DNA of 64,000 bases from Longimicrobiales bacterium (GCA_029245345.1 JAQWPM010000012.1:434001-498000); one strand, 5' to 3'; shown: positions 1-64,000, counted from the stretch's first letter. Notes: generated by a model not told the origin, from the sequence alone. Translations and numbers: made by a program.

Positions 1-190
1 TGAGATAGGACTTGACCCGGTCCCCGAACGCCGTGGCCGCAGCTTCGTCGCCATCACTAATGATCAACACCGATCCGACTTCGACTTCGTCGTATTCGAA
101 CTGGATCTTGGATGCGGCTCGAAATACGGATTCGAATTGGTCGACCTTGGTCGACGCGACCCCTTGGTGTTCGTATCTGGAAGGTGTCAC
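1..190 (-). CDS. Partial hypothetical protein, cut by left edge
   Basis: An open frame starts at a GTG (190-188), 7 bp after the stop codon of the S9 peptidase upstream, and runs off the left edge. About 63 residues are visible. They begin VTPSRYEH and contain an acidic alternating stretch followed by a hydrophobic strand and a charged helix (VLIISDGDEAAATAFGDRV), a composition expected of a soluble alpha/beta protein and not of an antisense shadow. I do not recognise the family. The frame is the same as that of the peptidase, with its TAG between them. No strong ribosome site is visible, so translation is probably coupled to the peptidase gene. Confidence 0.5.
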   Translation of the reverse strand, partial: MTPSRYEHQGVASTKVDQFESVFRAASKIQFEYDEVEVGSVLIISDGDEAAATAFGDRVKSYL

Positions 191-196
191 GCGCGC

Positions 197-2278
197 CTAA
201 TCGTTGTCGCTGATGACACGCTGGTTCGCCTTATAACGCTCAAACCACTCGAGCACGTTGGCGACCTTAGCAATCAGGTTCGACGGTGCACTGCTCGCTA
301 TACCGTGATACGAATTCTGCACTCGCACGAGCTGCGTCGGGACCTTCATAATTTGGAGCGCTTGGTAGTACTCCTCGGACTGACCCATGGGGGTACGAAG
401 GTCGTCTTCACCTGTGATGAGCATGGTGGGCGTCGTCACGTTGCCGACGAGTGATAGCGGCGACCGCTCCCAGTAGTGCTCCAGCATACCTTCTTCCCAG
501 ACCGGGCCAGGGAGCCAGTACTGGTAGTAGGACGAGTATCCGTCCGACGTAAGTGAGAAACTGATCCAGTCGATCACAGGCTTCTGCACAACAGCAGCCT
601 GGAATCGATCCGTCTTCCCGACGATCCACGCAGTGAGCACACCGCCACCACTACCGCCGGTCACCATCATGTTCTCCTCGTCGATGTACCCGCGGTCGAT
701 GACCGCGTCGACACCGGACATCATGTCGTCATAGTCGTACCCGGGGTACGCATGATGAATGAGGTTTCCGAACTCCTCGCCGTAACTCGTCGAGCCACGT
801 GGATTGGTGTAGAGAACCACGTATCCCGCTGCTGCATAGAACTGAATCTCCGGTGCGAAACGCGGCCCGTAGTTAGAGAAAGGACCACCGTGGATTTCCA
901 ACATGAGCGGGTACTTCTTGGACGGATCAAAGTCGGGCGGAGTCGCGATCCAACCATGCACCGGACGTCCGTCGTGCGAGGAATCCCACCAGATCTCTTC
1001 GACAGCCCCCAACTTTTTGTGACCCAGCAGATCTTCGTTGAGCTGCGTGATCTGATGCACCTCTGTGCCCCGCTGGCCGATGGCCACGTCGGCCGGACGC
1101 TGCGTCGAGTTCACCGTGAAGGCGAACCGTCCGTTGTTTGCCACGGTATAGGAACCGCCCCCGTACGGCCGGCCTAGCCCCACACCACCGACTTCGTCCG
1201 CCAGATCAGTCACCGTACCGTCCAGCGACACGTGGGCGACCTTTGTCATGCCCTGGTCGTCGTACTGGAAGAAGAGGCCACGACCGTCCTGAGCCCAATT
1301 CAGTCCACCGAAACTCCGATCGAGATCGGAGACCATGCGGCTTCCGCTGCCGTCCCGATTCATCACGTACAAGTGCCCGACCTGATAACCCTGATAGCGG
1401 TCGTCAAAACCCGTGTACGCGATCTGGGACCCGTCCGGCGAAACAATCGGACTCCCGTCCGGCCCGAACCGGTCCGTGAGTTGCGTCAGTTCACCCGTCT
1501 CCACGGAGACTTCGAAGACCTCGCTGTTGCGAACGTCGAAATCGGGATCGTCTCGGTTCGCGCTGAACACGATGGCCCGCGAGTCAGGCGACCAGGAGAG
1601 CGAGCCGCCGTGGTTGTACGAGCCACTCGTGACCTGCCGCGGCGTTCCGCCATCGGCCGGGAGAACGAAAATGTGTGTGTACCCGTCTTCCAGATAACCA
1701 CGACCGTCCGAGCGATACCGCATCTTATTGATGACAACGGGGGGCACATTCCACTCGGCGCCATCAGGGCGCGGCGGCATTCTTGCGAAGGTCGGAGTGG
1801 CTTCCGGCACGAACATGGTCATCGCAATCCAGTTGCCATCCGGCGACCACGTGATGCTCCCAGCGGACTCAGTCACATTGGTGAGCTCGGCGATCTGGCC
1901 GGTATCCATCCATCGAACGAAGAGCTGGCTCGATCCACCCTCGGACGAGATGTACGCGAGACGATTTCCATCGGGCGCCCATCGCGGCGAGTCGACAGCT
2001 GAGTTGCCGTCGGTAAGCGCACGGTGGTTGGCACCGTCGGAGTCGATCGCCCACAACGCCGTCCGGCTCCGGTCCGTCATGATATCCGAGCCGCGGCGCA
2101 CATACACGACGCGAGAGCCGTCCGGTGAGATCCGGGGATCGGCTGCGACCTCCATCTCGAAAACGTCGAGGTATTGGAGACGGTCCTTATCCGACGCCTG
2201 ATCGTTGACCTGCGCGGCCACCGGCAGCGCAAGAAGAAGTGCGGCGAAGAGCGAAATCGTAGCAGAGCGAGCCTTCAT
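197..2278 (-). CDS. Secreted S9 family prolyl oligopeptidase-type peptidase
   Basis: The 693-residue protein has a clear signal peptide (about residues 1-22, ending PVAAQ). An N-terminal beta-propeller built of TolB/PD40-like repeats follows (DPRISPDGSRVVYV, SPRWAPDGNRLAYIS, SITWSPDGNWIAM, LSWSPDSRAIVFSA), and then a C-terminal alpha/beta-hydrolase domain. The nucleophile is Ser543 in GGSGGG, with Asp625 or Asp626 in GEDDLRTP and His658 in NSYHG completing the triad. This is the S9C acylaminoacyl-peptidase/DPP-like layout, which releases short peptides or acylated residues in the periplasm. The ATG follows a GAGG element 5 bp upstream. The gene is divergent from the metzincin-like lipoprotein and probably co-transcribed with the partial gene at the left edge. 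Confidence 0.93.
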   Translation of the reverse strand: MKARSATISLFAALLLALPVAAQVNDQASDKDRLQYLDVFEMEVAADPRISPDGSRVVYVRRGSDIMTDRSRTALWAIDSDGANHRALTDGNSAVDSPRWAPDGNRLAYISSEGGSSQLFVRWMDTGQIAELTNVTESAGSITWSPDGNWIAMTMFVPEATPTFARMPPRPDGAEWNVPPVVINKMRYRSDGRGYLEDGYTHIFVLPADGGTPRQVTSGSYNHGGSLSWSPDSRAIVFSANRDDPDFDVRNSEVFEVSVETGELTQLTDRFGPDGSPIVSPDGSQIAYTGFDDRYQGYQVGHLYVMNRDGSGSRMVSDLDRSFGGLNWAQDGRGLFFQYDDQGMTKVAHVSLDGTVTDLADEVGGVGLGRPYGGGSYTVANNGRFAFTVNSTQRPADVAIGQRGTEVHQITQLNEDLLGHKKLGAVEEIWWDSSHDGRPVHGWIATPPDFDPSKKYPLMLEIHGGPFSNYGPRFAPEIQFYAAAGYVVLYTNPRGSTSYGEEFGNLIHHAYPGYDYDDMMSGVDAVIDRGYIDEENMMVTGGSGGGVLTAWIVGKTDRFQAAVVQKPVIDWISFSLTSDGYSSYYQYWLPGPVWEEGMLEHYWERSPLSLVGNVTTPTMLITGEDDLRTPMGQSEEYYQALQIMKVPTQLVRVQNSYHGIASSAPSNLIAKVANVLEWFERYKANQRVISDND

Positions 2279-2451
2279 GGTGCCTCATCCGTGTTCTTCG
2301 GGCGACGTGTGTCGTCCTTGTAGTCGAGGGAGCCAGAATAGCGCCTCCTCCAGACTAAGGACCAGGGAGGAAACACTCGTACCCGCGCGACGTATGAACA
2401 TCGAAAGCGAATTCCCTTACAGCCGCGGCCTTTAGCCGCAAACGGCTCCCC

Positions 2452-3762
2452 GTGCGCACACTTCTGGACAAGCCCCTCACGAGTCTTCTCGTGGCGATCC
2501 TTGGGCTTAGTGCGTGTGGCGATTCTGCTCCAGGCCCAGTCGACCCGGTCGAGCCATTCGGGTCGATCACGGTCCAAGTCATTGCACCCGGGGTCACCGC
2601 GTACGGCGACATCACCGCTCGTGTGGTGTGGGGCGAGCAAAACCTGACGGCCGCCGTGGACGCGAACGGACTCGCTGAGGTGATGATTCCGGAAGCGGTC
2701 TCCGGATTCGGCACTCTCACGCTCGAGCCTGGGCCCAATGAGCCCATGCACCCGGGCTGGGCGCTCATGACACCCGGCGACGTTAGTGGTGGCACCGCCA
2801 AGATCGTCCTGGCTCCAAAGAATTGGACGATCGAGTCGGGGGACTATGCCGGGACGACGGTGCCGATAGACCCCGAGCTCGCAGCAGACTCCCGAGTGAT
2901 GCCTTCGTTCTGGGGCTTCTACTTCCCATACAGCCAAGACGGCTTTGTGCAGGTCGTCGAGGACAATTCCCAATGGGTCGGTGAGATCCGGAGTTGGCCT
3001 GAGGGGGATTTCCCGATTCAGGTCGCACTGGATCGCCCGGGATCCACAGGGGACATCAGCGCTGCGGACTCCGTCGCGTTTTGGACCAACATCGACGCCA
3101 TGGAATCTGCGCTCGGTTTCGACGCGTTCGTCCCAGAACGAATCGAGAACATCCAGATCCTGGGCGGCACGCGACGCCCGAACCACGGCATCCTTGTCCA
3201 AGTCGACAGCACGATCCCAGTGCGGGCGTTTACACGCCTAAACCAGCCAGATCCGAAGATCTACTCGCTGTCTGCCGATGCGCGGAGCTGGGGTGGCACG
3301 TTTGTAGAGGATTTGTTTTTGATCAGCGCCGACATCAGTTATGCGGTCATGGACTTCGACTCGATCGGCTTCGCGTCGGACGGACAGTTGGTCATGCATG
3401 AGTTCATGCACGTCTTAGGCGCGGGACACGGGTGCAGCTGGGGCTCGGTTCAGACCTACTGCGCCTCGCTTGTATCCACGACGCCCTCTGCCGCCGATGT
3501 CGCCCATCTCGCGGTGCTGAGTGAGCTCCGACAGCTCGAGCGCGCGAACGGAAGTCGATGGGGCGTCCTGGCGTCCATCTTCGGACATCGCGTCGTCACA
3601 CTGGGCCTGACGCCTATCCCAGAACTGAACGTGTTGTACGGTCCGATTTCAGCTCCCAGGGACTTTTTTGTGGCTCCTAGCTCCAGCTTCCTACCTGCTC
3701 GCGCGCAAAGTCCGCAAAGGACTTCGGTGCCCGCCCGAGTACGGCCTCGACGTCCCCGGTAA
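2452..3762 (+). CDS. Metzincin-like zinc metalloprotease lipoprotein
   Basis: The protein (436 residues, GTG start) begins with a lipoprotein signal (LLVAILGLSAC, lipobox Cys about residue 22). Residues 36-120 resemble an Ig/CNA-B-like beta domain. The catalytic motif HEFMHVLGAGH begins at about residue 316 and fits the HExxHxxGxxH zinc site of metzincins; a downstream Cys-containing loop follows. It probably cleaves extracellular protein from the membrane surface. The last ~28 residues overlap the convergent NmrA-type gene by 86 bp and are Arg/Pro-rich. The native C-terminus may therefore end earlier, and a one-base slip near the T6 run at 3664-3669 would place a stop at about 3679. Confidence 0.72.
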   Translation: MRTLLDKPLTSLLVAILGLSACGDSAPGPVDPVEPFGSITVQVIAPGVTAYGDITARVVWGEQNLTAAVDANGLAEVMIPEAVSGFGTLTLEPGPNEPMHPGWALMTPGDVSGGTAKIVLAPKNWTIESGDYAGTTVPIDPELAADSRVMPSFWGFYFPYSQDGFVQVVEDNSQWVGEIRSWPEGDFPIQVALDRPGSTGDISAADSVAFWTNIDAMESALGFDAFVPERIENIQILGGTRRPNHGILVQVDSTIPVRAFTRLNQPDPKIYSLSADARSWGGTFVEDLFLISADISYAVMDFDSIGFASDGQLVMHEFMHVLGAGHGCSWGSVQTYCASLVSTTPSAADVAHLAVLSELRQLERANGSRWGVLASIFGHRVVTLGLTPIPELNVLYGPISAPRDFFVAPSSSFLPARAQSPQRTSVPARVRPRRPR

Positions 3763-4537
3763 CGTCCGCACGAACACCCGCTCGGACGGACTGATACAGC
3801 GCGATCACCACGCCCGCGACGTCTCCACGCCAGCCCGCGTCTGTGAGCCACCCCAGCATGTCCTCATCCGAGGCGGTTTCGAACTCGACCGGTTTGCCCA
3901 CGGCTGATCCAATCAAGTCTGCGATCTCAGCGTGCGTGAGCGCCTCCGGGCCGGTCAGAGTGTACGCCCGGCCCGCGTGGCCACCTGCCGTCAGGCACGC
4001 CGCGGCGACCGCTGCCACATCACGACCATCCACGACGCTCACACGAGCATCAGCGACAGGCATGGCAAACGATCCCGACGTGCGGATGCGCTCGCCGAGA
4101 AAACCCCTTCCGAAATTCTGCATAAAGAAATTCGGGCGCAGGAAGGTGTAATCGACCCCAGACGCTTCGATGTGCCGTTCAAGGCGGCGGATGGGAAGAT
4201 CGTCCCTGAGCTCCATCCCCATGGCCGAAAGCGTGACCACGTGACCGGTTCGCGCCTGCACTGCCCAATCGAGGAGTGTAACGAGCGTCTCGTGTGCATC
4301 GGGATCGAACGGAGGCGGCTGGAGGAAGACCCGATCCGCCCACTCGACCGCGGCATCGAACGTGGCCGGCTGACGGTAGTCGAGTTCAACGACTTCCACG
4401 CTGCTATCCGCCAGAGCGGCCGCGTGTGCAGGACGCCGCGTGCCCGCCTTCACTTCGGCTCCCGCTTGGGCAAGGAGGCGGACGAGCTCACTTCCAACCG
4501 TTCCGGTCGCGCCGGTTACCAAGATTCTCTCGCTCAT
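3677..4537 (-). CDS. NmrA-like NAD(P)-binding reductase/sensor (atypical SDR)
   Basis: The protein has about 286 residues. It opens with a Rossmann dinucleotide motif at the very N-terminus (ILVTGATGTVG, the GxxGxxG fingerprint), followed by an Arg-rich beta2 end (AGTRRPAH). These fit NAD(P)H binding in the NmrA/azoreductase-like branch of atypical SDRs. The typical Ser-Tyr-Lys triad is not evident, but FLRPNFFMQNF is a family hallmark. I chose the ATG at 4537 because the upstream alternative (4591) adds 18 residues with no homology before the dinucleotide motif. The gene is convergent with the metzincin-like gene and divergent from the symporter operon. The substrate is not predictable. Confidence 0.88.
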   Translation of the reverse strand: MSERILVTGATGTVGSELVRLLAQAGAEVKAGTRRPAHAAALADSSVEVVELDYRQPATFDAAVEWADRVFLQPPPFDPDAHETLVTLLDWAVQARTGHVVTLSAMGMELRDDLPIRRLERHIEASGVDYTFLRPNFFMQNFGRGFLGERIRTSGSFAMPVADARVSVVDGRDVAAVAAACLTAGGHAGRAYTLTGPEALTHAEIADLIGSAVGKPVEFETASDEDMLGWLTDAGWRGDVAGVVIALYQSVRAGVRADVTGDVEAVLGRAPKSFADFAREQVGSWS

Positions 4538-4634
4538 ATCGCACGATACTGCGTTGAGATTGAGCGGGCCAACCCGGCCATCCACTTGCATCGCACCGCC
4601 AAAGGCGGCACTTCATGCGCAACCTAGGAGACCC

Positions 4635-5840
4635 ATGGCCGCAGGAGTGAAAATCCCTAAGTACGTCTGGACCTTTCTCGCGCTCGTCGTGGGGTTAGCC
4701 GCGGGCGGGCTGATGCCGGACCTCCTCGCCCCCCTGGCGTCCGCGACCGGCACTCTGATTCGTTTTGTCGTGATGTTGGTTCCAGTCCTCATCCTGGCCG
4801 CGCTCAGCCCAGCAGTCGCGACGTTGTTACGCCGCGGACTCGCTGGTCGCTTCGCCGGTGCAGTGGTCTTGTGGTATGTGGGGACCTCGATCGTCGCTGG
4901 CGCCATCGCCCTGGTGACATCCGCCTTGATCTTCCGAATCCCGTTCTCCACGAATGGGCGCGGCGCGTGGACGGAAGCGTCCGCGATGCTGGCGTCTTTC
5001 GGACAGGGCGGTGCATCGCTCCCGCTTATCGCGATCGTCGTCGGAGTCGGACTTGGTCTGTTCGGGGCAAAGCACGACAAGACCTACGCTGTGCTGAAGC
5101 GAGTGGCCGACGCCATCGAGAATGCCGGCGACGGCCTCGCGTACGTGATGCTCCCCCTGATCCTACTCTTCGGGATCACGCTGGGCGTTCGCTTCGGCGC
5201 CCGCGCTGGGGTCGCACACTACCTGACCATGACGGCCTACACGGCGGCTCTGTGTGCCATATGGTGGACCTTCTACACGTTCGTGCTCGTGAAGAGGGTC
5301 GGACGCAGGAAGCTTCGACCAATCCTTACGGAGTACTACGTGCCGACCGCGCTGTTCGCGGCAGGTACGACGTCCTCACTCGCAACGCTCCCGGTCAACT
5401 TGACCAATGCCAAGAAGATCGGGGTGAGGGATGAAGTCGCTGACTTCATCATTCCGTTCGGAGCAGTGGCGAACCTCGATGCGAGCGCGTTGGCGTACAT
5501 CGCGTACGGCCCCTTCGTAATCACGCACATCTTCGGGCTCGAGCTGAGTTGGCTCATGCTGCTCGCCGCCTGGCCGGCCGTGGTTCTGTTCACGATCGCC
5601 GCTCCGGGACTCCCGGCCGGTATGGGCACCGCGCTGTGGAGCGCGACACTGTTCGCCAACATCCTCGGGCTCGACGCTCAGGCGCAGGGTGACTTCATCG
5701 CGACGTGGATCGCTCTGTCCGGCGGTATCCCCGACATGCTCCGAACAGCAACCAATTGCACGGATGATGGCTACACAGCGATCGTCTTCGACGCCCGATT
5801 CGATGAATGGTTCGGCCCACCAACTGCAGCTGAACCCTGA
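4635..5840 (+). CDS. Dicarboxylate/amino acid:cation symporter (DAACS/SDF family)
   Basis: The protein (401 residues) is hydrophobic, with about eight membrane segments and two re-entrant-loop regions of the GltPh/SDF fold. The serine-rich hairpin appears as AAGTTSSLATLPV, and the signature helix as IPFGAVANLDASALAY. In well-studied members this helix carries the NMDGT motif; here it reads NLDAS, so cation or substrate coupling may differ. The ATG at 4635 is preceded by TAGGAG and starts just before the first membrane helix. It is the first gene of a tight operon with two M29/NicX-like proteins and an AEC transporter, so its substrate may be a precursor or product of those enzymes. Confidence 0.88.
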   Translation: MAAGVKIPKYVWTFLALVVGLAAGGLMPDLLAPLASATGTLIRFVVMLVPVLILAALSPAVATLLRRGLAGRFAGAVVLWYVGTSIVAGAIALVTSALIFRIPFSTNGRGAWTEASAMLASFGQGGASLPLIAIVVGVGLGLFGAKHDKTYAVLKRVADAIENAGDGLAYVMLPLILLFGITLGVRFGARAGVAHYLTMTAYTAALCAIWWTFYTFVLVKRVGRRKLRPILTEYYVPTALFAAGTTSSLATLPVNLTNAKKIGVRDEVADFIIPFGAVANLDASALAYIAYGPFVITHIFGLELSWLMLLAAWPAVVLFTIAAPGLPAGMGTALWSATLFANILGLDAQAQGDFIATWIALSGGIPDMLRTATNCTDDGYTAIVFDARFDEWFGPPTAAEP

Positions 5841-5860
5841 CACTCAACCAACGCACGCGC

Positions 5861-6835
5861 ATGTCCGACATTGAGAAGTTGATTCCCGGAGCGAAACAGC
5901 TGGTCCACGTAAACGGACGCGTGCAACCCGGCGAACGAGTGCTGGTCGTGACCGACCCCACGATGGAGCGGTACGCGACGCCCGTCGCGGAAGTCGCCCG
6001 TGCGGCCGGGGCCGAGGTCACCGTGTCCGTAATGCCCGTGAATCGGGCTGACGGAAACGAGCCTCCTGCTCCGGTTGCAGCCGCGATGGCTGAGGCTGAT
6101 GTGATTTTCACTCCCGTGGCGATCTCGATCACGCATACCCGAGCCATGCGGACTGCGCTCGACAACGGGGCCCGGGCGTGCCTCATGACCGCCTACACAG
6201 ACGACGTCATGACGAGTCCTGCCCTCCTCGAGACGGACTTCGCGGCCCAGGTGCCAGTGTGCCAAAAGATCGGGGACGCTTTCACGGGCGGCAGCACCGT
6301 CCATCTCACGTCTCCGAACGGGACGGATTTGAAATTCTCCATCGAAGGACGGACGGCGAACGTCCTTACCAATATTCCCGACCCCGGCTTCCTCGCACCG
6401 ATTCCGGACATCGAGGTAAACGTCGTTCCGGTCACCGGAAGCGCCGAAGGTGTCTTCATCTCTGACGCCTCCGTGCCCTACCTCGGCATTGGGATTCTGG
6501 ATGAACCGGTTACGTGCCGAGTCGAAGGCGGCATGATTGTGGAGATGACGGGTGGTGCTCAGGCAGATCAGCTTCGCACGCACCTGGAGTCCTTCAATGA
6601 GCCGCTCTGCTTCAACGTGGCTGAGTTGGGTGTGGGCCTGAACCCGAACGCGCGACTCACCGGTGAGATGCTGGAAGACGAAGGCGTCGTGGGCACGATC
6701 CACATTGGGATCGGGACGAGTCACACGTTGGGCGGTGACGTCGTCGCACCAACGCACTACGACCTGCTTGTCTGGGAGCCGACCATCGAGGTCGACGGGC
6801 GTGTGATCCAGCGGAACAAGGAGATCTTCGGCTGA
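5861..6835 (+). CDS. M29 aminopeptidase / NicX-type metalloenzyme, paralogue 1
   Basis: This 324-residue soluble protein belongs to the superfamily of AmpS/AmpT (M29) aminopeptidases and 2,5-dihydroxypyridine 5,6-dioxygenase (NicX). The C-terminal metal-site region is intact: GEMLEDEG, then HIGIGTSHTLGG, then THYDLLVWEPT. The N-terminal half is an alpha/beta domain (ERVLVVTDP, ADVIFTPVAISITHT). It has no signal peptide and is cytosolic. It lies 20 bp after the symporter and overlaps the next paralogue at TGATG, so translation is coupled. Length and motifs do not distinguish peptidase from ring-cleaving dioxygenase. Pairing with carboxylate-type transporters makes catabolism of a small organic acid at least as likely as peptide hydrolysis. 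Confidence 0.82.
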   Translation: MSDIEKLIPGAKQLVHVNGRVQPGERVLVVTDPTMERYATPVAEVARAAGAEVTVSVMPVNRADGNEPPAPVAAAMAEADVIFTPVAISITHTRAMRTALDNGARACLMTAYTDDVMTSPALLETDFAAQVPVCQKIGDAFTGGSTVHLTSPNGTDLKFSIEGRTANVLTNIPDPGFLAPIPDIEVNVVPVTGSAEGVFISDASVPYLGIGILDEPVTCRVEGGMIVEMTGGAQADQLRTHLESFNEPLCFNVAELGVGLNPNARLTGEMLEDEGVVGTIHIGIGTSHTLGGDVVAPTHYDLLVWEPTIEVDGRVIQRNKEIFG

Positions 6836-7794
6836 TGAAGGCGGGCGCGCAGATCCTCGTCCGCACCTGCGCCAACATTCAAGTCGGTGAGAACGTCGCG
6901 ATCGTCACAGACCCCGAGCGCATAGCCATCGCTCGGGAACTGGCACGAGAAGTCGAGGCTACTGGAGGCATCCCCAGCATCCTCATGCCGCCCCCACGCG
7001 CGATCGACAATGCAGAGCCCGGCCAGTTGGTCGCGGCTGCACTCAAGGCGGCCGATGTCGTCTTCCTGCCCGTCACCCTCGCCATCGCCCACACACGGGC
7101 CGTGCGCGAGGCGATCGGAGAGGGCGCACGCGTCCTATCCATGACGGCCTTTACCGAAGGCATGATGGAGTCGGGCGGCCTCTTTACAGATTTCGCAGCC
7201 AGAAAGCCCACATGTCTAGCTCTCGCCCAGCGACTGACGAAGGGATCGACGCTGAGGGTCACGAACCCAGCCGGCACCGACCTCACCATGAGCCTAGAAG
7301 GCGTGACAGGGAACAGCCACGCGTGCCTGCTCGACGGACCGGGCTTCAGTGCCGTTCCAAACATCGAGGCCAACTGCTCGCCAACTCAGGAGAGCGGCGA
7401 AGGGGTGTTCGTCTGTGACGGCTCCATTCCCTACTACGATGTCGGCGTCACACGTGAGCCGGTGACCTTCCGAATTTCGGAGGGCTTCGTGACGAGCATC
7501 GAGGGCGGCGAACAGGCCCACTTCCTCGACGAGCTCCTCACGGCGCAAGAAGACCGGTGGGTCTACAACCTGGCTCAGTTCGCGTTCGGCCTGAATCTGG
7601 ATTGCACGGACTTCACCGGTGAGATGCTGAACGACGAGGGCGTGAACGGGACCGTGCACATCGGCGTCGGGACGTCGGCCAACTTGGGCGGACCGGTGTC
7701 GGCGAAGACACATTTCGACGCAATCTGCCGTGATCCCACCGTGTGGATCGATGACGAGGTCGTGGTCCGCGATGGTGAGGTTCTGATCGGATGA
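6835..7794 (+). CDS. M29 aminopeptidase / NicX-type metalloenzyme, paralogue 2
   Basis: The protein (319 residues) is a clear tandem paralogue of the preceding gene. It shares the ILVRTC/VTDPER N-terminus, FLPVTLAIAHTRA, the LTFE/DFTGEMLNDEG segment, HIGVGTSANLGG and the final THFDAICRDPT metal-ligand region. The two differ in the substrate-pocket part (here DFAARKPTCLALAQRL). Its ATG overlaps the upstream stop by one base, and its own stop overlaps the AEC transporter start by four bases (ATGA). The pair may form a hetero-oligomer or handle successive or alternative substrates. It is cytosolic, with no signal peptide. Confidence 0.82.
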   Translation: MKAGAQILVRTCANIQVGENVAIVTDPERIAIARELAREVEATGGIPSILMPPPRAIDNAEPGQLVAAALKAADVVFLPVTLAIAHTRAVREAIGEGARVLSMTAFTEGMMESGGLFTDFAARKPTCLALAQRLTKGSTLRVTNPAGTDLTMSLEGVTGNSHACLLDGPGFSAVPNIEANCSPTQESGEGVFVCDGSIPYYDVGVTREPVTFRISEGFVTSIEGGEQAHFLDELLTAQEDRWVYNLAQFAFGLNLDCTDFTGEMLNDEGVNGTVHIGVGTSANLGGPVSAKTHFDAICRDPTVWIDDEVVVRDGEVLIG

Positions 7795-8726
7795 TCGAAC
7801 TCATCACCATGGTCGCGCCTGTCTTCGGTGTCGTTGCGGTGGGTTTCTTCGTTCGGCGAGCTGGCCTGGTCGGCGACCGCGGGACGAAACGAGTCGTATT
7901 GTTCGTCTTCAACGCCGCCATCCCGGTCATGCTTTTCAGGACTATGCTCGGCACGAACTTCCCCGCTGAGATCCAGTGGGGCTTCCTGCTCGCGTTCTAC
8001 GGTGCGGCCTTCGTGACATACGGCGCTGGGCTCGGGGTAGCACACTATGGGTTCAAGCGGCCACGCGCTGAGTTGGCGATCTACGGGATGGGCGCCGGAT
8101 TTTCAAACACCGTGATGCTCGGCATCCCGCTCCTTCTTGGCGCGTTCGGAGAAGAGGCCACGGTCCCAGTCTTCCTCATCATCGCTTTCCACTCGATTAC
8201 GCTGCTGCCGGTCTCCGTCGTGCTCATTCAGACCGGCCGAGGCCAAGGCGAACGATCCCTCGCCGGACTGTGGCAGCTTCTACTCGACGTGCTCACCAAC
8301 CCCATCATTCTAGGCCTCACCCTCGGGCTGATCGCGTACTACTTCGACGTGACCCTACCGGGCCTGATCGACTCCGCGATAGCCCCGCTCGCAGCCATCG
8401 CCATCCCGTGTGCACTGATTGCGTTGGGGTTGTCGCTGGGCGGGTACCCGCTGTCTGGCGACCTGAAGCCCGCTCTGTCGATGGCCGCGCTGAAGCTCGC
8501 CGTGCACCCTACCCTCGCATGGATCATCGCGGTGCCGGTCCTGGGCCTGGGAACCCCATGGGCTCAGGTGGCAGTAGTGATGGCCAGCATGCCGAGCGGG
8601 GCCATGGTCTACCTATTTGGCGCCAGGTACGACGCCGCTCCCGATGTAGCAGCCCGGACCGTGCTGATCACCTCTGCGATGTCAGTCGTGACAGTTTCCG
8701 TTTGGATGATGCTGATGGGTGCGTGA
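7791..8726 (+). CDS. AEC family (auxin efflux carrier-like) transporter
   Basis: The protein (311 residues) has about ten membrane helices in two five-helix halves, typical of AEC/malonate-efflux MdcF/MleP-type permeases. Conserved features include FFVRRAGLV near the N-terminus, the crossover-helix prolines in GAGFSNTVMLGIPLL, and LGLSLGGYP plus ASMPSGAMVYLF in the second half. It starts with a four-base ATGA overlap on the second M29/NicX-like gene and closes the operon. Known relatives move dicarboxylates or other organic anions, so it could export a product or import a substrate of this pathway. Confidence 0.9.
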   Translation: MIELITMVAPVFGVVAVGFFVRRAGLVGDRGTKRVVLFVFNAAIPVMLFRTMLGTNFPAEIQWGFLLAFYGAAFVTYGAGLGVAHYGFKRPRAELAIYGMGAGFSNTVMLGIPLLLGAFGEEATVPVFLIIAFHSITLLPVSVVLIQTGRGQGERSLAGLWQLLLDVLTNPIILGLTLGLIAYYFDVTLPGLIDSAIAPLAAIAIPCALIALGLSLGGYPLSGDLKPALSMAALKLAVHPTLAWIIAVPVLGLGTPWAQVAVVMASMPSGAMVYLFGARYDAAPDVAARTVLITSAMSVVTVSVWMMLMGA

Positions 8727-8739
8727 CCCCCGTGAGAGG

Positions 8740-10512
8740 TTATCTCCCTCTGACCTCGTGCCGCAGCAACACCTCACCCGGCAACGCCCCGGTCAATTCC
8801 CCACCATCCACGACCGCTTCTCCATTCACGAACACGTACTCGATGCCCTCGTTGTGGCCGCCCGGATTCGTGATCGTCGCGTGGTCCTGTACGGCCTCGA
8901 AATCGAAGATCACGAGGTCGGCCTTCTGGCCCACGCGCACATAACCTCGGTCCGGAAGCCCAATGATCTGTGCCGGTAACCCGGTCGACGATCGAACGAA
9001 GAACGGCAACGTGATCGTGCCTTTGTCACGCACATAAGTCGCGATTTTGTGCGGATACGTGCCGAAGTAGCGCGGATGTCGGCCCGGTCCAGGGTCGACC
9101 ACGACACCACCGTCCGTGGACGTTGCGGTGTACTCCTGCGTCATGTAGCGCTCGACGTCTTCGGGCGAGCCCGCGATTCCGCGATAACGAACCCCTGACC
9201 GGTTCTGCGGCGTGCCCATCGCGATCGCGAAGTGGATCGCCATGTCGACCGGGCTCATGTCGTGCTCGTCCGCTACGTCTTGAAGCGTTCGTCCCACCAG
9301 GTGGTCACTCGAAGCCTGCACGATGATGTGCCGCTCTGCCCCACCCTGCAGGTCGATGATGTATTGCGTGTCCGTGATCAGTTCTTCACGCAGAACTGGA
9401 TCGTCGAGATGGGCCTGTAGGTTGGTTTTATAGTTCGGCGCAAAGTCACGACGGTTCCACATGGGATCGTCGAAACCACCGCTCCGCTCCGTCCCGACTG
9501 GGGCGTAGTAGAAGCGCGGCACGACCTCGACCGAACCACCGCCAAACGTCTCGTACGGGTACTGGTCGAGATACACCTGCACGCCTTCAGCTCGTGCGCG
9601 ATTAATCGCCATCACATCCGTGGCCGACTGGCCCCACGTAGTCGGGCCTTTCGCCTTGATGTGTGAACCAACCACACGGATTCCGGTCTCCCGCCCGATG
9701 CGGATCGTCTCGTTCATCCCGTCCGTGGCGGTCAGGCGCCATCCCGGTGGCCACGTCGGCGGCGGGGTGTAGTCCGCGACCATACTCGGAGTGAGCCAGA
9801 GCGGAAGCGGCGACTGACTGCGTTGGTGCGAGTAGTAGAAGCCGTCGTATTCGGCGACGACGTGGGCCAAGGCGATGATTTCTTCAGTCGTGGAGAATCG
9901 TCCGGGCCGGTACTCGGGGCCGGCCCCGAGGCCCCAGGCCCCTTGCTCCATGCCTCCTCTGACCTCCGCGACCATCGTGGCAATCTCAGCGTCGGTGGCG
10001 TGACGCGTGTAGTCGTCTCCCATGGCGACGCCGCGCACCGTGCCGTGTCCGACCATCGGAATCGCATTCGGACCGATGCCCTCACTGCGGTACCCGGCGA
10101 TCTCGTCACTGAGCGGCCACGTGGGATTCCGACCGTCTGGCCCAAAGACCAGGGTCGTGACTCCCTGAGCTACGAGGTTCGGGGCACTCCGCAGGGCGGC
10201 ATTACCCGAATACAGGGCTCGGTCTGCATGGGAGTGCATGTCGATAAACCCCGGCGTCACGAAACGGCCGGTCGCGTCGATTGTGCGCGAGCCGGTGGCT
10301 TCGGCGAGATCACCCACTGCCACGATCACCCCGTCACGGACGCCCACGTCCGCGTTGATGGATGGACTGCCGGTGCCGTCGAGTACGCGGCCACCGCGGA
10401 TGAGGAGATCGAACGACTGAGCAGAGGCAGAAGGTGCCACTGCGAGCGTGAGTGCGAGCGTGGTCGCCAGCGCGGTCACTACGACACGAACGTCGGGGAT
10501 CCGAATCGACAT
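8740..10512 (-). CDS. Secreted N-acyl-D-amino-acid deacylase (amidohydrolase)
   Basis: The 590-residue protein has a signal peptide (to about APSASAQ) followed by a D-aminoacylase-type amidohydrolase. An N-terminal beta-sandwich strand (DLLIRGGRVLDGTG) leads into the metal site GFIDMHSHAD, with later ligands in YYSHQRS and GSHIKAKGP and an active-site Asp region in STDGGVVVDPGPGRHPR. The C-terminal beta-sandwich returns with KADLVIFDFEAV and VFVNGEAVVDGG. It should hydrolyse N-acyl groups from D-amino acids or related amides in the periplasm. GGAGA-like GGAGAACCTG precedes the ATG. It is homologous to the first domain of the fusion protein at 14865-18977. Confidence 0.92.
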   Translation of the reverse strand: MSIRIPDVRVVVTALATTLALTLAVAPSASAQSFDLLIRGGRVLDGTGSPSINADVGVRDGVIVAVGDLAEATGSRTIDATGRFVTPGFIDMHSHADRALYSGNAALRSAPNLVAQGVTTLVFGPDGRNPTWPLSDEIAGYRSEGIGPNAIPMVGHGTVRGVAMGDDYTRHATDAEIATMVAEVRGGMEQGAWGLGAGPEYRPGRFSTTEEIIALAHVVAEYDGFYYSHQRSQSPLPLWLTPSMVADYTPPPTWPPGWRLTATDGMNETIRIGRETGIRVVGSHIKAKGPTTWGQSATDVMAINRARAEGVQVYLDQYPYETFGGGSVEVVPRFYYAPVGTERSGGFDDPMWNRRDFAPNYKTNLQAHLDDPVLREELITDTQYIIDLQGGAERHIIVQASSDHLVGRTLQDVADEHDMSPVDMAIHFAIAMGTPQNRSGVRYRGIAGSPEDVERYMTQEYTATSTDGGVVVDPGPGRHPRYFGTYPHKIATYVRDKGTITLPFFVRSSTGLPAQIIGLPDRGYVRVGQKADLVIFDFEAVQDHATITNPGGHNEGIEYVFVNGEAVVDGGELTGALPGEVLLRHEVRGR

Positions 10513-10603
10513 CAGGTTCTCCAGTGGAAGTCAGGACGGTCAGAGTGGGCGCGCGCGTGCGGGGTGTCCAGCGACACTCGGGATGAGTCGCGAATAGAAC
10601 ACC

Positions 10604-11377
10604 CTACCAGACCCTGAACACCGCTAGGATCGGACGGTGGTCCGAAGCGACCGCCTCGTCGATCACGACGTGTTTAATCAACTCGAACGTGCCCGCGGGA
10701 CGCACCAATACGAAGTCGATCTCGCGGTCGGGCGCATCAGATGGAAACGTATTCGCGTCACCACCCTTGTCGAGGATTTGCCAAGAGTCCCTCAACAGAC
10801 CCATGACGCGGTCGCCCCGGCGTGAGTTGAAGTCGCCGGCCAGCACCACGGGATGTTCGGCTTCTGCAAAGAGCTTGGTCACGGAGTCGGCCTGAGCAAA
10901 TCGCTCCTCAGGCGCACCCGCCAAGTGAACAGACACGATCGAGATGACACCTCGAGGCCCACCTGCAATCTGGACTTCGTGAACAGCGAGCTTGCTCCCC
11001 GCAGCCTCTGGGATCTGATGGGTGATCACGCGTCCCACCGGAAGTCGAGTCAGCACCGCGTTGCCGTACTCACCTCCCTGGTACGGTCGGTGCGCTCCGT
11101 GGAAGCCTTGGTAGCCAAGCAGTTCGGCCAAGACAGCGACCTGATCTACGCCACCCGTCCGTTCCGTGTTCTTGTCGACTTCCTGAAGAGTTATGACGTC
11201 GGCATCCAGGCCCCGGAGGACCTCGGAGATACGCCGCAAGTCGACCTGCTCGTCCATACCGCGGCCGTGCTTGATGTTGTACGCCGCGACCCGGAGCGTC
11301 GCTTGTGCCGAGACAGATGGAGGGGCGCACGCGAGCAACACGAACAACCCGACCACGAAGCGGCTACCTCTGCACAT
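10604..11377 (-). CDS. Secreted endonuclease/exonuclease/phosphatase-family hydrolase
   Basis: The protein has 257 residues and a signal peptide (to about PPSVSAQ). The DNase I-like EEP motifs appear in order: VAAYNIKHG (Asn), TLQEVD (metal-binding Glu), GDFNS (Asp/Asn), EIDFVLVR and the terminal VASDHRPI (catalytic Asp-His). In secreted bacterial members the substrate is often a phosphodiester of nucleic acid, sphingomyelin or phosphoinositide; the sequence does not settle which. It lies upstream of the D-aminoacylase on the same strand with a 91-bp gap, and is divergent from the aldehyde dehydrogenase. Confidence 0.9.
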   Translation of the reverse strand: MCRGSRFVVGLFVLLACAPPSVSAQATLRVAAYNIKHGRGMDEQVDLRRISEVLRGLDADVITLQEVDKNTERTGGVDQVAVLAELLGYQGFHGAHRPYQGGEYGNAVLTRLPVGRVITHQIPEAAGSKLAVHEVQIAGGPRGVISIVSVHLAGAPEERFAQADSVTKLFAEAEHPVVLAGDFNSRRGDRVMGLLRDSWQILDKGGDANTFPSDAPDREIDFVLVRPAGTFELIKHVVIDEAVASDHRPILAVFRVW

Positions 11378-11488
11378 CAGTCTTCACTCAATTCCCGCCC
11401 TTCGAACATGTCCTTGCCGCGTCGTGGACCCACCGCAATCATCTCAGTGTTACTCCCCCCACGCCACAACGAGCTTGCCGAGAGTCAC

Positions 11489-12841
11489 ATGGAAATCCTC
11501 AAGTCATACAACCCAGCCAACGGCGAGGTCGTGGGCGAAGTCCGGGTCACGCCCGCATCCGAGATCCCGGCTCTGGTCACACGCGCCCGTGCAGCGCAGA
11601 AGGGTTGGGATGCTCTCGGTCTCGAGGAACGCGCTGAGGTCATCAGGAAGGCGAGTGCGATCTTCGCCGAGAGGGCGCAAGCAAATGGCGAGATCATGAC
11701 GCGCGAGATGGGCAAACCACTCAAGGAAGCAGTGGGTGAAGCGAAGTCGGTCGGGCACATGGACCACGAGCTGGATGAGATGGTCGCAGCACTCAGTCCC
11801 GAGGTCGTCGAAGACCCTCGTCTGCGCTCGACGATTTATCACGATCCGCTGGGCGTTGTGGGTGCGATCACACCCTGGAACTTCCCGATATCGATGCCGG
11901 CCTGGATGATCCTCCCGGCGCTCGCAGCCGGAAATACTGTGATCTTCAAGCCGTCTGAAGAGACTCCGCTGTGTGGCCAGGCCTACGCTGACGCACTCAA
12001 CGAAGTGCTCCCTGAGGACGTTCTGATCGTTGTTCACGGCGCGGACGATCAAGGCAAAGCCATCGTTCAGTCTGACGTTGATATGATCGCCTTCACCGGG
12101 TCCCGGGAAGTCGGGAAACACATCATGCGGGAGGCCGCCGGCACCTTGAAGCGCGTCGTGCTGGAGCTCGGCGGAAAGGACCCCATGATCGTGCTCGAGC
12201 ACGCCGACATCACGAAGGCGGCTAAGTTCGCGATGTGGAATTCCTTCCGAAACGCCGGTCAGGTCTGCGTCTCCACAGAGCGCATCTTCGTATTGGACTC
12301 GGTAGCCGAAGAGTTCGAGTCGGCTCTAGCGGAGATGACGGCCACAATGAAGATCGGCGACGGCATGGATAACCCTGACATGGGCCCGATGGTGAACTCG
12401 GTTCAGCGAGACCACGTGCTCTCCCAACTGGACGCAGCAATTTCGGCAGGTGCCAAGGTCTTGGTCGGCGGTGAGGGTCATCACGACAACTTCATCATCC
12501 CGACTGTGCTCACCGATGTCACGGAGGACATGGACATCGCCTGCACCGAGACGTTCGGACCCGTCGCTTTTGTCACCCGCGTCTCGTCGGTCGATGAAGC
12601 AGTGGACAAAGCGAACGACACTCATTTCGGCTTGGGTGCCGTCGTGTTCGGGGAGGACACTGACGACACAGCGGCCGTCGCGAGAAGACTGACCGCCGGT
12701 ATGATCGGGATGAATCGGGCGGCAGGTGGTGCGGTCGGCACGCCTTGGGTCGGCGCTCGGCAGAGCGGCCTAGGCTTCCACAAGTCACCTGACGGGCACA
12801 AGCAATTCACTCAGGCGCGGGTCGTCACCGCGCCGCTCTAG
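11489..12841 (+). CDS. NAD(P)-dependent aldehyde (succinate-semialdehyde-type) dehydrogenase
   Basis: The protein (450 residues) starts directly with SYNPANGEVVGEV, as in succinate-semialdehyde dehydrogenases. Catalytic residues are Glu226 (LELGGKDP) and Cys260 (NAGQVCVST), with the cofactor site PWNFPISMPAWMILPALAAGN and the TETFGPV motif. It oxidises an aldehyde to an acid in the cytosol. The ATG at 11489 was chosen because upstream in-frame sequence lies over the divergent EEP gene and has no homology. The gene is shorter than typical 480-residue ALDHs, as in the bacterial GabD2-like/Sad group. Confidence 0.9.
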   Translation: MEILKSYNPANGEVVGEVRVTPASEIPALVTRARAAQKGWDALGLEERAEVIRKASAIFAERAQANGEIMTREMGKPLKEAVGEAKSVGHMDHELDEMVAALSPEVVEDPRLRSTIYHDPLGVVGAITPWNFPISMPAWMILPALAAGNTVIFKPSEETPLCGQAYADALNEVLPEDVLIVVHGADDQGKAIVQSDVDMIAFTGSREVGKHIMREAAGTLKRVVLELGGKDPMIVLEHADITKAAKFAMWNSFRNAGQVCVSTERIFVLDSVAEEFESALAEMTATMKIGDGMDNPDMGPMVNSVQRDHVLSQLDAAISAGAKVLVGGEGHHDNFIIPTVLTDVTEDMDIACTETFGPVAFVTRVSSVDEAVDKANDTHFGLGAVVFGEDTDDTAAVARRLTAGMIGMNRAAGGAVGTPWVGARQSGLGFHKSPDGHKQFTQARVVTAPL

Positions 12842-12872
12842 CGGCTCAGGATGCTGAAGTGTCGGGCCGCGC

Positions 12873-13748
12873 CTAGAACGGTCCGCCCATGTCCCGCTCC
12901 AGAGTGCGCGTCAAACACGTCGGGCCACCACATCCTTTCTGGCTGATCTCCTCACCAGGGTACGTATGTACCTCGACACCGGCCGCCTCCATACGCACGC
13001 GGGTCTCTGGATTACCATCCACCGCGACGGCGACTCGGGGCGAGACCGCCAACACGTTGCACCCCATGGAATGGAACTCTGCGTCGGGCACTTCGACCAA
13101 CGAGAACCCCCGTTTGAGAAGTGACTCCCGAAACGGTACGGGCAGCAGCGGCGAGTACACGAGCAACAGGTCTTCGGCGAGTGGGCTGATCACGGACATG
13201 AGGTGAAAGACGTCACCCGGTCCCTTCCAGTGCGGGAGCGGCACTTCGAGCAACTCCACCTCATCAGGCAAGAGTGAGCGCAGTTGGTCGATGCCGTCTT
13301 GGTTCGTGCGATAGCCGCGGCCCACGGCCAGGCACTCCGACGAAAGCCAGGTCACGTCCCCGCCTTCAACGGTGCCGTCGCCCTCGATCGCGCCGAGAAC
13401 GTGTACGCCAAGCTCGACGTACTCGGCACCGTGTCGAGCAGGCTCACCCCGCCGGGCACCCTTCCCCATCTGACAGAGAATGGCACCCGCGTTGGTCACA
13501 ATCGACGCATCCCTCACGTAGAGAGAGTCCATGCCCACATCCGATGGGGGCATCCACTCGACGACCACTCCGAGTTCTTCGAGCAGCACGGCCAATGCGT
13601 CACTTTCTCGACACGCCTCTTCGAAGTCCGGGGCCCCGAGGTAGTTGAGATCACGCCACTGCTCGTCGATCCGCGATCCGCTCAGAAAAGCATCACGCGC
13701 GTGCTTCAACAGAACACGCCGCATGGGTGCTACGTCGGACTGATACAT
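12873..13748 (-). CDS. Amidinotransferase-fold (DDAH/arginine deiminase-like) hydrolase
   Basis: The protein has 291 residues. It has the five-bladed alpha/beta propeller of guanidine-modifying enzymes: substrate-site SLYVRDASIVT, TVEGGDV, the catalytic His182 in GDVFHLMS, and the nucleophile Cys278 in GCGGPTCLTR near the C-terminus. The family includes dimethylarginine dimethylaminohydrolase and ornithine/arginine-processing enzymes. The ATG overlaps the stop of the upstream membrane-protein gene (TGATG), which supports this start over the 61-codon-longer alternative. It is convergent with the aldehyde dehydrogenase. Confidence 0.88.
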   Translation of the reverse strand: MYQSDVAPMRRVLLKHARDAFLSGSRIDEQWRDLNYLGAPDFEEACRESDALAVLLEELGVVVEWMPPSDVGMDSLYVRDASIVTNAGAILCQMGKGARRGEPARHGAEYVELGVHVLGAIEGDGTVEGGDVTWLSSECLAVGRGYRTNQDGIDQLRSLLPDEVELLEVPLPHWKGPGDVFHLMSVISPLAEDLLLVYSPLLPVPFRESLLKRGFSLVEVPDAEFHSMGCNVLAVSPRVAVAVDGNPETRVRMEAAGVEVHTYPGEEISQKGCGGPTCLTRTLERDMGGPF

Positions 13749-14083
13749 CAGGCACTCTCGGTTAGACGGCCGGCTCGAAACCGACTCCAGAAGTAGAATG
13801 GAAGACCAAGAAGGAGAAGGAGTCCTCCCATCACGATCGAAGTGGACCCGGCCCAGACGATCGCGAGCACTCCAAACGTAAGTCCGACCACAGATGTCAC
13901 GATGGCGCGCGTGGCATCTGGCCCACCCCACAGCTCGGGGTCGCGCCGGATCAAAACGATCTGCGCGGCCGCGGTGAACGCACAGAGCACCAGAACGGTG
14001 ACCGTGGCGAGCAGAAGCGCAAATTCGAAGAGGCCCACGAGAGCCAGCCCGGTCCAGAAGCCAAGGGCTTTCCTGCTACTCAA
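13748..14083 (-). CDS. Small multi-pass membrane protein, function unknown
   Basis: The 111-residue product has about three or four membrane helices (GLALVGLFEFALLLATVTVLVLCAFT, AIVTSVVGLTFGVLAIVWAG, IVMGGLLLLLGLPFYFW) and a basic C-terminus. I recognise no family. The stop overlaps the start of the DDAH-like gene by one base, so the two are translated together. It could anchor or regulate that enzyme or simply share its transcript. Confidence 0.65.
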   Translation of the reverse strand: MSSRKALGFWTGLALVGLFEFALLLATVTVLVLCAFTAAAQIVLIRRDPELWGGPDATRAIVTSVVGLTFGVLAIVWAGSTSIVMGGLLLLLGLPFYFWSRFRAGRLTESA

Positions 14084-14298
14084 CGCGTGGTGTGCCGCGG
14101 AGGGCTAGAGACTGTTTCGGAAAAGCGCATGGTCTCTCTTGATTGCGAGACATGGTCGGGCGCCAGATTGGCGACCGAGGCCAGAAGAGACAAGCAGACT
14201 GCGGACTCTTGTCCCTGGTGAGACCCTGAGGCCCGGCGCATTATCAGCTGATGATGACCACCGAGAACGATCAGTCCCCCCCGGGATGAAGGCGCACG

Positions 14299-14853
14299 TT
14301 GAGCAACCGACGCCACGGATCCGGCATCACGTCACGGTTGATGGCGCTCGTGGTTCTCACGATGTCGCCTGTCTTCATCCTCTTTTTGTGGTCGTCGGGA
14401 GACCAGCGAGACATTGCGCTCGAGACGACCACGGCGAGCATTCTCGCCGACGCTCATGCCACCGCGGACCGCATTGAGAGCGTGGGCGTCGAACTCGTGT
14501 CGCAAGCATCTGCGGCAACCAACCGCGGGGCCGACCTCACGAGCCGGTTGCTGGCATTTTCGCGCCGGCAACCTTTGGCACCCAAGATGCTGAACCTCAA
14601 CGAGCTGGTACTGGGGACTCAGGGCCTCCTCGCACGCACGCTCGGTGACGCAATGGTGCTCGAGTACGACCTCGAGGAGCCATCGCCCGTTTGTGTGGCC
14701 GACGCGAACCAACTCAACAGTGCTCTGCTGAATTTGGTATTGAATGCTCGTGATGCGATGCCAGGTGGAGGGCGCATCACGATGAGTACCGGCACCCCCG
14801 TACATATCTATCTCCCCGAACAGGCCCCGGAGGACGAACCCGCCCAGGCCTGA
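14299..14853 (+). pseudogene. Decayed sensor histidine kinase remnant
   Basis: The 184-residue frame (TTG start) keeps isolated pieces of a hybrid-type histidine kinase. There is an N-terminal membrane helix (ALVVLTMSPVFILFLW) and the end of the dimerisation helix (ATNRGADLTSRLLAFSRRQ). An intact ATP-binding N box follows (LLNLVLNARDAMPGGG), and then a jump to the final strand (HIYLPEQ). The phosphoacceptor H box and the G1, F and G2 boxes are missing, apparently through in-frame deletions, so it cannot act as a kinase. It lies 11 bp before the fusion gene and could still produce a membrane peptide. Upstream, 14084-14298 shows no gene. Confidence 0.7.
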
Positions 14854-14864
14854 GGAACGAAAGC

Positions 14865-17800
14865 ATGAACACGATCGCGCTGCTGCTCGCGTCACTCGCC
14901 ACTACGACGATTCCGCAGGCCACCGATACCGTCGACGTCCTGATTAGGAACGGACTCGTTTACGACGGTTCCGGCGGGCCCGGCATGGTACTCGACGTCG
15001 GCATGATCGGAGACCGAATCACCTTCGTGGGCGATGCAAGTGCAGACGGGGTCTACGGTCACCGGACTCTGGACGCCCAAGGCTTGGTCGTCTCACCTGG
15101 CTTCATCGATCCGCACGCGCATGCTCAGGGAGACCTCGCCAGCGACAATCGCATACGCCGAGAGAACCGTAACTATCTCATGCAGGGCGTAACCACCGTG
15201 GTCGTGGGCAACGACGGTCATGGGACGCACGCGGTGGGAGAGACCAGCGCTACGTATGCGCGCCTCGGGATCGGGACCAACGCAGCATTACTTGTCGGCT
15301 TCGGATCGGTCAGAGGGACCGTCTTGGGTTCGAGCGATGCCGCGCCCACCCCCCCTGAGTTGAACGAGATGCGCGGCCTAGTCGACCAAGCCATGCGAGA
15401 CGGCGCCGTTGGAATGTCGACCGGACTCTTTTACAACCCACAGAGCTACTCGACCACGCCTGAAGTGATCGAGCTCGCCAAGGTCGCCGCGCGATACGGC
15501 GGCGTGTACGACTCCCACCTCCGCGACGAGAGTTCGTACACAATCGGGCTGATCGCGGCGGTCCAGGAAGCGATCGACATTGGGCGAGAAGCGGGACTCG
15601 CCGTGAACATCTCCCACATCAAAGCCCTCGGCGTTGATGTGTGGGGCGAGAGCGAGGCAGTCTTGAAGCTCATCGCCGATGCCCGGGCGGACGGTCAGCG
15701 CGTGACCGCGGATCAGTATCCCTACACGGCGAGCGGGTCGTCCATCAATGCCTCGCTCTTACCGCGCTGGGCTCAGGCCGGAGGAACCGAGACACTCCTG
15801 GCGCGCCTAGAGGACGCAGACACCCGAGAGCGTATCGTCACGGACATGACCGACAACCTCCGCCGTCGCGGTGGAGCCGGGTCATTGCTCATCACGGGCG
15901 GCCGCAACGTAGAGCTCAGAGGAAAAACGCTCGAGGAAATCGCCGACGAGTGGAGTCTCGATCCGATCGAGGCAGCGATCCGCATCGTGCGAGATGGCGG
16001 AGCGGGCGTGGCGTCCTTCAACATGAACGAAGACGACATCGCAACATTCATGAGTTCTCCCTTCGTCATGACGGGATCAGACGGCTCGGGCGGGCATCCT
16101 CGGAAATACGGCACCTTTCCGAAGAAGATCAGGACGTATGTGTTGGAAGACTCCGTGATCAGCATGGCGCGGATGATCCAAGCTTCGTCCTCCCAGCCGG
16201 CCGAGGTGTTCGGGCTTTCGGGACGCGGAGAGATCAGCGTGGGGGCCTTCGCCGACATCGCTGTCTTCGATCCAGGAACCGTTCGCGACGTCGCCACATT
16301 CGCCGAGCCCGCCCTACTTGCCACGGGCATGCGCTGGGTCCTCGTGAACGGAAGGTTCGCAGTCGATGCCGGGCAGCCGACCGGCACCCTGTCCGGCACA
16401 GTCCTCTCCCGGGGGCAGACGGCACCGCCAACCACATACGATGGCATGGCGCTGCGGAGCATCGGTCCAGCATTGACCACGGGCCGAATCAGCGACGTCG
16501 CGATCGACCATACCAACAAGAATGTGTGGTACGTCGGAGTTTCGTCCGGAGGCGTGTGGAAGACAGACAATCGGGGAACAACCTGGACGCCCATCTTCGA
16601 CGACTACGGTTCCTTCTCCATCGGCGCGGTCACGTTGGACCCCGTGAACCCAGACGTGTTGTGGATTGGAACCGGTGAAAACGCATCCCAGCGCAGCGCC
16701 AGCTATGGCGACGGCATCTACAAGAGCGTAGACGGCGGCGCCTCCTTCCGGCGCATGGGGCTTCTCGAGTCGGAGCACATTGGCGACATCCTCGTGGACC
16801 CGCGCGATTCTGACGTGGTCTTCGCCGCGTCCCAGGGGCCGCTTTGGGCGGCCGGTGGAGACAGGGGCCTCTTCAAGACCACGGACGGCGGTGCGCATTG
16901 GGAGCGCGTGCTACATGTCTCCGACGACACGGGCATCGCGGACATCGTCTTTGATGCCTTCAATCCAGATGTGATGTATGCCTCGTCGTACCAACGCAGG
17001 CGACACGTCGGACTGCTCGTGGCTGGAGGCCCTGAGGGGAAAATCTTCCGCTCGGAGGACGGCGGTACCAGGTGGGAAGAGATCATGGATGGGATCCCGG
17101 GCGGCGACCTCGGACGGATCGCGCTCGAGGTCTCCCCTGACGAGGCCGGTGTCGTGTACGCCCTCGTCGCCGCCCAAGGCGATGCGAGTGGCTTCTTTCG
17201 GTCAGGCGACTACGGTTCGACGTGGGTGAAGCAGAGCGACTACGTGGTCGTTGACCCTCAGTACTACGGAGAACTCTTCGCTGACCCGAACCGACCTGGG
17301 CGCCTGTGCGCCGTCGATGTGCGCATCCAGTGCACCGCGGACGAAGGCGTGCACTTCGAGCAATTGACGACACGCGGCGTCCACTCGGACCACCACGAGA
17401 TCATCTTCGATCCGGACGATCCCGAGTACATGATGCTGGGGAACGACGGTGGTCTGTTCGAGTCGTTCGACGGGGCGCGTACTTGGCGCCATCACAACAA
17501 CCTCCCCATCACCCAGTTCTACCGCGTCGGAATCGACGACCGAGAACCGTTCTACTGGGTGTACGGCGGCACACAAGACAACGGCACCATGGGTGGCCCT
17601 TCACGGAGCCGAGTGTCACTTGGCGTACGATCCTCTGACTGGACGCGCATCGTAGGCGGGGACGGCTTCCAAGCACGCATCGACCCGACCAATCCAGACA
17701 TCGTGTACGGCATGTCCCAAGGAGCACGCATTCAGCGTGTGGATATGAGCACCAGCCTGAGCACGAGCATCGCTCCGCCGCAGGCGTTCGACGGGGACAC

Positions 17801-18977
17801 GATTCTGTGGCACTGGGACATCCCGCTCGTTATCAGTCGCTACGACAACGAGCGTATCTACGCTCTCGGCAGCAGGCTCCTGCGCAGTGACAACCGCGGA
17901 GACGACTGGCAGGTGCTGAGTCCGAACCTCAGTCGCGGGATCGACCGTGACACACTCCCGGTCATGGGGCGCGTGTGGCCGGAGGACGCGGTCTGGAAGA
18001 ACGTCTTTACGAACGACTACGGGATCGGCGTTTCGTTCAGCGAATCGCGTTTCGACGAGAACCTCCTGTATGTAGGAACAGACGACGGCCTCATTCAACG
18101 CAGTGAGGACGGTGGGACGACCTGGACTGAGATGGATGCGTTCCCCGGCATTCCGAAGCTCATCTATGTGTCCGACGTCGTGGCTTCACGTCACGACCCT
18201 GATCGGGTGTACGCCCTGTTCAACAACCACAAACGGGGTGACTTCACACCTTACGCGATGCGCAGCAACGACCGCGGCGCGACGTGGACATCCATCGCTT
18301 CCGATCTACCGGCTCGGAACGTTACCTGGGTGCTGGAGGAAGACCCCGAGCGGGACGATCTGCTCTTCCTAGGAACCGAATTCGGCTTGTTCTTCACGCT
18401 CGACGGGGGCGGCGGTTGGCATGAACTGACGGGGGGAGCGCCCACGATCCCGTACCGAGACATCGAAATCCAGGAACGTGTCGGCGATCTCGTGGTGGCG
18501 ACGTTTGGCCGTGGGTTCTATGTGCTGGACGACTACACGCCACTCCGACAGATCACACCGGAAGTACTCGCGGACGACGCCACGCTTTTCGAACCCCGGC
18601 CGACACCGGTGTACGATGAGCTCAGGTACTACAGCGCGGGCTCGGGTGCCGGCGAGTACGTGGCGCTCAATCCCGACTTTGGAGCGCTTCTCACCTACTA
18701 CCTCTCAGAGCCCGTTCAAGACGCAGAACTCGTGATCGCAATCCGCGACGCAGCCGGTGAAGTGATCGCAGAAGTCGACGTGACGAATGCGGCAGGCCTT
18801 CAACGCGCGACATGGGATCTACGGATTCAACCGAGTGACGAAGCCGGCCAGCGCCGGGGACCGCTCCCCTTGGTGGAGCCCGGAGACTACACGGCGACGC
18901 TCGAAACCCGTTCTGAAGAAGCTGGTGCGGCCCCACTGACGCCCGCCGTAGTCGTGAAGGTGGTGCGACTCAACTAA
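14865..18977 (+). CDS. Fusion: N-acyl-D-amino-acid deacylase + VPS10-like Asp-box propeller
   Basis: This 1370-residue secreted protein joins two proteins that normally stand alone. Residues 1 to about 520 are a full D-aminoacylase-type amidohydrolase: signal peptide, GFIDPHAHAQGD metal site, YDSHLRDES, VNISHIKA and TGSDGSGGHPRKYG. From about residue 525 (YDGMALRSIGPAL) begins a sortilin/VPS10-like 'glycosyl hydrolase' propeller with about ten Asp-box repeats of the S/T-x-D-x-G-x-x-W type (KTDNRGTTW, KTTDGGAHW, RSEDGGTTW). A C-terminal Ig-like segment ends the protein. The junction shows no linker or lost signal peptide. A GAGG element precedes the ATG. Confidence 0.88.
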   Translation: MNTIALLLASLATTTIPQATDTVDVLIRNGLVYDGSGGPGMVLDVGMIGDRITFVGDASADGVYGHRTLDAQGLVVSPGFIDPHAHAQGDLASDNRIRRENRNYLMQGVTTVVVGNDGHGTHAVGETSATYARLGIGTNAALLVGFGSVRGTVLGSSDAAPTPPELNEMRGLVDQAMRDGAVGMSTGLFYNPQSYSTTPEVIELAKVAARYGGVYDSHLRDESSYTIGLIAAVQEAIDIGREAGLAVNISHIKALGVDVWGESEAVLKLIADARADGQRVTADQYPYTASGSSINASLLPRWAQAGGTETLLARLEDADTRERIVTDMTDNLRRRGGAGSLLITGGRNVELRGKTLEEIADEWSLDPIEAAIRIVRDGGAGVASFNMNEDDIATFMSSPFVMTGSDGSGGHPRKYGTFPKKIRTYVLEDSVISMARMIQASSSQPAEVFGLSGRGEISVGAFADIAVFDPGTVRDVATFAEPALLATGMRWVLVNGRFAVDAGQPTGTLSGTVLSRGQTAPPTTYDGMALRSIGPALTTGRISDVAIDHTNKNVWYVGVSSGGVWKTDNRGTTWTPIFDDYGSFSIGAVTLDPVNPDVLWIGTGENASQRSASYGDGIYKSVDGGASFRRMGLLESEHIGDILVDPRDSDVVFAASQGPLWAAGGDRGLFKTTDGGAHWERVLHVSDDTGIADIVFDAFNPDVMYASSYQRRRHVGLLVAGGPEGKIFRSEDGGTRWEEIMDGIPGGDLGRIALEVSPDEAGVVYALVAAQGDASGFFRSGDYGSTWVKQSDYVVVDPQYYGELFADPNRPGRLCAVDVRIQCTADEGVHFEQLTTRGVHSDHHEIIFDPDDPEYMMLGNDGGLFESFDGARTWRHHNNLPITQFYRVGIDDREPFYWVYGGTQDNGTMGGPSRSRVSLGVRSSDWTRIVGGDGFQARIDPTNPDIVYGMSQGARIQRVDMSTSLSTSIAPPQAFDGDTILWHWDIPLVISRYDNERIYALGSRLLRSDNRGDDWQVLSPNLSRGIDRDTLPVMGRVWPEDAVWKNVFTNDYGIGVSFSESRFDENLLYVGTDDGLIQRSEDGGTTWTEMDAFPGIPKLIYVSDVVASRHDPDRVYALFNNHKRGDFTPYAMRSNDRGATWTSIASDLPARNVTWVLEEDPERDDLLFLGTEFGLFFTLDGGGGWHELTGGAPTIPYRDIEIQERVGDLVVATFGRGFYVLDDYTPLRQITPEVLADDATLFEPRPTPVYDELRYYSAGSGAGEYVALNPDFGALLTYYLSEPVQDAELVIAIRDAAGEVIAEVDVTNAAGLQRATWDLRIQPSDEAGQRRGPLPLVEPGDYTATLETRSEEAGAAPLTPAVVVKVVRLN

Positions 18978-19069
18978 TTGCCATCGGCAAGTATTTAGCA
19001 GCACTCTGGACTGGGTCGACGCCGGCGTCCTGCCTTGACACCTTCGAGCGAGCGCCAGAGCGTTCTCCC

Positions 19070-19780
19070 ATGCGTGCCTTCCTTCTAGTCGCAACCGTCG
19101 TTCTGGGGTCGCCGTCCATCGTCGACGCCCAGAGTCCCCGGAACGCCGAACTGACAGCGTTCGAGCGGAGTCGTACTGAGCGCTTCCTGAAGGACCGCCT
19201 CGCCTGTCTCGGGTGTCATCGGTTGGGATCGGAAGGAGGGGCGATCGGCCCGGCATTGGACCAGCTCGCAGATCGTTCAGATCTCGACTACGTGGTCCGG
19301 ATGATCCAGAACCCTTCTGGCACCGTTCCAGGAACGCTCATGCCTCGCCAACCCATGCCGGCCCTCGAGGCGCGTAGGCTCGCGACGTATCTCATGACTA
19401 TCTCTTCCTCGAGGGCCGCTCCGCCAGCCGCGACACAGGCGCCCCCAGCACTGGCCCCCGGCACCCTGGAGGACGGCCCTGCGCTCTATGCTCGACACTG
19501 TGAAGCGTGCCACGGAGAATCTGGAGCGGGAGACGGATGGAATGCGGCGAACCTCCCGACGTCGCCTACATCCCACGCGGACGCCGCTCTTATGAGCGCC
19601 CGGGCAGATGACACCCTGTACGACGGCATTTCGGCGGGTGGTTTCGTGTTGGATCGGAGCAATCTCATGCCCGCGTTCGGCGAGCTGCTCTCACCTACCC
19701 AGATCCGAGCTCTGGTAGCTCATATCCGGACTCTGTGCGCCTGCGAAGGGCCGCCCTGGTCGAACGGAGCCGTTCGATGA
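19070..19780 (+). CDS. Periplasmic diheme cytochrome c
   Basis: The protein has 236 residues and a signal peptide (to about SIVDAQ). Two class I-type c-haem sites are visible, CLGCH in the first half and CEACH in the second, each followed by a likely distal Met (LMPRQPMP; NLMPAFGE). A Pro/Ala-rich linker (PPAATQAPPALAP) separates the two cytochrome folds. It should shuttle electrons in the periplasm. Its stop overlaps the start of the octaheme lipoprotein (ATGA), so they are translated together and probably form a redox chain. Confidence 0.92.
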   Translation: MRAFLLVATVVLGSPSIVDAQSPRNAELTAFERSRTERFLKDRLACLGCHRLGSEGGAIGPALDQLADRSDLDYVVRMIQNPSGTVPGTLMPRQPMPALEARRLATYLMTISSSRAAPPAATQAPPALAPGTLEDGPALYARHCEACHGESGAGDGWNAANLPTSPTSHADAALMSARADDTLYDGISAGGFVLDRSNLMPAFGELLSPTQIRALVAHIRTLCACEGPPWSNGAVR

Positions 19781-22062
19781 GAGCACTGCAGCACGCCCTG
19801 GGGCTCACGCTCGTCCTCGTTGTTGTCGGCTGTGGGAGTGATGCCCCACAGCAGACGGCCACGCTCCTGGCATTCCCCGACCCAATGCCTCGAGCACCCG
19901 CCATCGTCCAGCGAGAGGACTTCCTGGGGTCCGAAGCGTGCGCCGACTGCCACTCCGACCAATACGACGTCTGGACCGAATCCACGCACGGGCGCGCGGG
20001 TGGCGAGCCGAGCCGCGATGTCATCATCGCTCCATTCAATGCTGTTCCCATCCGATTCGAGAACGGTACCGTCACCCCTCGCATTCGGGGCGGTATTTAC
20101 GAATTCGCTGTTCAGCAGGACGGGCACAGCGACGCCGTCTATAGAGTCGACGGCGTCATTGGGGGCGCACACATGATTGGGGGCGGCACGCAAGGATTCA
20201 TAACCCGTGTGGCCGACGGGACCGAGCGTTTTCTCCCGTGGGATTGGTCGTTGGGAGCGGCAGAGTGGTTCTGCAACACGGGGTCGCGCACCAACCAGGG
20301 ATGGGTTCCAATCACGACCGCCATGGCACTGAGCGACTGTGGCGATTGGCCGCCGATCCGGCCCATTGGGACCGTAGCCCGCTACGCCAACTGCCAAGAG
20401 TGCCACGGGAGCCAAATCACGACGACTCTCGATGTGGGTGTCGGATACGACACCCAGTACACCACACTTCAGGTGAACTGTGAATCGTGTCACGGCCCGG
20501 GACGTGAGCACGTGGCCATGGCGGAAGGTCCCGGCTTCGCGGACGACGGGGACATCGGGATCCGCAGCTTGGCGTACCTGGACAAGGACGAGTCCCTGGG
20601 CGTGTGCTTCCAATGCCACGCGCTGAAGGACGTCCTAAAGGAGGGCTACCTGCCAGGCGAGCCTCTTGAGCAGTACTACGCCCTCAAATTTCCAGTGCTC
20701 GGCGACTGGCCCTACTTCGCGGATGGACGTGTTCAGTCGTTCGCATATCAAGGCAATCACCTCGCGAGCGCTTGTTACCTCCAGGGACCCATGGACTGTG
20801 TAAGCTGTCACGAGCCGCACTCACAAAACTACTGGGACATCAATCGTGAGCCCCTGGCGAGTCCGTTCGACGACGGCCAGTGCACGGCGTGCCATGCCTC
20901 CAAAGCGGTCGACGTGGAGGCGCATACGTTCCACCCTGAAGGCACTGACGGCAGCAAATGTGTTTCGTGCCACATGCCGTACCTGCAACACCCTGAGTTG
21001 GGGAACGACATCCCATTCGGCCGTTCGGACCACACCATCGCCAATCCCCGACCCGTCTTCGACGGAGATCTCGGACTCGTTGGTGCATGCGCCCAATGCC
21101 ACACCGACCGATCGACGTTGCAACTGGAGGGTGAGGTACGGGAGCGATGGGGTGAACCGAAACCACACCGACCCGGGGTCTCCGGCCTGGTGGACGAATT
21201 ACGAGCCCGCAACGTGAGCGAGGCGGCTGAAATGCTCCTGCATCCAGACGTGACGGACCCGCTCATCCAATTCCAAGGCCTCAGCCGACTGGTGGACGGG
21301 TATCTGCGCCCGGACGACCCAACCCTACCCGCACAGGTCCGGTCCGGATTGAGCACGCTCGCCTCGAACGTCGACATGGACGTTCGAGCCCTGGCCCTCG
21401 CGGCTCTGCACTACACGAGTGGGAATCAACCTGAGGTCCGTGCTGAGCTCGTCGACGCGCTGACGGAAGCGGACGACGACGAAGCATTGAGAGGACGCTG
21501 GCTCCTTGCCCTCGGGTTCCTAGGTGATCGGGATCGTGACGCTGGAGATGCAACGAGTGCTGTTGCTGCCTACGACAAGGCCCTCGAGCTGCGACCGGCC
21601 GATCCCCGGATCCTCCGCGCAATCGGACAGATGCACAATCAGACCCAGTCGTTCGGCGAGGCAGTTTCGGCACTCCGACTGAGCCTCTCGATTGAGCAGT
21701 CCCACACGCTCACCTGGGTCAACCTGGGCATCGCATTGGCTGGCCAAGGGGATCCGGCCGGCGCACGCCAAGCGTATGAACAGGCCATCTCGCTCAATCC
21801 GCACGAGGCACTCGCCCACTTCAATTTGGGCAATCTGCACCGTCGTGCCGATCGGCTGGACGACGCAGCGGAGGCGTACGCCGCGGCCGTCGCGGCAGAC
21901 CCTGGGCTTGGCGTCGGCCACTTCGAATTGGCACGCGCCTACATTCAGCTCAACCGTCTGCCCGAAGCACTCCCGCACGCACGCCGAGCGGTGGAATTCC
22001 GGCCGGACCACGCCAACTCCCGTCAAATGCTCGCAGACTTGGAACAAGCCGTAGGGGGCTGA
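19777..22062 (+). CDS. Octaheme cytochrome c / TPR lipoprotein
   Basis: The 761-residue product has a lipoprotein signal (LVLVVVGC). Eight CxxCH sites follow: CADCH, CQECH, CESCH, CFQCH, CVSCH, CTACH, CVSCH and CAQCH. The haem domain (to about residue 460) resembles the cytochrome c554/'doubled CxxCH' group. The last ~250 residues are tetratricopeptide repeats (AVAAYDKALELRPADPRILRAI; TWVNLGIALAGQGDPAGARQAYEQAI). The ATG at 19777 fits both the ATGA overlap and the lipobox. It is probably anchored facing the periplasm and accepts electrons from, or delivers them to, the preceding diheme protein; the TPR part may recruit a partner. Confidence 0.92.
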   Translation: MRALQHALGLTLVLVVVGCGSDAPQQTATLLAFPDPMPRAPAIVQREDFLGSEACADCHSDQYDVWTESTHGRAGGEPSRDVIIAPFNAVPIRFENGTVTPRIRGGIYEFAVQQDGHSDAVYRVDGVIGGAHMIGGGTQGFITRVADGTERFLPWDWSLGAAEWFCNTGSRTNQGWVPITTAMALSDCGDWPPIRPIGTVARYANCQECHGSQITTTLDVGVGYDTQYTTLQVNCESCHGPGREHVAMAEGPGFADDGDIGIRSLAYLDKDESLGVCFQCHALKDVLKEGYLPGEPLEQYYALKFPVLGDWPYFADGRVQSFAYQGNHLASACYLQGPMDCVSCHEPHSQNYWDINREPLASPFDDGQCTACHASKAVDVEAHTFHPEGTDGSKCVSCHMPYLQHPELGNDIPFGRSDHTIANPRPVFDGDLGLVGACAQCHTDRSTLQLEGEVRERWGEPKPHRPGVSGLVDELRARNVSEAAEMLLHPDVTDPLIQFQGLSRLVDGYLRPDDPTLPAQVRSGLSTLASNVDMDVRALALAALHYTSGNQPEVRAELVDALTEADDDEALRGRWLLALGFLGDRDRDAGDATSAVAAYDKALELRPADPRILRAIGQMHNQTQSFGEAVSALRLSLSIEQSHTLTWVNLGIALAGQGDPAGARQAYEQAISLNPHEALAHFNLGNLHRRADRLDDAAEAYAAAVAADPGLGVGHFELARAYIQLNRLPEALPHARRAVEFRPDHANSRQMLADLEQAVGG

Positions 22063-22063
22063 C

Positions 22064-23551
22064 ATGACCCACGACGAATACGTCTCGCACGACGCCACTG
22101 CGCTGGCCGTGATGGTACGTGGTGGTCAAGTGACCGCTGTCGAGTTGCTCGAGCTGGCGCTGGCGCGGATAGAAGAGGTTAATCCGGCGCTCAACGCTGT
22201 CATCCGACTCATGGAGGAAGATGCGCGGCAGACCGCGGAGCGTGGCGGCACTGAGGGTGTCTTCTGTGGCGTCCCGTTTCTGGCCAAGGATTTATGTTCA
22301 AGCTACGCCGGACACCCTACCTCGGGGGGGAGCCGGTTGCTCATGGACCTCGTCATGGACCACGACAGCGAGCTGGCGAAGAGAGTTCGCCGGACTGGTG
22401 TGTCCGTCGCCGGGAAGACCAACCTACCAGAGTGGGGCCTTACACCGTTCACGGAATCCGAGCTGTGGGGAGCTTGCCGCAATCCTTGGGACACGAGCCG
22501 AACCCCGGGTGGTTCGAGCGGTGGCTCCGCGGCAGCGGTGGCGGCCGGTGTCGTGCCAATGGCTGGCGGCGGCGACGGGGGTGGCTCAATTCGCATTCCT
22601 GCATCGTGCTGTGGCCTCTTTGGCCTGAAACCCACGCGCGGCCGAGTCCCGACCGGCCCTGACTTCGGGGAACTCTGGCGAGGCGCTGTCGTCGAACACG
22701 TCCTCACACGCTCGGTTCGCGACAGCGCAGCGATGCTCGACGCGACCCACGGGAGAGACGTCGGCGCGCCCTATGAGATCCGCCTCCCGGACCGCCCGTT
22801 CGTGGAGGAGGTGGGATCCGACCCCAGCAAGCTCCGCATCGCGTGGAGCACGAAGCCTATCATGGGCTCTTCCGTCGATCCGGACTGTGTAGCTGCTGTT
22901 GAGGACGCGGTGTCTCTTCTCACCGAGTTGGGGCACGACCTCGTAGAAGACGCTCCGGAGATCGACGGTGCAGCGTTCTCCCAAGCCTTCTTGAGAATGG
23001 TCGCCTCTGAGCTCGGAGCAGACATACGCGACGCAGAAGCGTATCTCGGCCGAAAAGCTCGACGTCACGAATTGGAGCCGCTGACCTGGGCTCTCGGACT
23101 GTTGTCCAAGGCGCTCCCAGCCGGCGAGTACGCTTCGGCGCTCCGTACCATGGAGCGGGTGGGTCGAAGCGTCGGTGGCTTCTTCGAGGGGTATGACATG
23201 GTCCTCACGCCCACTCTAGCCACGCCGCCGGCAAAGATTGGGTCGTTGATGCCGACCTCAATGGAGATTGCACAACTCAAGATCCTAGGTGCACTGGGGT
23301 CAGGTCGACTCATCAAGTGGGCAGGCCTCTTAGAGGAGGCTGCGTCGACCGCGTTCGACTTCATCCCTTGGACGCCCATCTACAACGCAACCGGACAGCC
23401 CGCGATGTCGGTCCCGCTCTTCTGGAACGCAGAGGGCCTGCCCATCGGCGTCCACTTCGTGGCTTCGGTCGGAAACGAAGCGTCGCTGTTTCGCCTGGCA
23501 GGTCAGCTCGAGACGGCCCGACCCTGGTTCGACCGACGCCCCGACATGTAA
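22064..23551 (+). CDS. Amidase signature family amidase
   Basis: The 495-residue cytosolic enzyme carries the Ser-cisSer-Lys triad of the amidase-signature family: Lys75 (FLAKDL), Ser151 ([15 protein letters not shown]) and Ser175 (GGSIRIPAS). The Cys pair after it (PASCCGLFG) and the C-terminal [12 protein letters not shown] motif are typical of GatA-related amidases acting on small amides. No gatB or gatC neighbours are present, so it is unlikely to be the tRNA amidotransferase subunit. It starts one base after the octaheme gene's stop, with GTAGGGGG as ribosome site, so it belongs to the same operon. Confidence 0.9.
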
Positions 23552-23566
23552 CCGTCCCCCCCCCGC

Positions 23567-24115
23567 TTACCCGGACGCGTCGTTTCGCTGGAGTGACGCG
23601 ATGTCCACCCAGCGGGGCGCATGATCCGCAGCGCCGAGGAATCTCAGCATCCCCTCGGGTGAGACAGCAGTTGTCATGGCATTGTCGAGCGGGTGGAAGT
23701 TCCAGACCCGAAACGCCTTCAGGCCCTCGTCGAGCGCAATTTGAACGGCTCCGGTGACGTCGTTTGCCACCCCAAATGGAGTGACCGCCCCAGGGATCAC
23801 GCCGAGGTAACTCATGAGGCGTTGCGGGCTACCGAACGAGAACCGTTTGTGTCCGAGCGCCTCGGCGAGTGCACGGAGGTCCACCACACGGTCTTCGAGG
23901 GCAACGACCAGCCACATCGTCCCCTTCTTGTCCCGCACGAAGAGGTTCTTGGTGTGAGCGCCCTCGATCGAGCCTCGGAGCGCCTTGGCCTCTTCAACGG
24001 TAAAGACCGGATCGTGCTCGAACGTCCGGCTGACGATCCCGAGATCTTCGAGGCGCTTGAGTAGTTCGAAGGCAGACAGTGGGGCGGTACCATCAATGAG
24101 GAGCCCTTGGCTCAC
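23567..24115 (-). CDS. YbaK/ProX-type aminoacyl-tRNA editing (prolyl-tRNA deacylase) protein
   Basis: The protein has 182 residues and the YbaK/EbsC fold: N-terminal LLKRLEDLGI, HDPVFTVEEAKALRG, the conserved Lys-containing TKNLFVRDKKG, and the C-terminal GAVTPFGV with substrate-loop features typical of PrdX/ProX. Members hydrolyse Ala or Cys mischarged onto tRNA-Pro in the cytosol. Its ATG overlaps the upstream hydrolase stop by four bases, and it is convergent with the amidase. Confidence 0.9.
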   Translation of the reverse strand: MSQGLLIDGTAPLSAFELLKRLEDLGIVSRTFEHDPVFTVEEAKALRGSIEGAHTKNLFVRDKKGTMWLVVALEDRVVDLRALAEALGHKRFSFGSPQRLMSYLGVIPGAVTPFGVANDVTGAVQIALDEGLKAFRVWNFHPLDNAMTTAVSPEGMLRFLGAADHAPRWVDIASLQRNDASG

Positions 24116-25122
24116 CGCGCATCTCCGATCGCAGCCGTGACAAAATCGAGAACAACTCCGGTGACATTCGTTGTGGACTCGGGCGAGATAATATCGCCGG
24201 CCAGGACGTGGTACCCTCCACGTTCGGCCGCAGCCGTCGGGAGCAGACGCTTTGGCAAACCGCCCATGCGCCCGAACATCGCGACAGAGGCGTCCGGGTC
24301 GACGACGAGATCCTCCGGCGAGTACATCATCAATGTGGGGACAGTGATTTCATCGAGATCGAGCGTGCGAGTCCGTTCCACGACCGCCATCATCGGGAGC
24401 AGCGCGCTGCTGGGGTAACACGTGGTCCAATGAAGCGCCTGTGCCTCGCTGACGGGTTCGAAGCAACGTTCACTACCGAGAGTCACCCGCGCGATCAGGT
24501 TGCCCCACGGCCACAATAACAACTGAGCTGCCGCCGAATTGGGTCCGAAGTTCGGACTGAGAAGGACGAGGGTGGCTATGTCTCCGCGAGCCTGCTCTTG
24601 AGCGGCGGTCCACGTAGCAAGCGTGGCTCCGGTCGACGTGCCAATCAGAATCACTCGCTCGCCGATCGCACGTCCGACAGCCATCGCTTCGGCGGCGTCA
24701 TCGAGCCAGTCTTCCGCTCCGACATCACCCATGGCAGCCGCGTCGCGGCCATGCCCCGCGAGCCGCGCATAATACACGTTGGCGCCGAGCGCTTCACCAA
24801 CCAGACGTGGCACGGGATCGATCTCATGCCGGTCCGCTGAGAAGCCATGCAAGTAAACGATGGAAAGCGGTGTGCGCTCCCGGGCCTCTGGATCCGCCCA
24901 GAGTACGGACTTCGCCTCGCCAGATTTGATGCCAGGCACCGCCGCCTCAGACGCCGCCAAGTACGCATCCACGTCACCGCCCACATCCGGCTCGACCCAT
25001 CTCTCCGCCACGGTCGCCCGCGGGCCGAGAAGCACCGCGATCATCAGCGCTGCCACGGCGACCTTGGGCCAATCTCGGCCCGGCCGGGTCAAAAGAAAGC
25101 CCGGAATGGATGATGTCTTCAT
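24112..25122 (-). CDS. Exported alpha/beta hydrolase (lipase/carboxylesterase-like)
   Basis: About 336 residues are encoded from the ATG at 25122 (MKTSSIPGF), which starts directly before a signal-anchor (VAVAALMIAVLLGPRATVA). The hydrolase core has the oxyanion strand IVYLHGFSADRHE, nucleophile Ser in LIGTSTGATLA, Asp in MYSPEDLVVD and His in GGYHVLAGD. A longer frame from 25209 would add a Pro-rich tail without homology. It resembles monoacylglycerol-lipase/serine aminopeptidase-like enzymes. It is translated with the ProX-like gene. Confidence 0.82.
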   Translation of the reverse strand: MKTSSIPGFLLTRPGRDWPKVAVAALMIAVLLGPRATVAERWVEPDVGGDVDAYLAASEAAVPGIKSGEAKSVLWADPEARERTPLSIVYLHGFSADRHEIDPVPRLVGEALGANVYYARLAGHGRDAAAMGDVGAEDWLDDAAEAMAVGRAIGERVILIGTSTGATLATWTAAQEQARGDIATLVLLSPNFGPNSAAAQLLLWPWGNLIARVTLGSERCFEPVSEAQALHWTTCYPSSALLPMMAVVERTRTLDLDEITVPTLMMYSPEDLVVDPDASVAMFGRMGGLPKRLLPTAAAERGGYHVLAGDIISPESTTNVTGVVLDFVTAAIGDAR

Positions 25123-25273
25123 GGAGTCACAGCTGGGGTATCGAACGCGCCCAACGGTAGTCGGGCCCGTCAGGCTCGGCAACGAAGCGGGCGGATCTGG
25201 CGGGCGCACGAAGCTCTCCTAGCTTCCCCGCCAGGATTCGTACTCCACTACCCCAGACGTCCGAGTTCATTCG

Positions 25274-27220
25274 ATGCTTCGACGCAGTCCTGTGGTGACC
25301 GTTCTCGCGTATGCTCTTCTCGTGGCCGACCCGGCGGCGCTTCGAGCCCAGGCGGGCGCCCTAGATGGCGAATGGAGTGTCTACGGGGGAGACGCCGGTC
25401 ACACCCGATATGCTCCCCTCGACCAAGTCGACGCGTCGAACGCCACAGACCTAGAAATCGTCTGGCGTTGGAACGCGCGGAACTTCGGCTATAACCCGTA
25501 CATTCGAAGCGCGACGACACCGCTCATGGTCAACGGGACGCTGTACGCCACGGCGGGTATTCGGCGCGCGGTCGTCGCAATCGACCCGGGCACCGGAGAG
25601 ACGTTGTGGACCTGGTCGATGGACGAGGGGGAACGTCTGCGGTCGGCGCCCCGAGCCAACCCCGGTCGCGGGGTCGGATATTGGGACAACGGAGGCGGGA
25701 CCGGTCGCATCTTCGTCATCACGCCCGGATATCATCTCGTGGCGCTCGACGCCGAGACCGGACGCCCTGAGGCGGCCTTTGGAGATGGCGGCATAGTCGA
25801 TCTCATGCGAGGGCATCGTGTCCGAGACGGCATCGACCTTGTCGGCACAATCGGGGCGAGTTCTCCACCCACAGTAGTTGGGGATGTCGTCGTCGTGGGT
25901 TCAGCTCAGCACGTGGGCTCCCAACCGCCGTCGCGAAGCAACACGCCGGGCGATGTCCGTGGCTTTGACGCTGAAACCGGTGCACTTCTCTGGACATTCA
26001 AGACGATTCCCGAGTCTGGTGAAGCCGGAGCTGAGACCTGGCAGGAGGGCTCCGCTGCGTACACCGGGAACGCCGGGGTTTGGGCTGCGATGTCGTTCGA
26101 CCCTGAGACCGGGTTCGTTTATTTGCCTACTGAGGCGGCCACTGGAGACTTCTACGGCGGTCACCGGCCCGGTGACAACCTGTTCTCTTCGAGCCTCGTG
26201 TGCTTGGACAGCCGGACAGGTGAAGTTGTTTGGCATTTCCAAACGGTTCACCACGACATCTGGGACTTCGACAACCCGACCGCACCGATCCTGGCGGACA
26301 TCGAAATCGCTGGCGAATCCAAGAAGATCGTGGCCCAGATCACGAAACAGGGCTTTGTCTTCGTCTTCGACAGAATCAGTGGCGAGCCGATTTGGCCGAT
26401 CGAGGAACGGGCAGTCCCACAGAGCGTCGTACCGGGTGAGTGGACCTCGCCTACACAACCGTTTCCGACCCGTCCCGCTCCATTCGACAGAGCCGGCTTC
26501 ACAGAGGACGACCTGCTCGACTTCACCCCGGAGATCCGCGCCCGTGCGGTCGCAGTCGCCAGCCGTTTTCGCATGGGGCCGCTCTACACACCCCCTTCGC
26601 TGGAAGTGGAAGAAGACGGGACGGAAGGAACGCTCATGCTCCCGCACTCCACAGGTGGCGGAAACTGGGAAGCAGGCGCACTCGATCCCGAGACCGGCTT
26701 CCTGTACATCGGCTCACAGACCAACCCGTACGTGCTCTCCCTAATAGAGGGCGGCGATCGTTCCGACATGCGGTACATCCAAGGGCGGAAGAACGCCCAG
26801 ATCGCGCCTGGAGTACCCCTGGTGAAGCCGCCATGGGGTCGCATCACCGCGATCGATCTGTCCACTGGAGAACACGCATGGATGGTCCCCAACGGTGACA
26901 CGCCGCCGCATATCGCGCGCAGGCTGGAAGTCGACCCCTCCACCCTTCCCCGCACCGGGAAGATCTCGAGAGCCGGCACACTCGTGACAAAGACGCTCCT
27001 GTTCGCCGGCGAGGGCATGTCGGGCGATCCGGTCTATCGGGCGTACGACAAAGCTACCGGTGATATCGTAGCCAGGATCGATCTTCCGAACGCGGAGGCC
27101 GGACTTGCCATGACCTACATGCACAGGGGACGGCAGTACATCGTCGTATCGGTGGGAGGAGGAGGAGAGCCGGCAGAACTTGTGGCGCTCGCCTTACCGA
27201 GGGATGGATCTCAGCCCTAG
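25274..27220 (+). CDS. Periplasmic PQQ-dependent dehydrogenase (quinoprotein)
   Basis: The 648-residue protein has a signal peptide (to about ALRAQ) followed by an eight-bladed propeller with tryptophan-docking repeats (AIDPGTGETLWTW, GFDAETGALLWTF, CLDSRTGEVVWHF, AIDLSTGEHAWMV). N-terminal WSVYGGDAGHTRYAPLDQV and QTVHHDIWDFDNPTAP are hallmarks of glucose/alcohol quinoproteins. There is no CxxCH, so it lacks the fused cytochrome domain and must pass electrons to quinone or a separate cytochrome. Such proteins oxidise sugars or alcohols in the periplasm. No PQQ biosynthesis gene lies in the window. Confidence 0.92.
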   Translation: MLRRSPVVTVLAYALLVADPAALRAQAGALDGEWSVYGGDAGHTRYAPLDQVDASNATDLEIVWRWNARNFGYNPYIRSATTPLMVNGTLYATAGIRRAVVAIDPGTGETLWTWSMDEGERLRSAPRANPGRGVGYWDNGGGTGRIFVITPGYHLVALDAETGRPEAAFGDGGIVDLMRGHRVRDGIDLVGTIGASSPPTVVGDVVVVGSAQHVGSQPPSRSNTPGDVRGFDAETGALLWTFKTIPESGEAGAETWQEGSAAYTGNAGVWAAMSFDPETGFVYLPTEAATGDFYGGHRPGDNLFSSSLVCLDSRTGEVVWHFQTVHHDIWDFDNPTAPILADIEIAGESKKIVAQITKQGFVFVFDRISGEPIWPIEERAVPQSVVPGEWTSPTQPFPTRPAPFDRAGFTEDDLLDFTPEIRARAVAVASRFRMGPLYTPPSLEVEEDGTEGTLMLPHSTGGGNWEAGALDPETGFLYIGSQTNPYVLSLIEGGDRSDMRYIQGRKNAQIAPGVPLVKPPWGRITAIDLSTGEHAWMVPNGDTPPHIARRLEVDPSTLPRTGKISRAGTLVTKTLLFAGEGMSGDPVYRAYDKATGDIVARIDLPNAEAGLAMTYMHRGRQYIVVSVGGGGEPAELVALALPRDGSQP

Positions 27221-27258
27221 GATCTAGGCGCCCTCCCTCGGCACCAAACGGAGCAGAC

Positions 27259-27745
27259 ATGCTTGGCAGGGAAGACGCCATCGGCCATCCTGCGCTCACG
27301 GATCGACCGAGCGGACTCGCGAATCGGCTGCACTTTGAATTGGGTTACAGCTACTTGTCCGGAGCCGGCGACCGGGGAGTAACGCTCACCATTCTTTTGA
27401 TCTCGATCGGGACATCGGACATGGAGACGGGGGACCCTGGCGGCCTGCGAACCATTGGAGCGAAACTCCAAGAGACCACCCGGACCTCCGACCTCGCGGG
27501 GCACCTAGGTCACGGACGTTTCTCAGTCCTGCTGCTCGGTACGAACCTGCAAGGAGGTCGTATTACCGCGGACCGAGTCGAATTGGCTCTTGCCGAGATC
27601 GCGCCCCTCTCAATCGGTCTCGCCGCCTATGGCGTCGACATGAAAGAATCGTCGAATCTCTTGGAGGCAGCCGGGCCCGCTCGTCGCTGACACCGCGCGT
27701 GAGTGCGTCGACGACATGCGCGTTCTCACGCAGGCGACGGAATAG
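27259..27745 (+). pseudogene. Degenerate GGDEF-like protein with frameshifted tail
   Basis: The first frame (27259-27690, 143 residues) has a recognisable GGDEF fold: LTDRPSGLANRLHFE, a hydrophobic strand (LTILLISIG), RTSDLAGHLGHGRFSVLLLG and AADRVE-like TADRVE. The active-site GGDEF reads GHGRF and the metal Asp of the strand is absent, so no cyclic-di-GMP synthesis is expected. The frame ends early (LLEAAGPARR), but the +1 frame goes on as a plausible terminal helix (PLVADTARECVDDMRVLTQATE) to a stop at 27743-27745. This suggests one extra base in the GGGCCC run near 27672. CGGAG precedes the ATG. Confidence 0.6.
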
Positions 27746-27764
27746 CACGTGGGCGTCCACTAGG

Positions 27765-28130
27765 TCAGCAGCCCTCTTCGACCAACTCGATGGTATCGGG
27801 CGTGTTCGGCACGACACAAAGGAATTCGAAGGGCTCGTCCCCCGCATTCGCCTGATAGGTATGCGGAACTCCGGCTGGGATGTAGACGACGTCCCCAGTC
27901 TTCACCTGATGCACATCATCCCCGATCACGACCCGCGCACCACCCCTCAAGACGTACTGCTCGTGCTCTACTTTGTTCGTGTGCATGGGCATGCCGCCGC
28001 CAGGCTGCATGATGAAGCGTCGCATCGCGAAGTTGGGGCCTTGGTCCGGCCCAATGAGCACCTGCATCTCTGTCTCGGTTCCTGCTTTCACGAGTTGCTT
28101 CGGCAACGCTTCGGCGTGCTGGACGGGCAT
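27765..28130 (-). CDS. Single-domain cupin
   Basis: The product has 121 residues. Cupin motif 1 is visible as MHTNKVEHEQYVLRGGA, and motif 2 as GDVVYIPAGVPHTYQ, giving His/Glu metal ligands. The ATG at 28130 is preceded by AGGAG at ideal spacing, which decides it over a start 19 codons upstream. It is a small soluble metal-binding protein; mannose-6-phosphate-isomerase-like or dioxygenase-like activity cannot be told apart. It is divergent from the phosphodiesterase gene. Confidence 0.85.
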   Translation of the reverse strand: MPVQHAEALPKQLVKAGTETEMQVLIGPDQGPNFAMRRFIMQPGGGMPMHTNKVEHEQYVLRGGARVVIGDDVHQVKTGDVVYIPAGVPHTYQANAGDEPFEFLCVVPNTPDTIELVEEGC

Positions 28131-28223
28131 TACTGGCTCCTGTGGTGGTTGTGTCCCAATGTGGGGGCGAGCGCCGGTCCGAGCCAACCGATCGACCGGT
28201 CGATTTCTTCACTCGGAGGTAAC

Positions 28224-29171
28224 GTGCTCGAACGACAGACCCCATCCAACTCTCTCATTGCGCTGGCACTCCTCGCGACCATCAACTTCACCGTCTGCGG
28301 GCAGGGCACGGATCAGGAAGCAAGAACGGATCTGACCCCGAAGGTCCTCCTGATCGGGATCGACGGGATTCGCCCGGACGTGCTCGCTGCCGTCGCGACA
28401 CCTAACATCGATGCACTGATTGCCAACGGCATCTTCTCGGATAAAGCACGGACGGGGTACCCCTCTGTGAGCGGACCCGGGTGGTCATCCATGTTGAACG
28501 GCGTCTGGCCTGCCAAGCACGGAGTCACCGGAAACAACTTCGAGAACGACCGCTTCGAAACGTATCCGGACTTCCTAACGCGCATCGAACAGATTCGCCC
28601 GGAACTCGAGACGTTCGCTGTGATGGATTGGACGCCGCTTGGCGCGTCCGAGGATCAACGGCACACGATCAGCGACAACATCGACACGAAGATCGTGCTC
28701 GATGGTTACGAGCACGGGTGGGTCGAGGCTGATTCGATGTCGGTTCAGCTCACCGTGGAAGCGCTCGCGGAATCGAATCCGGACGCTCTCTTTGTCTACC
28801 TGGGCAATCCCGACGAGACGAGCCATCACTTCGCATCGATTGGGGACGAGTACCGCGAAGCGATCCGGGTCGCTGACCATCACGTGGGTCTTCTCATGGC
28901 TGCCGTGAAGGCGCGTGCCACCTACGACGACGAGGACTGGCTCATCCTGTCGAGCACCGACCACGGACGCACAATCGACGGCGATCACGGTGGCGACACG
29001 CCGGAAGAGCGGACGATCTACTACCTCGCGAGTGGTCTCTCCGCCGGGCGTGGTCTCCTGACCGACTCCACGTTCATCGTTGATATCCCCGTCACCGCCC
29101 TGACGCACCTCGGGCTGGAGATCGATCCCGCATGGGATCTGGATGGACGCGCCGTGGGTCTCGCGCGGTAG
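28224..29171 (+). CDS. Exported nucleotide pyrophosphatase/phosphodiesterase-like (alkaline phosphatase superfamily)
   Basis: The protein has 315 residues, starting at a GTG just after CGGAGGT. It carries an N-terminal hydrophobic signal (LIALALLATINFTVC), possibly lipidated, then the two-metal core of the alkaline-phosphatase superfamily: LLIGIDGIRPDVL, the nucleophile region GYPSVSGPGWSSML, NPDETSHHF, and SSTDHGRTIDGDHGG. The nucleophile is therefore a Ser and not the Thr of classic NPPs. It should cleave phosphodiesters or phosphomonoesters in the periplasm. Confidence 0.87.
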   Translation: MLERQTPSNSLIALALLATINFTVCGQGTDQEARTDLTPKVLLIGIDGIRPDVLAAVATPNIDALIANGIFSDKARTGYPSVSGPGWSSMLNGVWPAKHGVTGNNFENDRFETYPDFLTRIEQIRPELETFAVMDWTPLGASEDQRHTISDNIDTKIVLDGYEHGWVEADSMSVQLTVEALAESNPDALFVYLGNPDETSHHFASIGDEYREAIRVADHHVGLLMAAVKARATYDDEDWLILSSTDHGRTIDGDHGGDTPEERTIYYLASGLSAGRGLLTDSTFIVDIPVTALTHLGLEIDPAWDLDGRAVGLAR

Positions 29172-29194
29172 CACCCGACGAAACCACTGGACGA

Positions 29195-29231
29195 ACAAAA
29201 GGCCCAGCGAGGCTTTCACCTCACTGGGCCC
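29195..29231 (-). terminator. Intrinsic terminator
   Basis: GGCCCAGTGAGG and CCTCGCTGGGCC on the minus strand form a 12-bp stem with one mismatch and a six-base loop, followed by TTTTG. It can end both the candidate RNA and minus-strand transcripts from the threonine deaminase operon. The A-run on the other side gives little termination for the plus-strand gene. Confidence 0.7.
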
Positions 29232-29370
29232 GGCAGCGGCACCTGCGACCCTCCCGCCAACAGGCACCCCTAATCGATTTCGATTCACCGAAGACTCCTG
29301 CCCTGAACCTCCGGTGAACCCAGGGCCGGCCCGACAGGGGCGGGTAGAGGTTGCTGGACCTCAGGTGCCC
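29195..29370 (-). ncRNA. Candidate rod-like structured RNA with its own terminator
   Basis: On the minus strand three nested helices can be drawn. P1 pairs 29369-29362 with 29245-29238 (GGCACCTG/CAGGTGCC). P2 pairs 29344-29339 with 29258-29253 (CCCGCC/GGCGGG). P3 pairs 29320-29312 with 29290-29282 (GGTTCACCG/CGGTGAATC). A strong hairpin and T tract follow directly. Total length is about 175 nt. Size, rod shape and terminal closing stem are 6S RNA-like, but I see no conserved 6S sequence, nor SRP, RNase P or tmRNA signatures. It lies between the ends of the convergent phosphodiesterase and threonine-deaminase genes and could also be a processed 3' UTR of the latter. Confidence 0.4.
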
Positions 29371-29489
29371 GTCAGTGTTCACGGCCCTTGAATGCGTACG
29401 ACAAGGATACCGGTTCGATCGGGACACTTCCGTCGGGAAATCATGGACGTGACTGTGGGGGATTTCCCTACCGACGTGCACGCTTCGTG

Positions 29490-30713
29490 TTAGTTCGCTT
29501 GCTCCACTCGATGCCCGAGCGCTTCGAGGCCGCGAACGATCTCCTCAGCGTGCTCCCGACCCCGAGTCTCCATCTGTATCACGATGCCCACATCTCCAAC
29601 GGAGATGTCAGCAAACGCACGACGATGGACAGTCTCCAACACGTTGCCCCCCATGTCAGCGACGGCGCGCGACAGGCCAGCCAATGAACCAGGGCGGTCC
29701 TTCACCGTAACGGACAGCCGGACGAGACGGCCGTCGAAGACCAGCCCCCGGTCAATGATCCGAGAGATCATGTTGATGTCGATGTTTCCGCCCGACAGGA
29801 CAAACACCGCCGTGTCGTCCTCGGCCACTCGAATACGATCCGTCATCAGAGCCGCGACCCCGACCGCACCCCCGCCCTCCACAACGGTCTTCTTTCTCTC
29901 GAGAAGCAGCAGGATAGCCGCAGCGATCTCCTCTTCACCGACCGACACCAAGTCGTCCACGTAGTGTTCGATCATGGGAAACGTGAGGTCTCCGACTCGC
30001 TTCGTAGCGATGCCGTCAGCGAGCGTGTCGGAGTGAGCAATTTTCACGACTTCGCCAGCGGCCCGTGAAGCCATAGCCGACGCGGCGGCGTCCGCCTCCA
30101 CGCCCACGATCCGAACGCTCGGCTTCACTTCCTTCACCGCCTGTGCGATCCCGGAGATCATCCCTCCCCCGCCAAGCGGTACCACGAGCAGATTCAGATT
30201 CGGCACCTGCTCTAGAATCTCGAGGCCTATCGTGCCCTGCCCTGCGATCACCGCGTGGTCATCGAAAGCGGGCACCATCACCAACGACTCTTCCTCGACA
30301 AGACGGTTCGCTACGACCGCCGCGTCGTCCAAGATGGTTCCGGACTGAATCACCCGAGCACCGAATCCCCTCGTGTTGACCACCTTGGTGAGCGGCGCGT
30401 TCTCGGGCATCACGACGGTGACCGGAATGCCAAGGCGACCGCCGTGGTACGCTAGCGCCTGAGCATGGTTGCCCGCGCTGGCCGTTACTACGCCCCGTGC
30501 GCGTTCGTCAGGAGAAAGCTGAAGCAACCGATTGAGCGAGCCCCGGTCCTTGAATGAACCCGTTCGCTGGAGGTTCTCGAACTTCAGGTGATGCGAACCC
30601 GCTGCTACGTCCCCGAAGGCTCGAGTCTGGGTGCACGGCGTCGCAACAATCCCATCACGAATACGCTCGGCGGCCGCTACGATCGCCGGGCGGCCGGGTC
30701 CGAGCTGACTCAC
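29490..30713 (-). CDS. ilvA: Threonine ammonia-lyase, TdcB-type with C-terminal ACT domain
   Basis: The enzyme has 407 residues of PLP fold type II. Lys55 in GSFKDRG binds PLP, the phosphate-binding loop is GGGGMISG, and SAGNHAQALA binds substrate carboxylate. The last ~75 residues are an ACT-like regulatory domain (RLVRLSVTVKDRPGSLAGL). It converts threonine to 2-oxobutanoate and ammonia, the entry to isoleucine synthesis or threonine catabolism. The length and single ACT match the shorter TdcB/IlvA1 type. Its ATG overlaps the stop of the upstream hypothetical gene, so the two are coupled. Confidence 0.92.
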   Translation of the reverse strand: MSQLGPGRPAIVAAAERIRDGIVATPCTQTRAFGDVAAGSHHLKFENLQRTGSFKDRGSLNRLLQLSPDERARGVVTASAGNHAQALAYHGGRLGIPVTVVMPENAPLTKVVNTRGFGARVIQSGTILDDAAVVANRLVEEESLVMVPAFDDHAVIAGQGTIGLEILEQVPNLNLLVVPLGGGGMISGIAQAVKEVKPSVRIVGVEADAAASAMASRAAGEVVKIAHSDTLADGIATKRVGDLTFPMIEHYVDDLVSVGEEEIAAAILLLLERKKTVVEGGGAVGVAALMTDRIRVAEDDTAVFVLSGGNIDINMISRIIDRGLVFDGRLVRLSVTVKDRPGSLAGLSRAVADMGGNVLETVHRRAFADISVGDVGIVIQMETRGREHAEEIVRGLEALGHRVEQAN

Positions 30714-31120
30714 ACTCCCCGGCTGTGTACCGCAACGCGAAGCGCCGGAGCGATGGTGTAGTCGAAGTGCAGCTTGTTTTCCCCTTCTACGATCACATTC
30801 GAGGTCTGCTGCCGCGTCTTGGGGTAGTCGTGGCCCTGTTCATTCTCAATGACGAGGAACTCACCGTCGCTCAGCCCTTCGATCAGCTTCTCGACCTGCT
30901 CCTGGAGGCGATCCAACAGCACCTGTTCCGTATGGTCCTGCACATCCCCCTCCGCTTCGGCGAGGAGCTCGTGGGTGGAGAGCTTCGGGAAGCCAGTCTC
31001 GAAGTCCTCGCTGGGAATCGATTCTTGGTGATTCCGGCGAAAGCCGACCTCATTCAGCGCTTTGGAGTCGAAGTTCAGATCAACGCTCTGAAAAGAGGTC
31101 CCATAACGGCGAAACATCAT
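30710..31120 (-). CDS. Conserved-looking hypothetical protein, soluble
   Basis: The product has 136 residues, is acidic and has no membrane segment or signal. The centre (HTEQVLLDRLQEQVEKLIEGL) is an amphipathic helix, followed by a beta-rich C-terminal half. I recognise no family. It starts 4 bp after the helicase stop and its own stop overlaps the threonine deaminase ATG, so it is the middle gene of a three-gene operon. Confidence 0.65.
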   Translation of the reverse strand: MMFRRYGTSFQSVDLNFDSKALNEVGFRRNHQESIPSEDFETGFPKLSTHELLAEAEGDVQDHTEQVLLDRLQEQVEKLIEGLSDGEFLVIENEQGHDYPKTRQQTSNVIVEGENKLHFDYTIAPALRVAVHSRGV

Positions 31121-31124
31121 CGAA

Positions 31125-32384
31125 TCAGGATCCGGGATTGAGAAGCTCGGCCAATTCTTCCGGGCTCAGATCAGAGGCAGACTTGGTACCCATGCCACCG
31201 GGAGTGCGGGATTTGCCCGCTCGCCGAGCAGCGGCGCGCGACTCCGTCTGCGGAGTCCCCGCGTAGTCGAATTCCGGAAGGTGAATACGCTCCACCACTC
31301 GGTCGAGCCGGTGCTCGAGGCTCTTGAGGGCACCTAAGTCACCCGCAGTCACAAACGTCACCGCGGTGCCGGTGGCGCCGGCTCGGCCGGTTCGACCAAT
31401 CCGGTGGACATAGTCCTCCGGGTCGAGAGGAACGTCATAGTTCACGACGTGGCTGATGCCCTCGACGTCCAGGCCACGCTGTGCGACGTCGGTCGCAACC
31501 AAGACACGGACCTTTCCGGTCGCAAACCGCTCGAGCGCGCGCGTCCGTTGTTTCATGGCGCGATTGGAGTGCATCACATCCGTCTTGATGCCCTCACGCT
31601 GCAGCATGGCGTCGAGTACATCGGCACCGGCCTTCGTCCGGGTGAAGATCAGGACCTGCTCCCACTCCGGTCCGCTGATCAGCGATCGCAGGAGGTCCGG
31701 CTTCTTCTCAGGCTTGACCGAGTAGAAGAACTCCTCGATGCCGTCCGCAGTCGTCCCTGGAGGCGTGGCTTCGATCCAGACCGCGTCCTTGGTGAGCCGC
31801 AGCGCGAGGTCGTGCACGCCATTCGGCATCGTTGCACTGAAGAGCATGGTCTGGCGCTTACCCGGTGCTCCTCTCAGAACGTCCTCAATCTGTGGCCGGA
31901 AGCCCATGTCGAGCATACGGTCCGCCTCGTCCAACACCAGGTACCGCATGTTGCTCAGGTCCACGCGTCTCGACTGCATGTGGTCAATGAAGCGCCCGGG
32001 CGTGGCGACGATGATTTCGTATCCTTCCTCGAGCGCTTTGATCTGCGGTGGGTAGGGTACGCCTCCGAAGATGGCCTCGGTCCGAATGTTCGTGCCCTTG
32101 GACAGCGAGATGGAATCGTCACACACCTGCTGTGCGAGTTCACGCGTCGGACACAGGGCGAGAACCTGGAGCCCACCACCCGCGGTCACCCTCTCGAGCG
32201 CGGGGATCATGAAAGCTCCGGTCTTGCCGGTTCCGGTCTGGGCAATGCCCACGACGTCCGTACCAGCCAGGCCCGCGGGGATCGCTTGGGCTTGAATTGG
32301 CGTGGGGAGACTCCATCCGAGGGCTTCGATCGCTGCGAGGCGATCATCGGACAGGTTCAACTGGTTGAAATGAGTGACTTCCAC
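31125..32384 (-). CDS. DEAD-box RNA helicase, RhlE-like
   Basis: The 419-residue protein has all canonical motifs: Q motif (FNQLNLSDDRLAAIEALGW, PTPIQ), I (AQTGTGKT), Ia (PTRELAQQV), GG, Ib (TPGRF), II (DEAD), III (SAT), IV (LIFTRTK), V (ATDVAQRGLD) and VI (HRIGRTGRAG). A short basic tail follows the helicase core. It unwinds structured RNA in ribosome assembly or mRNA decay. The start is a GTG after GAGATG. It heads the operon with the hypothetical protein and threonine deaminase. Confidence 0.95.
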   Translation of the reverse strand: MEVTHFNQLNLSDDRLAAIEALGWSLPTPIQAQAIPAGLAGTDVVGIAQTGTGKTGAFMIPALERVTAGGGLQVLALCPTRELAQQVCDDSISLSKGTNIRTEAIFGGVPYPPQIKALEEGYEIIVATPGRFIDHMQSRRVDLSNMRYLVLDEADRMLDMGFRPQIEDVLRGAPGKRQTMLFSATMPNGVHDLALRLTKDAVWIEATPPGTTADGIEEFFYSVKPEKKPDLLRSLISGPEWEQVLIFTRTKAGADVLDAMLQREGIKTDVMHSNRAMKQRTRALERFATGKVRVLVATDVAQRGLDVEGISHVVNYDVPLDPEDYVHRIGRTGRAGATGTAVTFVTAGDLGALKSLEHRLDRVVERIHLPEFDYAGTPQTESRAAARRAGKSRTPGGMGTKSASDLSPEELAELLNPGS

Positions 32385-32555
32385 TCAGGCATCTCGATGC
32401 ACGGGAGTGCGCTTAAGAGAGAAGTAAACCGTGCGCACCAACGGATCGTGAAAAAGTAACCGGCTTTCTTGCCAAGGGTGAGGGTGAGCGGCAAGTTGGC
32501 CGCCTCTACTGGGGCAGACGGCCTCAGATCGATCAACATTCTGACCCAGAGTCCG

Positions 32556-33050
32556 ATGGCCGCGACCTCACCCGCGCCCGCTCTTACGTCTGTTCTTTTT
32601 GTCTGCCTCGGCAACATCTGCCGCTCCCCTCTCGCCGAGGGCGTCTTCCGCCATCTCGTGGAAGAAGCAGGCCTGTCCGATCAGTTCGAGATCGACAGCG
32701 CGGGTACCGGATCCTGGCATGTCGGCGAGCGTCCCGACGCCCGATCGATCCTCGTGGCGGAACAGCATGGGGTCGGCCTCGACTCGCGCGGTCGCCAGGT
32801 TCGGTCCGCGGATTTCGCAGACTTCGACTACATCATCGCGATGGATCGAGACAATCTCCACACCTTGGAACGCATGCGTGATGGAGAGGGCTCCCATGCC
32901 CTGATCCAGCTTCTACGTTCCTACGAAGACAAGCCTGACAGCGACGAAGTACCCGACCCCTACTACGGCGGCGCGAGTGGCTTCGAGAATGTCTACAAGA
33001 TGGTAAGGCGTTCATGCAAAGGCCTTCTGCACCGCCTCCGAGCTGAGTGA
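32556..33050 (+). CDS. Low-molecular-weight protein-tyrosine-phosphatase family enzyme
   Basis: The product has 164 residues. The P-loop is VCLGNICRSPLAE, with nucleophile Cys17 and Arg23; the general acid is in VPDPYYGG near the C-terminus. The ATG at 32556 places the catalytic loop at the family's usual position. Its stop overlaps the GTG start of a fructosamine-kinase-family gene. In several bacteria these two families are neighbours and the phosphatase acts on phosphorylated ketoamine (glycation) products. That role is more likely here than tyrosine dephosphorylation, because no BY-kinase or capsule genes are present. Confidence 0.92.
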   Translation: MAATSPAPALTSVLFVCLGNICRSPLAEGVFRHLVEEAGLSDQFEIDSAGTGSWHVGERPDARSILVAEQHGVGLDSRGRQVRSADFADFDYIIAMDRDNLHTLERMRDGEGSHALIQLLRSYEDKPDSDEVPDPYYGGASGFENVYKMVRRSCKGLLHRLRAE

Positions 33051-33928
33051 ACCTCCCGAAAGAGCTCTCGGCATCTGTCGAAGACGCCCTCGGTATTTCT
33101 ATCATCGGGGCCACACCGGTCAGCGGGGGGTCCATCAACGACACGGCCCGCGTCGACAGCTCTGACGGGCGATCTTACTTCCTGAAATCGAACCGAAGCG
33201 CCGGTCCTGGGATGTTCGAAGCAGAAGTCGACGGCCTGTCCGCACTAGCGAACGTGTCCGGAGTACGCGTGCCGCAGCCGTTGGCCCACGGGGTCGATGA
33301 CAAAGACACTGCGTGGCTCCTTATGGAATACATCATTCCAGGAGCCGCGACCCCATCCTACCAAGAGAGCCTCGGCCAAGGCCTCGCCGCGGTGCACCGA
33401 CAGGCGGCATCCAAAGACTTCGGATGGAACCGGGACAATTGGATCGGGTCTCTGCCCCAATCCAACGCAGCAACAGCAACGTGGCCGGACTTTTGGCGAG
33501 ATCAGCGAATCGCTCCGCAATTAGACCTCGCTCGCCAGCAAGGGCTGTTGACCGAGACGACCATGGATCAGGTCCTCGAGGTCATTCCAGCGGCCCTCAG
33601 GGACATCACCGAGGCAGGGCTCGTACACGGCGACCTGTGGAGCGGCAACACCTACGCTGCACAAGACGGCACTCCAGTGTTGATCGATCCAGCGGTGTAC
33701 CGTGGGCACGGAGAGGTCGACCTGGCCATGAGCGAACTCTTTGGAGGCTTCGGTCAGGGCTTCTACGACGCGTACGACAGCGTCACCCCCATCTCGGACG
33801 AATACGAGGTCTTTAGGCGTGACCTGTACCAGCTCTACTTCCTGCTCGTCCACGTGAACCTGTTCGGCGCCTCCTACGTCCCGGCGTCGCTGGCAGCGAC
33901 GAGGCGAGTGGTGGCAGGGCTCGCGTAA
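33047..33928 (+). CDS. Fructosamine/ribulosamine 3-kinase family protein
   Basis: The protein has 293 residues of aminoglycoside-kinase-like fold. Visible features are the N-lobe GGSINDTARV, YFLKSNR (ATP-binding Lys), WLLMEYI hinge, catalytic loop LVHGDLWSGN and the metal-binding LIDPAVYRGHGEVDLAM. It starts with a GTG that overlaps the phosphatase stop (GTGA). Members phosphorylate sugars attached to protein amines, after which the adduct falls off. With the phosphatase it would form a two-step protein deglycation unit in the cytosol. Confidence 0.92.
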   Translation: MNLPKELSASVEDALGISIIGATPVSGGSINDTARVDSSDGRSYFLKSNRSAGPGMFEAEVDGLSALANVSGVRVPQPLAHGVDDKDTAWLLMEYIIPGAATPSYQESLGQGLAAVHRQAASKDFGWNRDNWIGSLPQSNAATATWPDFWRDQRIAPQLDLARQQGLLTETTMDQVLEVIPAALRDITEAGLVHGDLWSGNTYAAQDGTPVLIDPAVYRGHGEVDLAMSELFGGFGQGFYDAYDSVTPISDEYEVFRRDLYQLYFLLVHVNLFGASYVPASLAATRRVVAGLA

Positions 33929-33943
33929 CCCGACCGAAGGATT

Positions 33944-35140
33944 CTAGACCGGCGCGCCAACCATCGCAGCAATCCGACCCAGAGCATCTTCTAGGACTTC
34001 GTCGGCCGCCGCATAGCTCATCCTCACCCAGCGGTCATCACCGAAGGCAGCGCCAGGTACCAACGCCACTCCCTGCTCTTCGAGCAGACGGCCGCACCAC
34101 GCGGTCGCGTCCTGGATCTCGTCGTCGAAGAGAGAATCCACACGGAAGTACAGATAGAACGCTCCCTCCGGGCGAATGAAAGGCAGATCGGGCATGAACT
34201 CGGTCATGCGGGCAGTCACGAGATCCCGACGGCGCCTGAACGCCTCACCCATGGACCGCATGGACTCCGAGGCCGCTTCGACATTCGAGAATGCCTCGAT
34301 CGCGGCAACCTGTGACGGCGTCGTCGTGTTCGAGGTGATCTGGCTCTGCAAGGCAGTGAACTTCTTCGCCACATCGTTGGAGCAATACGAGAAGCCGACT
34401 CTCCATCCGGTCATCGCATAACTCTTGGAAGCACCGTCTACGAGCACGAAATCACCCACGGACGATTCCGGCAAATTCAGGAAACCCGGTGCAGCCTCAT
34501 GCGCGGGGTCGTGATAGATGTTGCGATAGATCTCGTCGCTGACGACCCAAATTTTCTTGTCGCGAGCCCACTGCGCGATCGCGTCGAGCTCGTCGAGAGT
34601 GTAGACCGCTCCGGTCGGGTTGCACGGAGTGTTCAAAACCAACCCGCGCGTACGGTCCGTCACCACTCGGTCGAGATCCGCGGTGGTGATCTTGAAGTCG
34701 TTGTCTTCCTCGCCGAAGACCGTAATCGGCTCGGCACGCGAGATGGACACCAGCGCGGGATACGTCGTCCAGTACGGGGCCGCGATGAGCACTTCGTCTC
34801 CCGGACCAAACAGAGTGAAGAACGCGTTGAACAGCGCCTGCTTCACACCAGCGGTGACCACGACCCCGTTCGCATCGATGGCCCGCCCCGCGCGCGCCTC
34901 CAAATGCGCCGCGATCGCACTCTTCAGTTCCGGAAGCCCCGCAGGTGGCGTATACCGCGTCCGGCCGTCTCGGATACCCTGTACGGCGGCATCAGCAATG
35001 AAGATGGGCGTGTCGAAGTCCGGCTCACCGGCACTCAGATTCACGACATCACGGCCTTCGCCGGCCAGCTTTTTCGCCAGCGTGCTGACGGCAATGGTGG
35101 CCGATGGCTTGAGCGTCTCGATGTTTGAGCTGTACTGCAT
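33944..35140 (-). CDS. Class I/II aminotransferase, aspartate aminotransferase-like
   Basis: The protein has 398 residues from the ATG at 35140, which is preceded by GTGAGG at good spacing and matches the family N-terminus (LKPSATIAVS). PLP features include NLSAGEPDFDTP, NTPCNPTGAVY, the Tyr in DEIYRNIYHD, the PLP Lys in VDGASKSYAMTGWRVG and the carboxylate Arg near the C-terminus (WVRMSYA). These place it in the Igamma group of bacterial/thermophile aspartate (or aspartate/prephenate) aminotransferases. Confidence 0.92.
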   Translation of the reverse strand: MQYSSNIETLKPSATIAVSTLAKKLAGEGRDVVNLSAGEPDFDTPIFIADAAVQGIRDGRTRYTPPAGLPELKSAIAAHLEARAGRAIDANGVVVTAGVKQALFNAFFTLFGPGDEVLIAAPYWTTYPALVSISRAEPITVFGEEDNDFKITTADLDRVVTDRTRGLVLNTPCNPTGAVYTLDELDAIAQWARDKKIWVVSDEIYRNIYHDPAHEAAPGFLNLPESSVGDFVLVDGASKSYAMTGWRVGFSYCSNDVAKKFTALQSQITSNTTTPSQVAAIEAFSNVEAASESMRSMGEAFRRRRDLVTARMTEFMPDLPFIRPEGAFYLYFRVDSLFDDEIQDATAWCGRLLEEQGVALVPGAAFGDDRWVRMSYAAADEVLEDALGRIAAMVGAPV

Positions 35141-35246
35141 GTCTGCCTCACTGAGTATCTGCGGGTTCAGAGTATAGCCAGGGAAGCGGGTCGGAAGCAG
35201 GGCAATGCCCTGGTCGATTGGTAACACCGGAGACACCTTTGCGGCC

Positions 35247-35816
35247 ATGATCGCCACCTTACCCAAATACTACTTCGATGCCGTCGACCCCGTGTCCTTC
35301 CTCATGGACCGCGAGATACGGGCCGTGGAGGACGAGTCCGGCCTTCGCGTGACACGCGTGCCCTTCGAGCTACGCCCCGCCCCGGCAGAGCTCACGGACC
35401 CGACAGACCCATTTTGGGCGTCTCGTTGGTCAGAAGCGCAGTCACTCACGGCGGAGTCTCTCCTCGTGCCGCATTTGGTTCCCCGGTCACGGAAGGCGCA
35501 CGAACTCTTCTTGCACGCGGAAACAAGCGGACTGGGGCGTGACGCGCTTGAGGAGATCTTCAACGCTTTCTTCGTGAAGGGACTCGACATCGGAAGGGTC
35601 GACGTTCTCGTGGGAATCGGCCGAAGCTTGGGCCTGGACCACACGGAGACGAAGGCAGTCTTGGACGTGGACCGGTTCGAGGCCGAGGCCGGGCACCTGA
35701 CAGAAACGGCTGATGCCGCCGGAGTCAGCATCGTCCCGTGCTTGGTAACACCCGACACGCGCCTCGAGGGCTTCCACAACCAGGCTGCCATCGGCACCTT
35801 ACTAGCCGGCCGGTAA
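35247..35816 (+). CDS. DsbA/HCCA-isomerase-like thioredoxin-fold protein lacking CxxC
   Basis: The 189-residue protein has the FrnE/2-hydroxychromene-2-carboxylate isomerase layout. A beta-strand start (KYYFDAVDPVSF) takes the place of the usual 'D..CPWC'. An inserted helical domain follows (KAHELFLHAETSGLGRDALEEIFNAFFVKG, IGRVDVLVGIGRSLGL), and the cis-Pro region is VSIVPCLV. There is no active-site CxxC, so disulfide exchange is unlikely and a glutathione- or small-thiol-dependent role is possible. It is divergent from the aminotransferase; CGGAG lies 16 bp before the ATG. Confidence 0.75.
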   Translation: MIATLPKYYFDAVDPVSFLMDREIRAVEDESGLRVTRVPFELRPAPAELTDPTDPFWASRWSEAQSLTAESLLVPHLVPRSRKAHELFLHAETSGLGRDALEEIFNAFFVKGLDIGRVDVLVGIGRSLGLDHTETKAVLDVDRFEAEAGHLTETADAAGVSIVPCLVTPDTRLEGFHNQAAIGTLLAGR

Positions 35817-35855
35817 CGGCCTTTTACAGTGCGACCTGAACCCAGAACGGGCACC

Positions 35856-36158
35856 ATGGCAGGATATCAGCGGAAGACGGCATTGGCGCCGACTGAAGTG
35901 CTGGCCGAAGCGGAGGAGTTTCTCCCCGACATGCTCGGCCTCACGCAGTCGAAGAGCACGGGCCACAGCGCGACTTACAACGGAGCGGAGGGCACTGTCA
36001 CGGTGACCGCACACCGGCACGGCCCGTATACGGACGTTGTTGCGACGACGGACCGGCTGCGTACCTCTCGCATGGACTACGAAGTTCAGCGCCTCCTGAA
36101 CCAGATGCCGTACGAGCCAGGTGACCGCGGTGGTCCCGGGTCCGGCGAGCCGAGCTAA
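35856..36158 (+). CDS. Small hypothetical protein
   Basis: The frame encodes about 100 residues (MAGYQRKTALAPTEVL). An amphipathic helix (APTEVLAEAEEFLPDMLGL) is followed by three short beta strands with alternating Thr (GTVTVTAHRHGPYTDVVATTDRL) and a Gly/Pro-rich tail. The shape suggests a small alpha+beta domain. I recognise no family. A GTG at 35829 would add nine residues. It lies 39 bp after the DsbA-like gene and 15 bp before the DEAD-box-derived gene, so they probably share a transcript. Confidence 0.62.
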   Translation: MAGYQRKTALAPTEVLAEAEEFLPDMLGLTQSKSTGHSATYNGAEGTVTVTAHRHGPYTDVVATTDRLRTSRMDYEVQRLLNQMPYEPGDRGGPGSGEPS

Positions 36159-36173
36159 ACGGCCTAATAAAAA

Positions 36174-37715
36174 GTGAACTCTTTTGAAGAGCTCGGGCTC
36201 AGACCTGAGCTAGCCGAGGCGCTTGCCTCGGAAGGGATCGAAATTCCAACGCCGCTGCAGGAAGCAGCCGTGCCCGTGCTTCGACGCGGAAACAACCTCC
36301 TACTCGCGGCAGGCCCCGGCAGTGGGGTTACCATCACATGGAGCGCGGCACTGCTCGATCGGATCGAGGTGGGCGAAGCCCTACCGCAGGCCATCGTGTT
36401 GGCGCCTTCGGCTGAGAGAGCAGACCATCTGGCTGGAACGGTGGGACGCCTGGCAGCATCGACCGGTCATTCGGTCGCCGCCCTCGGCTCTCATTGGGTG
36501 CTTCCGGAGAAAGCGACACTCCTGTTCGGGACACCTGCTGATGTTTTGGCCGCCACAAAGGACGGCTCGATCAAGCTCGACGCGGTCAAGGCTCTGATCA
36601 TCGAACAAATGACGCAGATGGAGGCGTTCGGAGGAGTCGATGAAGTAGAGCGTGTCCTCGAGTACCTCCCGAAAGAGTGCCAGCGGGTCGTGACCGCGTT
36701 GCCGGTGACAGAAGGCGTCGCTGCCTTCGTGGACACCAACGTCAAACGTGCGATGACGCTCCCGGGTGAAGACACCTCTTCGAAGGATGGGCCTCAGCGC
36801 GGCACGCTTCGGTTCCGCATCGCACCCGAGCCCAGAGAAGCCGCCGTACTGGAGCTCGTCGATAGCCTCCTAGCGGACAACTTCCGACACGTCCTGGTAT
36901 TCTGCCGCGGCGAGGACCGGGCAGCCGACGTCGGAGACTACCTCACGCTACACGGGTACGTGGCAGGGGCGCCCGGAGACCCCTCGGTGCCTGTATGGCT
37001 CGGTGTGGACGCGCTAGAGGCCAGAGAGGCCGTTCAGGGCGTCGAAGGCGTTGCCGTACTCAGCTGTGACGCACCGACCGATTCCGACACCATGGATCGC
37101 CGGCACGCGCTGTCCGAGACGAACCTTGTCGTAGTCCTCGCCCGTGAGATCCCGCACCTCCGCGCCACGGCGCGACAGACCGGCTACACGGTGATTCCGT
37201 CGCCGCCGGCAGAAGATGCCTCGCATAACGCTGTGGCGCAGATCCACTCGATGTTGCGCGAAGCGGTCCAAAGGGAAGACACCGCGCCTTACCTTTTGGC
37301 CTTGGAACCGCTGTTCACCGAATTCGCGCCAGCCGAGATCGCGGCGGCGGCGGTGGCGTTGTTGCGAAAAGGCACTGGCGCCGGCGCTGCCGCCGCCGCG
37401 GTACCTCCGGCACCTCGCGCCCCGGGTGCCCAGCCGGCTTGGGCCAAACTCTTTCTGGGCGTGGGCGAACGGGACGGCGTCACCACAGGAGACCTTTTGG
37501 GGGCGATTACCGGCGAAGCCAACGTGAACGGCGAGGCGGTCGGCCGAATCGATATCAAGGAGAGCCACACGCTCGTTGAGGTCCACGACGACATGGCTCA
37601 ACAGGTCATCAAGTCATTGAACGGCACCACGATTTCAGGACGGGCCGTGAGAGCCGATTTCGATCGGCCCAAGAGAGGCGGCGGCGGATCGCGACAAGGC
37701 CCTCCGACCCGCTAG
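36174..37715 (+). CDS. ATPase-dead DEAD-box-derived protein with DbpA-type RNA-binding domain
   Basis: The 513-residue protein keeps the DEAD-box architecture but not its catalytic motifs. The Q motif is preserved (FEELGLRPELAEALASEGI, PTPLQ). Motif I reads AAGPGSGVT, with Val52 where the ATP-binding Lys belongs. Motif II is IIEQM in place of LDEAD. SAT is TAL, and motifs V and VI are unrecognisable. Residues about 430-505 form a good DbpA-type RRM-like domain (LFLGVGERDGVTTGDLLGAI, IDIKESHTLVEV, LNGTTISGRAVRADF), followed by a GGGG-rich basic tail. It probably binds RNA, perhaps rRNA, without unwinding it. The start is a GTG. Confidence 0.82.
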   Translation: MNSFEELGLRPELAEALASEGIEIPTPLQEAAVPVLRRGNNLLLAAGPGSGVTITWSAALLDRIEVGEALPQAIVLAPSAERADHLAGTVGRLAASTGHSVAALGSHWVLPEKATLLFGTPADVLAATKDGSIKLDAVKALIIEQMTQMEAFGGVDEVERVLEYLPKECQRVVTALPVTEGVAAFVDTNVKRAMTLPGEDTSSKDGPQRGTLRFRIAPEPREAAVLELVDSLLADNFRHVLVFCRGEDRAADVGDYLTLHGYVAGAPGDPSVPVWLGVDALEAREAVQGVEGVAVLSCDAPTDSDTMDRRHALSETNLVVVLAREIPHLRATARQTGYTVIPSPPAEDASHNAVAQIHSMLREAVQREDTAPYLLALEPLFTEFAPAEIAAAAVALLRKGTGAGAAAAAVPPAPRAPGAQPAWAKLFLGVGERDGVTTGDLLGAITGEANVNGEAVGRIDIKESHTLVEVHDDMAQQVIKSLNGTTISGRAVRADFDRPKRGGGGSRQGPPTR

Positions 37716-37744
37716 TGCCAGCGCTTTCCTAGGCAGCGCACAAG

Positions 37745-37786
37745 AAAAGAGGCCGCACCACCGAAGGGGTACGGCCTCTTTTTTTT
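37745..37786. terminator. Bidirectional intrinsic terminator
   Basis: AAGAGGCCG (37747-37755) pairs with CGGCCTCTT (37772-37780). On the plus strand an eight-T run follows, and on the minus strand the A-run gives TTTTCTTG. It separates the convergent DEAD-box-derived and HU genes and can serve both. Confidence 0.85.
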
Positions 37787-37839
37787 CATTGTGTCTGTCA
37801 GCCGGTGCGGCGCCGGCTAGCCAGACGTACCAACGCTTT

Positions 37840-38124
37840 TTACTTGATCGCGTCTTTGAGACCCTTACCGGCGCGGAAGCCGGGGGTCTTCGTAGCTTGG
37901 ATCTGGATTGCTTCACCCGTGCGAGGATTACGGCCCATGCGGGCCTTCCGGTGCTTGGACTCAAACGTACCAAAACCGGTGATCTGCACACGGCGATCAC
38001 CCTTGAGTGCCGCGGAGATAATGCCGCCGGACGGGGCAAAAAGCGCGTCGACTGCACGCGATGCATCGGCCTTCGTCATGCCAGTCGCGTTGGCAAGTTC
38101 GTCCACGAGATCGGACTTGTTCAT
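37840..38124 (-). CDS. HU-family histone-like DNA-binding protein
   Basis: The product has 94 residues and the full HU/IHF fold: N-terminal helices MNKSDLVDELANATGMTKADASRAV, the signature GFGTFESKHRKARMGRNPRTGE with the DNA-intercalating Pro in RNPRTG, and a C-terminal helix ending KGLKDAIK. It is a nucleoid protein that bends DNA. AGGAG lies 7 bp before the ATG. The 299 bp upstream (38125-38423) holds its leader and presumably its promoter; no other gene is visible there. Confidence 0.96.
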   Translation of the reverse strand: MNKSDLVDELANATGMTKADASRAVDALFAPSGGIISAALKGDRRVQITGFGTFESKHRKARMGRNPRTGEAIQIQATKTPGFRAGKGLKDAIK

Positions 38125-38423
38125 TAGGCTGCTCCTAGTAACAAGAATAGTGTTTAAATGTCGCGGCCGAAGCCGCCCTTCTTGCAGGCCTAGAGCGCTT
38201 GCTCCAGTTCGCTACCAGATCACCTGAAAAGCCGCATCATTCAAGTGTTCTTGGCCCTGCGGATCACAATTGAACCAACGGTAAGTGTGCCCGGAAGGCA
38301 GGTCAAGAGACAAATCATCAAAATGCCGCATAACTCCTAGCTTCCTGGCAGGTTGAGACGGCTATTTGCGTTTTCGACTCCACAATTCGGAAACGAGTTG
38401 CCCGAGTATCGACTTAAGAAACC

Positions 38424-38553
38424 ATGATACGCTTTCTGCCCCGATTTCTCTGGGCTTTCCTAGCCCATAGGAGTCCTCGTCGTTGTGGGCACGGCGGGAT
38501 ACCTCCTGATCAATCGTTCGGCGAGCACGAAGCTGGAAGCCTACGTGAACTGA
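38424..38553 (+). pseudogene. Frameshifted micro-protein with one membrane helix
   Basis: An ATG at 38424 reads MIRFLPRFLWAFLA, then runs out of the hydrophobic frame at GCCCATAGG (about 38463-38471). In the adjacent frame the sequence continues IGVLVVVGTAGYLLINRSASTKLEAYVN to a stop at 38551-38553. Removing one C joins both parts into a 42-residue single-pass membrane protein without charged residues in the helix. The fit suggests a real small gene broken by a one-base insertion, or a sequencing error. No strong ribosome site is seen. Confidence 0.45.
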
Positions 38554-38570
38554 CCGAACACGCCTGAACG

Positions 38571-38610
38571 AAAAAAGGAGCCACGGGAGATATGTCCCCG
38601 GGGCTCCTTC
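38571..38610 (-). terminator. Intrinsic terminator for the 68-residue membrane protein gene
   Basis: On the minus strand AAGGAGCC (38609-38602) pairs with GGCTCCTT (38582-38575) and is followed by a run of T. It sits 20 bp after the stop codon of the small membrane protein gene. Confidence 0.8.
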
Positions 38611-38630
38611 CTATTCCTGCTCAGTCGAGT

Positions 38631-38837
38631 CTACTCGACCACGATCTCATCAGCCTTCTGGCGCTTCTTGAACATCGAGTAGACGAAGAAACCAACCGCC
38701 GCGATGAGCGCAAACTTCATCGTCATCGCCAAGATCCCGATGAACATGCCGAACAGCGGGAACATGATCCCGAGCAAGAACTTCAAAAGCACGAGTCCGG
38801 TTACGCCGGCGAATGACACTGCTGCAAACGTCCGCAT
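38631..38837 (-). CDS. Small membrane protein, function unknown
   Basis: The ATG at 38837 is preceded at seven bases by a perfect GGAGGT, which decides the start over an ATG 11 codons upstream. The 68-residue product has two membrane helices (FAAVSFAGVTGLVLLKFLLGIMFPLFGMFIGILAM and FALIAAVGFFVYSMF) and a charged C-terminus (KKRQKADEIVVE). I recognise no family. Its own terminator follows. Strong translation signals suggest an abundant small membrane protein. Confidence 0.75.
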   Translation of the reverse strand: MRTFAAVSFAGVTGLVLLKFLLGIMFPLFGMFIGILAMTMKFALIAAVGFFVYSMFKKRQKADEIVVE

Positions 38838-38944
38838 CTCAAAAACCTCCAAGCACTTCTTCAAGTTCATTCAGATTTGGGACCCTACGGGTGCCGCGAA
38901 GCGGGGGTTTCGCTCGGCGAGTCCCGAGGAGTGGCGGATAACTG

Positions 38945-38977
38945 AAAGAGCCCGCGGCCCCTGAGGGGTGCGGGCTC
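38945..38977 (-). terminator. Intrinsic terminator after the IF-1 gene
   Basis: GAGCCCGC (38977-38970 on the minus strand) pairs with GCGGGCTC (38955-38948) and is followed by TTTCAGTT. It lies 37 bp downstream of the IF-1 stop codon. Confidence 0.7.
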
Positions 38978-39013
38978 AGTCGCACGAAGCGACGAACTGC
39001 TATGTGGTTCCGC

Positions 39014-39229
39014 CTATTTGTACCGGTAGGTCACTCGGCCACGCGAGAGGTCATATGGAGACAGCTCGCACTTCACACGGTCGCCTTCCAGGACGCGGAT
39101 ATAGTTCTGACGCATCTTCCCCGATAGGTACGCGAGTACCTCATGGCCATTCTCGAGCAAGACCCGGAACGTTGCATTCGGGAGCACTTCGCTGACCGTG
39201 CCTTCAATTTCAATCGCATCTTTTCCCAC
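39014..39229 (-). CDS. infA: Translation initiation factor IF-1
   Basis: The 71-residue protein is a full-length S1-like OB fold: [67 protein letters not shown] pattern features include the GxMRxxxIRxxxGD core and the YDLxxGRIxYR end. It binds the ribosomal A site during initiation. The start is a GTG. It stands alone, not beside the usual ribosomal-protein operon genes (rpmJ, rpsM) seen in many bacteria. Confidence 0.97.
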
Positions 39230-39326
39230 CCGTAATCTTCGCCTGCTTTAAGGTGTTTAGCGGGCGTACCTTACACACGCCGCACTGGTAGTGCAACACG
39301 CCCTCGGGCTGGAACAGCCCTGGTCA

Positions 39327-41684
39327 TTACCTCCGGAAGCGATAGCTCAGCTTGATGAAGAGCCCGTCCGCCTGAGGCTTGACCTCGCGGAACCGGAAAT
39401 AGCCGGTGTCTTCCATCTGCCGGGTGTACCCCACGTAGAACACGGTCCCCGGGGACGGCTCATAGGACACGAGCCCTTCGATGTGGAAATCGTACCCTTC
39501 GAAGCCCCCGCGCTCCGTGCAGTCACCGCTCGTGCACGTGAACAACGGCATGCCCGATTCGGGGTCTCGGAGCCCGACCCTTTCCTGGCTCGAGTACTCG
39601 AAGATGCCACGTACGAAGAGTGCTCTGCTCAACTGGTACTGAGCCCGGATCCTCGGAATGATGGCCGACGAAGCTTCGACGCCATCCTTCCGAGTCAGCG
39701 TGGTTTGGCGGAGCCCAAGCTCCATGACCAGCGCGTGCACCGGATACAGGTTGAGCGTGACGGAAGTGGAGCGGGAATCCGCGAGTTCGACGGCGACCCC
39801 GAACGTGCGATCGAAGATCGGAGTCTCGGACAAGGTGTAGCGCACGTTTCCGCGGACACGCTCCCACTTGTTCACCCAGAGCGACACCATCGTCGACCCG
39901 AGGTTCTCGAACAAAGACTGGTCCGCCTGAAACGGTGAGAACGAACCGTTCGCCTGTTGCGCGAAGAGCCCGTTATAGGACTCCGGTGCGAACGAGAACA
40001 TCGAGCGCTGATGAGTTCCCCAGAAGCTGATGTTGTCCTGAAGTGACAACCTCCAGCCGAGCTGAACCTCGCCCTCTTCCATCCCGTCGCCGTCCCAGAA
40101 GTCTTCGTGGTCCCAGTAGCCCTTCGCCTCGAACCATCCGCCGAACTGCTCTAGGAACGCTCCAGTCTCACCGAACCAGTTGTACTCGGTACGGGACTGG
40201 ATTTGGGTATCGCCCACGCGGTTGAAGAAACCCGAGCCGGCGTTGAAGTCAGAATCCGTGTCCTCGATCTGGGCACTGAATTTCATGGTACGGCCGGCCC
40301 GCTCCGCCTGGGCGTAGAACATCCGGCCAGTCTCACGCCCTGCGAGGTCCGGAGTGTCCGTGAAGCTGGTCGCGCCCACCGCAGTGAACGTGTACCGCCC
40401 TGCCACCTGGAAGCGCGCATCGGCTCCAGCGACTCGGTTGTATTCGTTGGAGTTCACGGATCGGTCCGTATACACCGCACCGATCGTAGACGACGCGCCC
40501 ACGTCTTTACGGACGCGAAGCAGGTTCACGAGTGTCTTCGGAGCGTCCCTGTCGAACGACTCATCCACAGCGCCCAGGTACCCGATGCTCAGGCCGGCGA
40601 CCTTTCCGCTGAGTTTGGCACCCGCAACGGGGTTGGCCACGGAGCGGGTGTAGATCAGCTGCTTCGCCATCCCGAAGATCTCGGTGCCTTCCAAGAAGAA
40701 GGGACGCTTCTCTGGGAAGAAGAGGGCGAAGCGTTCGTTGACCGAGATCTGTCCAGCGTCTGCTTCGACCTGACTGAAGTCCGGGTTGTACGTGGCGTCC
40801 AGGGTGAGATCCGACGTCACGCCATATGTGGCGTTGAGCCCGAAGTCACTCTGAGAGTCGTCGTGACCGAAGACCCCGAGATCGTCCAGAGTGCCGAGAC
40901 GTTTCCCGGTCACGACCGGATTGATCTCCATGAACATGCCCATGTCCAGATTCCGGAGCCCGTTCAGCTTGCCGTTCTGAGCCAGGCGGCTCGCAACATT
41001 CGCTGTGAGGGGCGCCCACGAACTCTTGTATCCGTTGCGCTGGATGTTGCGTTCGATCTGGAGGCCCCAAGACTGCTCAGCGAGCTCGGGGAAACGCAGG
41101 CTCTTGAACGGTATTCGGATCTCAGCCTGATAGCCCCACTCGGTGAGATTGCCTTCCGACTCCCACAAAAAGTCGGGGTTGACGTCGATCGGGTCTCCGT
41201 GGTTCCCTCTCCGCCCGGCGCTCCCACCACCCTCGTTCCAAATCCCGTCGTGCTGCACACCGAGAGGATTCACCGTGAACACATAGGCTCGACGAGAGTC
41301 GTTGAACGTGTCGAGGATTACGCGGATGTAGTCGTCGGAGCGAGTGTAGGAATCACGCTCGGCGAGCGTCGCCCGGATGCTGTTGGGATCCTCGTCGTAG
41401 GCTTTGATTCCGAAGTAGATGGCGTCGGTATCAACGATGACCTGGACCTCAGTCCGCTGCGATGCGGCCGCACCTTCTACTGGGTCGAACTGTGTGAACG
41501 ACGTGAGCAGTGCACTCGACTCCCACGCGGAGTCGTCCAGACGACCGTCGATGTCGATTCCCGCTCGCTCGACGGAGGGGGTCTCGATTTCGGTCTTAGC
41601 GTCGACGCCATTGTATGTGACGGTGTCGACGGCAGGTCCCTTCGGACCCAGAACAGCTATAGAAAGCGCCAGTTCTAACAGCAT
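39327..41684 (-). CDS. DUF5916 protein: CBM9-like domain plus outer-membrane beta-barrel
   Basis: The 785-residue protein begins with a weak signal-like segment, then a carbohydrate-binding-family-9-like N-terminal domain (IDIDGRLDDSAWESSALLTSF, VIVDTDAIYFGIKAYDEDP, TVNPLGVQHDGIWNE). From about residue 230 it is beta-barrel-like: alternating strands, the FFPEKRPFFLEGTEIF signature of DUF5916 and a terminal aromatic strand LFIKLSYRFRR. Such proteins lie in the outer membrane; their cargo is unknown. It is divergent from the zinc-ribbon/NudC operon. Confidence 0.88.
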   Translation of the reverse strand: MLLELALSIAVLGPKGPAVDTVTYNGVDAKTEIETPSVERAGIDIDGRLDDSAWESSALLTSFTQFDPVEGAAASQRTEVQVIVDTDAIYFGIKAYDEDPNSIRATLAERDSYTRSDDYIRVILDTFNDSRRAYVFTVNPLGVQHDGIWNEGGGSAGRRGNHGDPIDVNPDFLWESEGNLTEWGYQAEIRIPFKSLRFPELAEQSWGLQIERNIQRNGYKSSWAPLTANVASRLAQNGKLNGLRNLDMGMFMEINPVVTGKRLGTLDDLGVFGHDDSQSDFGLNATYGVTSDLTLDATYNPDFSQVEADAGQISVNERFALFFPEKRPFFLEGTEIFGMAKQLIYTRSVANPVAGAKLSGKVAGLSIGYLGAVDESFDRDAPKTLVNLLRVRKDVGASSTIGAVYTDRSVNSNEYNRVAGADARFQVAGRYTFTAVGATSFTDTPDLAGRETGRMFYAQAERAGRTMKFSAQIEDTDSDFNAGSGFFNRVGDTQIQSRTEYNWFGETGAFLEQFGGWFEAKGYWDHEDFWDGDGMEEGEVQLGWRLSLQDNISFWGTHQRSMFSFAPESYNGLFAQQANGSFSPFQADQSLFENLGSTMVSLWVNKWERVRGNVRYTLSETPIFDRTFGVAVELADSRSTSVTLNLYPVHALVMELGLRQTTLTRKDGVEASSAIIPRIRAQYQLSRALFVRGIFEYSSQERVGLRDPESGMPLFTCTSGDCTERGGFEGYDFHIEGLVSYEPSPGTVFYVGYTRQMEDTGYFRFREVKPQADGLFIKLSYRFRR

Positions 41685-41768
41685 TGGTGGCGTGTATCCC
41701 TCAAATTGTAGAGCAGTCGTGTAATATAGTGACCCTTAGAGGACACACCCACGCCGGGTCTTGCTGAT

Positions 41769-41984
41769 ATGACGACTCCAGAACGCTTTACATCGGACCA
41801 GGCCCGGGCGCTCGCACGCGACGCCCGCGTAGGCCTATTGCCGAACTGCCCGGAGTGTCATGTGCCGATGGACCAGCAAGACGTACCACCACGGACGGAT
41901 GTAGCGTATGTCCGTGACCGAATCCTCCTTGTGTGCCCCGAGTGCCATCGGAATCACGTTCTGGATCGGGTGCAGAAACGATGA
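41769..41984 (+). CDS. Small zinc-ribbon protein
   Basis: The product has 71 residues. Two CPECH motifs (NCPECHVPM and VCPECHRNH), 29 residues apart, form a likely zinc ribbon; the spacing and Pro/Glu context argue against haem attachment, and there is no signal peptide. Its stop overlaps the ATG of the NudC gene (ATGA), so the two are translated together. It may be a nucleic-acid- or protein-binding accessory; the family is not recognised. Confidence 0.78.
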   Translation: MTTPERFTSDQARALARDARVGLLPNCPECHVPMDQQDVPPRTDVAYVRDRILLVCPECHRNHVLDRVQKR

Positions 41985-42778
41985 GCGCCTCTGACTGGGC
42001 ATTCGCCTTCGCGGGATCCAGCATGCTCCTGGTGTCCAAGGCGGACGGCCTCAGGGTACCGACCCGAGGTGAGGTCGCAGGCCTCATCGGCGAGCCGGCT
42101 TGGGGGGTGGCAGAAGCGGCCGCGGGCGTCCCGCGCGTGGATGGCCGCCCTTGCTGGGCGCTGGACCTTGCAGACGATTTCGAACCGGAGCAGGGCTTCC
42201 AACTCGTCGGGCTCCGAGCGGCCCATGCGCTCGTACCCGAGAAGCTCTTTCGGGCCGCCGGCACTGCACGGCAGAAGATCGACTGGCTGCGCACCCATCG
42301 CTTCTGTTCTCGCTGCGGCACCCCTGCCACGCGCCACCACCAACACGAGGCGATGGCATGCCCCGCATGCGGGCAGCTGCACTTCCCCCGTCTAGCACCG
42401 GCCGTGATCGTGCTCGTGCAGCGCGGAAACGAAGTGCTCCTGGGCAGGTCCCCTCACTTTACTGAAGGCGTCTACTCGACCCTGGCCGGTTTCGTCGAGC
42501 CCGGCGAGACGCTCGAAGAAGCCGTTCACCGCGAAGTGGAAGAAGAGGTCGGGGTCAAACTGACGAACGTGAGGTATTTCGGGAGTCAGCCGCACCCCTT
42601 CCCGCATTCGCTCATGGTGGGGTTCATCGCGGACTGGGTGGAGGGCGAGATCCACATCGCAGAGGAAGAAATCGAAGACGCGAGATGGTTCACGCCAGAT
42701 GATCTCCCAGACCTGCCGCATCCCATGTCCATCGCGCGAGCACTGGTCGAGGACTTCGTTCAGAGGGCCTCCGGTTAG
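41981..42778 (+). CDS. nudC: NADH pyrophosphatase / NAD-capped RNA hydrolase NudC
   Basis: The 265-residue protein has the full NudC layout. An N-terminal domain is followed by a zinc ribbon (CSRCGTP ... CPACGQLHFPR), the Nudix box (GFVEPGETLEEAVHREVEEEVGV) and the NudC-specific motif SQPHPFPHSLM, where the usual Trp is His. It hydrolyses NADH to NMNH and AMP and removes NAD caps from RNA. The ATG at 41981 overlaps the zinc-ribbon gene's stop. Confidence 0.94.
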   Translation: MSASDWAFAFAGSSMLLVSKADGLRVPTRGEVAGLIGEPAWGVAEAAAGVPRVDGRPCWALDLADDFEPEQGFQLVGLRAAHALVPEKLFRAAGTARQKIDWLRTHRFCSRCGTPATRHHQHEAMACPACGQLHFPRLAPAVIVLVQRGNEVLLGRSPHFTEGVYSTLAGFVEPGETLEEAVHREVEEEVGVKLTNVRYFGSQPHPFPHSLMVGFIADWVEGEIHIAEEEIEDARWFTPDDLPDLPHPMSIARALVEDFVQRASG

Positions 42779-42847
42779 CCGTGCTATTGCCGTAGTGGCG
42801 TACACACCCCGAGGTTGGGGTGCCCCCAACACACACATCGAGTAACG

Positions 42848-43771
42848 ATGCGAAAGACCGCGCTTCTGATCGCTCTATTCAGCCTGATCTCGGCCTCCGC
42901 CGCATTAGCACAGACCCAGGGCGCGCTCCCGCGGATCGCGGAACTGCCCGCGTCCACCAGGGCCATGGCCCTGGGCAACGCCTACATGATGAATGCGAAT
43001 CATGCGGACGCGCTGTTCTACCACCCTTCGTTGTTGGGCAACGCCTCCGGCTTCGGGCTCGACATCCAACGTTGGGGGACCAAGAGCACCTCGACGACGG
43101 CCTCCGCGGCAATGCAGTGGTTCGGCATCGGCATCGGCATCGGATTGCAGTCGCTGCAGTTCGGAGGCGCTTCGGCCCTTCCGACGGAAGTGGCTCCGGG
43201 CGGGCAGGATCACCTCTTCACATTGGGTGCAACCCCAGTGTCTGAGCGGATCGCCACCATCGGGATCGCTCGGGACATCAAGGGCATCGACGTGGGTATC
43301 GCCACCAAGTTCGTAGAGGAGCGGATCGGCTCCTCACGTGATGCCACAGTGCTCCTCGATGTGGGCGTATCCACCTCCGTTGGACCGTTCACTGCGGGAC
43401 TCACCTACCGGAACTTGGGGGAGGATTTGTCGTTCGGCGGCACTGCGGCAGCACGGCCGGATGGACTCACGTTGGGAGTCGGAGCCTATGGGCAACAACT
43501 CGGCATCTTCGACCTGGGCTTCACCGGCGCAGTGACCTACGTGGGCGAAGAAATGATCCCGGCGGGTGGCATCGAGGTCGGGTACTGGCCGATTCGGGGA
43601 CGGACCTTCGTGGCCCGAGTCGGAGCGCGTCGCGTCGTAGAGGGTGACGCGAGTCCGGCGAGCTTCGGCTTCGCCTTTTGGGGCGATGACATCACCCTGG
43701 AGTGGGCCTTCCAGCCCGTCGGTGTCAGCGGAGCATCGGGGACACACCGGTTCGGGGTTCGCTGGCGGTAG
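42848..43771 (+). CDS. PorV-like outer-membrane beta-barrel protein
   Basis: The 307-residue protein has a signal peptide (to SAALAQ). The mature N-terminus ELPASTRAMALGNAYMMNANHADALFYHPSLLG is the hallmark of PorV/FadL-related barrels (UPF0164-like), and alternating strands run to an aromatic/Arg terminal strand (HRFGVRWR). It should sit in the outer membrane. PorV is a type IX secretion shuttle in Bacteroidota, but no other T9SS gene is in the window, so a transport role is only inferred. Confidence 0.8.
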   Translation: MRKTALLIALFSLISASAALAQTQGALPRIAELPASTRAMALGNAYMMNANHADALFYHPSLLGNASGFGLDIQRWGTKSTSTTASAAMQWFGIGIGIGLQSLQFGGASALPTEVAPGGQDHLFTLGATPVSERIATIGIARDIKGIDVGIATKFVEERIGSSRDATVLLDVGVSTSVGPFTAGLTYRNLGEDLSFGGTAAARPDGLTLGVGAYGQQLGIFDLGFTGAVTYVGEEMIPAGGIEVGYWPIRGRTFVARVGARRVVEGDASPASFGFAFWGDDITLEWAFQPVGVSGASGTHRFGVRWR

Positions 43772-43795
43772 CACGCGGGCAACGCACGCCTGCGC

Positions 43796-45274
43796 CTACA
43801 CGTACGGGTACAGGTTCAGCTTCCCCGGATCACACAGACCCGCCGGGTTGAAGGGCTCGATATCGACGCGCACGCGCTCAGCAAAGTTGGCGGCGGCCTC
43901 AGGCTCCGCCGGCCCGTCACTCGTCAAATTCAAAACGTCCAAGTACGCCGAATGGACGCGTGACCGGAACTCGTCGTCGTGCGTGAACAGGAACCCATCT
44001 GAGGGCTCGGCCTCGCCCTTCTCCCGCCGAACCTCACTACAGATCGCGCCTGCGAAGTAGTACATGCTGAACGCGGATAGCACAGAAAAGGAGTTGAAGG
44101 CGGAGTAACTTCCATGGATGAGAGCGTCGAGGAAGTCGATCTCTCGCTGGAGCGCCTCGTCGTACCGTGAGAGGGCACTCGCGATCTTCTCCGTATTCGG
44201 CCAGGACTCGAACATTCGAGCGATCCGTTCCACACCGAAGAGCGTGTGGGCATTCCCAGGACTGAGGAACGGGTCGATGAAGTAGGCAGCTCCCGGAAGG
44301 AGCACCCAGTCCGGCCCCGCAGCGGGTCGAAGGCGCCGCTGAAGCAGCCCGGTCCGCGCCAGGGGCCGAAGCGATCGAGCTTCCGCCATCTGGACTGAAA
44401 CGGACGGATACCGCCCGAGCAGCCGGCTCCATTCCTCTTCGGCTGGCAGGCCGGTCTCGTCCGAGGTGAGCAGAGCCCCCACGCTCGTCACTCCATGATC
44501 GAAGCGGAGCATCCACATCCAGCCCTCCGGCAAGACGTGGTGGAGCGCCGCGTCGTCCGAGGGAAACGGATGGGGCCCGGTATTCCCACCCACTGATTCG
44601 TAGACGTCCGCCCAGGGCTTCACTCCCTCGAAGTGAGCGAAGAGCGCCCGGGAGCTGGTAGCAAGCGTAGCCCGATCGTCCTTCAGACCAAGCGCTCCGG
44701 GAATGGGACTCCCACCGCCCGACCCATCGATGACGAAGTCCGCCCGGAGCGTCCGAACCGAACCGTCACTGGCCCTGACACCCAGGCGCCACCCCTGATC
44801 ACGCCGGGCCTCGACCACCTCAGTTGCTTCGAGTACTTCGACGCCACGGGACCTCGCTCGCTCCGCGAAAAAGCCGTCGACGTCTGAGCGGAGCCATTGA
44901 GTGTCCGCCTCGGCCTCTGACGGACTCGCGGCCACGAGCAATTCGTTGGACCGGTCATCACAGGGCGCGAAGGGCTTCCCTGCTCGGTGCGCAAAGAAGC
45001 TGAACCCACGTTTTGGGCCTACTCCGACTTCGGGGTGCTCCTCCTTCCACGTGCCGTATCGCGTGAGGGGATGCAGTTCATCGAGCCCATACCGATTCGC
45101 GAGATCCCGGAGCACCCAATTCGCGAGCGGGGTCGACGATTCCCCGATGGCAAACCGAGGATGGGTCTCTCTCTCGATGACAACGACGTCCCGGCCCTGA
45201 TCCGCCAGGCACATCGCGACTAGGGTGCCTCCGAAGCCACCGCCGATCACCACTACATCACAGATGTCAGTCAT
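43796..45274 (-). CDS. Flavin-dependent halogenase-like monooxygenase
   Basis: The 492-residue FAD protein has a dinucleotide motif at residues 11-16 (GGGFGG) and the halogenase-type GESSTP at 44-49. Lys88 (GPKRGFSFF) aligns by position with the catalytic Lys of tryptophan/phenol halogenases. The WxWxIP motif is partly kept as WMWMLR (252-257), and FIDPFLSPG (332-340) fits the FxxPxxSxG halogenase signature, with Leu where tryptophan halogenases have Glu. It may halogenate or hydroxylate an aromatic or enzyme-bound substrate and would need a flavin reductase encoded elsewhere. It follows the radical SAM gene by 3 bp. Confidence 0.8.
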   Translation of the reverse strand: MTDICDVVVIGGGFGGTLVAMCLADQGRDVVVIERETHPRFAIGESSTPLANWVLRDLANRYGLDELHPLTRYGTWKEEHPEVGVGPKRGFSFFAHRAGKPFAPCDDRSNELLVAASPSEAEADTQWLRSDVDGFFAERARSRGVEVLEATEVVEARRDQGWRLGVRASDGSVRTLRADFVIDGSGGGSPIPGALGLKDDRATLATSSRALFAHFEGVKPWADVYESVGGNTGPHPFPSDDAALHHVLPEGWMWMLRFDHGVTSVGALLTSDETGLPAEEEWSRLLGRYPSVSVQMAEARSLRPLARTGLLQRRLRPAAGPDWVLLPGAAYFIDPFLSPGNAHTLFGVERIARMFESWPNTEKIASALSRYDEALQREIDFLDALIHGSYSAFNSFSVLSAFSMYYFAGAICSEVRREKGEAEPSDGFLFTHDDEFRSRVHSAYLDVLNLTSDGPAEPEAAANFAERVRVDIEPFNPAGLCDPGKLNLYPYV

Positions 45275-45277
45275 CGC

Positions 45278-46243
45278 TCACGTGCCGCACGCGCACACTA
45301 TGCGTCCCAGGACCTGCTGGGTGTGGTTTAGCGTCCGCAGGCGATCGACCCGAGCTGCCAGACAGTCTGGACACGCTGCGATTCGGTCGACGTCCCACAG
45401 GTCCGCGAACACCCTGCCCTTACCGAGCCCCACGCAGTGGTCCGCAACCTCTTCGAGCGAAGCGAGCGAGGGCTGCGCGAATTCGCCCGAGGCGGCCAGG
45501 GCATCCAGCGCTCCATTCCCCGCTCGGGTCGGTATCACCGAGCAGCATTCGACCCCCACTGAAAACGCCCACTCGACGGACCGACACGCCCACTCGACCC
45601 CCTCTTCCTCCGTCATGAAGGGCGCACGCACGAGGACGAACGCGCGCACGTTGATATCAACGGTGAGCAACTTCGCCGTGGCTGATTCGAAGTCATCCGC
45701 GGTCATCCGCTTGTTGAGACGAGGAAGCACATCCGGGTGAATCGTCTCGAGGCCCATCGCCACATCGACGTTCGTGCCGGCGGTGTCCCTCCATCCCGCC
45801 ACGCGGTCGTCTACAAGATTGGGGTGATTCTCGAGCACTACGGTCTCGAAGCCGCCAACACGGGCCGCAACGGCCGCGCGATCTTCCGGCGTGATCGCCC
45901 TATCGTCGAAGAAGTTGCCAGCGTTGTAGAGCTTCACGTGCCTGATGTCAGGCATCATCGCGAGCGCTGTTTCGACCTGAGCGTCGACGGCGCCCAAAGG
46001 GACCGATTCATCCGTCGTGTACTGCCACAAGTCGCACATGAGGCACGTGAACGGGCACTCACGGTTGGTGATGAACACGGTGCCGGTCGGGTCGACGGAC
46101 CCACCACGACTGAGTTCGTCCTCTACCTCGAAGGCATAGGGCTTCCACGCATCGAGATCAGGCTTCGGACTTCTGAGCGAACGAATCCAGCTGTTCGTCT
46201 CCGCGCTCGACATGTCCGGCGGCATCGAAGTCGGCTCAGCCAT
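45278..46243 (-). CDS. Radical SAM protein, COG1244/RaSEA-like
   Basis: The product has 321 residues. The 4Fe-4S cluster motif is CPFTCLMC (Cys63, Cys67, Cys70). VKLYNAGNFFDDRAI, VVLENHP and GLETIHPDVLPRLNKRMTADDF resemble the archaeosine radical SAM enzyme RaSEA and its bacterial relatives. The C-terminus has extra cysteines (CPDC and the final CAC) that could hold a second metal centre. It should generate a 5'-deoxyadenosyl radical; the substrate is unknown. It lies 3 bp before the halogenase-like gene and 20 bp after the asparagine-synthetase-like gene. Confidence 0.85.
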   Translation of the reverse strand: MAEPTSMPPDMSSAETNSWIRSLRSPKPDLDAWKPYAFEVEDELSRGGSVDPTGTVFITNRECPFTCLMCDLWQYTTDESVPLGAVDAQVETALAMMPDIRHVKLYNAGNFFDDRAITPEDRAAVAARVGGFETVVLENHPNLVDDRVAGWRDTAGTNVDVAMGLETIHPDVLPRLNKRMTADDFESATAKLLTVDINVRAFVLVRAPFMTEEEGVEWACRSVEWAFSVGVECCSVIPTRAGNGALDALAASGEFAQPSLASLEEVADHCVGLGKGRVFADLWDVDRIAACPDCLAARVDRLRTLNHTQQVLGRIVCACGT

Positions 46244-46263
46244 CGCGCTGGGGTCCGGCCCGA

Positions 46264-47595
46264 CTAGTCGTAGAGCGCTGCGAACGCCCGCCGGTATTCC
46301 AGCGGATCACTCGGGAAGGCCGACCCGAACGTGTCCTCGCCAACCGCACCGTGCTGGAATCGGCACTTCTCGAAGACCGGCATGTCGAGTCCGGTAACGG
46401 CCTTGATTCCTGCAGCGACGAAGCGGCCTTTCAGCTCGTAGAGTTTCTCGTGATCCCAATCAGTCCATTCGATGAACGGGATCGACTCAGCCACACGGAT
46501 CACCTGTGGCTGTGTGAACGGGCTGAAGCCATTGAAGCCCTCCGTGGCGGCCGGTGCGTAGGTACGCGAGTAGCTACGACTCAGTCCTCCGCTGTACGTC
46601 TGGGAGTGCTTGATGCTGTGCACGCCCCACCCTTCTTGGTACAGCATGGAGTTGTTGAGCACGGAGCGAATCGTCAGCTCTGGGTTCTCCTCGATGGGAT
46701 AGTCCTTGAGGTTCTCGTCACCTCCGTCGCCGTCCAGCAGGTGCTTCCAGTCTGGGTAGCGCTCACGGATGCCGCGCACGAGTGCGAGACCCATGGTCCC
46801 GGCCTCAATGTCGAGGGGTTTGTAGTCCTCCACGACCTTGATGGTCTCCCGCCAATCGAGGTCCTGGCTCCCCACCTCGATCGCCTCGTGGAAGACAGCC
46901 ATATCGAGCTGTTCGAGGAACGAGCGCGCACGCTCGACATCGGCTCCCCCGCCATCGACGGAGAGTGTGAATGCCTTCAAGCGCTGAGGGGCCTCACCGC
47001 GCTCTAAGAGGGCCTGACGAGCCAACAAGAAGATCGCCCCGGAATCGATACCACCTGAGAAGCACACACCGAGCGGGCCTTCCGCAGCCTGATGGTCGAG
47101 CCACTTCTTCACTTCTTCATAGGCGGCCCGGATGTACCGCTCGCCCAAGGTCTCGAGGTCGTCGGTCGCTGTGCCCTTAGGCGGATCGAAGAAACGCTCG
47201 AACGTCGGGATCGGATCGGGGCACCCGAGCAGTTGGATCTCAGTCACGTAGTGAGCCGGCACCATACGCGTGTAGTACGGGTGGAATTGATTCGCCATGT
47301 CATTGTCGGCAAGCCAGGCGTGAATCGTGTCCACACGGTCTGCGACGACGAGGCACGGGCCGTCCACAAGCTTTGCGATGAAGTGCCTGAGGGGCCGATC
47401 CATGGACCGAGCGAGCCGGACCTTGATGCCATCGACAGTGACGAGCGCGAAGGAGCCGTCGATGGTCTCTACGGCTTCTGCAGGACCGGTGCGGACGAGC
47501 TCACGAGCTTGATCGACCGTCAGGTTGAAGATGACGTTCTTGTCAGGGTCAGTGAGGTCGACGACGCGGTTCAGTGGGACATTTCTAGCGTGCAT
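46264..47595 (-). CDS. Asparagine-synthetase-like ATP-dependent ligase without active glutaminase
   Basis: The product has 443 residues. The synthetase domain has the PP-loop FSGGIDSGAIF (about residue 180), then LSVDGGGADVERA and LLDGDGGDENLKDYP, which fit AMP-forming asparagine-synthase chemistry. The N-terminal region keeps the fold of an Ntn glutaminase (DGSFALVTVD, MDRPLRHF) but starts MHARNV and lacks the Cys at position 2, so it cannot use glutamine that way. It resembles amide-bond-forming relatives such as beta-lactam synthetase. It probably joins an amine to a carboxylate in a pathway with the radical SAM and halogenase-like enzymes. Confidence 0.82.
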   Translation of the reverse strand: MHARNVPLNRVVDLTDPDKNVIFNLTVDQARELVRTGPAEAVETIDGSFALVTVDGIKVRLARSMDRPLRHFIAKLVDGPCLVVADRVDTIHAWLADNDMANQFHPYYTRMVPAHYVTEIQLLGCPDPIPTFERFFDPPKGTATDDLETLGERYIRAAYEEVKKWLDHQAAEGPLGVCFSGGIDSGAIFLLARQALLERGEAPQRLKAFTLSVDGGGADVERARSFLEQLDMAVFHEAIEVGSQDLDWRETIKVVEDYKPLDIEAGTMGLALVRGIRERYPDWKHLLDGDGGDENLKDYPIEENPELTIRSVLNNSMLYQEGWGVHSIKHSQTYSGGLSRSYSRTYAPAATEGFNGFSPFTQPQVIRVAESIPFIEWTDWDHEKLYELKGRFVAAGIKAVTGLDMPVFEKCRFQHGAVGEDTFGSAFPSDPLEYRRAFAALYD

Positions 47596-47633
47596 AACAG
47601 TTCAGTTTCGGTGTGCGTTCCAGGTTGTATCTG

Positions 47634-48004
47634 CTACCCGCCGAGCACCTCGACGAGCCGTGCTTCAGTGCGGTCGAGCAGGTCGTAACACTCCGAGCTG
47701 GTCCATTCAAAAACAGAACAGAAGCGGACGACCCAGGCGAAGCGTCGGTAGAATCCAAGCGCACTCAGCACGGCGGTATCGTCACTGTCGACGAGTTGAC
47801 CCGACTCCAGGACCACACCTCCGACAAAAAATGGAGGGAGATCGGCGCGCTCGACGATGAACGGGGCCAAGTAGTTTCGTGTGACCTCGGCATATCCATC
47901 TTCGATGCTCTTGAAATTTGCGACCTCACTGGGCCAGCGAGCGATGAGTTGCCGCAGTTCGGCGTCAGGGAAGGCTCTGCAACGCTTTCCCGAAGCTCCG
48001 TCAT
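47634..48004 (-). pseudogene. Small gene with apparent frameshift at the head of the halogenase cassette
   Basis: A coding-like frame from about 47990 to 47634 reads FPDAELRQLIARWPSEVANF, IEDGYAEVTRNYLAPFIVERADLPPFFVGG, then FYRRFAWVVRFCSVFEW and ends LVEVLGG. It has no ATG, GTG or TTG until residue about 35. An ATG at 48004 in the next frame gives MTELRESVAEP, which joins the coding frame if one base is inserted near 47975. Either the gene is frameshifted or it uses an unusual start. The product would be about 120 residues and soluble; I recognise no family. It lies 38 bp before the ligase. Confidence 0.5.
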
Positions 48005-48034
48005 CGTGCGGCCCGAGCGGCCACGCGCGGTTCG

Positions 48035-49990
48035 TTAACGCTCAACCCGGGCGCTCCAGAAGGCGGGATCCAGCTCCGCGAACGCGATCTGGTCGATGAC
48101 GACTTCACCGGCAGTGGCCTTGTCGAACACGAATCGCACGGCGGTAAGCTGCCTCACATCTAAGTCCGCGTTCGCATCCATGAAGTCTGTGAGCGGGATC
48201 GCGAATGACTGGAGAATGAGATCCCAGTTGTCAGCAAAGCGTTGGGCTTCTAGATCACCCCGCCGCATGACATAAGTCTCGAGCGGGCGGCGAATGGCAC
48301 CGTACTCACTGAGGGTGACCTTGGCCGTCCGACCGGCCGCGTCCTCTAGCTCGACACTGAGGTCGACAGGCGGCTTCTCATCATCCTCTTCGCCCCCGCG
48401 ACTTCCGCCGCCGCGTGACCCGCGGTCATCGTCGGAGGGTTCCGTCGTGGCCAGAGTCGGATCCTTCCTCGGGCCGGGCATACCGTTGGTTGGCCCGAGC
48501 TGGAAGTTGATCGAGTGTCGGCGGCCGAGCGCCCAGCGCGCGGCCACGCGGTTTCCCAGCTCAAGGACGTACGTAGCAGGAGGCCCCATTCGGGTCGTGT
48601 CAGGCCCCGAGATTCGGTTGTTCCATCCGAGCCGGACAGCCTGGTTGTCCTGCGATGCCGATGTGCCGCTGCGGTTGCTCGAGCGAAGCTTGAGATTTTC
48701 CTCGGCCCACGTCGCGAGCGAATCACCCCGAAGAACGATCCCGGCTTCCGTGCCAGTCGTGACATCGATGTCTTCTTCGAAGGTCGCCAGAACTCGATCC
48801 GCGTTGGTCTCCATGCGTGTGATGTACATGGTGTTTGGGAGCCACTGACCGATGACCCGATGATCTCTGAAGATCGGGAGGTATTCGCGATTGTCCCGCG
48901 TGACGACCTCGAGGAAGGCAGACACGTAGATCTCTGCGAAGCGCCGCTGGTCTTCCTGTGGGATCAACCCCCGGAGGTCGAGCGAGCGTCCGCTGCGCGG
49001 CCCGCCATCATGTGAGCCCCAGACGGTATTCCACTGACCGTGATTGGCCCGATACACGTACACGGCCGACTTGAAGTGGAAGTCGTCGGTCTGGTTGAAC
49101 TTCAGCCGATCGTAGATGCGAAGCCCGTGAAAGCTCGTCACATCACCGTCGTGGGAGCCGTGGAAAGTGAGGTAGCTCATGTCCTCGACCACGACGGGGC
49201 GCCCGGTGGGCAGATACTGTCCGTCCACCGGCGCGATCGACACGATGCCCTTGATGTCGTACCCAAAGTCGAAACCCAGGGACGCGTCGTCGGGGTAGTG
49301 CTTGAGATTGTTGAAGGCAGCGGCGTTCGCGACGGCCTCACCTCCTCGCGAGTGGCCCATGAGCACGATGTTGCTCATGTCGACCTTGCCCTCAAACGGA
49401 TTTCCGTCTTCGTCGTTGAACCCATCGAAGAGCTGGACGTGCTTGAGCAAGAACCACCCGCGCGCGTCATTTTCGCCGCGGATGCCCCCGTTGATGAAGT
49501 TCTCGTCGATACTCGCCAGGATGTATCCACGACTCGCGAGTAGTTCACCGAAATAATCGTACCCAGGGTCCGAGAAGTCCTTCTCATTGTGGTTTCCGTG
49601 CACGACCAGAACGAGAGGGAAAGGCCCATCTCCGTCAGGGTACCAAACCCGCGCGTTAAGCGGCATGTCCTTGGGAGTGAAGCCCCAATAGTCATTCCGC
49701 TCGTCAGCCGACGGGCCAAGACTGACCATTTTGGATGCATCGACGGTCTCCGTCGTAACCGCAACCGAGTCCCTGTACTCAGGCCTGTTCTTGTCCGTCC
49801 CGCTCCCGTAGTAGAGCGTCAGGACGTCGTACGACCCGGGCTGACCGGGATCGGCTGCCTCAAGCACTTGGTGTTGGAGTACAACGGGCGCGTCGTTCGG
49901 CGTGAGCTTGAGCGCTGGTGCGCACGCGGCAGCGAGCAGCGTGAGCGTGGTGGAGGCGAACCGCCCCCTGAAACGGCTGGTCTTATCCAT
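48035..49990 (-). CDS. Large alpha/beta-hydrolase lipoprotein
   Basis: The protein has 651 residues with a lipoprotein signal (TLTLLAAAC). The hydrolase core has the oxyanion strand VLVVHGNHNEKDFSDPGYDYF, the nucleophile Ser in LMGHSRGGEAV, SHDGDV as a possible acid, and a His in RANHGQWN. A low-complexity charged linker (SDDDRGSRGGGSRGGEEDDEK) precedes a C-terminal beta-sandwich-like module (VDLSVELEDAAGRTAKVTLSEYG ... AVRFVFDKATAGEVVIDQI) that resembles a carbohydrate-binding domain. It is probably a surface esterase/acylase. A GTG three codons upstream is an alternative start. Confidence 0.82.
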   Translation of the reverse strand: MDKTSRFRGRFASTTLTLLAAACAPALKLTPNDAPVVLQHQVLEAADPGQPGSYDVLTLYYGSGTDKNRPEYRDSVAVTTETVDASKMVSLGPSADERNDYWGFTPKDMPLNARVWYPDGDGPFPLVLVVHGNHNEKDFSDPGYDYFGELLASRGYILASIDENFINGGIRGENDARGWFLLKHVQLFDGFNDEDGNPFEGKVDMSNIVLMGHSRGGEAVANAAAFNNLKHYPDDASLGFDFGYDIKGIVSIAPVDGQYLPTGRPVVVEDMSYLTFHGSHDGDVTSFHGLRIYDRLKFNQTDDFHFKSAVYVYRANHGQWNTVWGSHDGGPRSGRSLDLRGLIPQEDQRRFAEIYVSAFLEVVTRDNREYLPIFRDHRVIGQWLPNTMYITRMETNADRVLATFEEDIDVTTGTEAGIVLRGDSLATWAEENLKLRSSNRSGTSASQDNQAVRLGWNNRISGPDTTRMGPPATYVLELGNRVAARWALGRRHSINFQLGPTNGMPGPRKDPTLATTEPSDDDRGSRGGGSRGGEEDDEKPPVDLSVELEDAAGRTAKVTLSEYGAIRRPLETYVMRRGDLEAQRFADNWDLILQSFAIPLTDFMDANADLDVRQLTAVRFVFDKATAGEVVIDQIAFAELDPAFWSARVER

Positions 49991-50077
49991 GTGGCCCACA
50001 CTAGGTCACCCGCGCATGTCCTGGCAATCACCCCCGGCTCTTGGTAACGTTTGGCCCCCAATTTCTACGGAGAATCT

Positions 50078-50545
50078 ATGGCCAATCCGACCGTCACATT
50101 TGAGACAACTCAGGGCACGTTCACGGCAGAAATGTTCGAAGACGTCGCACCTGCCACTGCCGGCAACTTCCTCAAGCTCGCGCGCGAGGGGTACTACGAC
50201 GGCCTGATCTTCCACCGTGTGATCGAGGGATTCATGATCCAGGGTGGATGTCCCGACGGCACCGGAACCGGCGGCCCCGGCTATCAGATCGACGACGAGT
50301 TCGCACCGGGCTTGGCCCACACGAACTTAGGCACCTTCTCGATGGCGAATGCGGGCCCGAACACAGGCGGCTCGCAGTTCTTCGTCACGCTGGCCGCGAC
50401 TCCTTGGCTGGACGGGAAGCACGCGATCTTCGGGAAGGTCACGCAGGGCCTCGATGTCGTTGAGGCGATCGGGAAGACGCAGACCCGTCCCGGCGACCGT
50501 CCGACCGAAGACATCGTGATGACGAAGCTGACGGTCTCTGAGTAG
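50078..50545 (+). CDS. Cyclophilin-type peptidyl-prolyl isomerase
   Basis: The protein has 155 residues and no signal peptide, so it is cytosolic. Cyclophilin hallmarks are FHRVIEGFMIQGGCP, the catalytic Arg of FHR, MANAGPNTGGSQFF and WLDGKHAIFGKV. It catalyses cis-trans isomerisation at proline. A GGAGA element lies 6 bp before the ATG. A terminator follows. Confidence 0.95.
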   Translation: MANPTVTFETTQGTFTAEMFEDVAPATAGNFLKLAREGYYDGLIFHRVIEGFMIQGGCPDGTGTGGPGYQIDDEFAPGLAHTNLGTFSMANAGPNTGGSQFFVTLAATPWLDGKHAIFGKVTQGLDVVEAIGKTQTRPGDRPTEDIVMTKLTVSE

Positions 50546-50568
50546 ACTCGACCGACTTCAGTAGGGCG

Positions 50569-50606
50569 AACGGCGTCCGGGCTTCACGGCTCGGGCGCCG
50601 TTTCTT
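50569..50606 (+). terminator. Intrinsic terminator after the cyclophilin gene
   Basis: AACGGCG (50569-50575) pairs with CGCCGTT (50596-50602), extended internally by CCGGG/CTCGG pairs, and is followed by TTTCTT. It lies 24 bp after the cyclophilin stop and adjoins the convergent CPxCG gene. Confidence 0.7.
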
Positions 50607-50886
50607 AGTCCAGCGGAGCCAACTCCGCGAAAGACATGCCGTCTTTGTCCACGGTGACCTTCACCGACGACGAACGGCAGCACACCGAGCAGTCCTCGAC
50701 GTACTCCTGGAATCCGCCCCCTGCCGGGTCGACAAAGATCTCCATGGACTCTCCACAGTGCGGGCAGTAACAATCGACGGCTCCGCCAACCTCGAATTCC
50801 TCAACCTCGTCGGGGTCGATATCGTCTTTCTTTTCTGCCGGCGCGCCACCGCCGAACAGGGCGGACAAGAGATCGTCTGAACTCAT
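50605..50886 (-). CDS. CPxCG-motif small zinc-binding protein
   Basis: The product has 93 residues. An acidic N-terminal half (KKDDIDPDEVEEFEVGG) precedes a Cys4 zinc site: CYCPHCGESM and EDCSVCCRSS. This is the 'CPXCG motif-containing cysteine-rich protein' pattern; its function is unknown. Its ATG overlaps the stop of the PP2C remnant by four bases, so it may be translated by coupling from a broken gene. Confidence 0.82.
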   Translation of the reverse strand: MSSDDLLSALFGGGAPAEKKDDIDPDEVEEFEVGGAVDCYCPHCGESMEIFVDPAGGGFQEYVEDCSVCCRSSSVKVTVDKDGMSFAELAPLD

Positions 50887-51336
50887 GTTCCATCATCCTT
50901 GGGGATCGCTCTCCCCACTATGAGGGTGACGTTGTCGGTTCCGCCACCTTCTCGTGCATCCTGCAGCAGGTCCTCACAGACCTGACGAGACGATGTCATG
51001 TTCGTGAGCCGCTCACGAATGAGTTCGTCAGACACGTGTTTGGTGAGTCCGTCACTGCACAGCAGGTGGACGATATCCCAATCATTGTCGAGCGCCGTGA
51101 CCACGGGCTTCGACTCCGATCCTCCGAGGGAGTTCGACAACGCGCGTGCCCACCGCGTCCGGGCCGCCTGCTCGGGCTGTAGGGCCCCCGCGTCGACCAC
51201 TTCTTTCGCGGACGAGGAACTGGTCCTGATTCACGGATCGCTTAAGCCCGCGGTGAGTCAGCCCGTAGGCGTCGATTTGCTCGTCTGTCGGCGCCCCGAC
51301 ACCATCGGGGACTATTTCGTCGGTGACGTTATCCAA
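50883..51336 (-). pseudogene. PP2C (PPM) serine/threonine phosphatase, internal deletion and frameshift
   Basis: The N-terminal piece (from about 51336, one frame) carries DAYGLTHRGLKRSVNQDQFLV, the start motif of bacterial PP2C phosphatases. After about 51210 the coding signal switches frame to KEVVDAGALQPEQAARTRWARALSNSLGG, LLCSDGLTKHV and GGTDNVTLIVGR, the C-terminal third of the fold. The central region with DGMGGH and its metal-binding Asp is missing. The total is about 150 codons against a usual 240. It is therefore a remnant and cannot be catalytic. Its 5' end overlaps the DPP-IV-like gene's stop. Confidence 0.72.
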
Positions 51337-53650
51337 TCGGCCTCCGCAACTGGCCGATTTCGTACCCCTGCGGCGGTTCCGCACCCAAGAGGTGCCGAAC
51401 GAAGTAGTCCCACCGACGACGCATCATATAGGGCTCGTTGCCAAACCCATGCCCGCGGTTCGGCAGCAGGAGCAAGTCGAAGTCTTTGTTCGCTTCAATG
51501 AGAGCATTCACAACCAACATCGTGTTCGAGGGCGGCACGTTGGTGTCCAACGTCCCATGCGCGATGAGCAACTTCCCCTCCAGGTTCTCTGCTAAGAGTT
51601 GGTTCGCCTGATTGTCGTAGTTGGTGGTGCCGTCCGGATTCACCTCCAGAAGGCCCTGCCACTTCTCGCCCCAATCATCCTCGTAGTTTCGGTTGTCGTG
51701 GTTCCCGGCCTGAGAAACGGCGACGTCGTAGAATCCTGGATAACGCATGATCGCATCGGCGGCACCGAATCCTCCCCCGGAGTGACCGAAGATCCCTACC
51801 GTCTCGGCATCGATCCACTCGTGACGTTCCGCGAGCTGCGTGATGCCACCCATCTGATCTGGGAGTCCGTTGTCTCCCATGTTGCCGTAATAGGCCTCAT
51901 GAAAGGTCTTTGAGCGGTTCGGCGTGCCCATGGCGTCGAGTTCGATGACCACGAAGCCGAGCTCGGCGATCGCCTGGAGATCCCGATGCGACGAGCGGAA
52001 ACTCCGACTGCCGACACTGCCGCTCTGCGGGCCGGGGTATTGGTAGTTTACGACCGGATACTTCTGATTGGGATCGAAGTTGCTCGGTCGGAACAACAAT
52101 CCGTGGAGGTCGGTGTCACCGTCGCGAGCCTTCACGCTGAACGGCATGGGGGGCTGCCATCCGGACGCCTGAAGAGCGGACATATCCGCCTCTTCGAGCA
52201 CCATCACTTGGCCTCCGTCGCGATCCCTCAGGACCGTGACCGGTGGGATGACCGGAGTGGAATAGGTCTCGACCAGGAAATCGCCATCAGCCGAAAACGA
52301 AGCGGTATGGTTCGCACTGTCCGGCGTGAGGAGGGTCACGTCCCCGTCGTCGAGTCCAATGCGGTAGTAATAGAAGAAGTACGGATCACCTGACTCGCGC
52401 TCGTTGCCTTGCACGGTGATCTCTCGGCGTTCCTCGTCCACGGCGAGAATAGAGAGCACGTTCCAATCGCCCGAGGTGACCTGGCTCTTCACCGCACCGG
52501 TATTCGTGTCGTACAGGTAGAGATGGCTCCAGTCGGCCCGCTGACTGGACCAGACGATCTCCTCAGAGTCCGACAGGTAGCGCCAGCCGTTGGACTCGAA
52601 GAAGGTCGTTTCGACCTCCTCGAAGAGATCACGGACCGCACCGGTGGCCGGGTCAGCGATGCGAAGCTGAGCGCTCTTGTGGTCGCGCGAGCTTGAGACG
52701 AAGGCGAGTGACTCGCTGTCCGAAGCCCATTCCACGTCACCAAAGGCACCGCCACATGCGACGTGGTCGCTGCAGGTGGAGCGATGCTGATCGGGCGGCA
52801 TCTGGAGCCGCACGAGTTGATCGCCAACAGAGCGGTCCAGGTCGACCACGACGCGGCTGATCCGGAAGATGACCGAATCCTCAGGCATCGGATAACGCCA
52901 CGTATCGACCTCTGCGTGGCCTACGCCGGTGCTCGTAAGCGTCATGAAGCCCACACCACGCGAGTCGTGTTGGAACGTCGCGATCCTTCGCGAGTCCGGA
53001 GACCACTTCACGATCGGACCGGGGCCCCGTGTCCAGCCCGCGTTGTTCGTGCCGTATCCAAAGTCTTCAATGCCGTCGAAGGTCAGTTGTGACTCATCAC
53101 CACTGTCGAAGTCTCGCAGCCACAAATTGTGATCCTGGATGAACACCGAGTGTTCACCGTTGGGCGCGAACACCTCTGTGCGCGACCGACCGGGGGCGCG
53201 AGGGACATCCGTGCGACTGCATGCGTACGACGACCGATCGCAGATGAAGCGTGATGGAGCATCGACGTCGAGATCGACATCGAGCACGATGGCACCGCCT
53301 GCGAACATCATGCCCGAGACCGGGATCGAGCCCGCTAAGATCGTCTGGCCCACGGCGGTGCTGAGCCCGGCCGCCATGCGCTGATGATCGAAAGCGACCG
53401 TCCGACGAGCCTCCGCCGGCTCGACGAGAACAAACTCGCTGCCCTCGGACGTCTGGTTCTCATACCAGAAGCGACCGTCGTCCATCCAGTTCGGGCTTAC
53501 GGCCCCGCCAAATACCAAAGGAGACGTGTGCTGCTGCAGCTGACGTTCAGCCCTAGCGTAATCCTCTGCGGTGACTTGTCTCGGCGTATTCTGCGCGAGT
53601 GATGGCGTCGCCACGAGGGCGAAGAGCAACAAAACGGCGAAGGGCCGCAT
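51329..53650 (-). CDS. Secreted dipeptidyl-peptidase IV-like S9 peptidase
   Basis: The 773-residue protein has a signal peptide (to TPSLAQ), then a DPP-IV-type propeller (RTEVFAPNGEHSVFIQDHNLWLRDFDSGDESQLTFDG, VKWSPDSRRIATFQHD) and a hydrolase domain. The nucleophile is Ser624 (FGHSGGGFGA), with Asp in HGTLDTNVPP and His in LPNRGHGFGNEP. It is expected to remove dipeptides, often Xaa-Pro, from peptides outside the cytoplasm. GGAGGAAGTC before the ATG is a near-perfect ribosome site, so expression is likely strong. Confidence 0.93.
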   Translation of the reverse strand: MRPFAVLLLFALVATPSLAQNTPRQVTAEDYARAERQLQQHTSPLVFGGAVSPNWMDDGRFWYENQTSEGSEFVLVEPAEARRTVAFDHQRMAAGLSTAVGQTILAGSIPVSGMMFAGGAIVLDVDLDVDAPSRFICDRSSYACSRTDVPRAPGRSRTEVFAPNGEHSVFIQDHNLWLRDFDSGDESQLTFDGIEDFGYGTNNAGWTRGPGPIVKWSPDSRRIATFQHDSRGVGFMTLTSTGVGHAEVDTWRYPMPEDSVIFRISRVVVDLDRSVGDQLVRLQMPPDQHRSTCSDHVACGGAFGDVEWASDSESLAFVSSSRDHKSAQLRIADPATGAVRDLFEEVETTFFESNGWRYLSDSEEIVWSSQRADWSHLYLYDTNTGAVKSQVTSGDWNVLSILAVDEERREITVQGNERESGDPYFFYYYRIGLDDGDVTLLTPDSANHTASFSADGDFLVETYSTPVIPPVTVLRDRDGGQVMVLEEADMSALQASGWQPPMPFSVKARDGDTDLHGLLFRPSNFDPNQKYPVVNYQYPGPQSGSVGSRSFRSSHRDLQAIAELGFVVIELDAMGTPNRSKTFHEAYYGNMGDNGLPDQMGGITQLAERHEWIDAETVGIFGHSGGGFGAADAIMRYPGFYDVAVSQAGNHDNRNYEDDWGEKWQGLLEVNPDGTTNYDNQANQLLAENLEGKLLIAHGTLDTNVPPSNTMLVVNALIEANKDFDLLLLPNRGHGFGNEPYMMRRRWDYFVRHLLGAEPPQGYEIGQLRRPIG

Positions 53651-53747
53651 GACTTCCTCCGGAACGTACTAGTTTGACTGTCAGGTATCCCGCAAGATCG
53701 AACACGCCTGGGGGCCGACGCAACGAGATCGTGTGCCGTGAAATACA

Positions 53748-53780
53748 GCGGCGGCGGACCCCCTCTGGAGCCCGCCGCCG
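53748..53780 (-). terminator. Hairpin, possible terminator for the glycine-rich protein gene
   Basis: CGGCGGCGG pairs with CCGCCGCCG (53780-53772 with 53757-53749 on the minus strand) and is followed by a weak T-rich stretch (TGTATTT). It lies 27 bp after the stop of the gene at 53807-54220. Confidence 0.5.
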
Positions 53781-53806
53781 AGTCTACTACTCGTGGGTCG
53801 GAACGG

Positions 53807-54220
53807 CTATCCGCGCCGCCTCCCGGTGAACGGCTGCCCACCACCACGGCCGCCCTCGACAGTCCCCTCCATCGAGTCACCATCGAAGGTGCCTGAGTAG
53901 GCTCGTTCAATGCTGTTTCCACCAAATGAGAGCACGACAGTGAAGCTGAACGTGTTCCCGTCGACTTCACCCTTTCTGATCTCGAACTCCTGCGCACCGC
54001 CACCACCGCCACCACCCCCGCGACGACCGCCACCCATGGTCAGTCTCATCGAGCCCGTCAGGGCACCATCGGCCTGTACGATCGTCATGGTGGAGGTCTG
54101 CGGACCGCGTCGGCCTTCGGAAGTGATCTCCCAACTACCGGACATGTCCTGTGCGGCAACCGGCACCGCGACTAGCGAGGCCGCCGCAACGAGGGCGGCT
54201 GAAAATACGCGACGGTTCAT
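53807..54220 (-). CDS. Secreted glycine-rich beta-sheet protein
   Basis: The protein has 137 residues with a signal peptide (to VPVAAQ). The mature part is lipocalin-like in strand pattern: GSWEITSEG, STMTIVQADGALTGSMRL, EFEIRKGEVDGNTFSFTV, AYSGTFDGDSMEGTV. It is interrupted by a glycine/arginine loop (GGGRRGGGGGGGG). I recognise no characterised family. It stands alone between the DPP-IV-like and sulfatase genes. Confidence 0.7.
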   Translation of the reverse strand: MNRRVFSAALVAAASLVAVPVAAQDMSGSWEITSEGRRGPQTSTMTIVQADGALTGSMRLTMGGGRRGGGGGGGGAQEFEIRKGEVDGNTFSFTVVLSFGGNSIERAYSGTFDGDSMEGTVEGGRGGGQPFTGRRRG

Positions 54221-54336
54221 AAACGAACTCCATGGATGGGTCTCAAACGGGGCGCCAGCGTGGCTGCGGAATAAGACCCTTCAGACGCATCGTTTGTTAA
54301 ACGCAAATTCCGCAGGGCACAATGCGGTATCAACCT

Positions 54337-55938
54337 CTACCGCTCCTCGAGCGGGACAATCCCGAGTTCTTCACGTTGCTCCCGCCAAAGCTCCAGCATT
54401 GATGTGAAGCGCTCCGGTTCGACTTCAGACAGGTCGTTCGTCTCTCCAGGATCGACCCCTAGGTCAAACAACTGAAAGCCCGACTCAGCGAACGGACGGT
54501 CCAGGGTCACGAGCTTCCACTTGCCTTGGCGCACATAAGCCCGGCCCTCGTGATAAAGTGTTGTCACGTAATCGTCGGCGTGGACCGCGTCCACGGATCC
54601 GCCCAAGTGGGCGACCATCGATTCACCGAGCATCGGCCAAACCGATCCGTCGGTCGGGTAGGACGCTTGGGCCAGTTCCAAAACGGTTGGAGCGATGTCC
54701 ATCACATTGAGGTAGGAGCGGTCTATGACACCCGCCCCCGAGACTCCGGCCCCCGAGATGATCATCGGTGCCGCGAGGCCTCCTTCCCGCGAGAAGGTCT
54801 TGTGCCGGCTGAAGGGCGCGGATCCGGCCTCAGCCCAGGGGACTCCGTACGACACGAAAGACCCCGGGTGGCCCATGTTCTCGTATGAGTTGTCGTAGTT
54901 GGCCTGCAGAAATTCTGAGAAGCGCCGATCGACGTAGAAATCCTCTGCCGCGGCACCATTGTCGGACATGAACACGATGGTCGTGTTCTCGTAGAGGCCG
55001 CTTTCCTTGAGATGCACCACCAGACGCCCCACGTGGTCATCCAGGTTCGTAAGCATCGAGGCGTACAGCTCCATCTCTCGCGCCTCGCTGCGTTGTTCGG
55101 CCGGGGTCAACTGAGCCCATGGAGTCACTGCCTCGTTGCGCGGCGGGAGAGCAGACCACGGGGGGATGATGTCCGCGGCCTTCAGGGACGCGAATCGCTC
55201 CTCCCGGAGCCGGTCGTAGCCCTGGTCATACTGGCCGGCGTACATGTCCAAATACTCGTCGGGAACCTGCAGCGGCCAGTGCGGAGAAGTGTACGACGCG
55301 AAGGCGAAGAAGGGACGTCCGTCGTCCCGATCCGCATCGATGAAATCGATGATCTGATCGGTATACAGTTCGGTGGAGTACGCACCTTCAGGCCAACTGA
55401 CCTCGACGCCGTCGGCACGATAAACGGATGTGCCTTGGCCGAAACCCAACGGCCCGAAGTGGCTCGCGGCACCCGGCACGAGGGTGAAGGAGCGCTCGAA
55501 GCCTGCCGCGGCCGGACCGTGTTCCAGAGCATTTCCCAGATGCCATTTGCCGACCATATAAGTGTGATAGCCAGCCTCCTGTAGCAGCCGAGGCAGAGGA
55601 ATGATCCGATCAGAGAGGTGGCCTTCATAACCAGGGGTGTCGAACGAAGCGGCCTGTTGGCCCATCCCCGCGACGTGGTTGTTGTTTCCGGTGAGAAGCA
55701 TCGACCGCGTCGGTCCGCAAGAAGGGCCCGCGCGGAACCCGGTAAAGAGCACCCCTTCTTGGGCAAGCGCATCGATGTTGGGTGTGCTGATGTCACCGCC
55801 GAACGCACCGAGGTCCGCGTAACCAAGGTCGTCCGCGACGATCAGCAGGACGTTAGGGCGCGGCTGAGGCGCCGACCCGTCCGCGCACGATGCGAGCACG
55901 AGCAGGCAGCCCGTCAGCACAAACTTCATTCCTCTCAT
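54337..55938 (-). CDS. Arylsulfatase lipoprotein
   Basis: About 533 residues are encoded from the ATG at 55938. A lipoprotein signal (MKFVLTGCLLVLASC) precedes the sulfatase fold. Metal-site DDLGYADLGAFGG and the formylglycine signature Cys74-Gly-Pro-Thr-Arg (SCGPTRSMLLTG) are intact, then GKWHLG, ASYTSPHWPLQVP and VFMSDNGAAAEDF. The Cys-type motif requires an FGE or anaerobic maturase encoded elsewhere. It would release sulfate from organic sulfate esters, fitting a marine or polysaccharide-rich habitat. The ATG at 55929 is an alternative. The 294 bp upstream show no further gene. Confidence 0.92.
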   Translation of the reverse strand: MRGMKFVLTGCLLVLASCADGSAPQPRPNVLLIVADDLGYADLGAFGGDISTPNIDALAQEGVLFTGFRAGPSCGPTRSMLLTGNNNHVAGMGQQAASFDTPGYEGHLSDRIIPLPRLLQEAGYHTYMVGKWHLGNALEHGPAAAGFERSFTLVPGAASHFGPLGFGQGTSVYRADGVEVSWPEGAYSTELYTDQIIDFIDADRDDGRPFFAFASYTSPHWPLQVPDEYLDMYAGQYDQGYDRLREERFASLKAADIIPPWSALPPRNEAVTPWAQLTPAEQRSEAREMELYASMLTNLDDHVGRLVVHLKESGLYENTTIVFMSDNGAAAEDFYVDRRFSEFLQANYDNSYENMGHPGSFVSYGVPWAEAGSAPFSRHKTFSREGGLAAPMIISGAGVSGAGVIDRSYLNVMDIAPTVLELAQASYPTDGSVWPMLGESMVAHLGGSVDAVHADDYVTTLYHEGRAYVRQGKWKLVTLDRPFAESGFQLFDLGVDPGETNDLSEVEPERFTSMLELWREQREELGIVPLEER

Positions 55939-56232
55939 TCCCACCGAACTCCCAGTCGAATGGATATGGCGGCTCCGCGATTCTGCCGCGGGCACCAACC
56001 TAGGCGCCCCGTGCATCACAACGCGAACTGCGGCGCCTGACTGGCCACGACAATCCAGGGGACGAGCATTCCGCTCAAAAAGGCTTCATTGGCCTCAACT
56101 CTGGAGGGCGACGTGTCCGAGCAACTCAATGAGGATGCACGATTGGGAAGACACCAAGTGCCCCCGACCTTGGCAGGAAGGATGTCCCCTTCTCTAGTCT
56201 CCGCCTGAACCTCGGAGCAGCAGGGTATTCCC

Positions 56233-56844
56233 GTGCGCCTCTCGCGAACGTCCTTGGTCCTCACCGCCGGTCTACTCATGGCTGCGGCGGCGCCCCATGC
56301 CGCCCAAGTGCATGGAAGCGAGGCACAGACTCTTGAGCAGGTGATTTCGGGAACCACCATCTCGATCGAATACGCTCGCCCCTCTGTCCCTGGGCGTGAG
56401 CCCGTTTTCGGTGGACTGGTGCCCTGGACGGCAGTGTGGACTCCATGCACAAACGCTGCGACGCAACTCGAAGTATCGGCAGACTTCAAGTTGGGGGAGG
56501 CCGAGATCCCCGCCGGAGCGTACTCGTTGTGGCTTCAGCCGCACGAGAATGACAGCTGGCCGCTGATGCTGTATGCGGACACCTCACTGTCCCACGTGCC
56601 TCACCGGACTATGGATCAGGCGTTCATGGCGGCAGATCCTGACATGACGCCCGAGGAACGCTCCTCGATGAATGCGTACTGGACCGTCCAACGCACACCA
56701 CACCCCGTCGAGATCATCGACAACAACGAGACCGGCCAGATGACGGTCAGCGACCTGTTGCTCGACAACGTGCTCGGAGATGGGGAGTGGAGAAAGATCC
56801 TTCCCCCAAGGCTGAGGGCATCTTCACCGACGGCACCACGATGA
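56233..56844 (+). CDS. DUF2911 secreted protein, C-terminus uncertain
   Basis: The GTG-started frame gives 203 residues with a signal peptide (to APHAAQ). DUF2911 features are ISIEYARPSVPGREPVFGGLVPW, the NAATQLEVSADFKLGEAEIPAGAYSLWLQP block and ADTSLSHVPHRTM. The function is unknown. The last ~20 residues (ILPPRLRASSPTAPR) look out of frame. The neighbouring frame carries coding-like sequence from 56787, so a one-base slip near GATGGGGAG (about 56780) may have cut off the true C-terminus. Confidence 0.75.
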   Translation: MRLSRTSLVLTAGLLMAAAAPHAAQVHGSEAQTLEQVISGTTISIEYARPSVPGREPVFGGLVPWTAVWTPCTNAATQLEVSADFKLGEAEIPAGAYSLWLQPHENDSWPLMLYADTSLSHVPHRTMDQAFMAADPDMTPEERSSMNAYWTVQRTPHPVEIIDNNETGQMTVSDLLLDNVLGDGEWRKILPPRLRASSPTAPR

Positions 56845-56990
56845 ACGGAGCGGTCATGCTCGCGGGTGGCGCTTTCCGGGAAAGCATCACGGATGCGTCC
56901 GGCAATGCTATTTTATTCGACGTTCGCGACGACAAAACAGACGACTTAGAAGCCGTCGGAAGTCGCATCCCTAACGACGAGGGTCGTTGA
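56787..56990 (+). other. Out-of-frame coding remnant after the DUF2911 gene
   Basis: The frame reads EKDPSPKAEGIFTDGTTMNGAVMLAGGAF, then ITDASGNAILFDVRDDKTDDLEAVGSRI, ending 2 bp before the acylase ATG. Residue use is coding-like. It has no signal peptide or good ribosome site and overlaps the DUF2911 frame by 58 bp. It is either the true C-terminal part of the DUF2911 protein after a frameshift or the tail of another lost gene. Confidence 0.4.
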
Positions 56991-56992
56991 TC

Positions 56993-59251
56993 ATGAAGAA
57001 ACTCGCTCTTGCTCTGCTCCTCGTTGTCATTGCCTGCGGCCCCATCGACGGTCCCTCACCAGAGATGGCCGAATGGTCGGCCCGAGCGGACCGCGTCACC
57101 ATCGTGCGGGACGATTGGGGCATCGCCCACAGCTACGGCGAGACGGACGCGGACGCCGTATTTGGCATGGTCTACGCCCAGGCGGAAGACGACTTCCCCC
57201 GCATCGAAGTCAACTTCTTGAACAGCCAGGGCCGCTTGGCTGAAGCAGAAGGAGAGTCTCAGATCTGGCGTGACCTCCGCATGAAATTGTTCATCGACCC
57301 CAAGGTGCTTCAGGACGAATATGCGTCCGCAGAGCCCTGGCTCCGGGAGTTGATGGACGCATGGGCTGCAGCGCTCAACTACTACCTGCTGACCCATCCG
57401 GGTGTTGAGCCGATGGTACTGGATCGCTTCGAGCCCTGGATGGCCCTGAGCTTCAGCGAAGGAAGCATCGGTGGGGACATGGAGCGCCCCTCGCTCAAGA
57501 TGCTCGAGGACTTTTATGGAGACGGTGGTCCGGCTCAGGAAGCCGCGATATCGGCGCCAAAGCACGACCCTGGCCTCGATCGTTTGGCTTCAATCGATCC
57601 GGCGAGCTACTCCGGCCTAAGCCTCCTCCCTGGCCTGGACCCGACCGTGGAGCCCACCGGATCAAACGGCTTCGCTATCTCTCCGTCGAACACGGAGGAT
57701 GGAGACGCGCTGCTGCTCATCAATCCACACACGTCGTTCTACTTCCGAGCCGAACATCACATGGTCAGCGAAGAGGGCCTGAACGCGTACGGAGCATCCA
57801 CCTGGGGTCAGTTCTTCGTCTATCAGGGCTTCAATGAGACCGCAGGGTGGATGCACACGTCCACTGGGGCGGATGCGGTCGATGAGTACTACTACGATGT
57901 AGAGGTCCGTGAGGACGGCGTCTGGTATCCGTACGATGGCGAGATGCGCCAGATGGAGGAGCGCGAGATCACCCTTCCTTACACAAACGGATCGGGCGGC
58001 TCTGGCGAGCGCACCGTCACCGCTTACTCCAGCCACCACGGCCCGATCGTGCGCGGCGATGCGAATCGGTGGGTCGCTGTCCAACTCATGAACAACCCGG
58101 TCGACGCATTGACCCAGTCGTACATGCGCACCAAAGCCGCGAACTATGACGAGTACTTGGAGACCATGCGCCTCCACACGAATTCGTCGAACAACACGGT
58201 CTTCGCGGACGCCGAAGGCAACATCGCGTACTTCCAGGCCAACTACGTTCCGATTCGTGACGAGAGCCTCGATTGGAGTGAGCCCGTCAGCGGCATGACG
58301 GCCGCAACCGAGTACCAGGGCATTCACACGGTCGAGGAATCGCCACTGATCGTGAATCCATCTACAGGATGGCTGCAGAACACGAACAACCATCCGTGGT
58401 CAGTGATCGGCTCCACCAGCCCGCGAAAGAGCGACTACCCTAGGTATATGGATGCATACGGAGAGAACTTCCGCGGCGAGCACGCGTTGCGTGTCCTTCC
58501 GGGCCGGACCGACTTCAACCTGCAGCGGCTGATCGACGCCGCTTATGACAGCTACCTCCCCGGCTTCGAAGACATCGTCCCGGCACTGGTGGCCGCTTGG
58601 GACGGGACCGCGAATTCGAACCCGCTCAAGGCTCGTCTCGCTGAGCCTGTTGCTGCGCTGAGGGGATGGGACCTGCGCTTCGGGGCGGAATCGATCCCGA
58701 CATCCGTCGCCATCGCGTATGGAGATACGCTTCTCTCACAGATAGCAGATGCAGCGGACCAGGCAGGGGTCGACGTCTACGACTATATGGCCGCGGGGGC
58801 CTCAGCTACAGTGAAGCTAGGCGCGCTCGCCGACGCCGTGACGCGTCTTGAAGAGGACTTCGGGAGCTGGGCCACGCCCTGGGGTGAGATCAACCGATTC
58901 CAGCGCCTGACCGGAGACATCGTTCAGCCGTTCGACGACGAGGGTGCGAGCGTACCGGTAGGCTTTACGTCTGCGCGCTGGGGATCGCTCGCCGCGTACG
59001 GCCAGCGGACCTTTAATGGCACCAAGCGCATTTACGGCACACGTGGGAACAGCTTCGTGGCCGTAGTAGCGTTCGGAGACTCGGTGAGAGCCCGCGCGGT
59101 CAGTGCAGGCGGGCAGTCCGGTGATCCCTCTTCGCCGCACTTCGCCGACCAGATCGAGCGGTACGCGACGGGTGATCTTCGTACGGTGCGGTTCTACCGG
59201 CCCGATGTGGACGCAGTGGCAGAGGAAACCTACCGGCCAGGAGGGCGGTAG
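56993..59251 (+). CDS. Penicillin acylase-family (S45 Ntn-hydrolase) lipoprotein
   Basis: The 752-residue protein has a lipoprotein signal (ALALLLVVIAC). The N-terminal region (VTIVRDDWGIAHSYGETDADAVFGMVYAQAEDDFPRIEV) is the acylase alpha-chain start. Ser224 in EPTGSNGFAIS should become the N-terminal nucleophile after autocleavage, and NPHTSFYFRAE with SSNNTVFADAEGNIAYF lies in the beta chain. It hydrolyses amides such as acyl-homoserine lactones, penicillins or N-acyl amino acids in the periplasm; the real substrate is open. A one-codon-apart TTG/ATG pair exists and the ATG is preferred. Confidence 0.9.
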   Translation: MKKLALALLLVVIACGPIDGPSPEMAEWSARADRVTIVRDDWGIAHSYGETDADAVFGMVYAQAEDDFPRIEVNFLNSQGRLAEAEGESQIWRDLRMKLFIDPKVLQDEYASAEPWLRELMDAWAAALNYYLLTHPGVEPMVLDRFEPWMALSFSEGSIGGDMERPSLKMLEDFYGDGGPAQEAAISAPKHDPGLDRLASIDPASYSGLSLLPGLDPTVEPTGSNGFAISPSNTEDGDALLLINPHTSFYFRAEHHMVSEEGLNAYGASTWGQFFVYQGFNETAGWMHTSTGADAVDEYYYDVEVREDGVWYPYDGEMRQMEEREITLPYTNGSGGSGERTVTAYSSHHGPIVRGDANRWVAVQLMNNPVDALTQSYMRTKAANYDEYLETMRLHTNSSNNTVFADAEGNIAYFQANYVPIRDESLDWSEPVSGMTAATEYQGIHTVEESPLIVNPSTGWLQNTNNHPWSVIGSTSPRKSDYPRYMDAYGENFRGEHALRVLPGRTDFNLQRLIDAAYDSYLPGFEDIVPALVAAWDGTANSNPLKARLAEPVAALRGWDLRFGAESIPTSVAIAYGDTLLSQIADAADQAGVDVYDYMAAGASATVKLGALADAVTRLEEDFGSWATPWGEINRFQRLTGDIVQPFDDEGASVPVGFTSARWGSLAAYGQRTFNGTKRIYGTRGNSFVAVVAFGDSVRARAVSAGGQSGDPSSPHFADQIERYATGDLRTVRFYRPDVDAVAEETYRPGGR

Positions 59252-59807
59252 GGGGTCCGCCCTCTAACGCACGACCATTTCTGGCACTGAAGCCAGAATC
59301 ACCATTCGCCGGGCAGCCCTACAATCATCGACCGAGTCGATGACATGGCACCCGTAGTCGTGGTGGTCGCCTAACGAGTCGAATCCGATTTCGTGCGGTC
59401 CTTCCCGGGATTGTCGTCGTAACACTGCTCCACAGCCTCGAGGTCGTGATCCAGCGCTGCCGCGACCGCAAAGAGTTTGTCCTTGGGCTTCCGCTCATCA
59501 AGCCAGTCGCGAGGTGATGGAAGTGTCCCTAGAGGGCTTCGTGGGGCGTGACGGTGGTCGGGAGCGACTAGCGACCAAAATGGGCATCGTTGGGCGCTCC
59601 GGGACTCGCACGGCTGAACGTTGTGCCGATCGCCCGGAGGAAGATTCGGAGGACGGCGCGTGCTCCCTGGCAACGTGAGGGCAGGCGCGCAGCGAGTCTA
59701 TCGTCGGAACCCGTATCGAACCTATCTACAGCCTTGTCCCTCGACTGCTCGTCGTGTCGAGACAAAGAAGCTACGATACCGGGCCAGTCACGGAAGCTGA
59801 GGTGCAC
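59252..59807. other. Region without a confident gene
   Basis: This 556-bp stretch between the acylase and the cyclic-nucleotide-binding gene has no frame with convincing coding character. A minus-strand segment (59520-59371) reads DWLDERKPKDKLFAVAAALDHDLEAVEQCYDD, which could be the tail of a lost gene. A small hairpin (TCTGGC/GCCAGA near 59280) follows the acylase but has no T tract. No RiPP precursor with a GG leader was seen here. Confidence 0.4.
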
Positions 59808-60335
59808 ATGAAGAAGGTACTCTACATCCTAGCCGAGCTCGACGACAACGACGTCAAGTGGATGTCGGAGAACGGCTCACGTAAAGCCTACGCCTCCGGT
59901 GAGGTGTTGATAAGACAGGGCAGCGACGTCGAGTCGCTCTTCCTAGCCCTAGACGGGCGCTTCTCTGTGGTGGTCAACAGCGTCGAGGTCGCGCGGATCG
60001 GAGCTGGAGAGGTTTTGGGTGAGATCTCCTTCGTGGATAATCACTCAGCCACGGCGACCGTCACCGCCGTCGAGGAGTCCCATGTGCTTGAGATCCCTCG
60101 TGACGTCATTCGGGCCAAGCTCAAGACGGATAAGGAATTCGCCTCGAGGTTCTACCTGGCGTTGGCCACGTTTCTGGCGGACCGCCTCCGCGGCACCCTT
60201 CGCTTGGTCCAAGGTCAATCGGCTGACTCGGACGAAACGTCCGCGGACGACGAGCTCGAGCTCGATCGATTGGACGCTCTCTCGCGTGCCGGCGACCGAT
60301 TCCATCGCGTCTTGCGTCAACTCGGAACGAACTGA
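59808..60335 (+). CDS. Cyclic-nucleotide-binding-domain protein of peptide-export type
   Basis: The protein has 175 residues from the ATG at 59808 (GAGGTGCAC before it). A single cNMP-binding beta-roll (SGEVLIRQGSDVESLFLALDGRFSVV, the phosphate-binding cassette region GEVLGEISFVDNHSATATVTA) is followed by a C-helix extension (FYLALATFLADRLRGTLR). There is no DNA-binding helix-turn-helix. The N-terminus (KKVLYILAELDDNDVKWM) is the form seen next to TolC and NHLM-type exporters. The canonical Arg of the cassette is replaced (HSATA), so ligand binding is uncertain. It is convergent with the TolC gene, 23 bp apart. Confidence 0.85.
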   Translation: MKKVLYILAELDDNDVKWMSENGSRKAYASGEVLIRQGSDVESLFLALDGRFSVVVNSVEVARIGAGEVLGEISFVDNHSATATVTAVEESHVLEIPRDVIRAKLKTDKEFASRFYLALATFLADRLRGTLRLVQGQSADSDETSADDELELDRLDALSRAGDRFHRVLRQLGTN

Positions 60336-60358
60336 GTCCTACAGGGCGGGGACGGCGC

Positions 60359-61849
60359 TTATGGTGCCCGAATCTCGCCCCTCGCGAGACGCAGCCTGGT
60401 AGTCGCCCGAGCGAGGTCGTAGCGGGAGCGCACGGATTCGAGTTCGGCTTGGACGGCGTTCTCCTCCGTCTCCAAAAGTCGGAACGAGTCGCCCAGCCCC
60501 AGGTCGAGGCGTTGCCGCTCAGCGACAAGCTGCGCTGCAGCCAGCCTCGCGGCCTCGTCACCGGCCGCGAGGCGCTCGATCCCAGAGCGTACGGCGCGCG
60601 TGGCCTCTCGCACGTCCTGGAGCACTAGGTTTTCCGAGAGGCTGAGGTCGATTTGGCGAAGGCCGACGGTCCATGTTGCCACTCTCTCGAAACCGCGGTC
60701 GGATCTGTTGCCCAGGGGCACCGCAAAACGGAGTCCCAGGCTCCATGCCGCATTGTTGCTGAGTCCCCCGAAGAGACTACTGGCGCTCGCTCCGCCTCCT
60801 GCTGCTGCCCAGCTTCCGTCCAAGAACAACCCCGGACGCAGTCCGCTGGTGCTCTCCCTGAGAGATTCGGACGCCGCGGCAAGGGACTCACGGGCAGCCG
60901 CGACATCGCCGCGCCGGGTCAAGGCCTCCGCTGCGGCATTGGGTCGCTCCACATCGATCGGGTCACCCCCGAGCAGCGTCGTCGTCGTCTTCACGGGCAA
61001 GGTGTCCCCTCGGAGCTGCTGAGCCGCTCCCGCTCCGTATGCCGCGAAGACCAGTCGGTCCGATGCATCTAGTCTTCGGCGCTTCGCGTCGATCAGGCTC
61101 GCACGGCGGAGTGCCACACCGCTCTGGGCGGTGAGGACGTCGACAGCGGCGACCAGCCCTCTCTCTGCAAGCTGCTGATTCCGGAACAGAAGCGCTTGGG
61201 CGAGCTCGTACGATCCCTGTCGCACAGCCTCGAGCGCCTCGGTCTCCGCGAGCGACCAGTACAAGGTCTCGATTTGTGCGATGACCAGCTCGGTTGCCCT
61301 CGCCAGTGCGTGCTCGGCGGCCCTGCGCTGCCTCTGAGCCGCTCGGTATCGGGCGTCGTTGACGTTGAAGCCGTCCAAGATCGGCTGGGAAAGTGTCACC
61401 GTTAGATCCGAGTCGTACACGGATGACGGGTCATTGATGAGGCCGAGGTTGCGGCCCCCTCTAACGTCCACCCCGAGTTCTGTGCCCCAGGGCAGGACTG
61501 CGCCGAGGCCGGCACTCATCGCTCGCGCAGACGCAACTCCGGGCGTCGCGCTCCGCGCAAGCGAGCTGCCGAGCCGAAACGAGGGATCAAAGAGTCCCCC
61601 CTGAATGTCGACACTCGCCTCGGCGATTCGTCGGTTGAAGATCTCTCCTTCGAGATCGAGGCTCCGTTCCAACGCGGTTCCAACGAGCATCTGGAGCCCT
61701 GTGGGACGCCCGGGCAATGCCGCGACCAGTTCGACGAGGGTCCGGCTTTCGACTTGAGCAAGCGTACCCTGGGGATCCTGGGCGGAGAGCCCGGAGGGCA
61801 GCGAGAAGGCCAGCGTAGCGAGTGAGGCGAATCGGCGGATCCTCGTCAC
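60359..61849 (-). CDS. TolC-family outer-membrane efflux protein
   Basis: The protein has 496 residues from a GTG at 61849, one base after the ABC exporter stop, with AGGAG inside that gene's end. A signal peptide (ATLAFSLPSGLSAQ) is followed by two TolC repeats: long coiled-coil helices (AAQRQRRAAEHALARATELVIAQIETLYWSLAETEALEAV; RLAAAQLVAERQRLDLGLGDSFRLLETEENAVQAELESV) and barrel strands. It forms the outer-membrane channel for the exporter upstream. Residues about 310-330 hold a short low-complexity segment, otherwise it is of normal length. Confidence 0.92.
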   Translation of the reverse strand: MTRIRRFASLATLAFSLPSGLSAQDPQGTLAQVESRTLVELVAALPGRPTGLQMLVGTALERSLDLEGEIFNRRIAEASVDIQGGLFDPSFRLGSSLARSATPGVASARAMSAGLGAVLPWGTELGVDVRGGRNLGLINDPSSVYDSDLTVTLSQPILDGFNVNDARYRAAQRQRRAAEHALARATELVIAQIETLYWSLAETEALEAVRQGSYELAQALLFRNQQLAERGLVAAVDVLTAQSGVALRRASLIDAKRRRLDASDRLVFAAYGAGAAQQLRGDTLPVKTTTTLLGGDPIDVERPNAAAEALTRRGDVAAARESLAAASESLRESTSGLRPGLFLDGSWAAAGGGASASSLFGGLSNNAAWSLGLRFAVPLGNRSDRGFERVATWTVGLRQIDLSLSENLVLQDVREATRAVRSGIERLAAGDEAARLAAAQLVAERQRLDLGLGDSFRLLETEENAVQAELESVRSRYDLARATTRLRLARGEIRAP

Positions 61850-61850
61850 A

Positions 61851-64000
61851 TCATATCTCCTGCCGTGCGACAAGTTCCGCGAAGAGGCCGTCTCGTGCCA
61901 CGAGCTCGTCGTATGATCCGGCTTCGGTGATCCGGCCGGCGTCGAATACATAGATACGATCCGCCTCGCGGATGGTGCTGAGTCGATGAGCGATCACGAT
62001 GCGAGTGGCGTGTAGTCCCTCGATGCTCTTGCTGACGATGGCTTGGGTGCGGTTGTCCAGGGCGCTTGTCGCTTCGTCGAAGTAGAGAATGCGCGGCCGC
62101 GTGACCAACGCACGTGCGATTAGTAGGCGCTGCCGCTGACCTCCAGAGAACGTCGCCCCTCCCTCGGAGACGACGGTGTGCATACCCATGGGCATCGCCT
62201 TCAAGTCGTCCTCCATGCCGGCCATACGGGCTGCGTCCCACGCGTCGTCGATGGTGAGGGTCGCCGAGCCTACGATGTTCGAGAAAATGTCCCCAGATGT
62301 GAGTGAACTGCTTTGCAGCACAACACCAACCTGCCGCCGGACTGCCGTTACGTCGACCGAGGCTAGGTCGTGACCGTCGAACAAGACTGAGCTGCTCTCC
62401 GCCCTCTCAAACCCTAGGAGGATTCTCAGCGCCGTCGACTTCCCAGCGCCCGAGGGGCCTACGAGCGCAATGAATTCTCCCGGAGCGGCCTCGAAAGACA
62501 CATCGTCTAGGATCAAGGGACCGTCTTCCGAATAGCGGAAGCTCAGGTGACTGACCTCGATCCGCCCAGCCAGCTCTCCTGGGTCGGACTTGGAGAAGTC
62601 GACCTCGGGTTCCGTGTCCAGAATCGGCTTGGCTCGTTCCCATAGTGGGATCAGGCCCAAAAGGCCGATCGCCGTCTGCGACAGCTGCATTCCGGAGCTG
62701 ATGAATGCTCCGAACGCCGCATTGAAGGCGATAAATTGGCCCGTGGTGATCCCACCGGCCGGGTCCGCCGCAATGACTGTGTAGGCCCAGAAGATGACGA
62801 GCGTCGATGCGATAGAGAGAACCGAGTTGAACACGACGACGTTGTTCGCGAAGAACCCAACGCGGAACGCTACCGCTTGCTGACGGCGATAAGCCTTCGC
62901 CCACCGCGAGAAGGCGCGCGCTTCGGTCCCCGAGACACGCAGCTTTGCTATTCCGTTCAACAGTTCGAGCACCAGCCCCGAGAGCTTTCCCTGTGCTTCC
63001 TGCTGCTCGCGGGAGAAGTTCAGCATGAAGTACCCGGTCGCCGCAGAGAAGGCGATGTTGACGGCTAGGATGACCGTGGCCAGCAGCGCGAGAGTGACGT
63101 TGTAGTAGAACAGCAGGACGTAGGACGCGGCCGAAACGAAGCTGCCTAGGATAGCCGAAAGCGTCGACCCGCTCAGCGCCTCGCCGATCGCGTTGATACT
63201 CGAGGCCCGCATCCCCAAGTCACCGGCGGAGAACCGTCCGTAGAACGGGAGCGGGAGCCGGATCAATCGGTCCAAGACGGCCATTTGAAGCGCCGCTCCG
63301 ACCCGCGTGTGCAGGCGGAGAACCGAGATTCCCCGGGTGAGCTCAAACGCTGCGCCGGACACCGTCGCGACCGCCAGGGCCACGAACACGTTGATGAGGC
63401 CGAGCCGGTCTGCTCCTGGGATCACGCTATCGAACAGGTAGCCCGTGAGAAGAGGTAGCAGCAGGCCGAGCATCGCTCCGGCGACACCGAGGGCGATGAT
63501 CGTCTTAGCATCGTTGAGCACCCCGAAGGTGACGAAACTCCAGAGGTCCTTCAGGGTGACCTTGCTCGTGAGGAGACCGCGGTAGAGCTGAAGGCCGAAG
63601 GGCCCGAGGGTTGCCGCTGTGGCTTCGTCGACCGGTACTCGGGTCCCATCGCGCGGATCGACCAGCTCGTAGGCGCCTACCCTCGTAGGCAATAGCGCGA
63701 CCGGAATAAGTCGTGTGTCGTCGCTGCCGTCCTCCCAGGATGTCTCGACCTCAGTGACCCTGGACTCCCTCTGGCCGTTTGATGACGTCGCAGGCGCCTG
63801 AGCGGCATCGAGGTCAGAGTTGGGCTGGTGCTCTTTGGACTCCTTTACGAAGCCCAAAAGGGGCCCCTGGTCCCGCGTCCACCATCCCGGGGTCAGAACG
63901 ACCTGCCGATGGCCCACCGAGGACGAGCGAACGATGGCCCGGACCGCACTCATCGGACTGCCGCCTGCCTCCCAGGAGCCCGCCCGTCTGAGCTCGATGC
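61851..64000 (-). CDS. NHLM-type peptide/bacteriocin ABC exporter (ABC2), cut by right edge
   Basis: About 716 residues are visible and the frame stays open to the right edge (ELRRAGSWEAGGSPM), so the ATG at 63953 is probably internal. A family-typical N-terminal region (RQVVLTPGWWTRDQGPLLGF, PVALLPTRVGAYELVDPRDG) has no C39 peptidase catalytic site. Six membrane helices follow, then a complete nucleotide-binding domain: Walker A GPSGAGKST, signature FSGGQRQR, Walker B ILYFDEATSALD, His switch IAHRLS. This layout matches the second ABC subunit of NHLM (nitrile-hydratase-leader-microcin) systems, which export ribosomal peptides. Confidence 0.85.
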   Translation of the reverse strand, partial: IELRRAGSWEAGGSPMSAVRAIVRSSSVGHRQVVLTPGWWTRDQGPLLGFVKESKEHQPNSDLDAAQAPATSSNGQRESRVTEVETSWEDGSDDTRLIPVALLPTRVGAYELVDPRDGTRVPVDEATAATLGPFGLQLYRGLLTSKVTLKDLWSFVTFGVLNDAKTIIALGVAGAMLGLLLPLLTGYLFDSVIPGADRLGLINVFVALAVATVSGAAFELTRGISVLRLHTRVGAALQMAVLDRLIRLPLPFYGRFSAGDLGMRASSINAIGEALSGSTLSAILGSFVSAASYVLLFYYNVTLALLATVILAVNIAFSAATGYFMLNFSREQQEAQGKLSGLVLELLNGIAKLRVSGTEARAFSRWAKAYRRQQAVAFRVGFFANNVVVFNSVLSIASTLVIFWAYTVIAADPAGGITTGQFIAFNAAFGAFISSGMQLSQTAIGLLGLIPLWERAKPILDTEPEVDFSKSDPGELAGRIEVSHLSFRYSEDGPLILDDVSFEAAPGEFIALVGPSGAGKSTALRILLGFERAESSSVLFDGHDLASVDVTAVRRQVGVVLQSSSLTSGDIFSNIVGSATLTIDDAWDAARMAGMEDDLKAMPMGMHTVVSEGGATFSGGQRQRLLIARALVTRPRILYFDEATSALDNRTQAIVSKSIEGLHATRIVIAHRLSTIREADRIYVFDAGRITEAGSYDELVARDGLFAELVARQEI

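Follow-up and report, generated by a model that had tools for sequence, protein, structure and literature searches.

A compact cassette of three genes in a Gemmatimonadota-like genome encodes what is apparently an undescribed combination of known enzyme families, one that is both real and conserved. The genes, termed ASN, RAS and HAL here, are predicted to encode an amide synthetase resembling AsnB and beta-lactam synthetase, a radical SAM relative of the archaeosine enzyme RaSEA, and a FADH2-dependent flavoprotein of the phenolic-halogenase type. ASN-RAS-HAL is a real unit beyond chance, as judged from motifs that are invariant in 12 to 52 homologues and from near-perfect adjacency of the genes in different phyla. 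Because the enzyme set is compact, co-evolving and phylum-crossing, it provides good evidence for a selected, undescribed function, and its genomic context points to an exported redox system. A preliminary description of this DNA named no described pathway with exactly this trio. Our searches agree, in that no NCBIfam model names the ASN-RAS pair and a literature search for the three-gene combination found no paper.

The cassette resides on contig C12 of genome G000, to which bins labelled Gemmatimonadales or Gemmatimonadetes are the closest named relatives, within the 64,000-nucleotide stretch of DNA that was analyzed (hereafter the window, from whose first letter all coordinates are counted). 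Its gene order is ASN (46264-47595, 443 aa), RAS (45278-46243, 321 aa) and HAL (43796-45274, 492 aa). All three are on the minus strand, and we recover the gaps described previously for these co-directional genes: 20 bp between ASN and RAS and 3 bp between RAS and HAL. The surrounding genes, which encode a large hydrolase-like protein upstream and outer-membrane-like, NUDIX-like and DUF5916 proteins downstream, are conserved in close relatives and look unrelated to the cassette. Searches for RNA elements gave zero Rfam matches, PADLOC models for anti-phage defence gave no match at E 0.001, and ASN has no match in a plasmid collection.

A fourth, small gene was previously proposed to lead the trio, and this part of the description must be withdrawn. 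The ORF in question (47765-48004) has no counterpart in 145 relatives, and its frame is a non-coding one, with a GC content by codon position of 0.44/0.62/0.68 compared to about 0.65/0.44/0.76 for local genes. An overlapping frame (47634-47870) exhibits coding-like values of 0.68/0.43/0.70, and it too has no match in any of the 145 relatives. At the corresponding position, a genome of the same genus carries an unrelated small ORF and two genomes of genus g20 carry none. Thus, the codon pattern and the lack of a counterpart in relatives rule out the small ORF as a precursor or cassette member. The region 47634-48004 holds an orphan ORF with coding-like codons whose apparent start region lies in another frame (MTELRESVAEPSL), and this is possibly a frameshifted, lineage-specific gene. 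The search for a conserved small peptide among the flanking genes of relatives also came up empty at the loci tested: no cluster of small ORFs is common to more than three of them, and those found resemble shadows of other genes. Thus, no conserved RiPP precursor was found beside the modifying enzymes at these loci, although one encoded at a distance may exist.

The distribution of the genes supports the unit. Ten of the 146 related genomes carry an ASN orthologue, nine of these also carry RAS, and HAL is present in all 10 plus two others. In the single ASN genome without RAS, ASN sits at a contig end, and wherever the contigs of relatives are long enough, the three genes lie side by side. The joint co-occurrence search recommended in the preliminary description associates ASN with both partners at about 1e-13 each (Fisher tests across the 146 relatives, kinship ignored; 1.5e-13 for ASN-RAS and 7.5e-14 for ASN-HAL). 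None of the three proteins falls in a housekeeping family, and the family models match only at the superfamily level, far below curated cut-offs. Thus, neither of the outcomes that the preliminary description named as refuting, rare adjacency in related genomes or an unrelated housekeeping role, was observed.

A wider scan of species genomes revealed ASN relatives in 519 stretches. The best 80 of these 519 are mostly from Bacteroidota, with others from Planctomycetota, Gemmatimonadota, Calditrichota, Fidelibacterota and additional groups. RAS is located downstream of ASN on the same strand at 84 of the 87 loci with enough DNA left (82 of 85 genomes, as two genomes were counted twice), and the ORFs usually overlap. 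At two loci (L038:9397-9628 and L046:9663-10104), an ORF judged by eye to be PIN-domain-like is inserted between ASN and RAS. HAL is the third gene in 17 genomes, which belong to Gemmatimonadota, Planctomycetota, one Calditrichia bin (Calditrichota) and one Bacteroidota bin. No HAL was found in the remainder of the genome in 49 genomes that carry ASN-RAS without an adjacent HAL. The core unit is the ASN-RAS pair, and HAL completes the unit in Gemmatimonadota and Planctomycetota.

The presence of HAL can be explained by two changes on the ASN tree, where a large, well-supported Bacteroidota clade has only ASN-RAS. Loss of HAL in this clade is the simplest reading because the HAL-bearing loci are spread across deep branches. 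Pairwise distances for ASN, RAS and HAL correlate at 0.90-0.92 across 16 genomes, with none of 2000 permutations as high. Furthermore, both the ASN and HAL trees join the family of the window with L034 (Calditrichota), L040 (Planctomycetota) and L064 (another Gemmatimonadota bin), and both place a second Gemmatimonadota group apart from this family, such that phylum borders are broken in the same manner. The correlated distances and the matching cross-phylum groupings therefore indicate that the trio very probably has moved horizontally as a unit, among at least four bacterial phyla.

The halogenase features noted previously for HAL, namely FxxPxxSxG, GESxxP and Lys88 in an FAD protein, are all present, in addition to a GxGFxG motif. 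Specifically, the homologue alignment places GESSTP at residues 44-49 (45128-45145, minus strand) and FIDPFLSPG at residues 332-340 (44255-44281, minus strand), where S338 and G340 are invariant and D334 and P335 are nearly so. Lys88 (45011-45013, minus strand) resides in the invariant motif KRGF and is found in 12 of 12 homologues. It aligns with Lys87 of PltM and Lys98 of CtcP, the catalytic residue that is among the defining features of these phenolic halogenases (PMC6424973, PMC12400496). The HAL family profile matches CtcP at 8e-71 over its full length and PltM at 1e-69, and the match to Pfam Trp_halogenase is 1e-15. These matches, together with the catalytic Lys, GxGxxG, GES and FxxPxxSxG motifs, identify HAL by sequence as a PltM/CtcP-type flavin enzyme. 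Unlike PltM and CtcP, HAL is partnered by ASN and RAS without surrounding PKS or NRPS genes, and its family carries an invariant C-terminal GLxxPxxxxxYP and has GWxWxLxF in place of WxWxIP. Both Trp residues of the latter motif are retained in nearly all members, and IP is changed to LR or similar.

Two HAL-related loci merit separate mention. In G130 (C8:61072-62619), the HAL match is in two pieces separated by a small gap inside an open frame of 593 codons, and this gap is an insertion or a divergent stretch. In another relative (L153, G109:C223), a CtcP-like halogenase that is less closely related (32% identity) lies between polyketide-synthase-like genes.

ASN matches Pfam Asn_synthase (PF00733) at 3e-14 and, as described previously, is an asparagine-synthetase-like ligase that lacks the glutaminase Cys. 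There is no N-terminal Cys or Met-Cys start, and homology begins about 70-110 residues into AsnB (near residue 113 of the AsnB profile). The MC, HRGPD and NGEIYN motifs of a glutamine-dependent AsnB are consequently missing. Alignment and structure prediction (AF2, pLDDT 88.9) concur on an AsnB-type fold whose predicted glutaminase half is truncated and degenerate, with its catalytic motifs gone. The PP-loop SGGIDS at residues 180-185 (47041-47058, minus strand), an ATP-pyrophosphatase motif that aligns with LSGGLDSS of AsnB, is intact, and S180, G182, D184 and S185 are invariant in a 52-sequence alignment. Foldseek ranks beta-lactam synthetase (1mc1/1jgt, E 8e-14) as the best match to the ASN model, followed by AsnB, TsnB9 and carbapenam synthetase. 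Thus, ASN resembles beta-lactam and carbapenam synthetases in its predicted two-domain fold, its SGGxDS loop, its conserved C-terminal Lys region and its lost glutaminase function. It differs from them in having only about 17% identity, in its family motifs GCPDPxP, EDYKPLD and KHSxTYSGGxSR, in the absence of a surrounding beta-lactam cluster, and in Asp290, which replaces the conserved Glu of the AsnB GEGxDE motif.

RAS was described previously as RaSEA-like, and this assignment is supported by a match to TIGR01210 at 4e-25, though the 88.7 bits lie under the family cut-off of 212.15 and leave RAS outside RaSEA proper. Its membership in the radical SAM superfamily rests on a Pfam score of 29.9 bits (cut-off 29.5), a predicted radical SAM barrel (AF2, pLDDT 95.4) and the CX3CX2C [4Fe-4S]/SAM motif CPFTCLMC at residues 63-70 (46034-46057, minus strand). 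The Cys triad of this motif (C63, C67 and C70) is invariant in 48 sequences. A sequence search against solved structures gave no match for RAS, and Foldseek places the predicted model near the Elp3 radical SAM domain and queuine lyase.

What the preliminary description overlooked is the company that the cassette keeps, namely CRTAC1/UnbV propeller proteins, multiheme cytochromes and genes resembling those for hydrazine synthase (HZS). CRTAC1/UnbV proteins are encoded in 60 of 60 ASN genomes examined, 10 in the class and 50 outside it. Within the class, UnbV is found in 10 of 10 ASN genomes versus 58 of 136 without ASN (p 3e-4; p 8e-8 for copy number; kinship ignored), and outside the class in 50 of 50. 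Similarly, a multiheme cytochrome is found in 9 of 10 ASN genomes versus 17 of 136 others (p 4e-7, kinship ignored). Outside the class, 35 of the 50 ASN genomes have HZS_alpha (PF18582), compared to 0 of 9 Gemmatimonadota ones. The constant presence of CRTAC1/UnbV proteins in cassette carriers suggests an undescribed pathway.

At a typical Bacteroidota locus, a CRTAC1/UnbV protein of about 555 aa is encoded upstream of ASN-RAS, and the pair is followed by more CRTAC1 genes, HZS_alpha-like and HZS beta-gamma-like genes, ABC binding proteins, or a multiheme cytochrome. PF18582 and HZS beta-gamma-like genes lie downstream of ASN-RAS-CRTAC1 at L046, L047, L056, L058, L063, L066, L073, L090 and other loci. 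Among cultured carriers, Maribacter luteus and M. aquimaris have ASN-RAS adjoining CRTAC1 genes (L095, L108). HZS-homologue clusters that include genes for CRTAC1 and ABC binding proteins were described in 2025 (PMC12758564), and the terms asparagine (synthase) and radical SAM do not appear in the main text of that paper. Many Bacteroidota loci resemble these clusters in their kinds of genes, with CRTAC1, HZS-alpha-like and HZS-beta-gamma-like genes directly adjoining ASN-RAS, and the genome of the window differs from them in that no HZS_alpha was found there.

Among the Gemmatimonadota, G098, G121, G130 and L064 have cytochrome genes, CRTAC1 genes or both next to the cassette. In the genome of the window, the CRTAC1 and cytochrome genes are on a contig other than that of the cassette. 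One gene cluster there (G000:C21:250001-270000, L154), unlinked to the cassette, combines several CRTAC1/UnbV genes, whose products measure about 580-1300 aa, with genes for a TPR protein and a multiheme cytochrome. In most Planctomycetota loci, the cassette stands alone. Because of this and the lack of linkage in the window's genome, the CRTAC1 association is perhaps ecological or phylogenetic and not functional.

An FkbO/Hyg5-family chorismatase is encoded beside or near ASN-RAS and CRTAC1 at L048, L066 and L073, and elsewhere in such genomes in unrelated contexts. DAHP synthase genes are near ASN-RAS in a few Bacteroidota loci. From these neighbours, an aromatic acid is a weak candidate for the substrate. 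The case for a chorismate-derived compound is likewise weak, since only 16 of 50 Bacteroidota-type genomes encode the chorismatase, its gene seldom neighbours the pair, and no Gemmatimonadota relative has a match above cut-off.

What, then, might the three enzymes do together? Our best explanation, which we advance tentatively, is a small-molecule pathway that combines amide ligation, radical processing and phenol halogenation to serve an extracytoplasmic redox system. ASN would use ATP to convert a carboxylate to an acyl-adenylate and join it to an amine other than ammonia derived from glutamine. By analogy with ArcS and RaSEA, RAS would then employ a 5′-deoxyadenosyl radical to transform or cleave the ligated amine part, and HAL would chlorinate or brominate an electron-rich phenol ring on the same substrate. 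The product would serve, or be handled by, CRTAC1/UnbV propellers together with multiheme cytochromes or HZS-like proteins, with which the cassette is associated genomically. Most Bacteroidota carriers would have a form of the pathway without the halogenation step. There is neither a carrier protein nor a conserved precursor peptide nor an assembly line nearby, which makes a small molecule that diffuses freely the most likely substrate. The absence of any precursor-making or export gene conserved with the cassette is odd for a secondary metabolite and counts against this explanation. At the level of enzyme families, profiles and predicted folds are consistent with the amide formation, radical modification and halogenation envisioned previously, whereas the hydroxylation offered as an alternative is less favoured.

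If HAL were a hydroxylase, the product would be a catechol- or quinone-like redox molecule, and the pathway above would otherwise be unchanged save for its last step. Halogenation by HAL is uncertain because GWxWxLxF stands where WxWxIP is expected throughout the family, and a redox-active phenol would fit a cytochrome-linked role. Nevertheless, a halogenase is favoured because phenolic halogenases match HAL over its full length, the C-terminal substrate region included, and because the catalytic Lys is invariant; the corresponding K87A mutant of PltM is inactive (PMC6424973). We therefore consider a hydroxylase unlikely. Far more improbable is a chance run of genes without common function in a fragmented metagenome assembly. 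The window does stem from an assembly of many contigs, and the small ORF ahead of the trio lacks conservation, but such a run is refuted by adjacency in independent assemblies of several phyla, by co-inheritance and by the Fisher tests.

The main rival is protein maturation, wherein the trio would act in the cytoplasm on a protein awaiting export (a CRTAC1/UnbV propeller, cytochrome or HZS-like subunit) and modify its residues, thereby yielding a protein-derived redox cofactor. A precedent is offered by QhpD, which is a radical SAM enzyme, and QhpG, a flavin monooxygenase resembling halogenases, which together mature a periplasmic quinohemoprotein amine dehydrogenase. The best NCBIfam match of HAL is QhpG, a protein-modifying enzyme, although at 5.8e-20 and 71.6 bits versus a cut-off of 240 HAL falls well outside that family. 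The cassette also differs from the Qhp system in its additional AsnB-like synthetase and in lacking a quinohemoprotein subunit gene. Maturation is a serious rival because the cassette can stand alone, as would suit an unlinked protein target, and always co-occurs with CRTAC1 proteins, whose genes are often directly upstream of ASN; multiheme and MauG-like domains are also encoded near the loci. Against it, the HAL profile matches the small-molecule halogenases CtcP and PltM far better, and the Pfam matches of RAS include no peptide-recognition or SPASM domain. On balance, we regard maturation as rather doubtful. Modification of a nucleoside or tRNA, with ASN and RAS acting on a nucleobase as ArcS and RaSEA do and HAL oxidizing it further, is very improbable. 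RaSEA is the named family closest to RAS, whose nearest structural matches include Elp3 and queuine lyase. Moreover, ArcS uses lysine rather than ammonia, attaching it first and only in complex with RaSEA (PMC11298593), after which RaSEA leaves the nitrogen behind, and a glutaminase-less ASN paired with RAS may parallel this transfer with a nitrogen source other than glutamine. In contrast to that system, the cassette ligase is AsnB-type and by family models unrelated in sequence to ArcS, the hosts are bacteria, RAS scores well under the RaSEA cut-off, and no tRNA-guanine transglycosylase partner is present at the locus. The genomic companions of the cassette are exported proteins rather than RNA or queuosine genes. 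Flavin halogenases are not known to act on RNA.

Within the small-molecule pathway that we prefer, the product could be a new, horizontally spread redox cofactor or electron carrier for an as yet unrecognized machinery outside the cytoplasm that comprises CRTAC1/UnbV propellers and multiheme cytochromes or HZS-like complexes, and this more specific proposal is, in our estimation, unlikely to be correct. Such a cofactor would be a radical-processed aromatic amide that is halogenated in some phyla. If true, it would provide a function for the very widespread orphan CRTAC1/UnbV family and for the hydrazine synthase relatives of organisms that do not perform anammox. The ASN-RAS pair may also represent a new form of nitrogen supply, in which a synthetase without a glutaminase attaches an amine that a radical SAM enzyme then trims. 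The constant companions of the cassette, the CRTAC1/UnbV proteins, multiheme cytochromes and hydrazine-synthase homologues, are themselves unexplained exported proteins. Identification of the product would thus open both questions, that of the role of the cassette and that of the exported proteins that accompany it.
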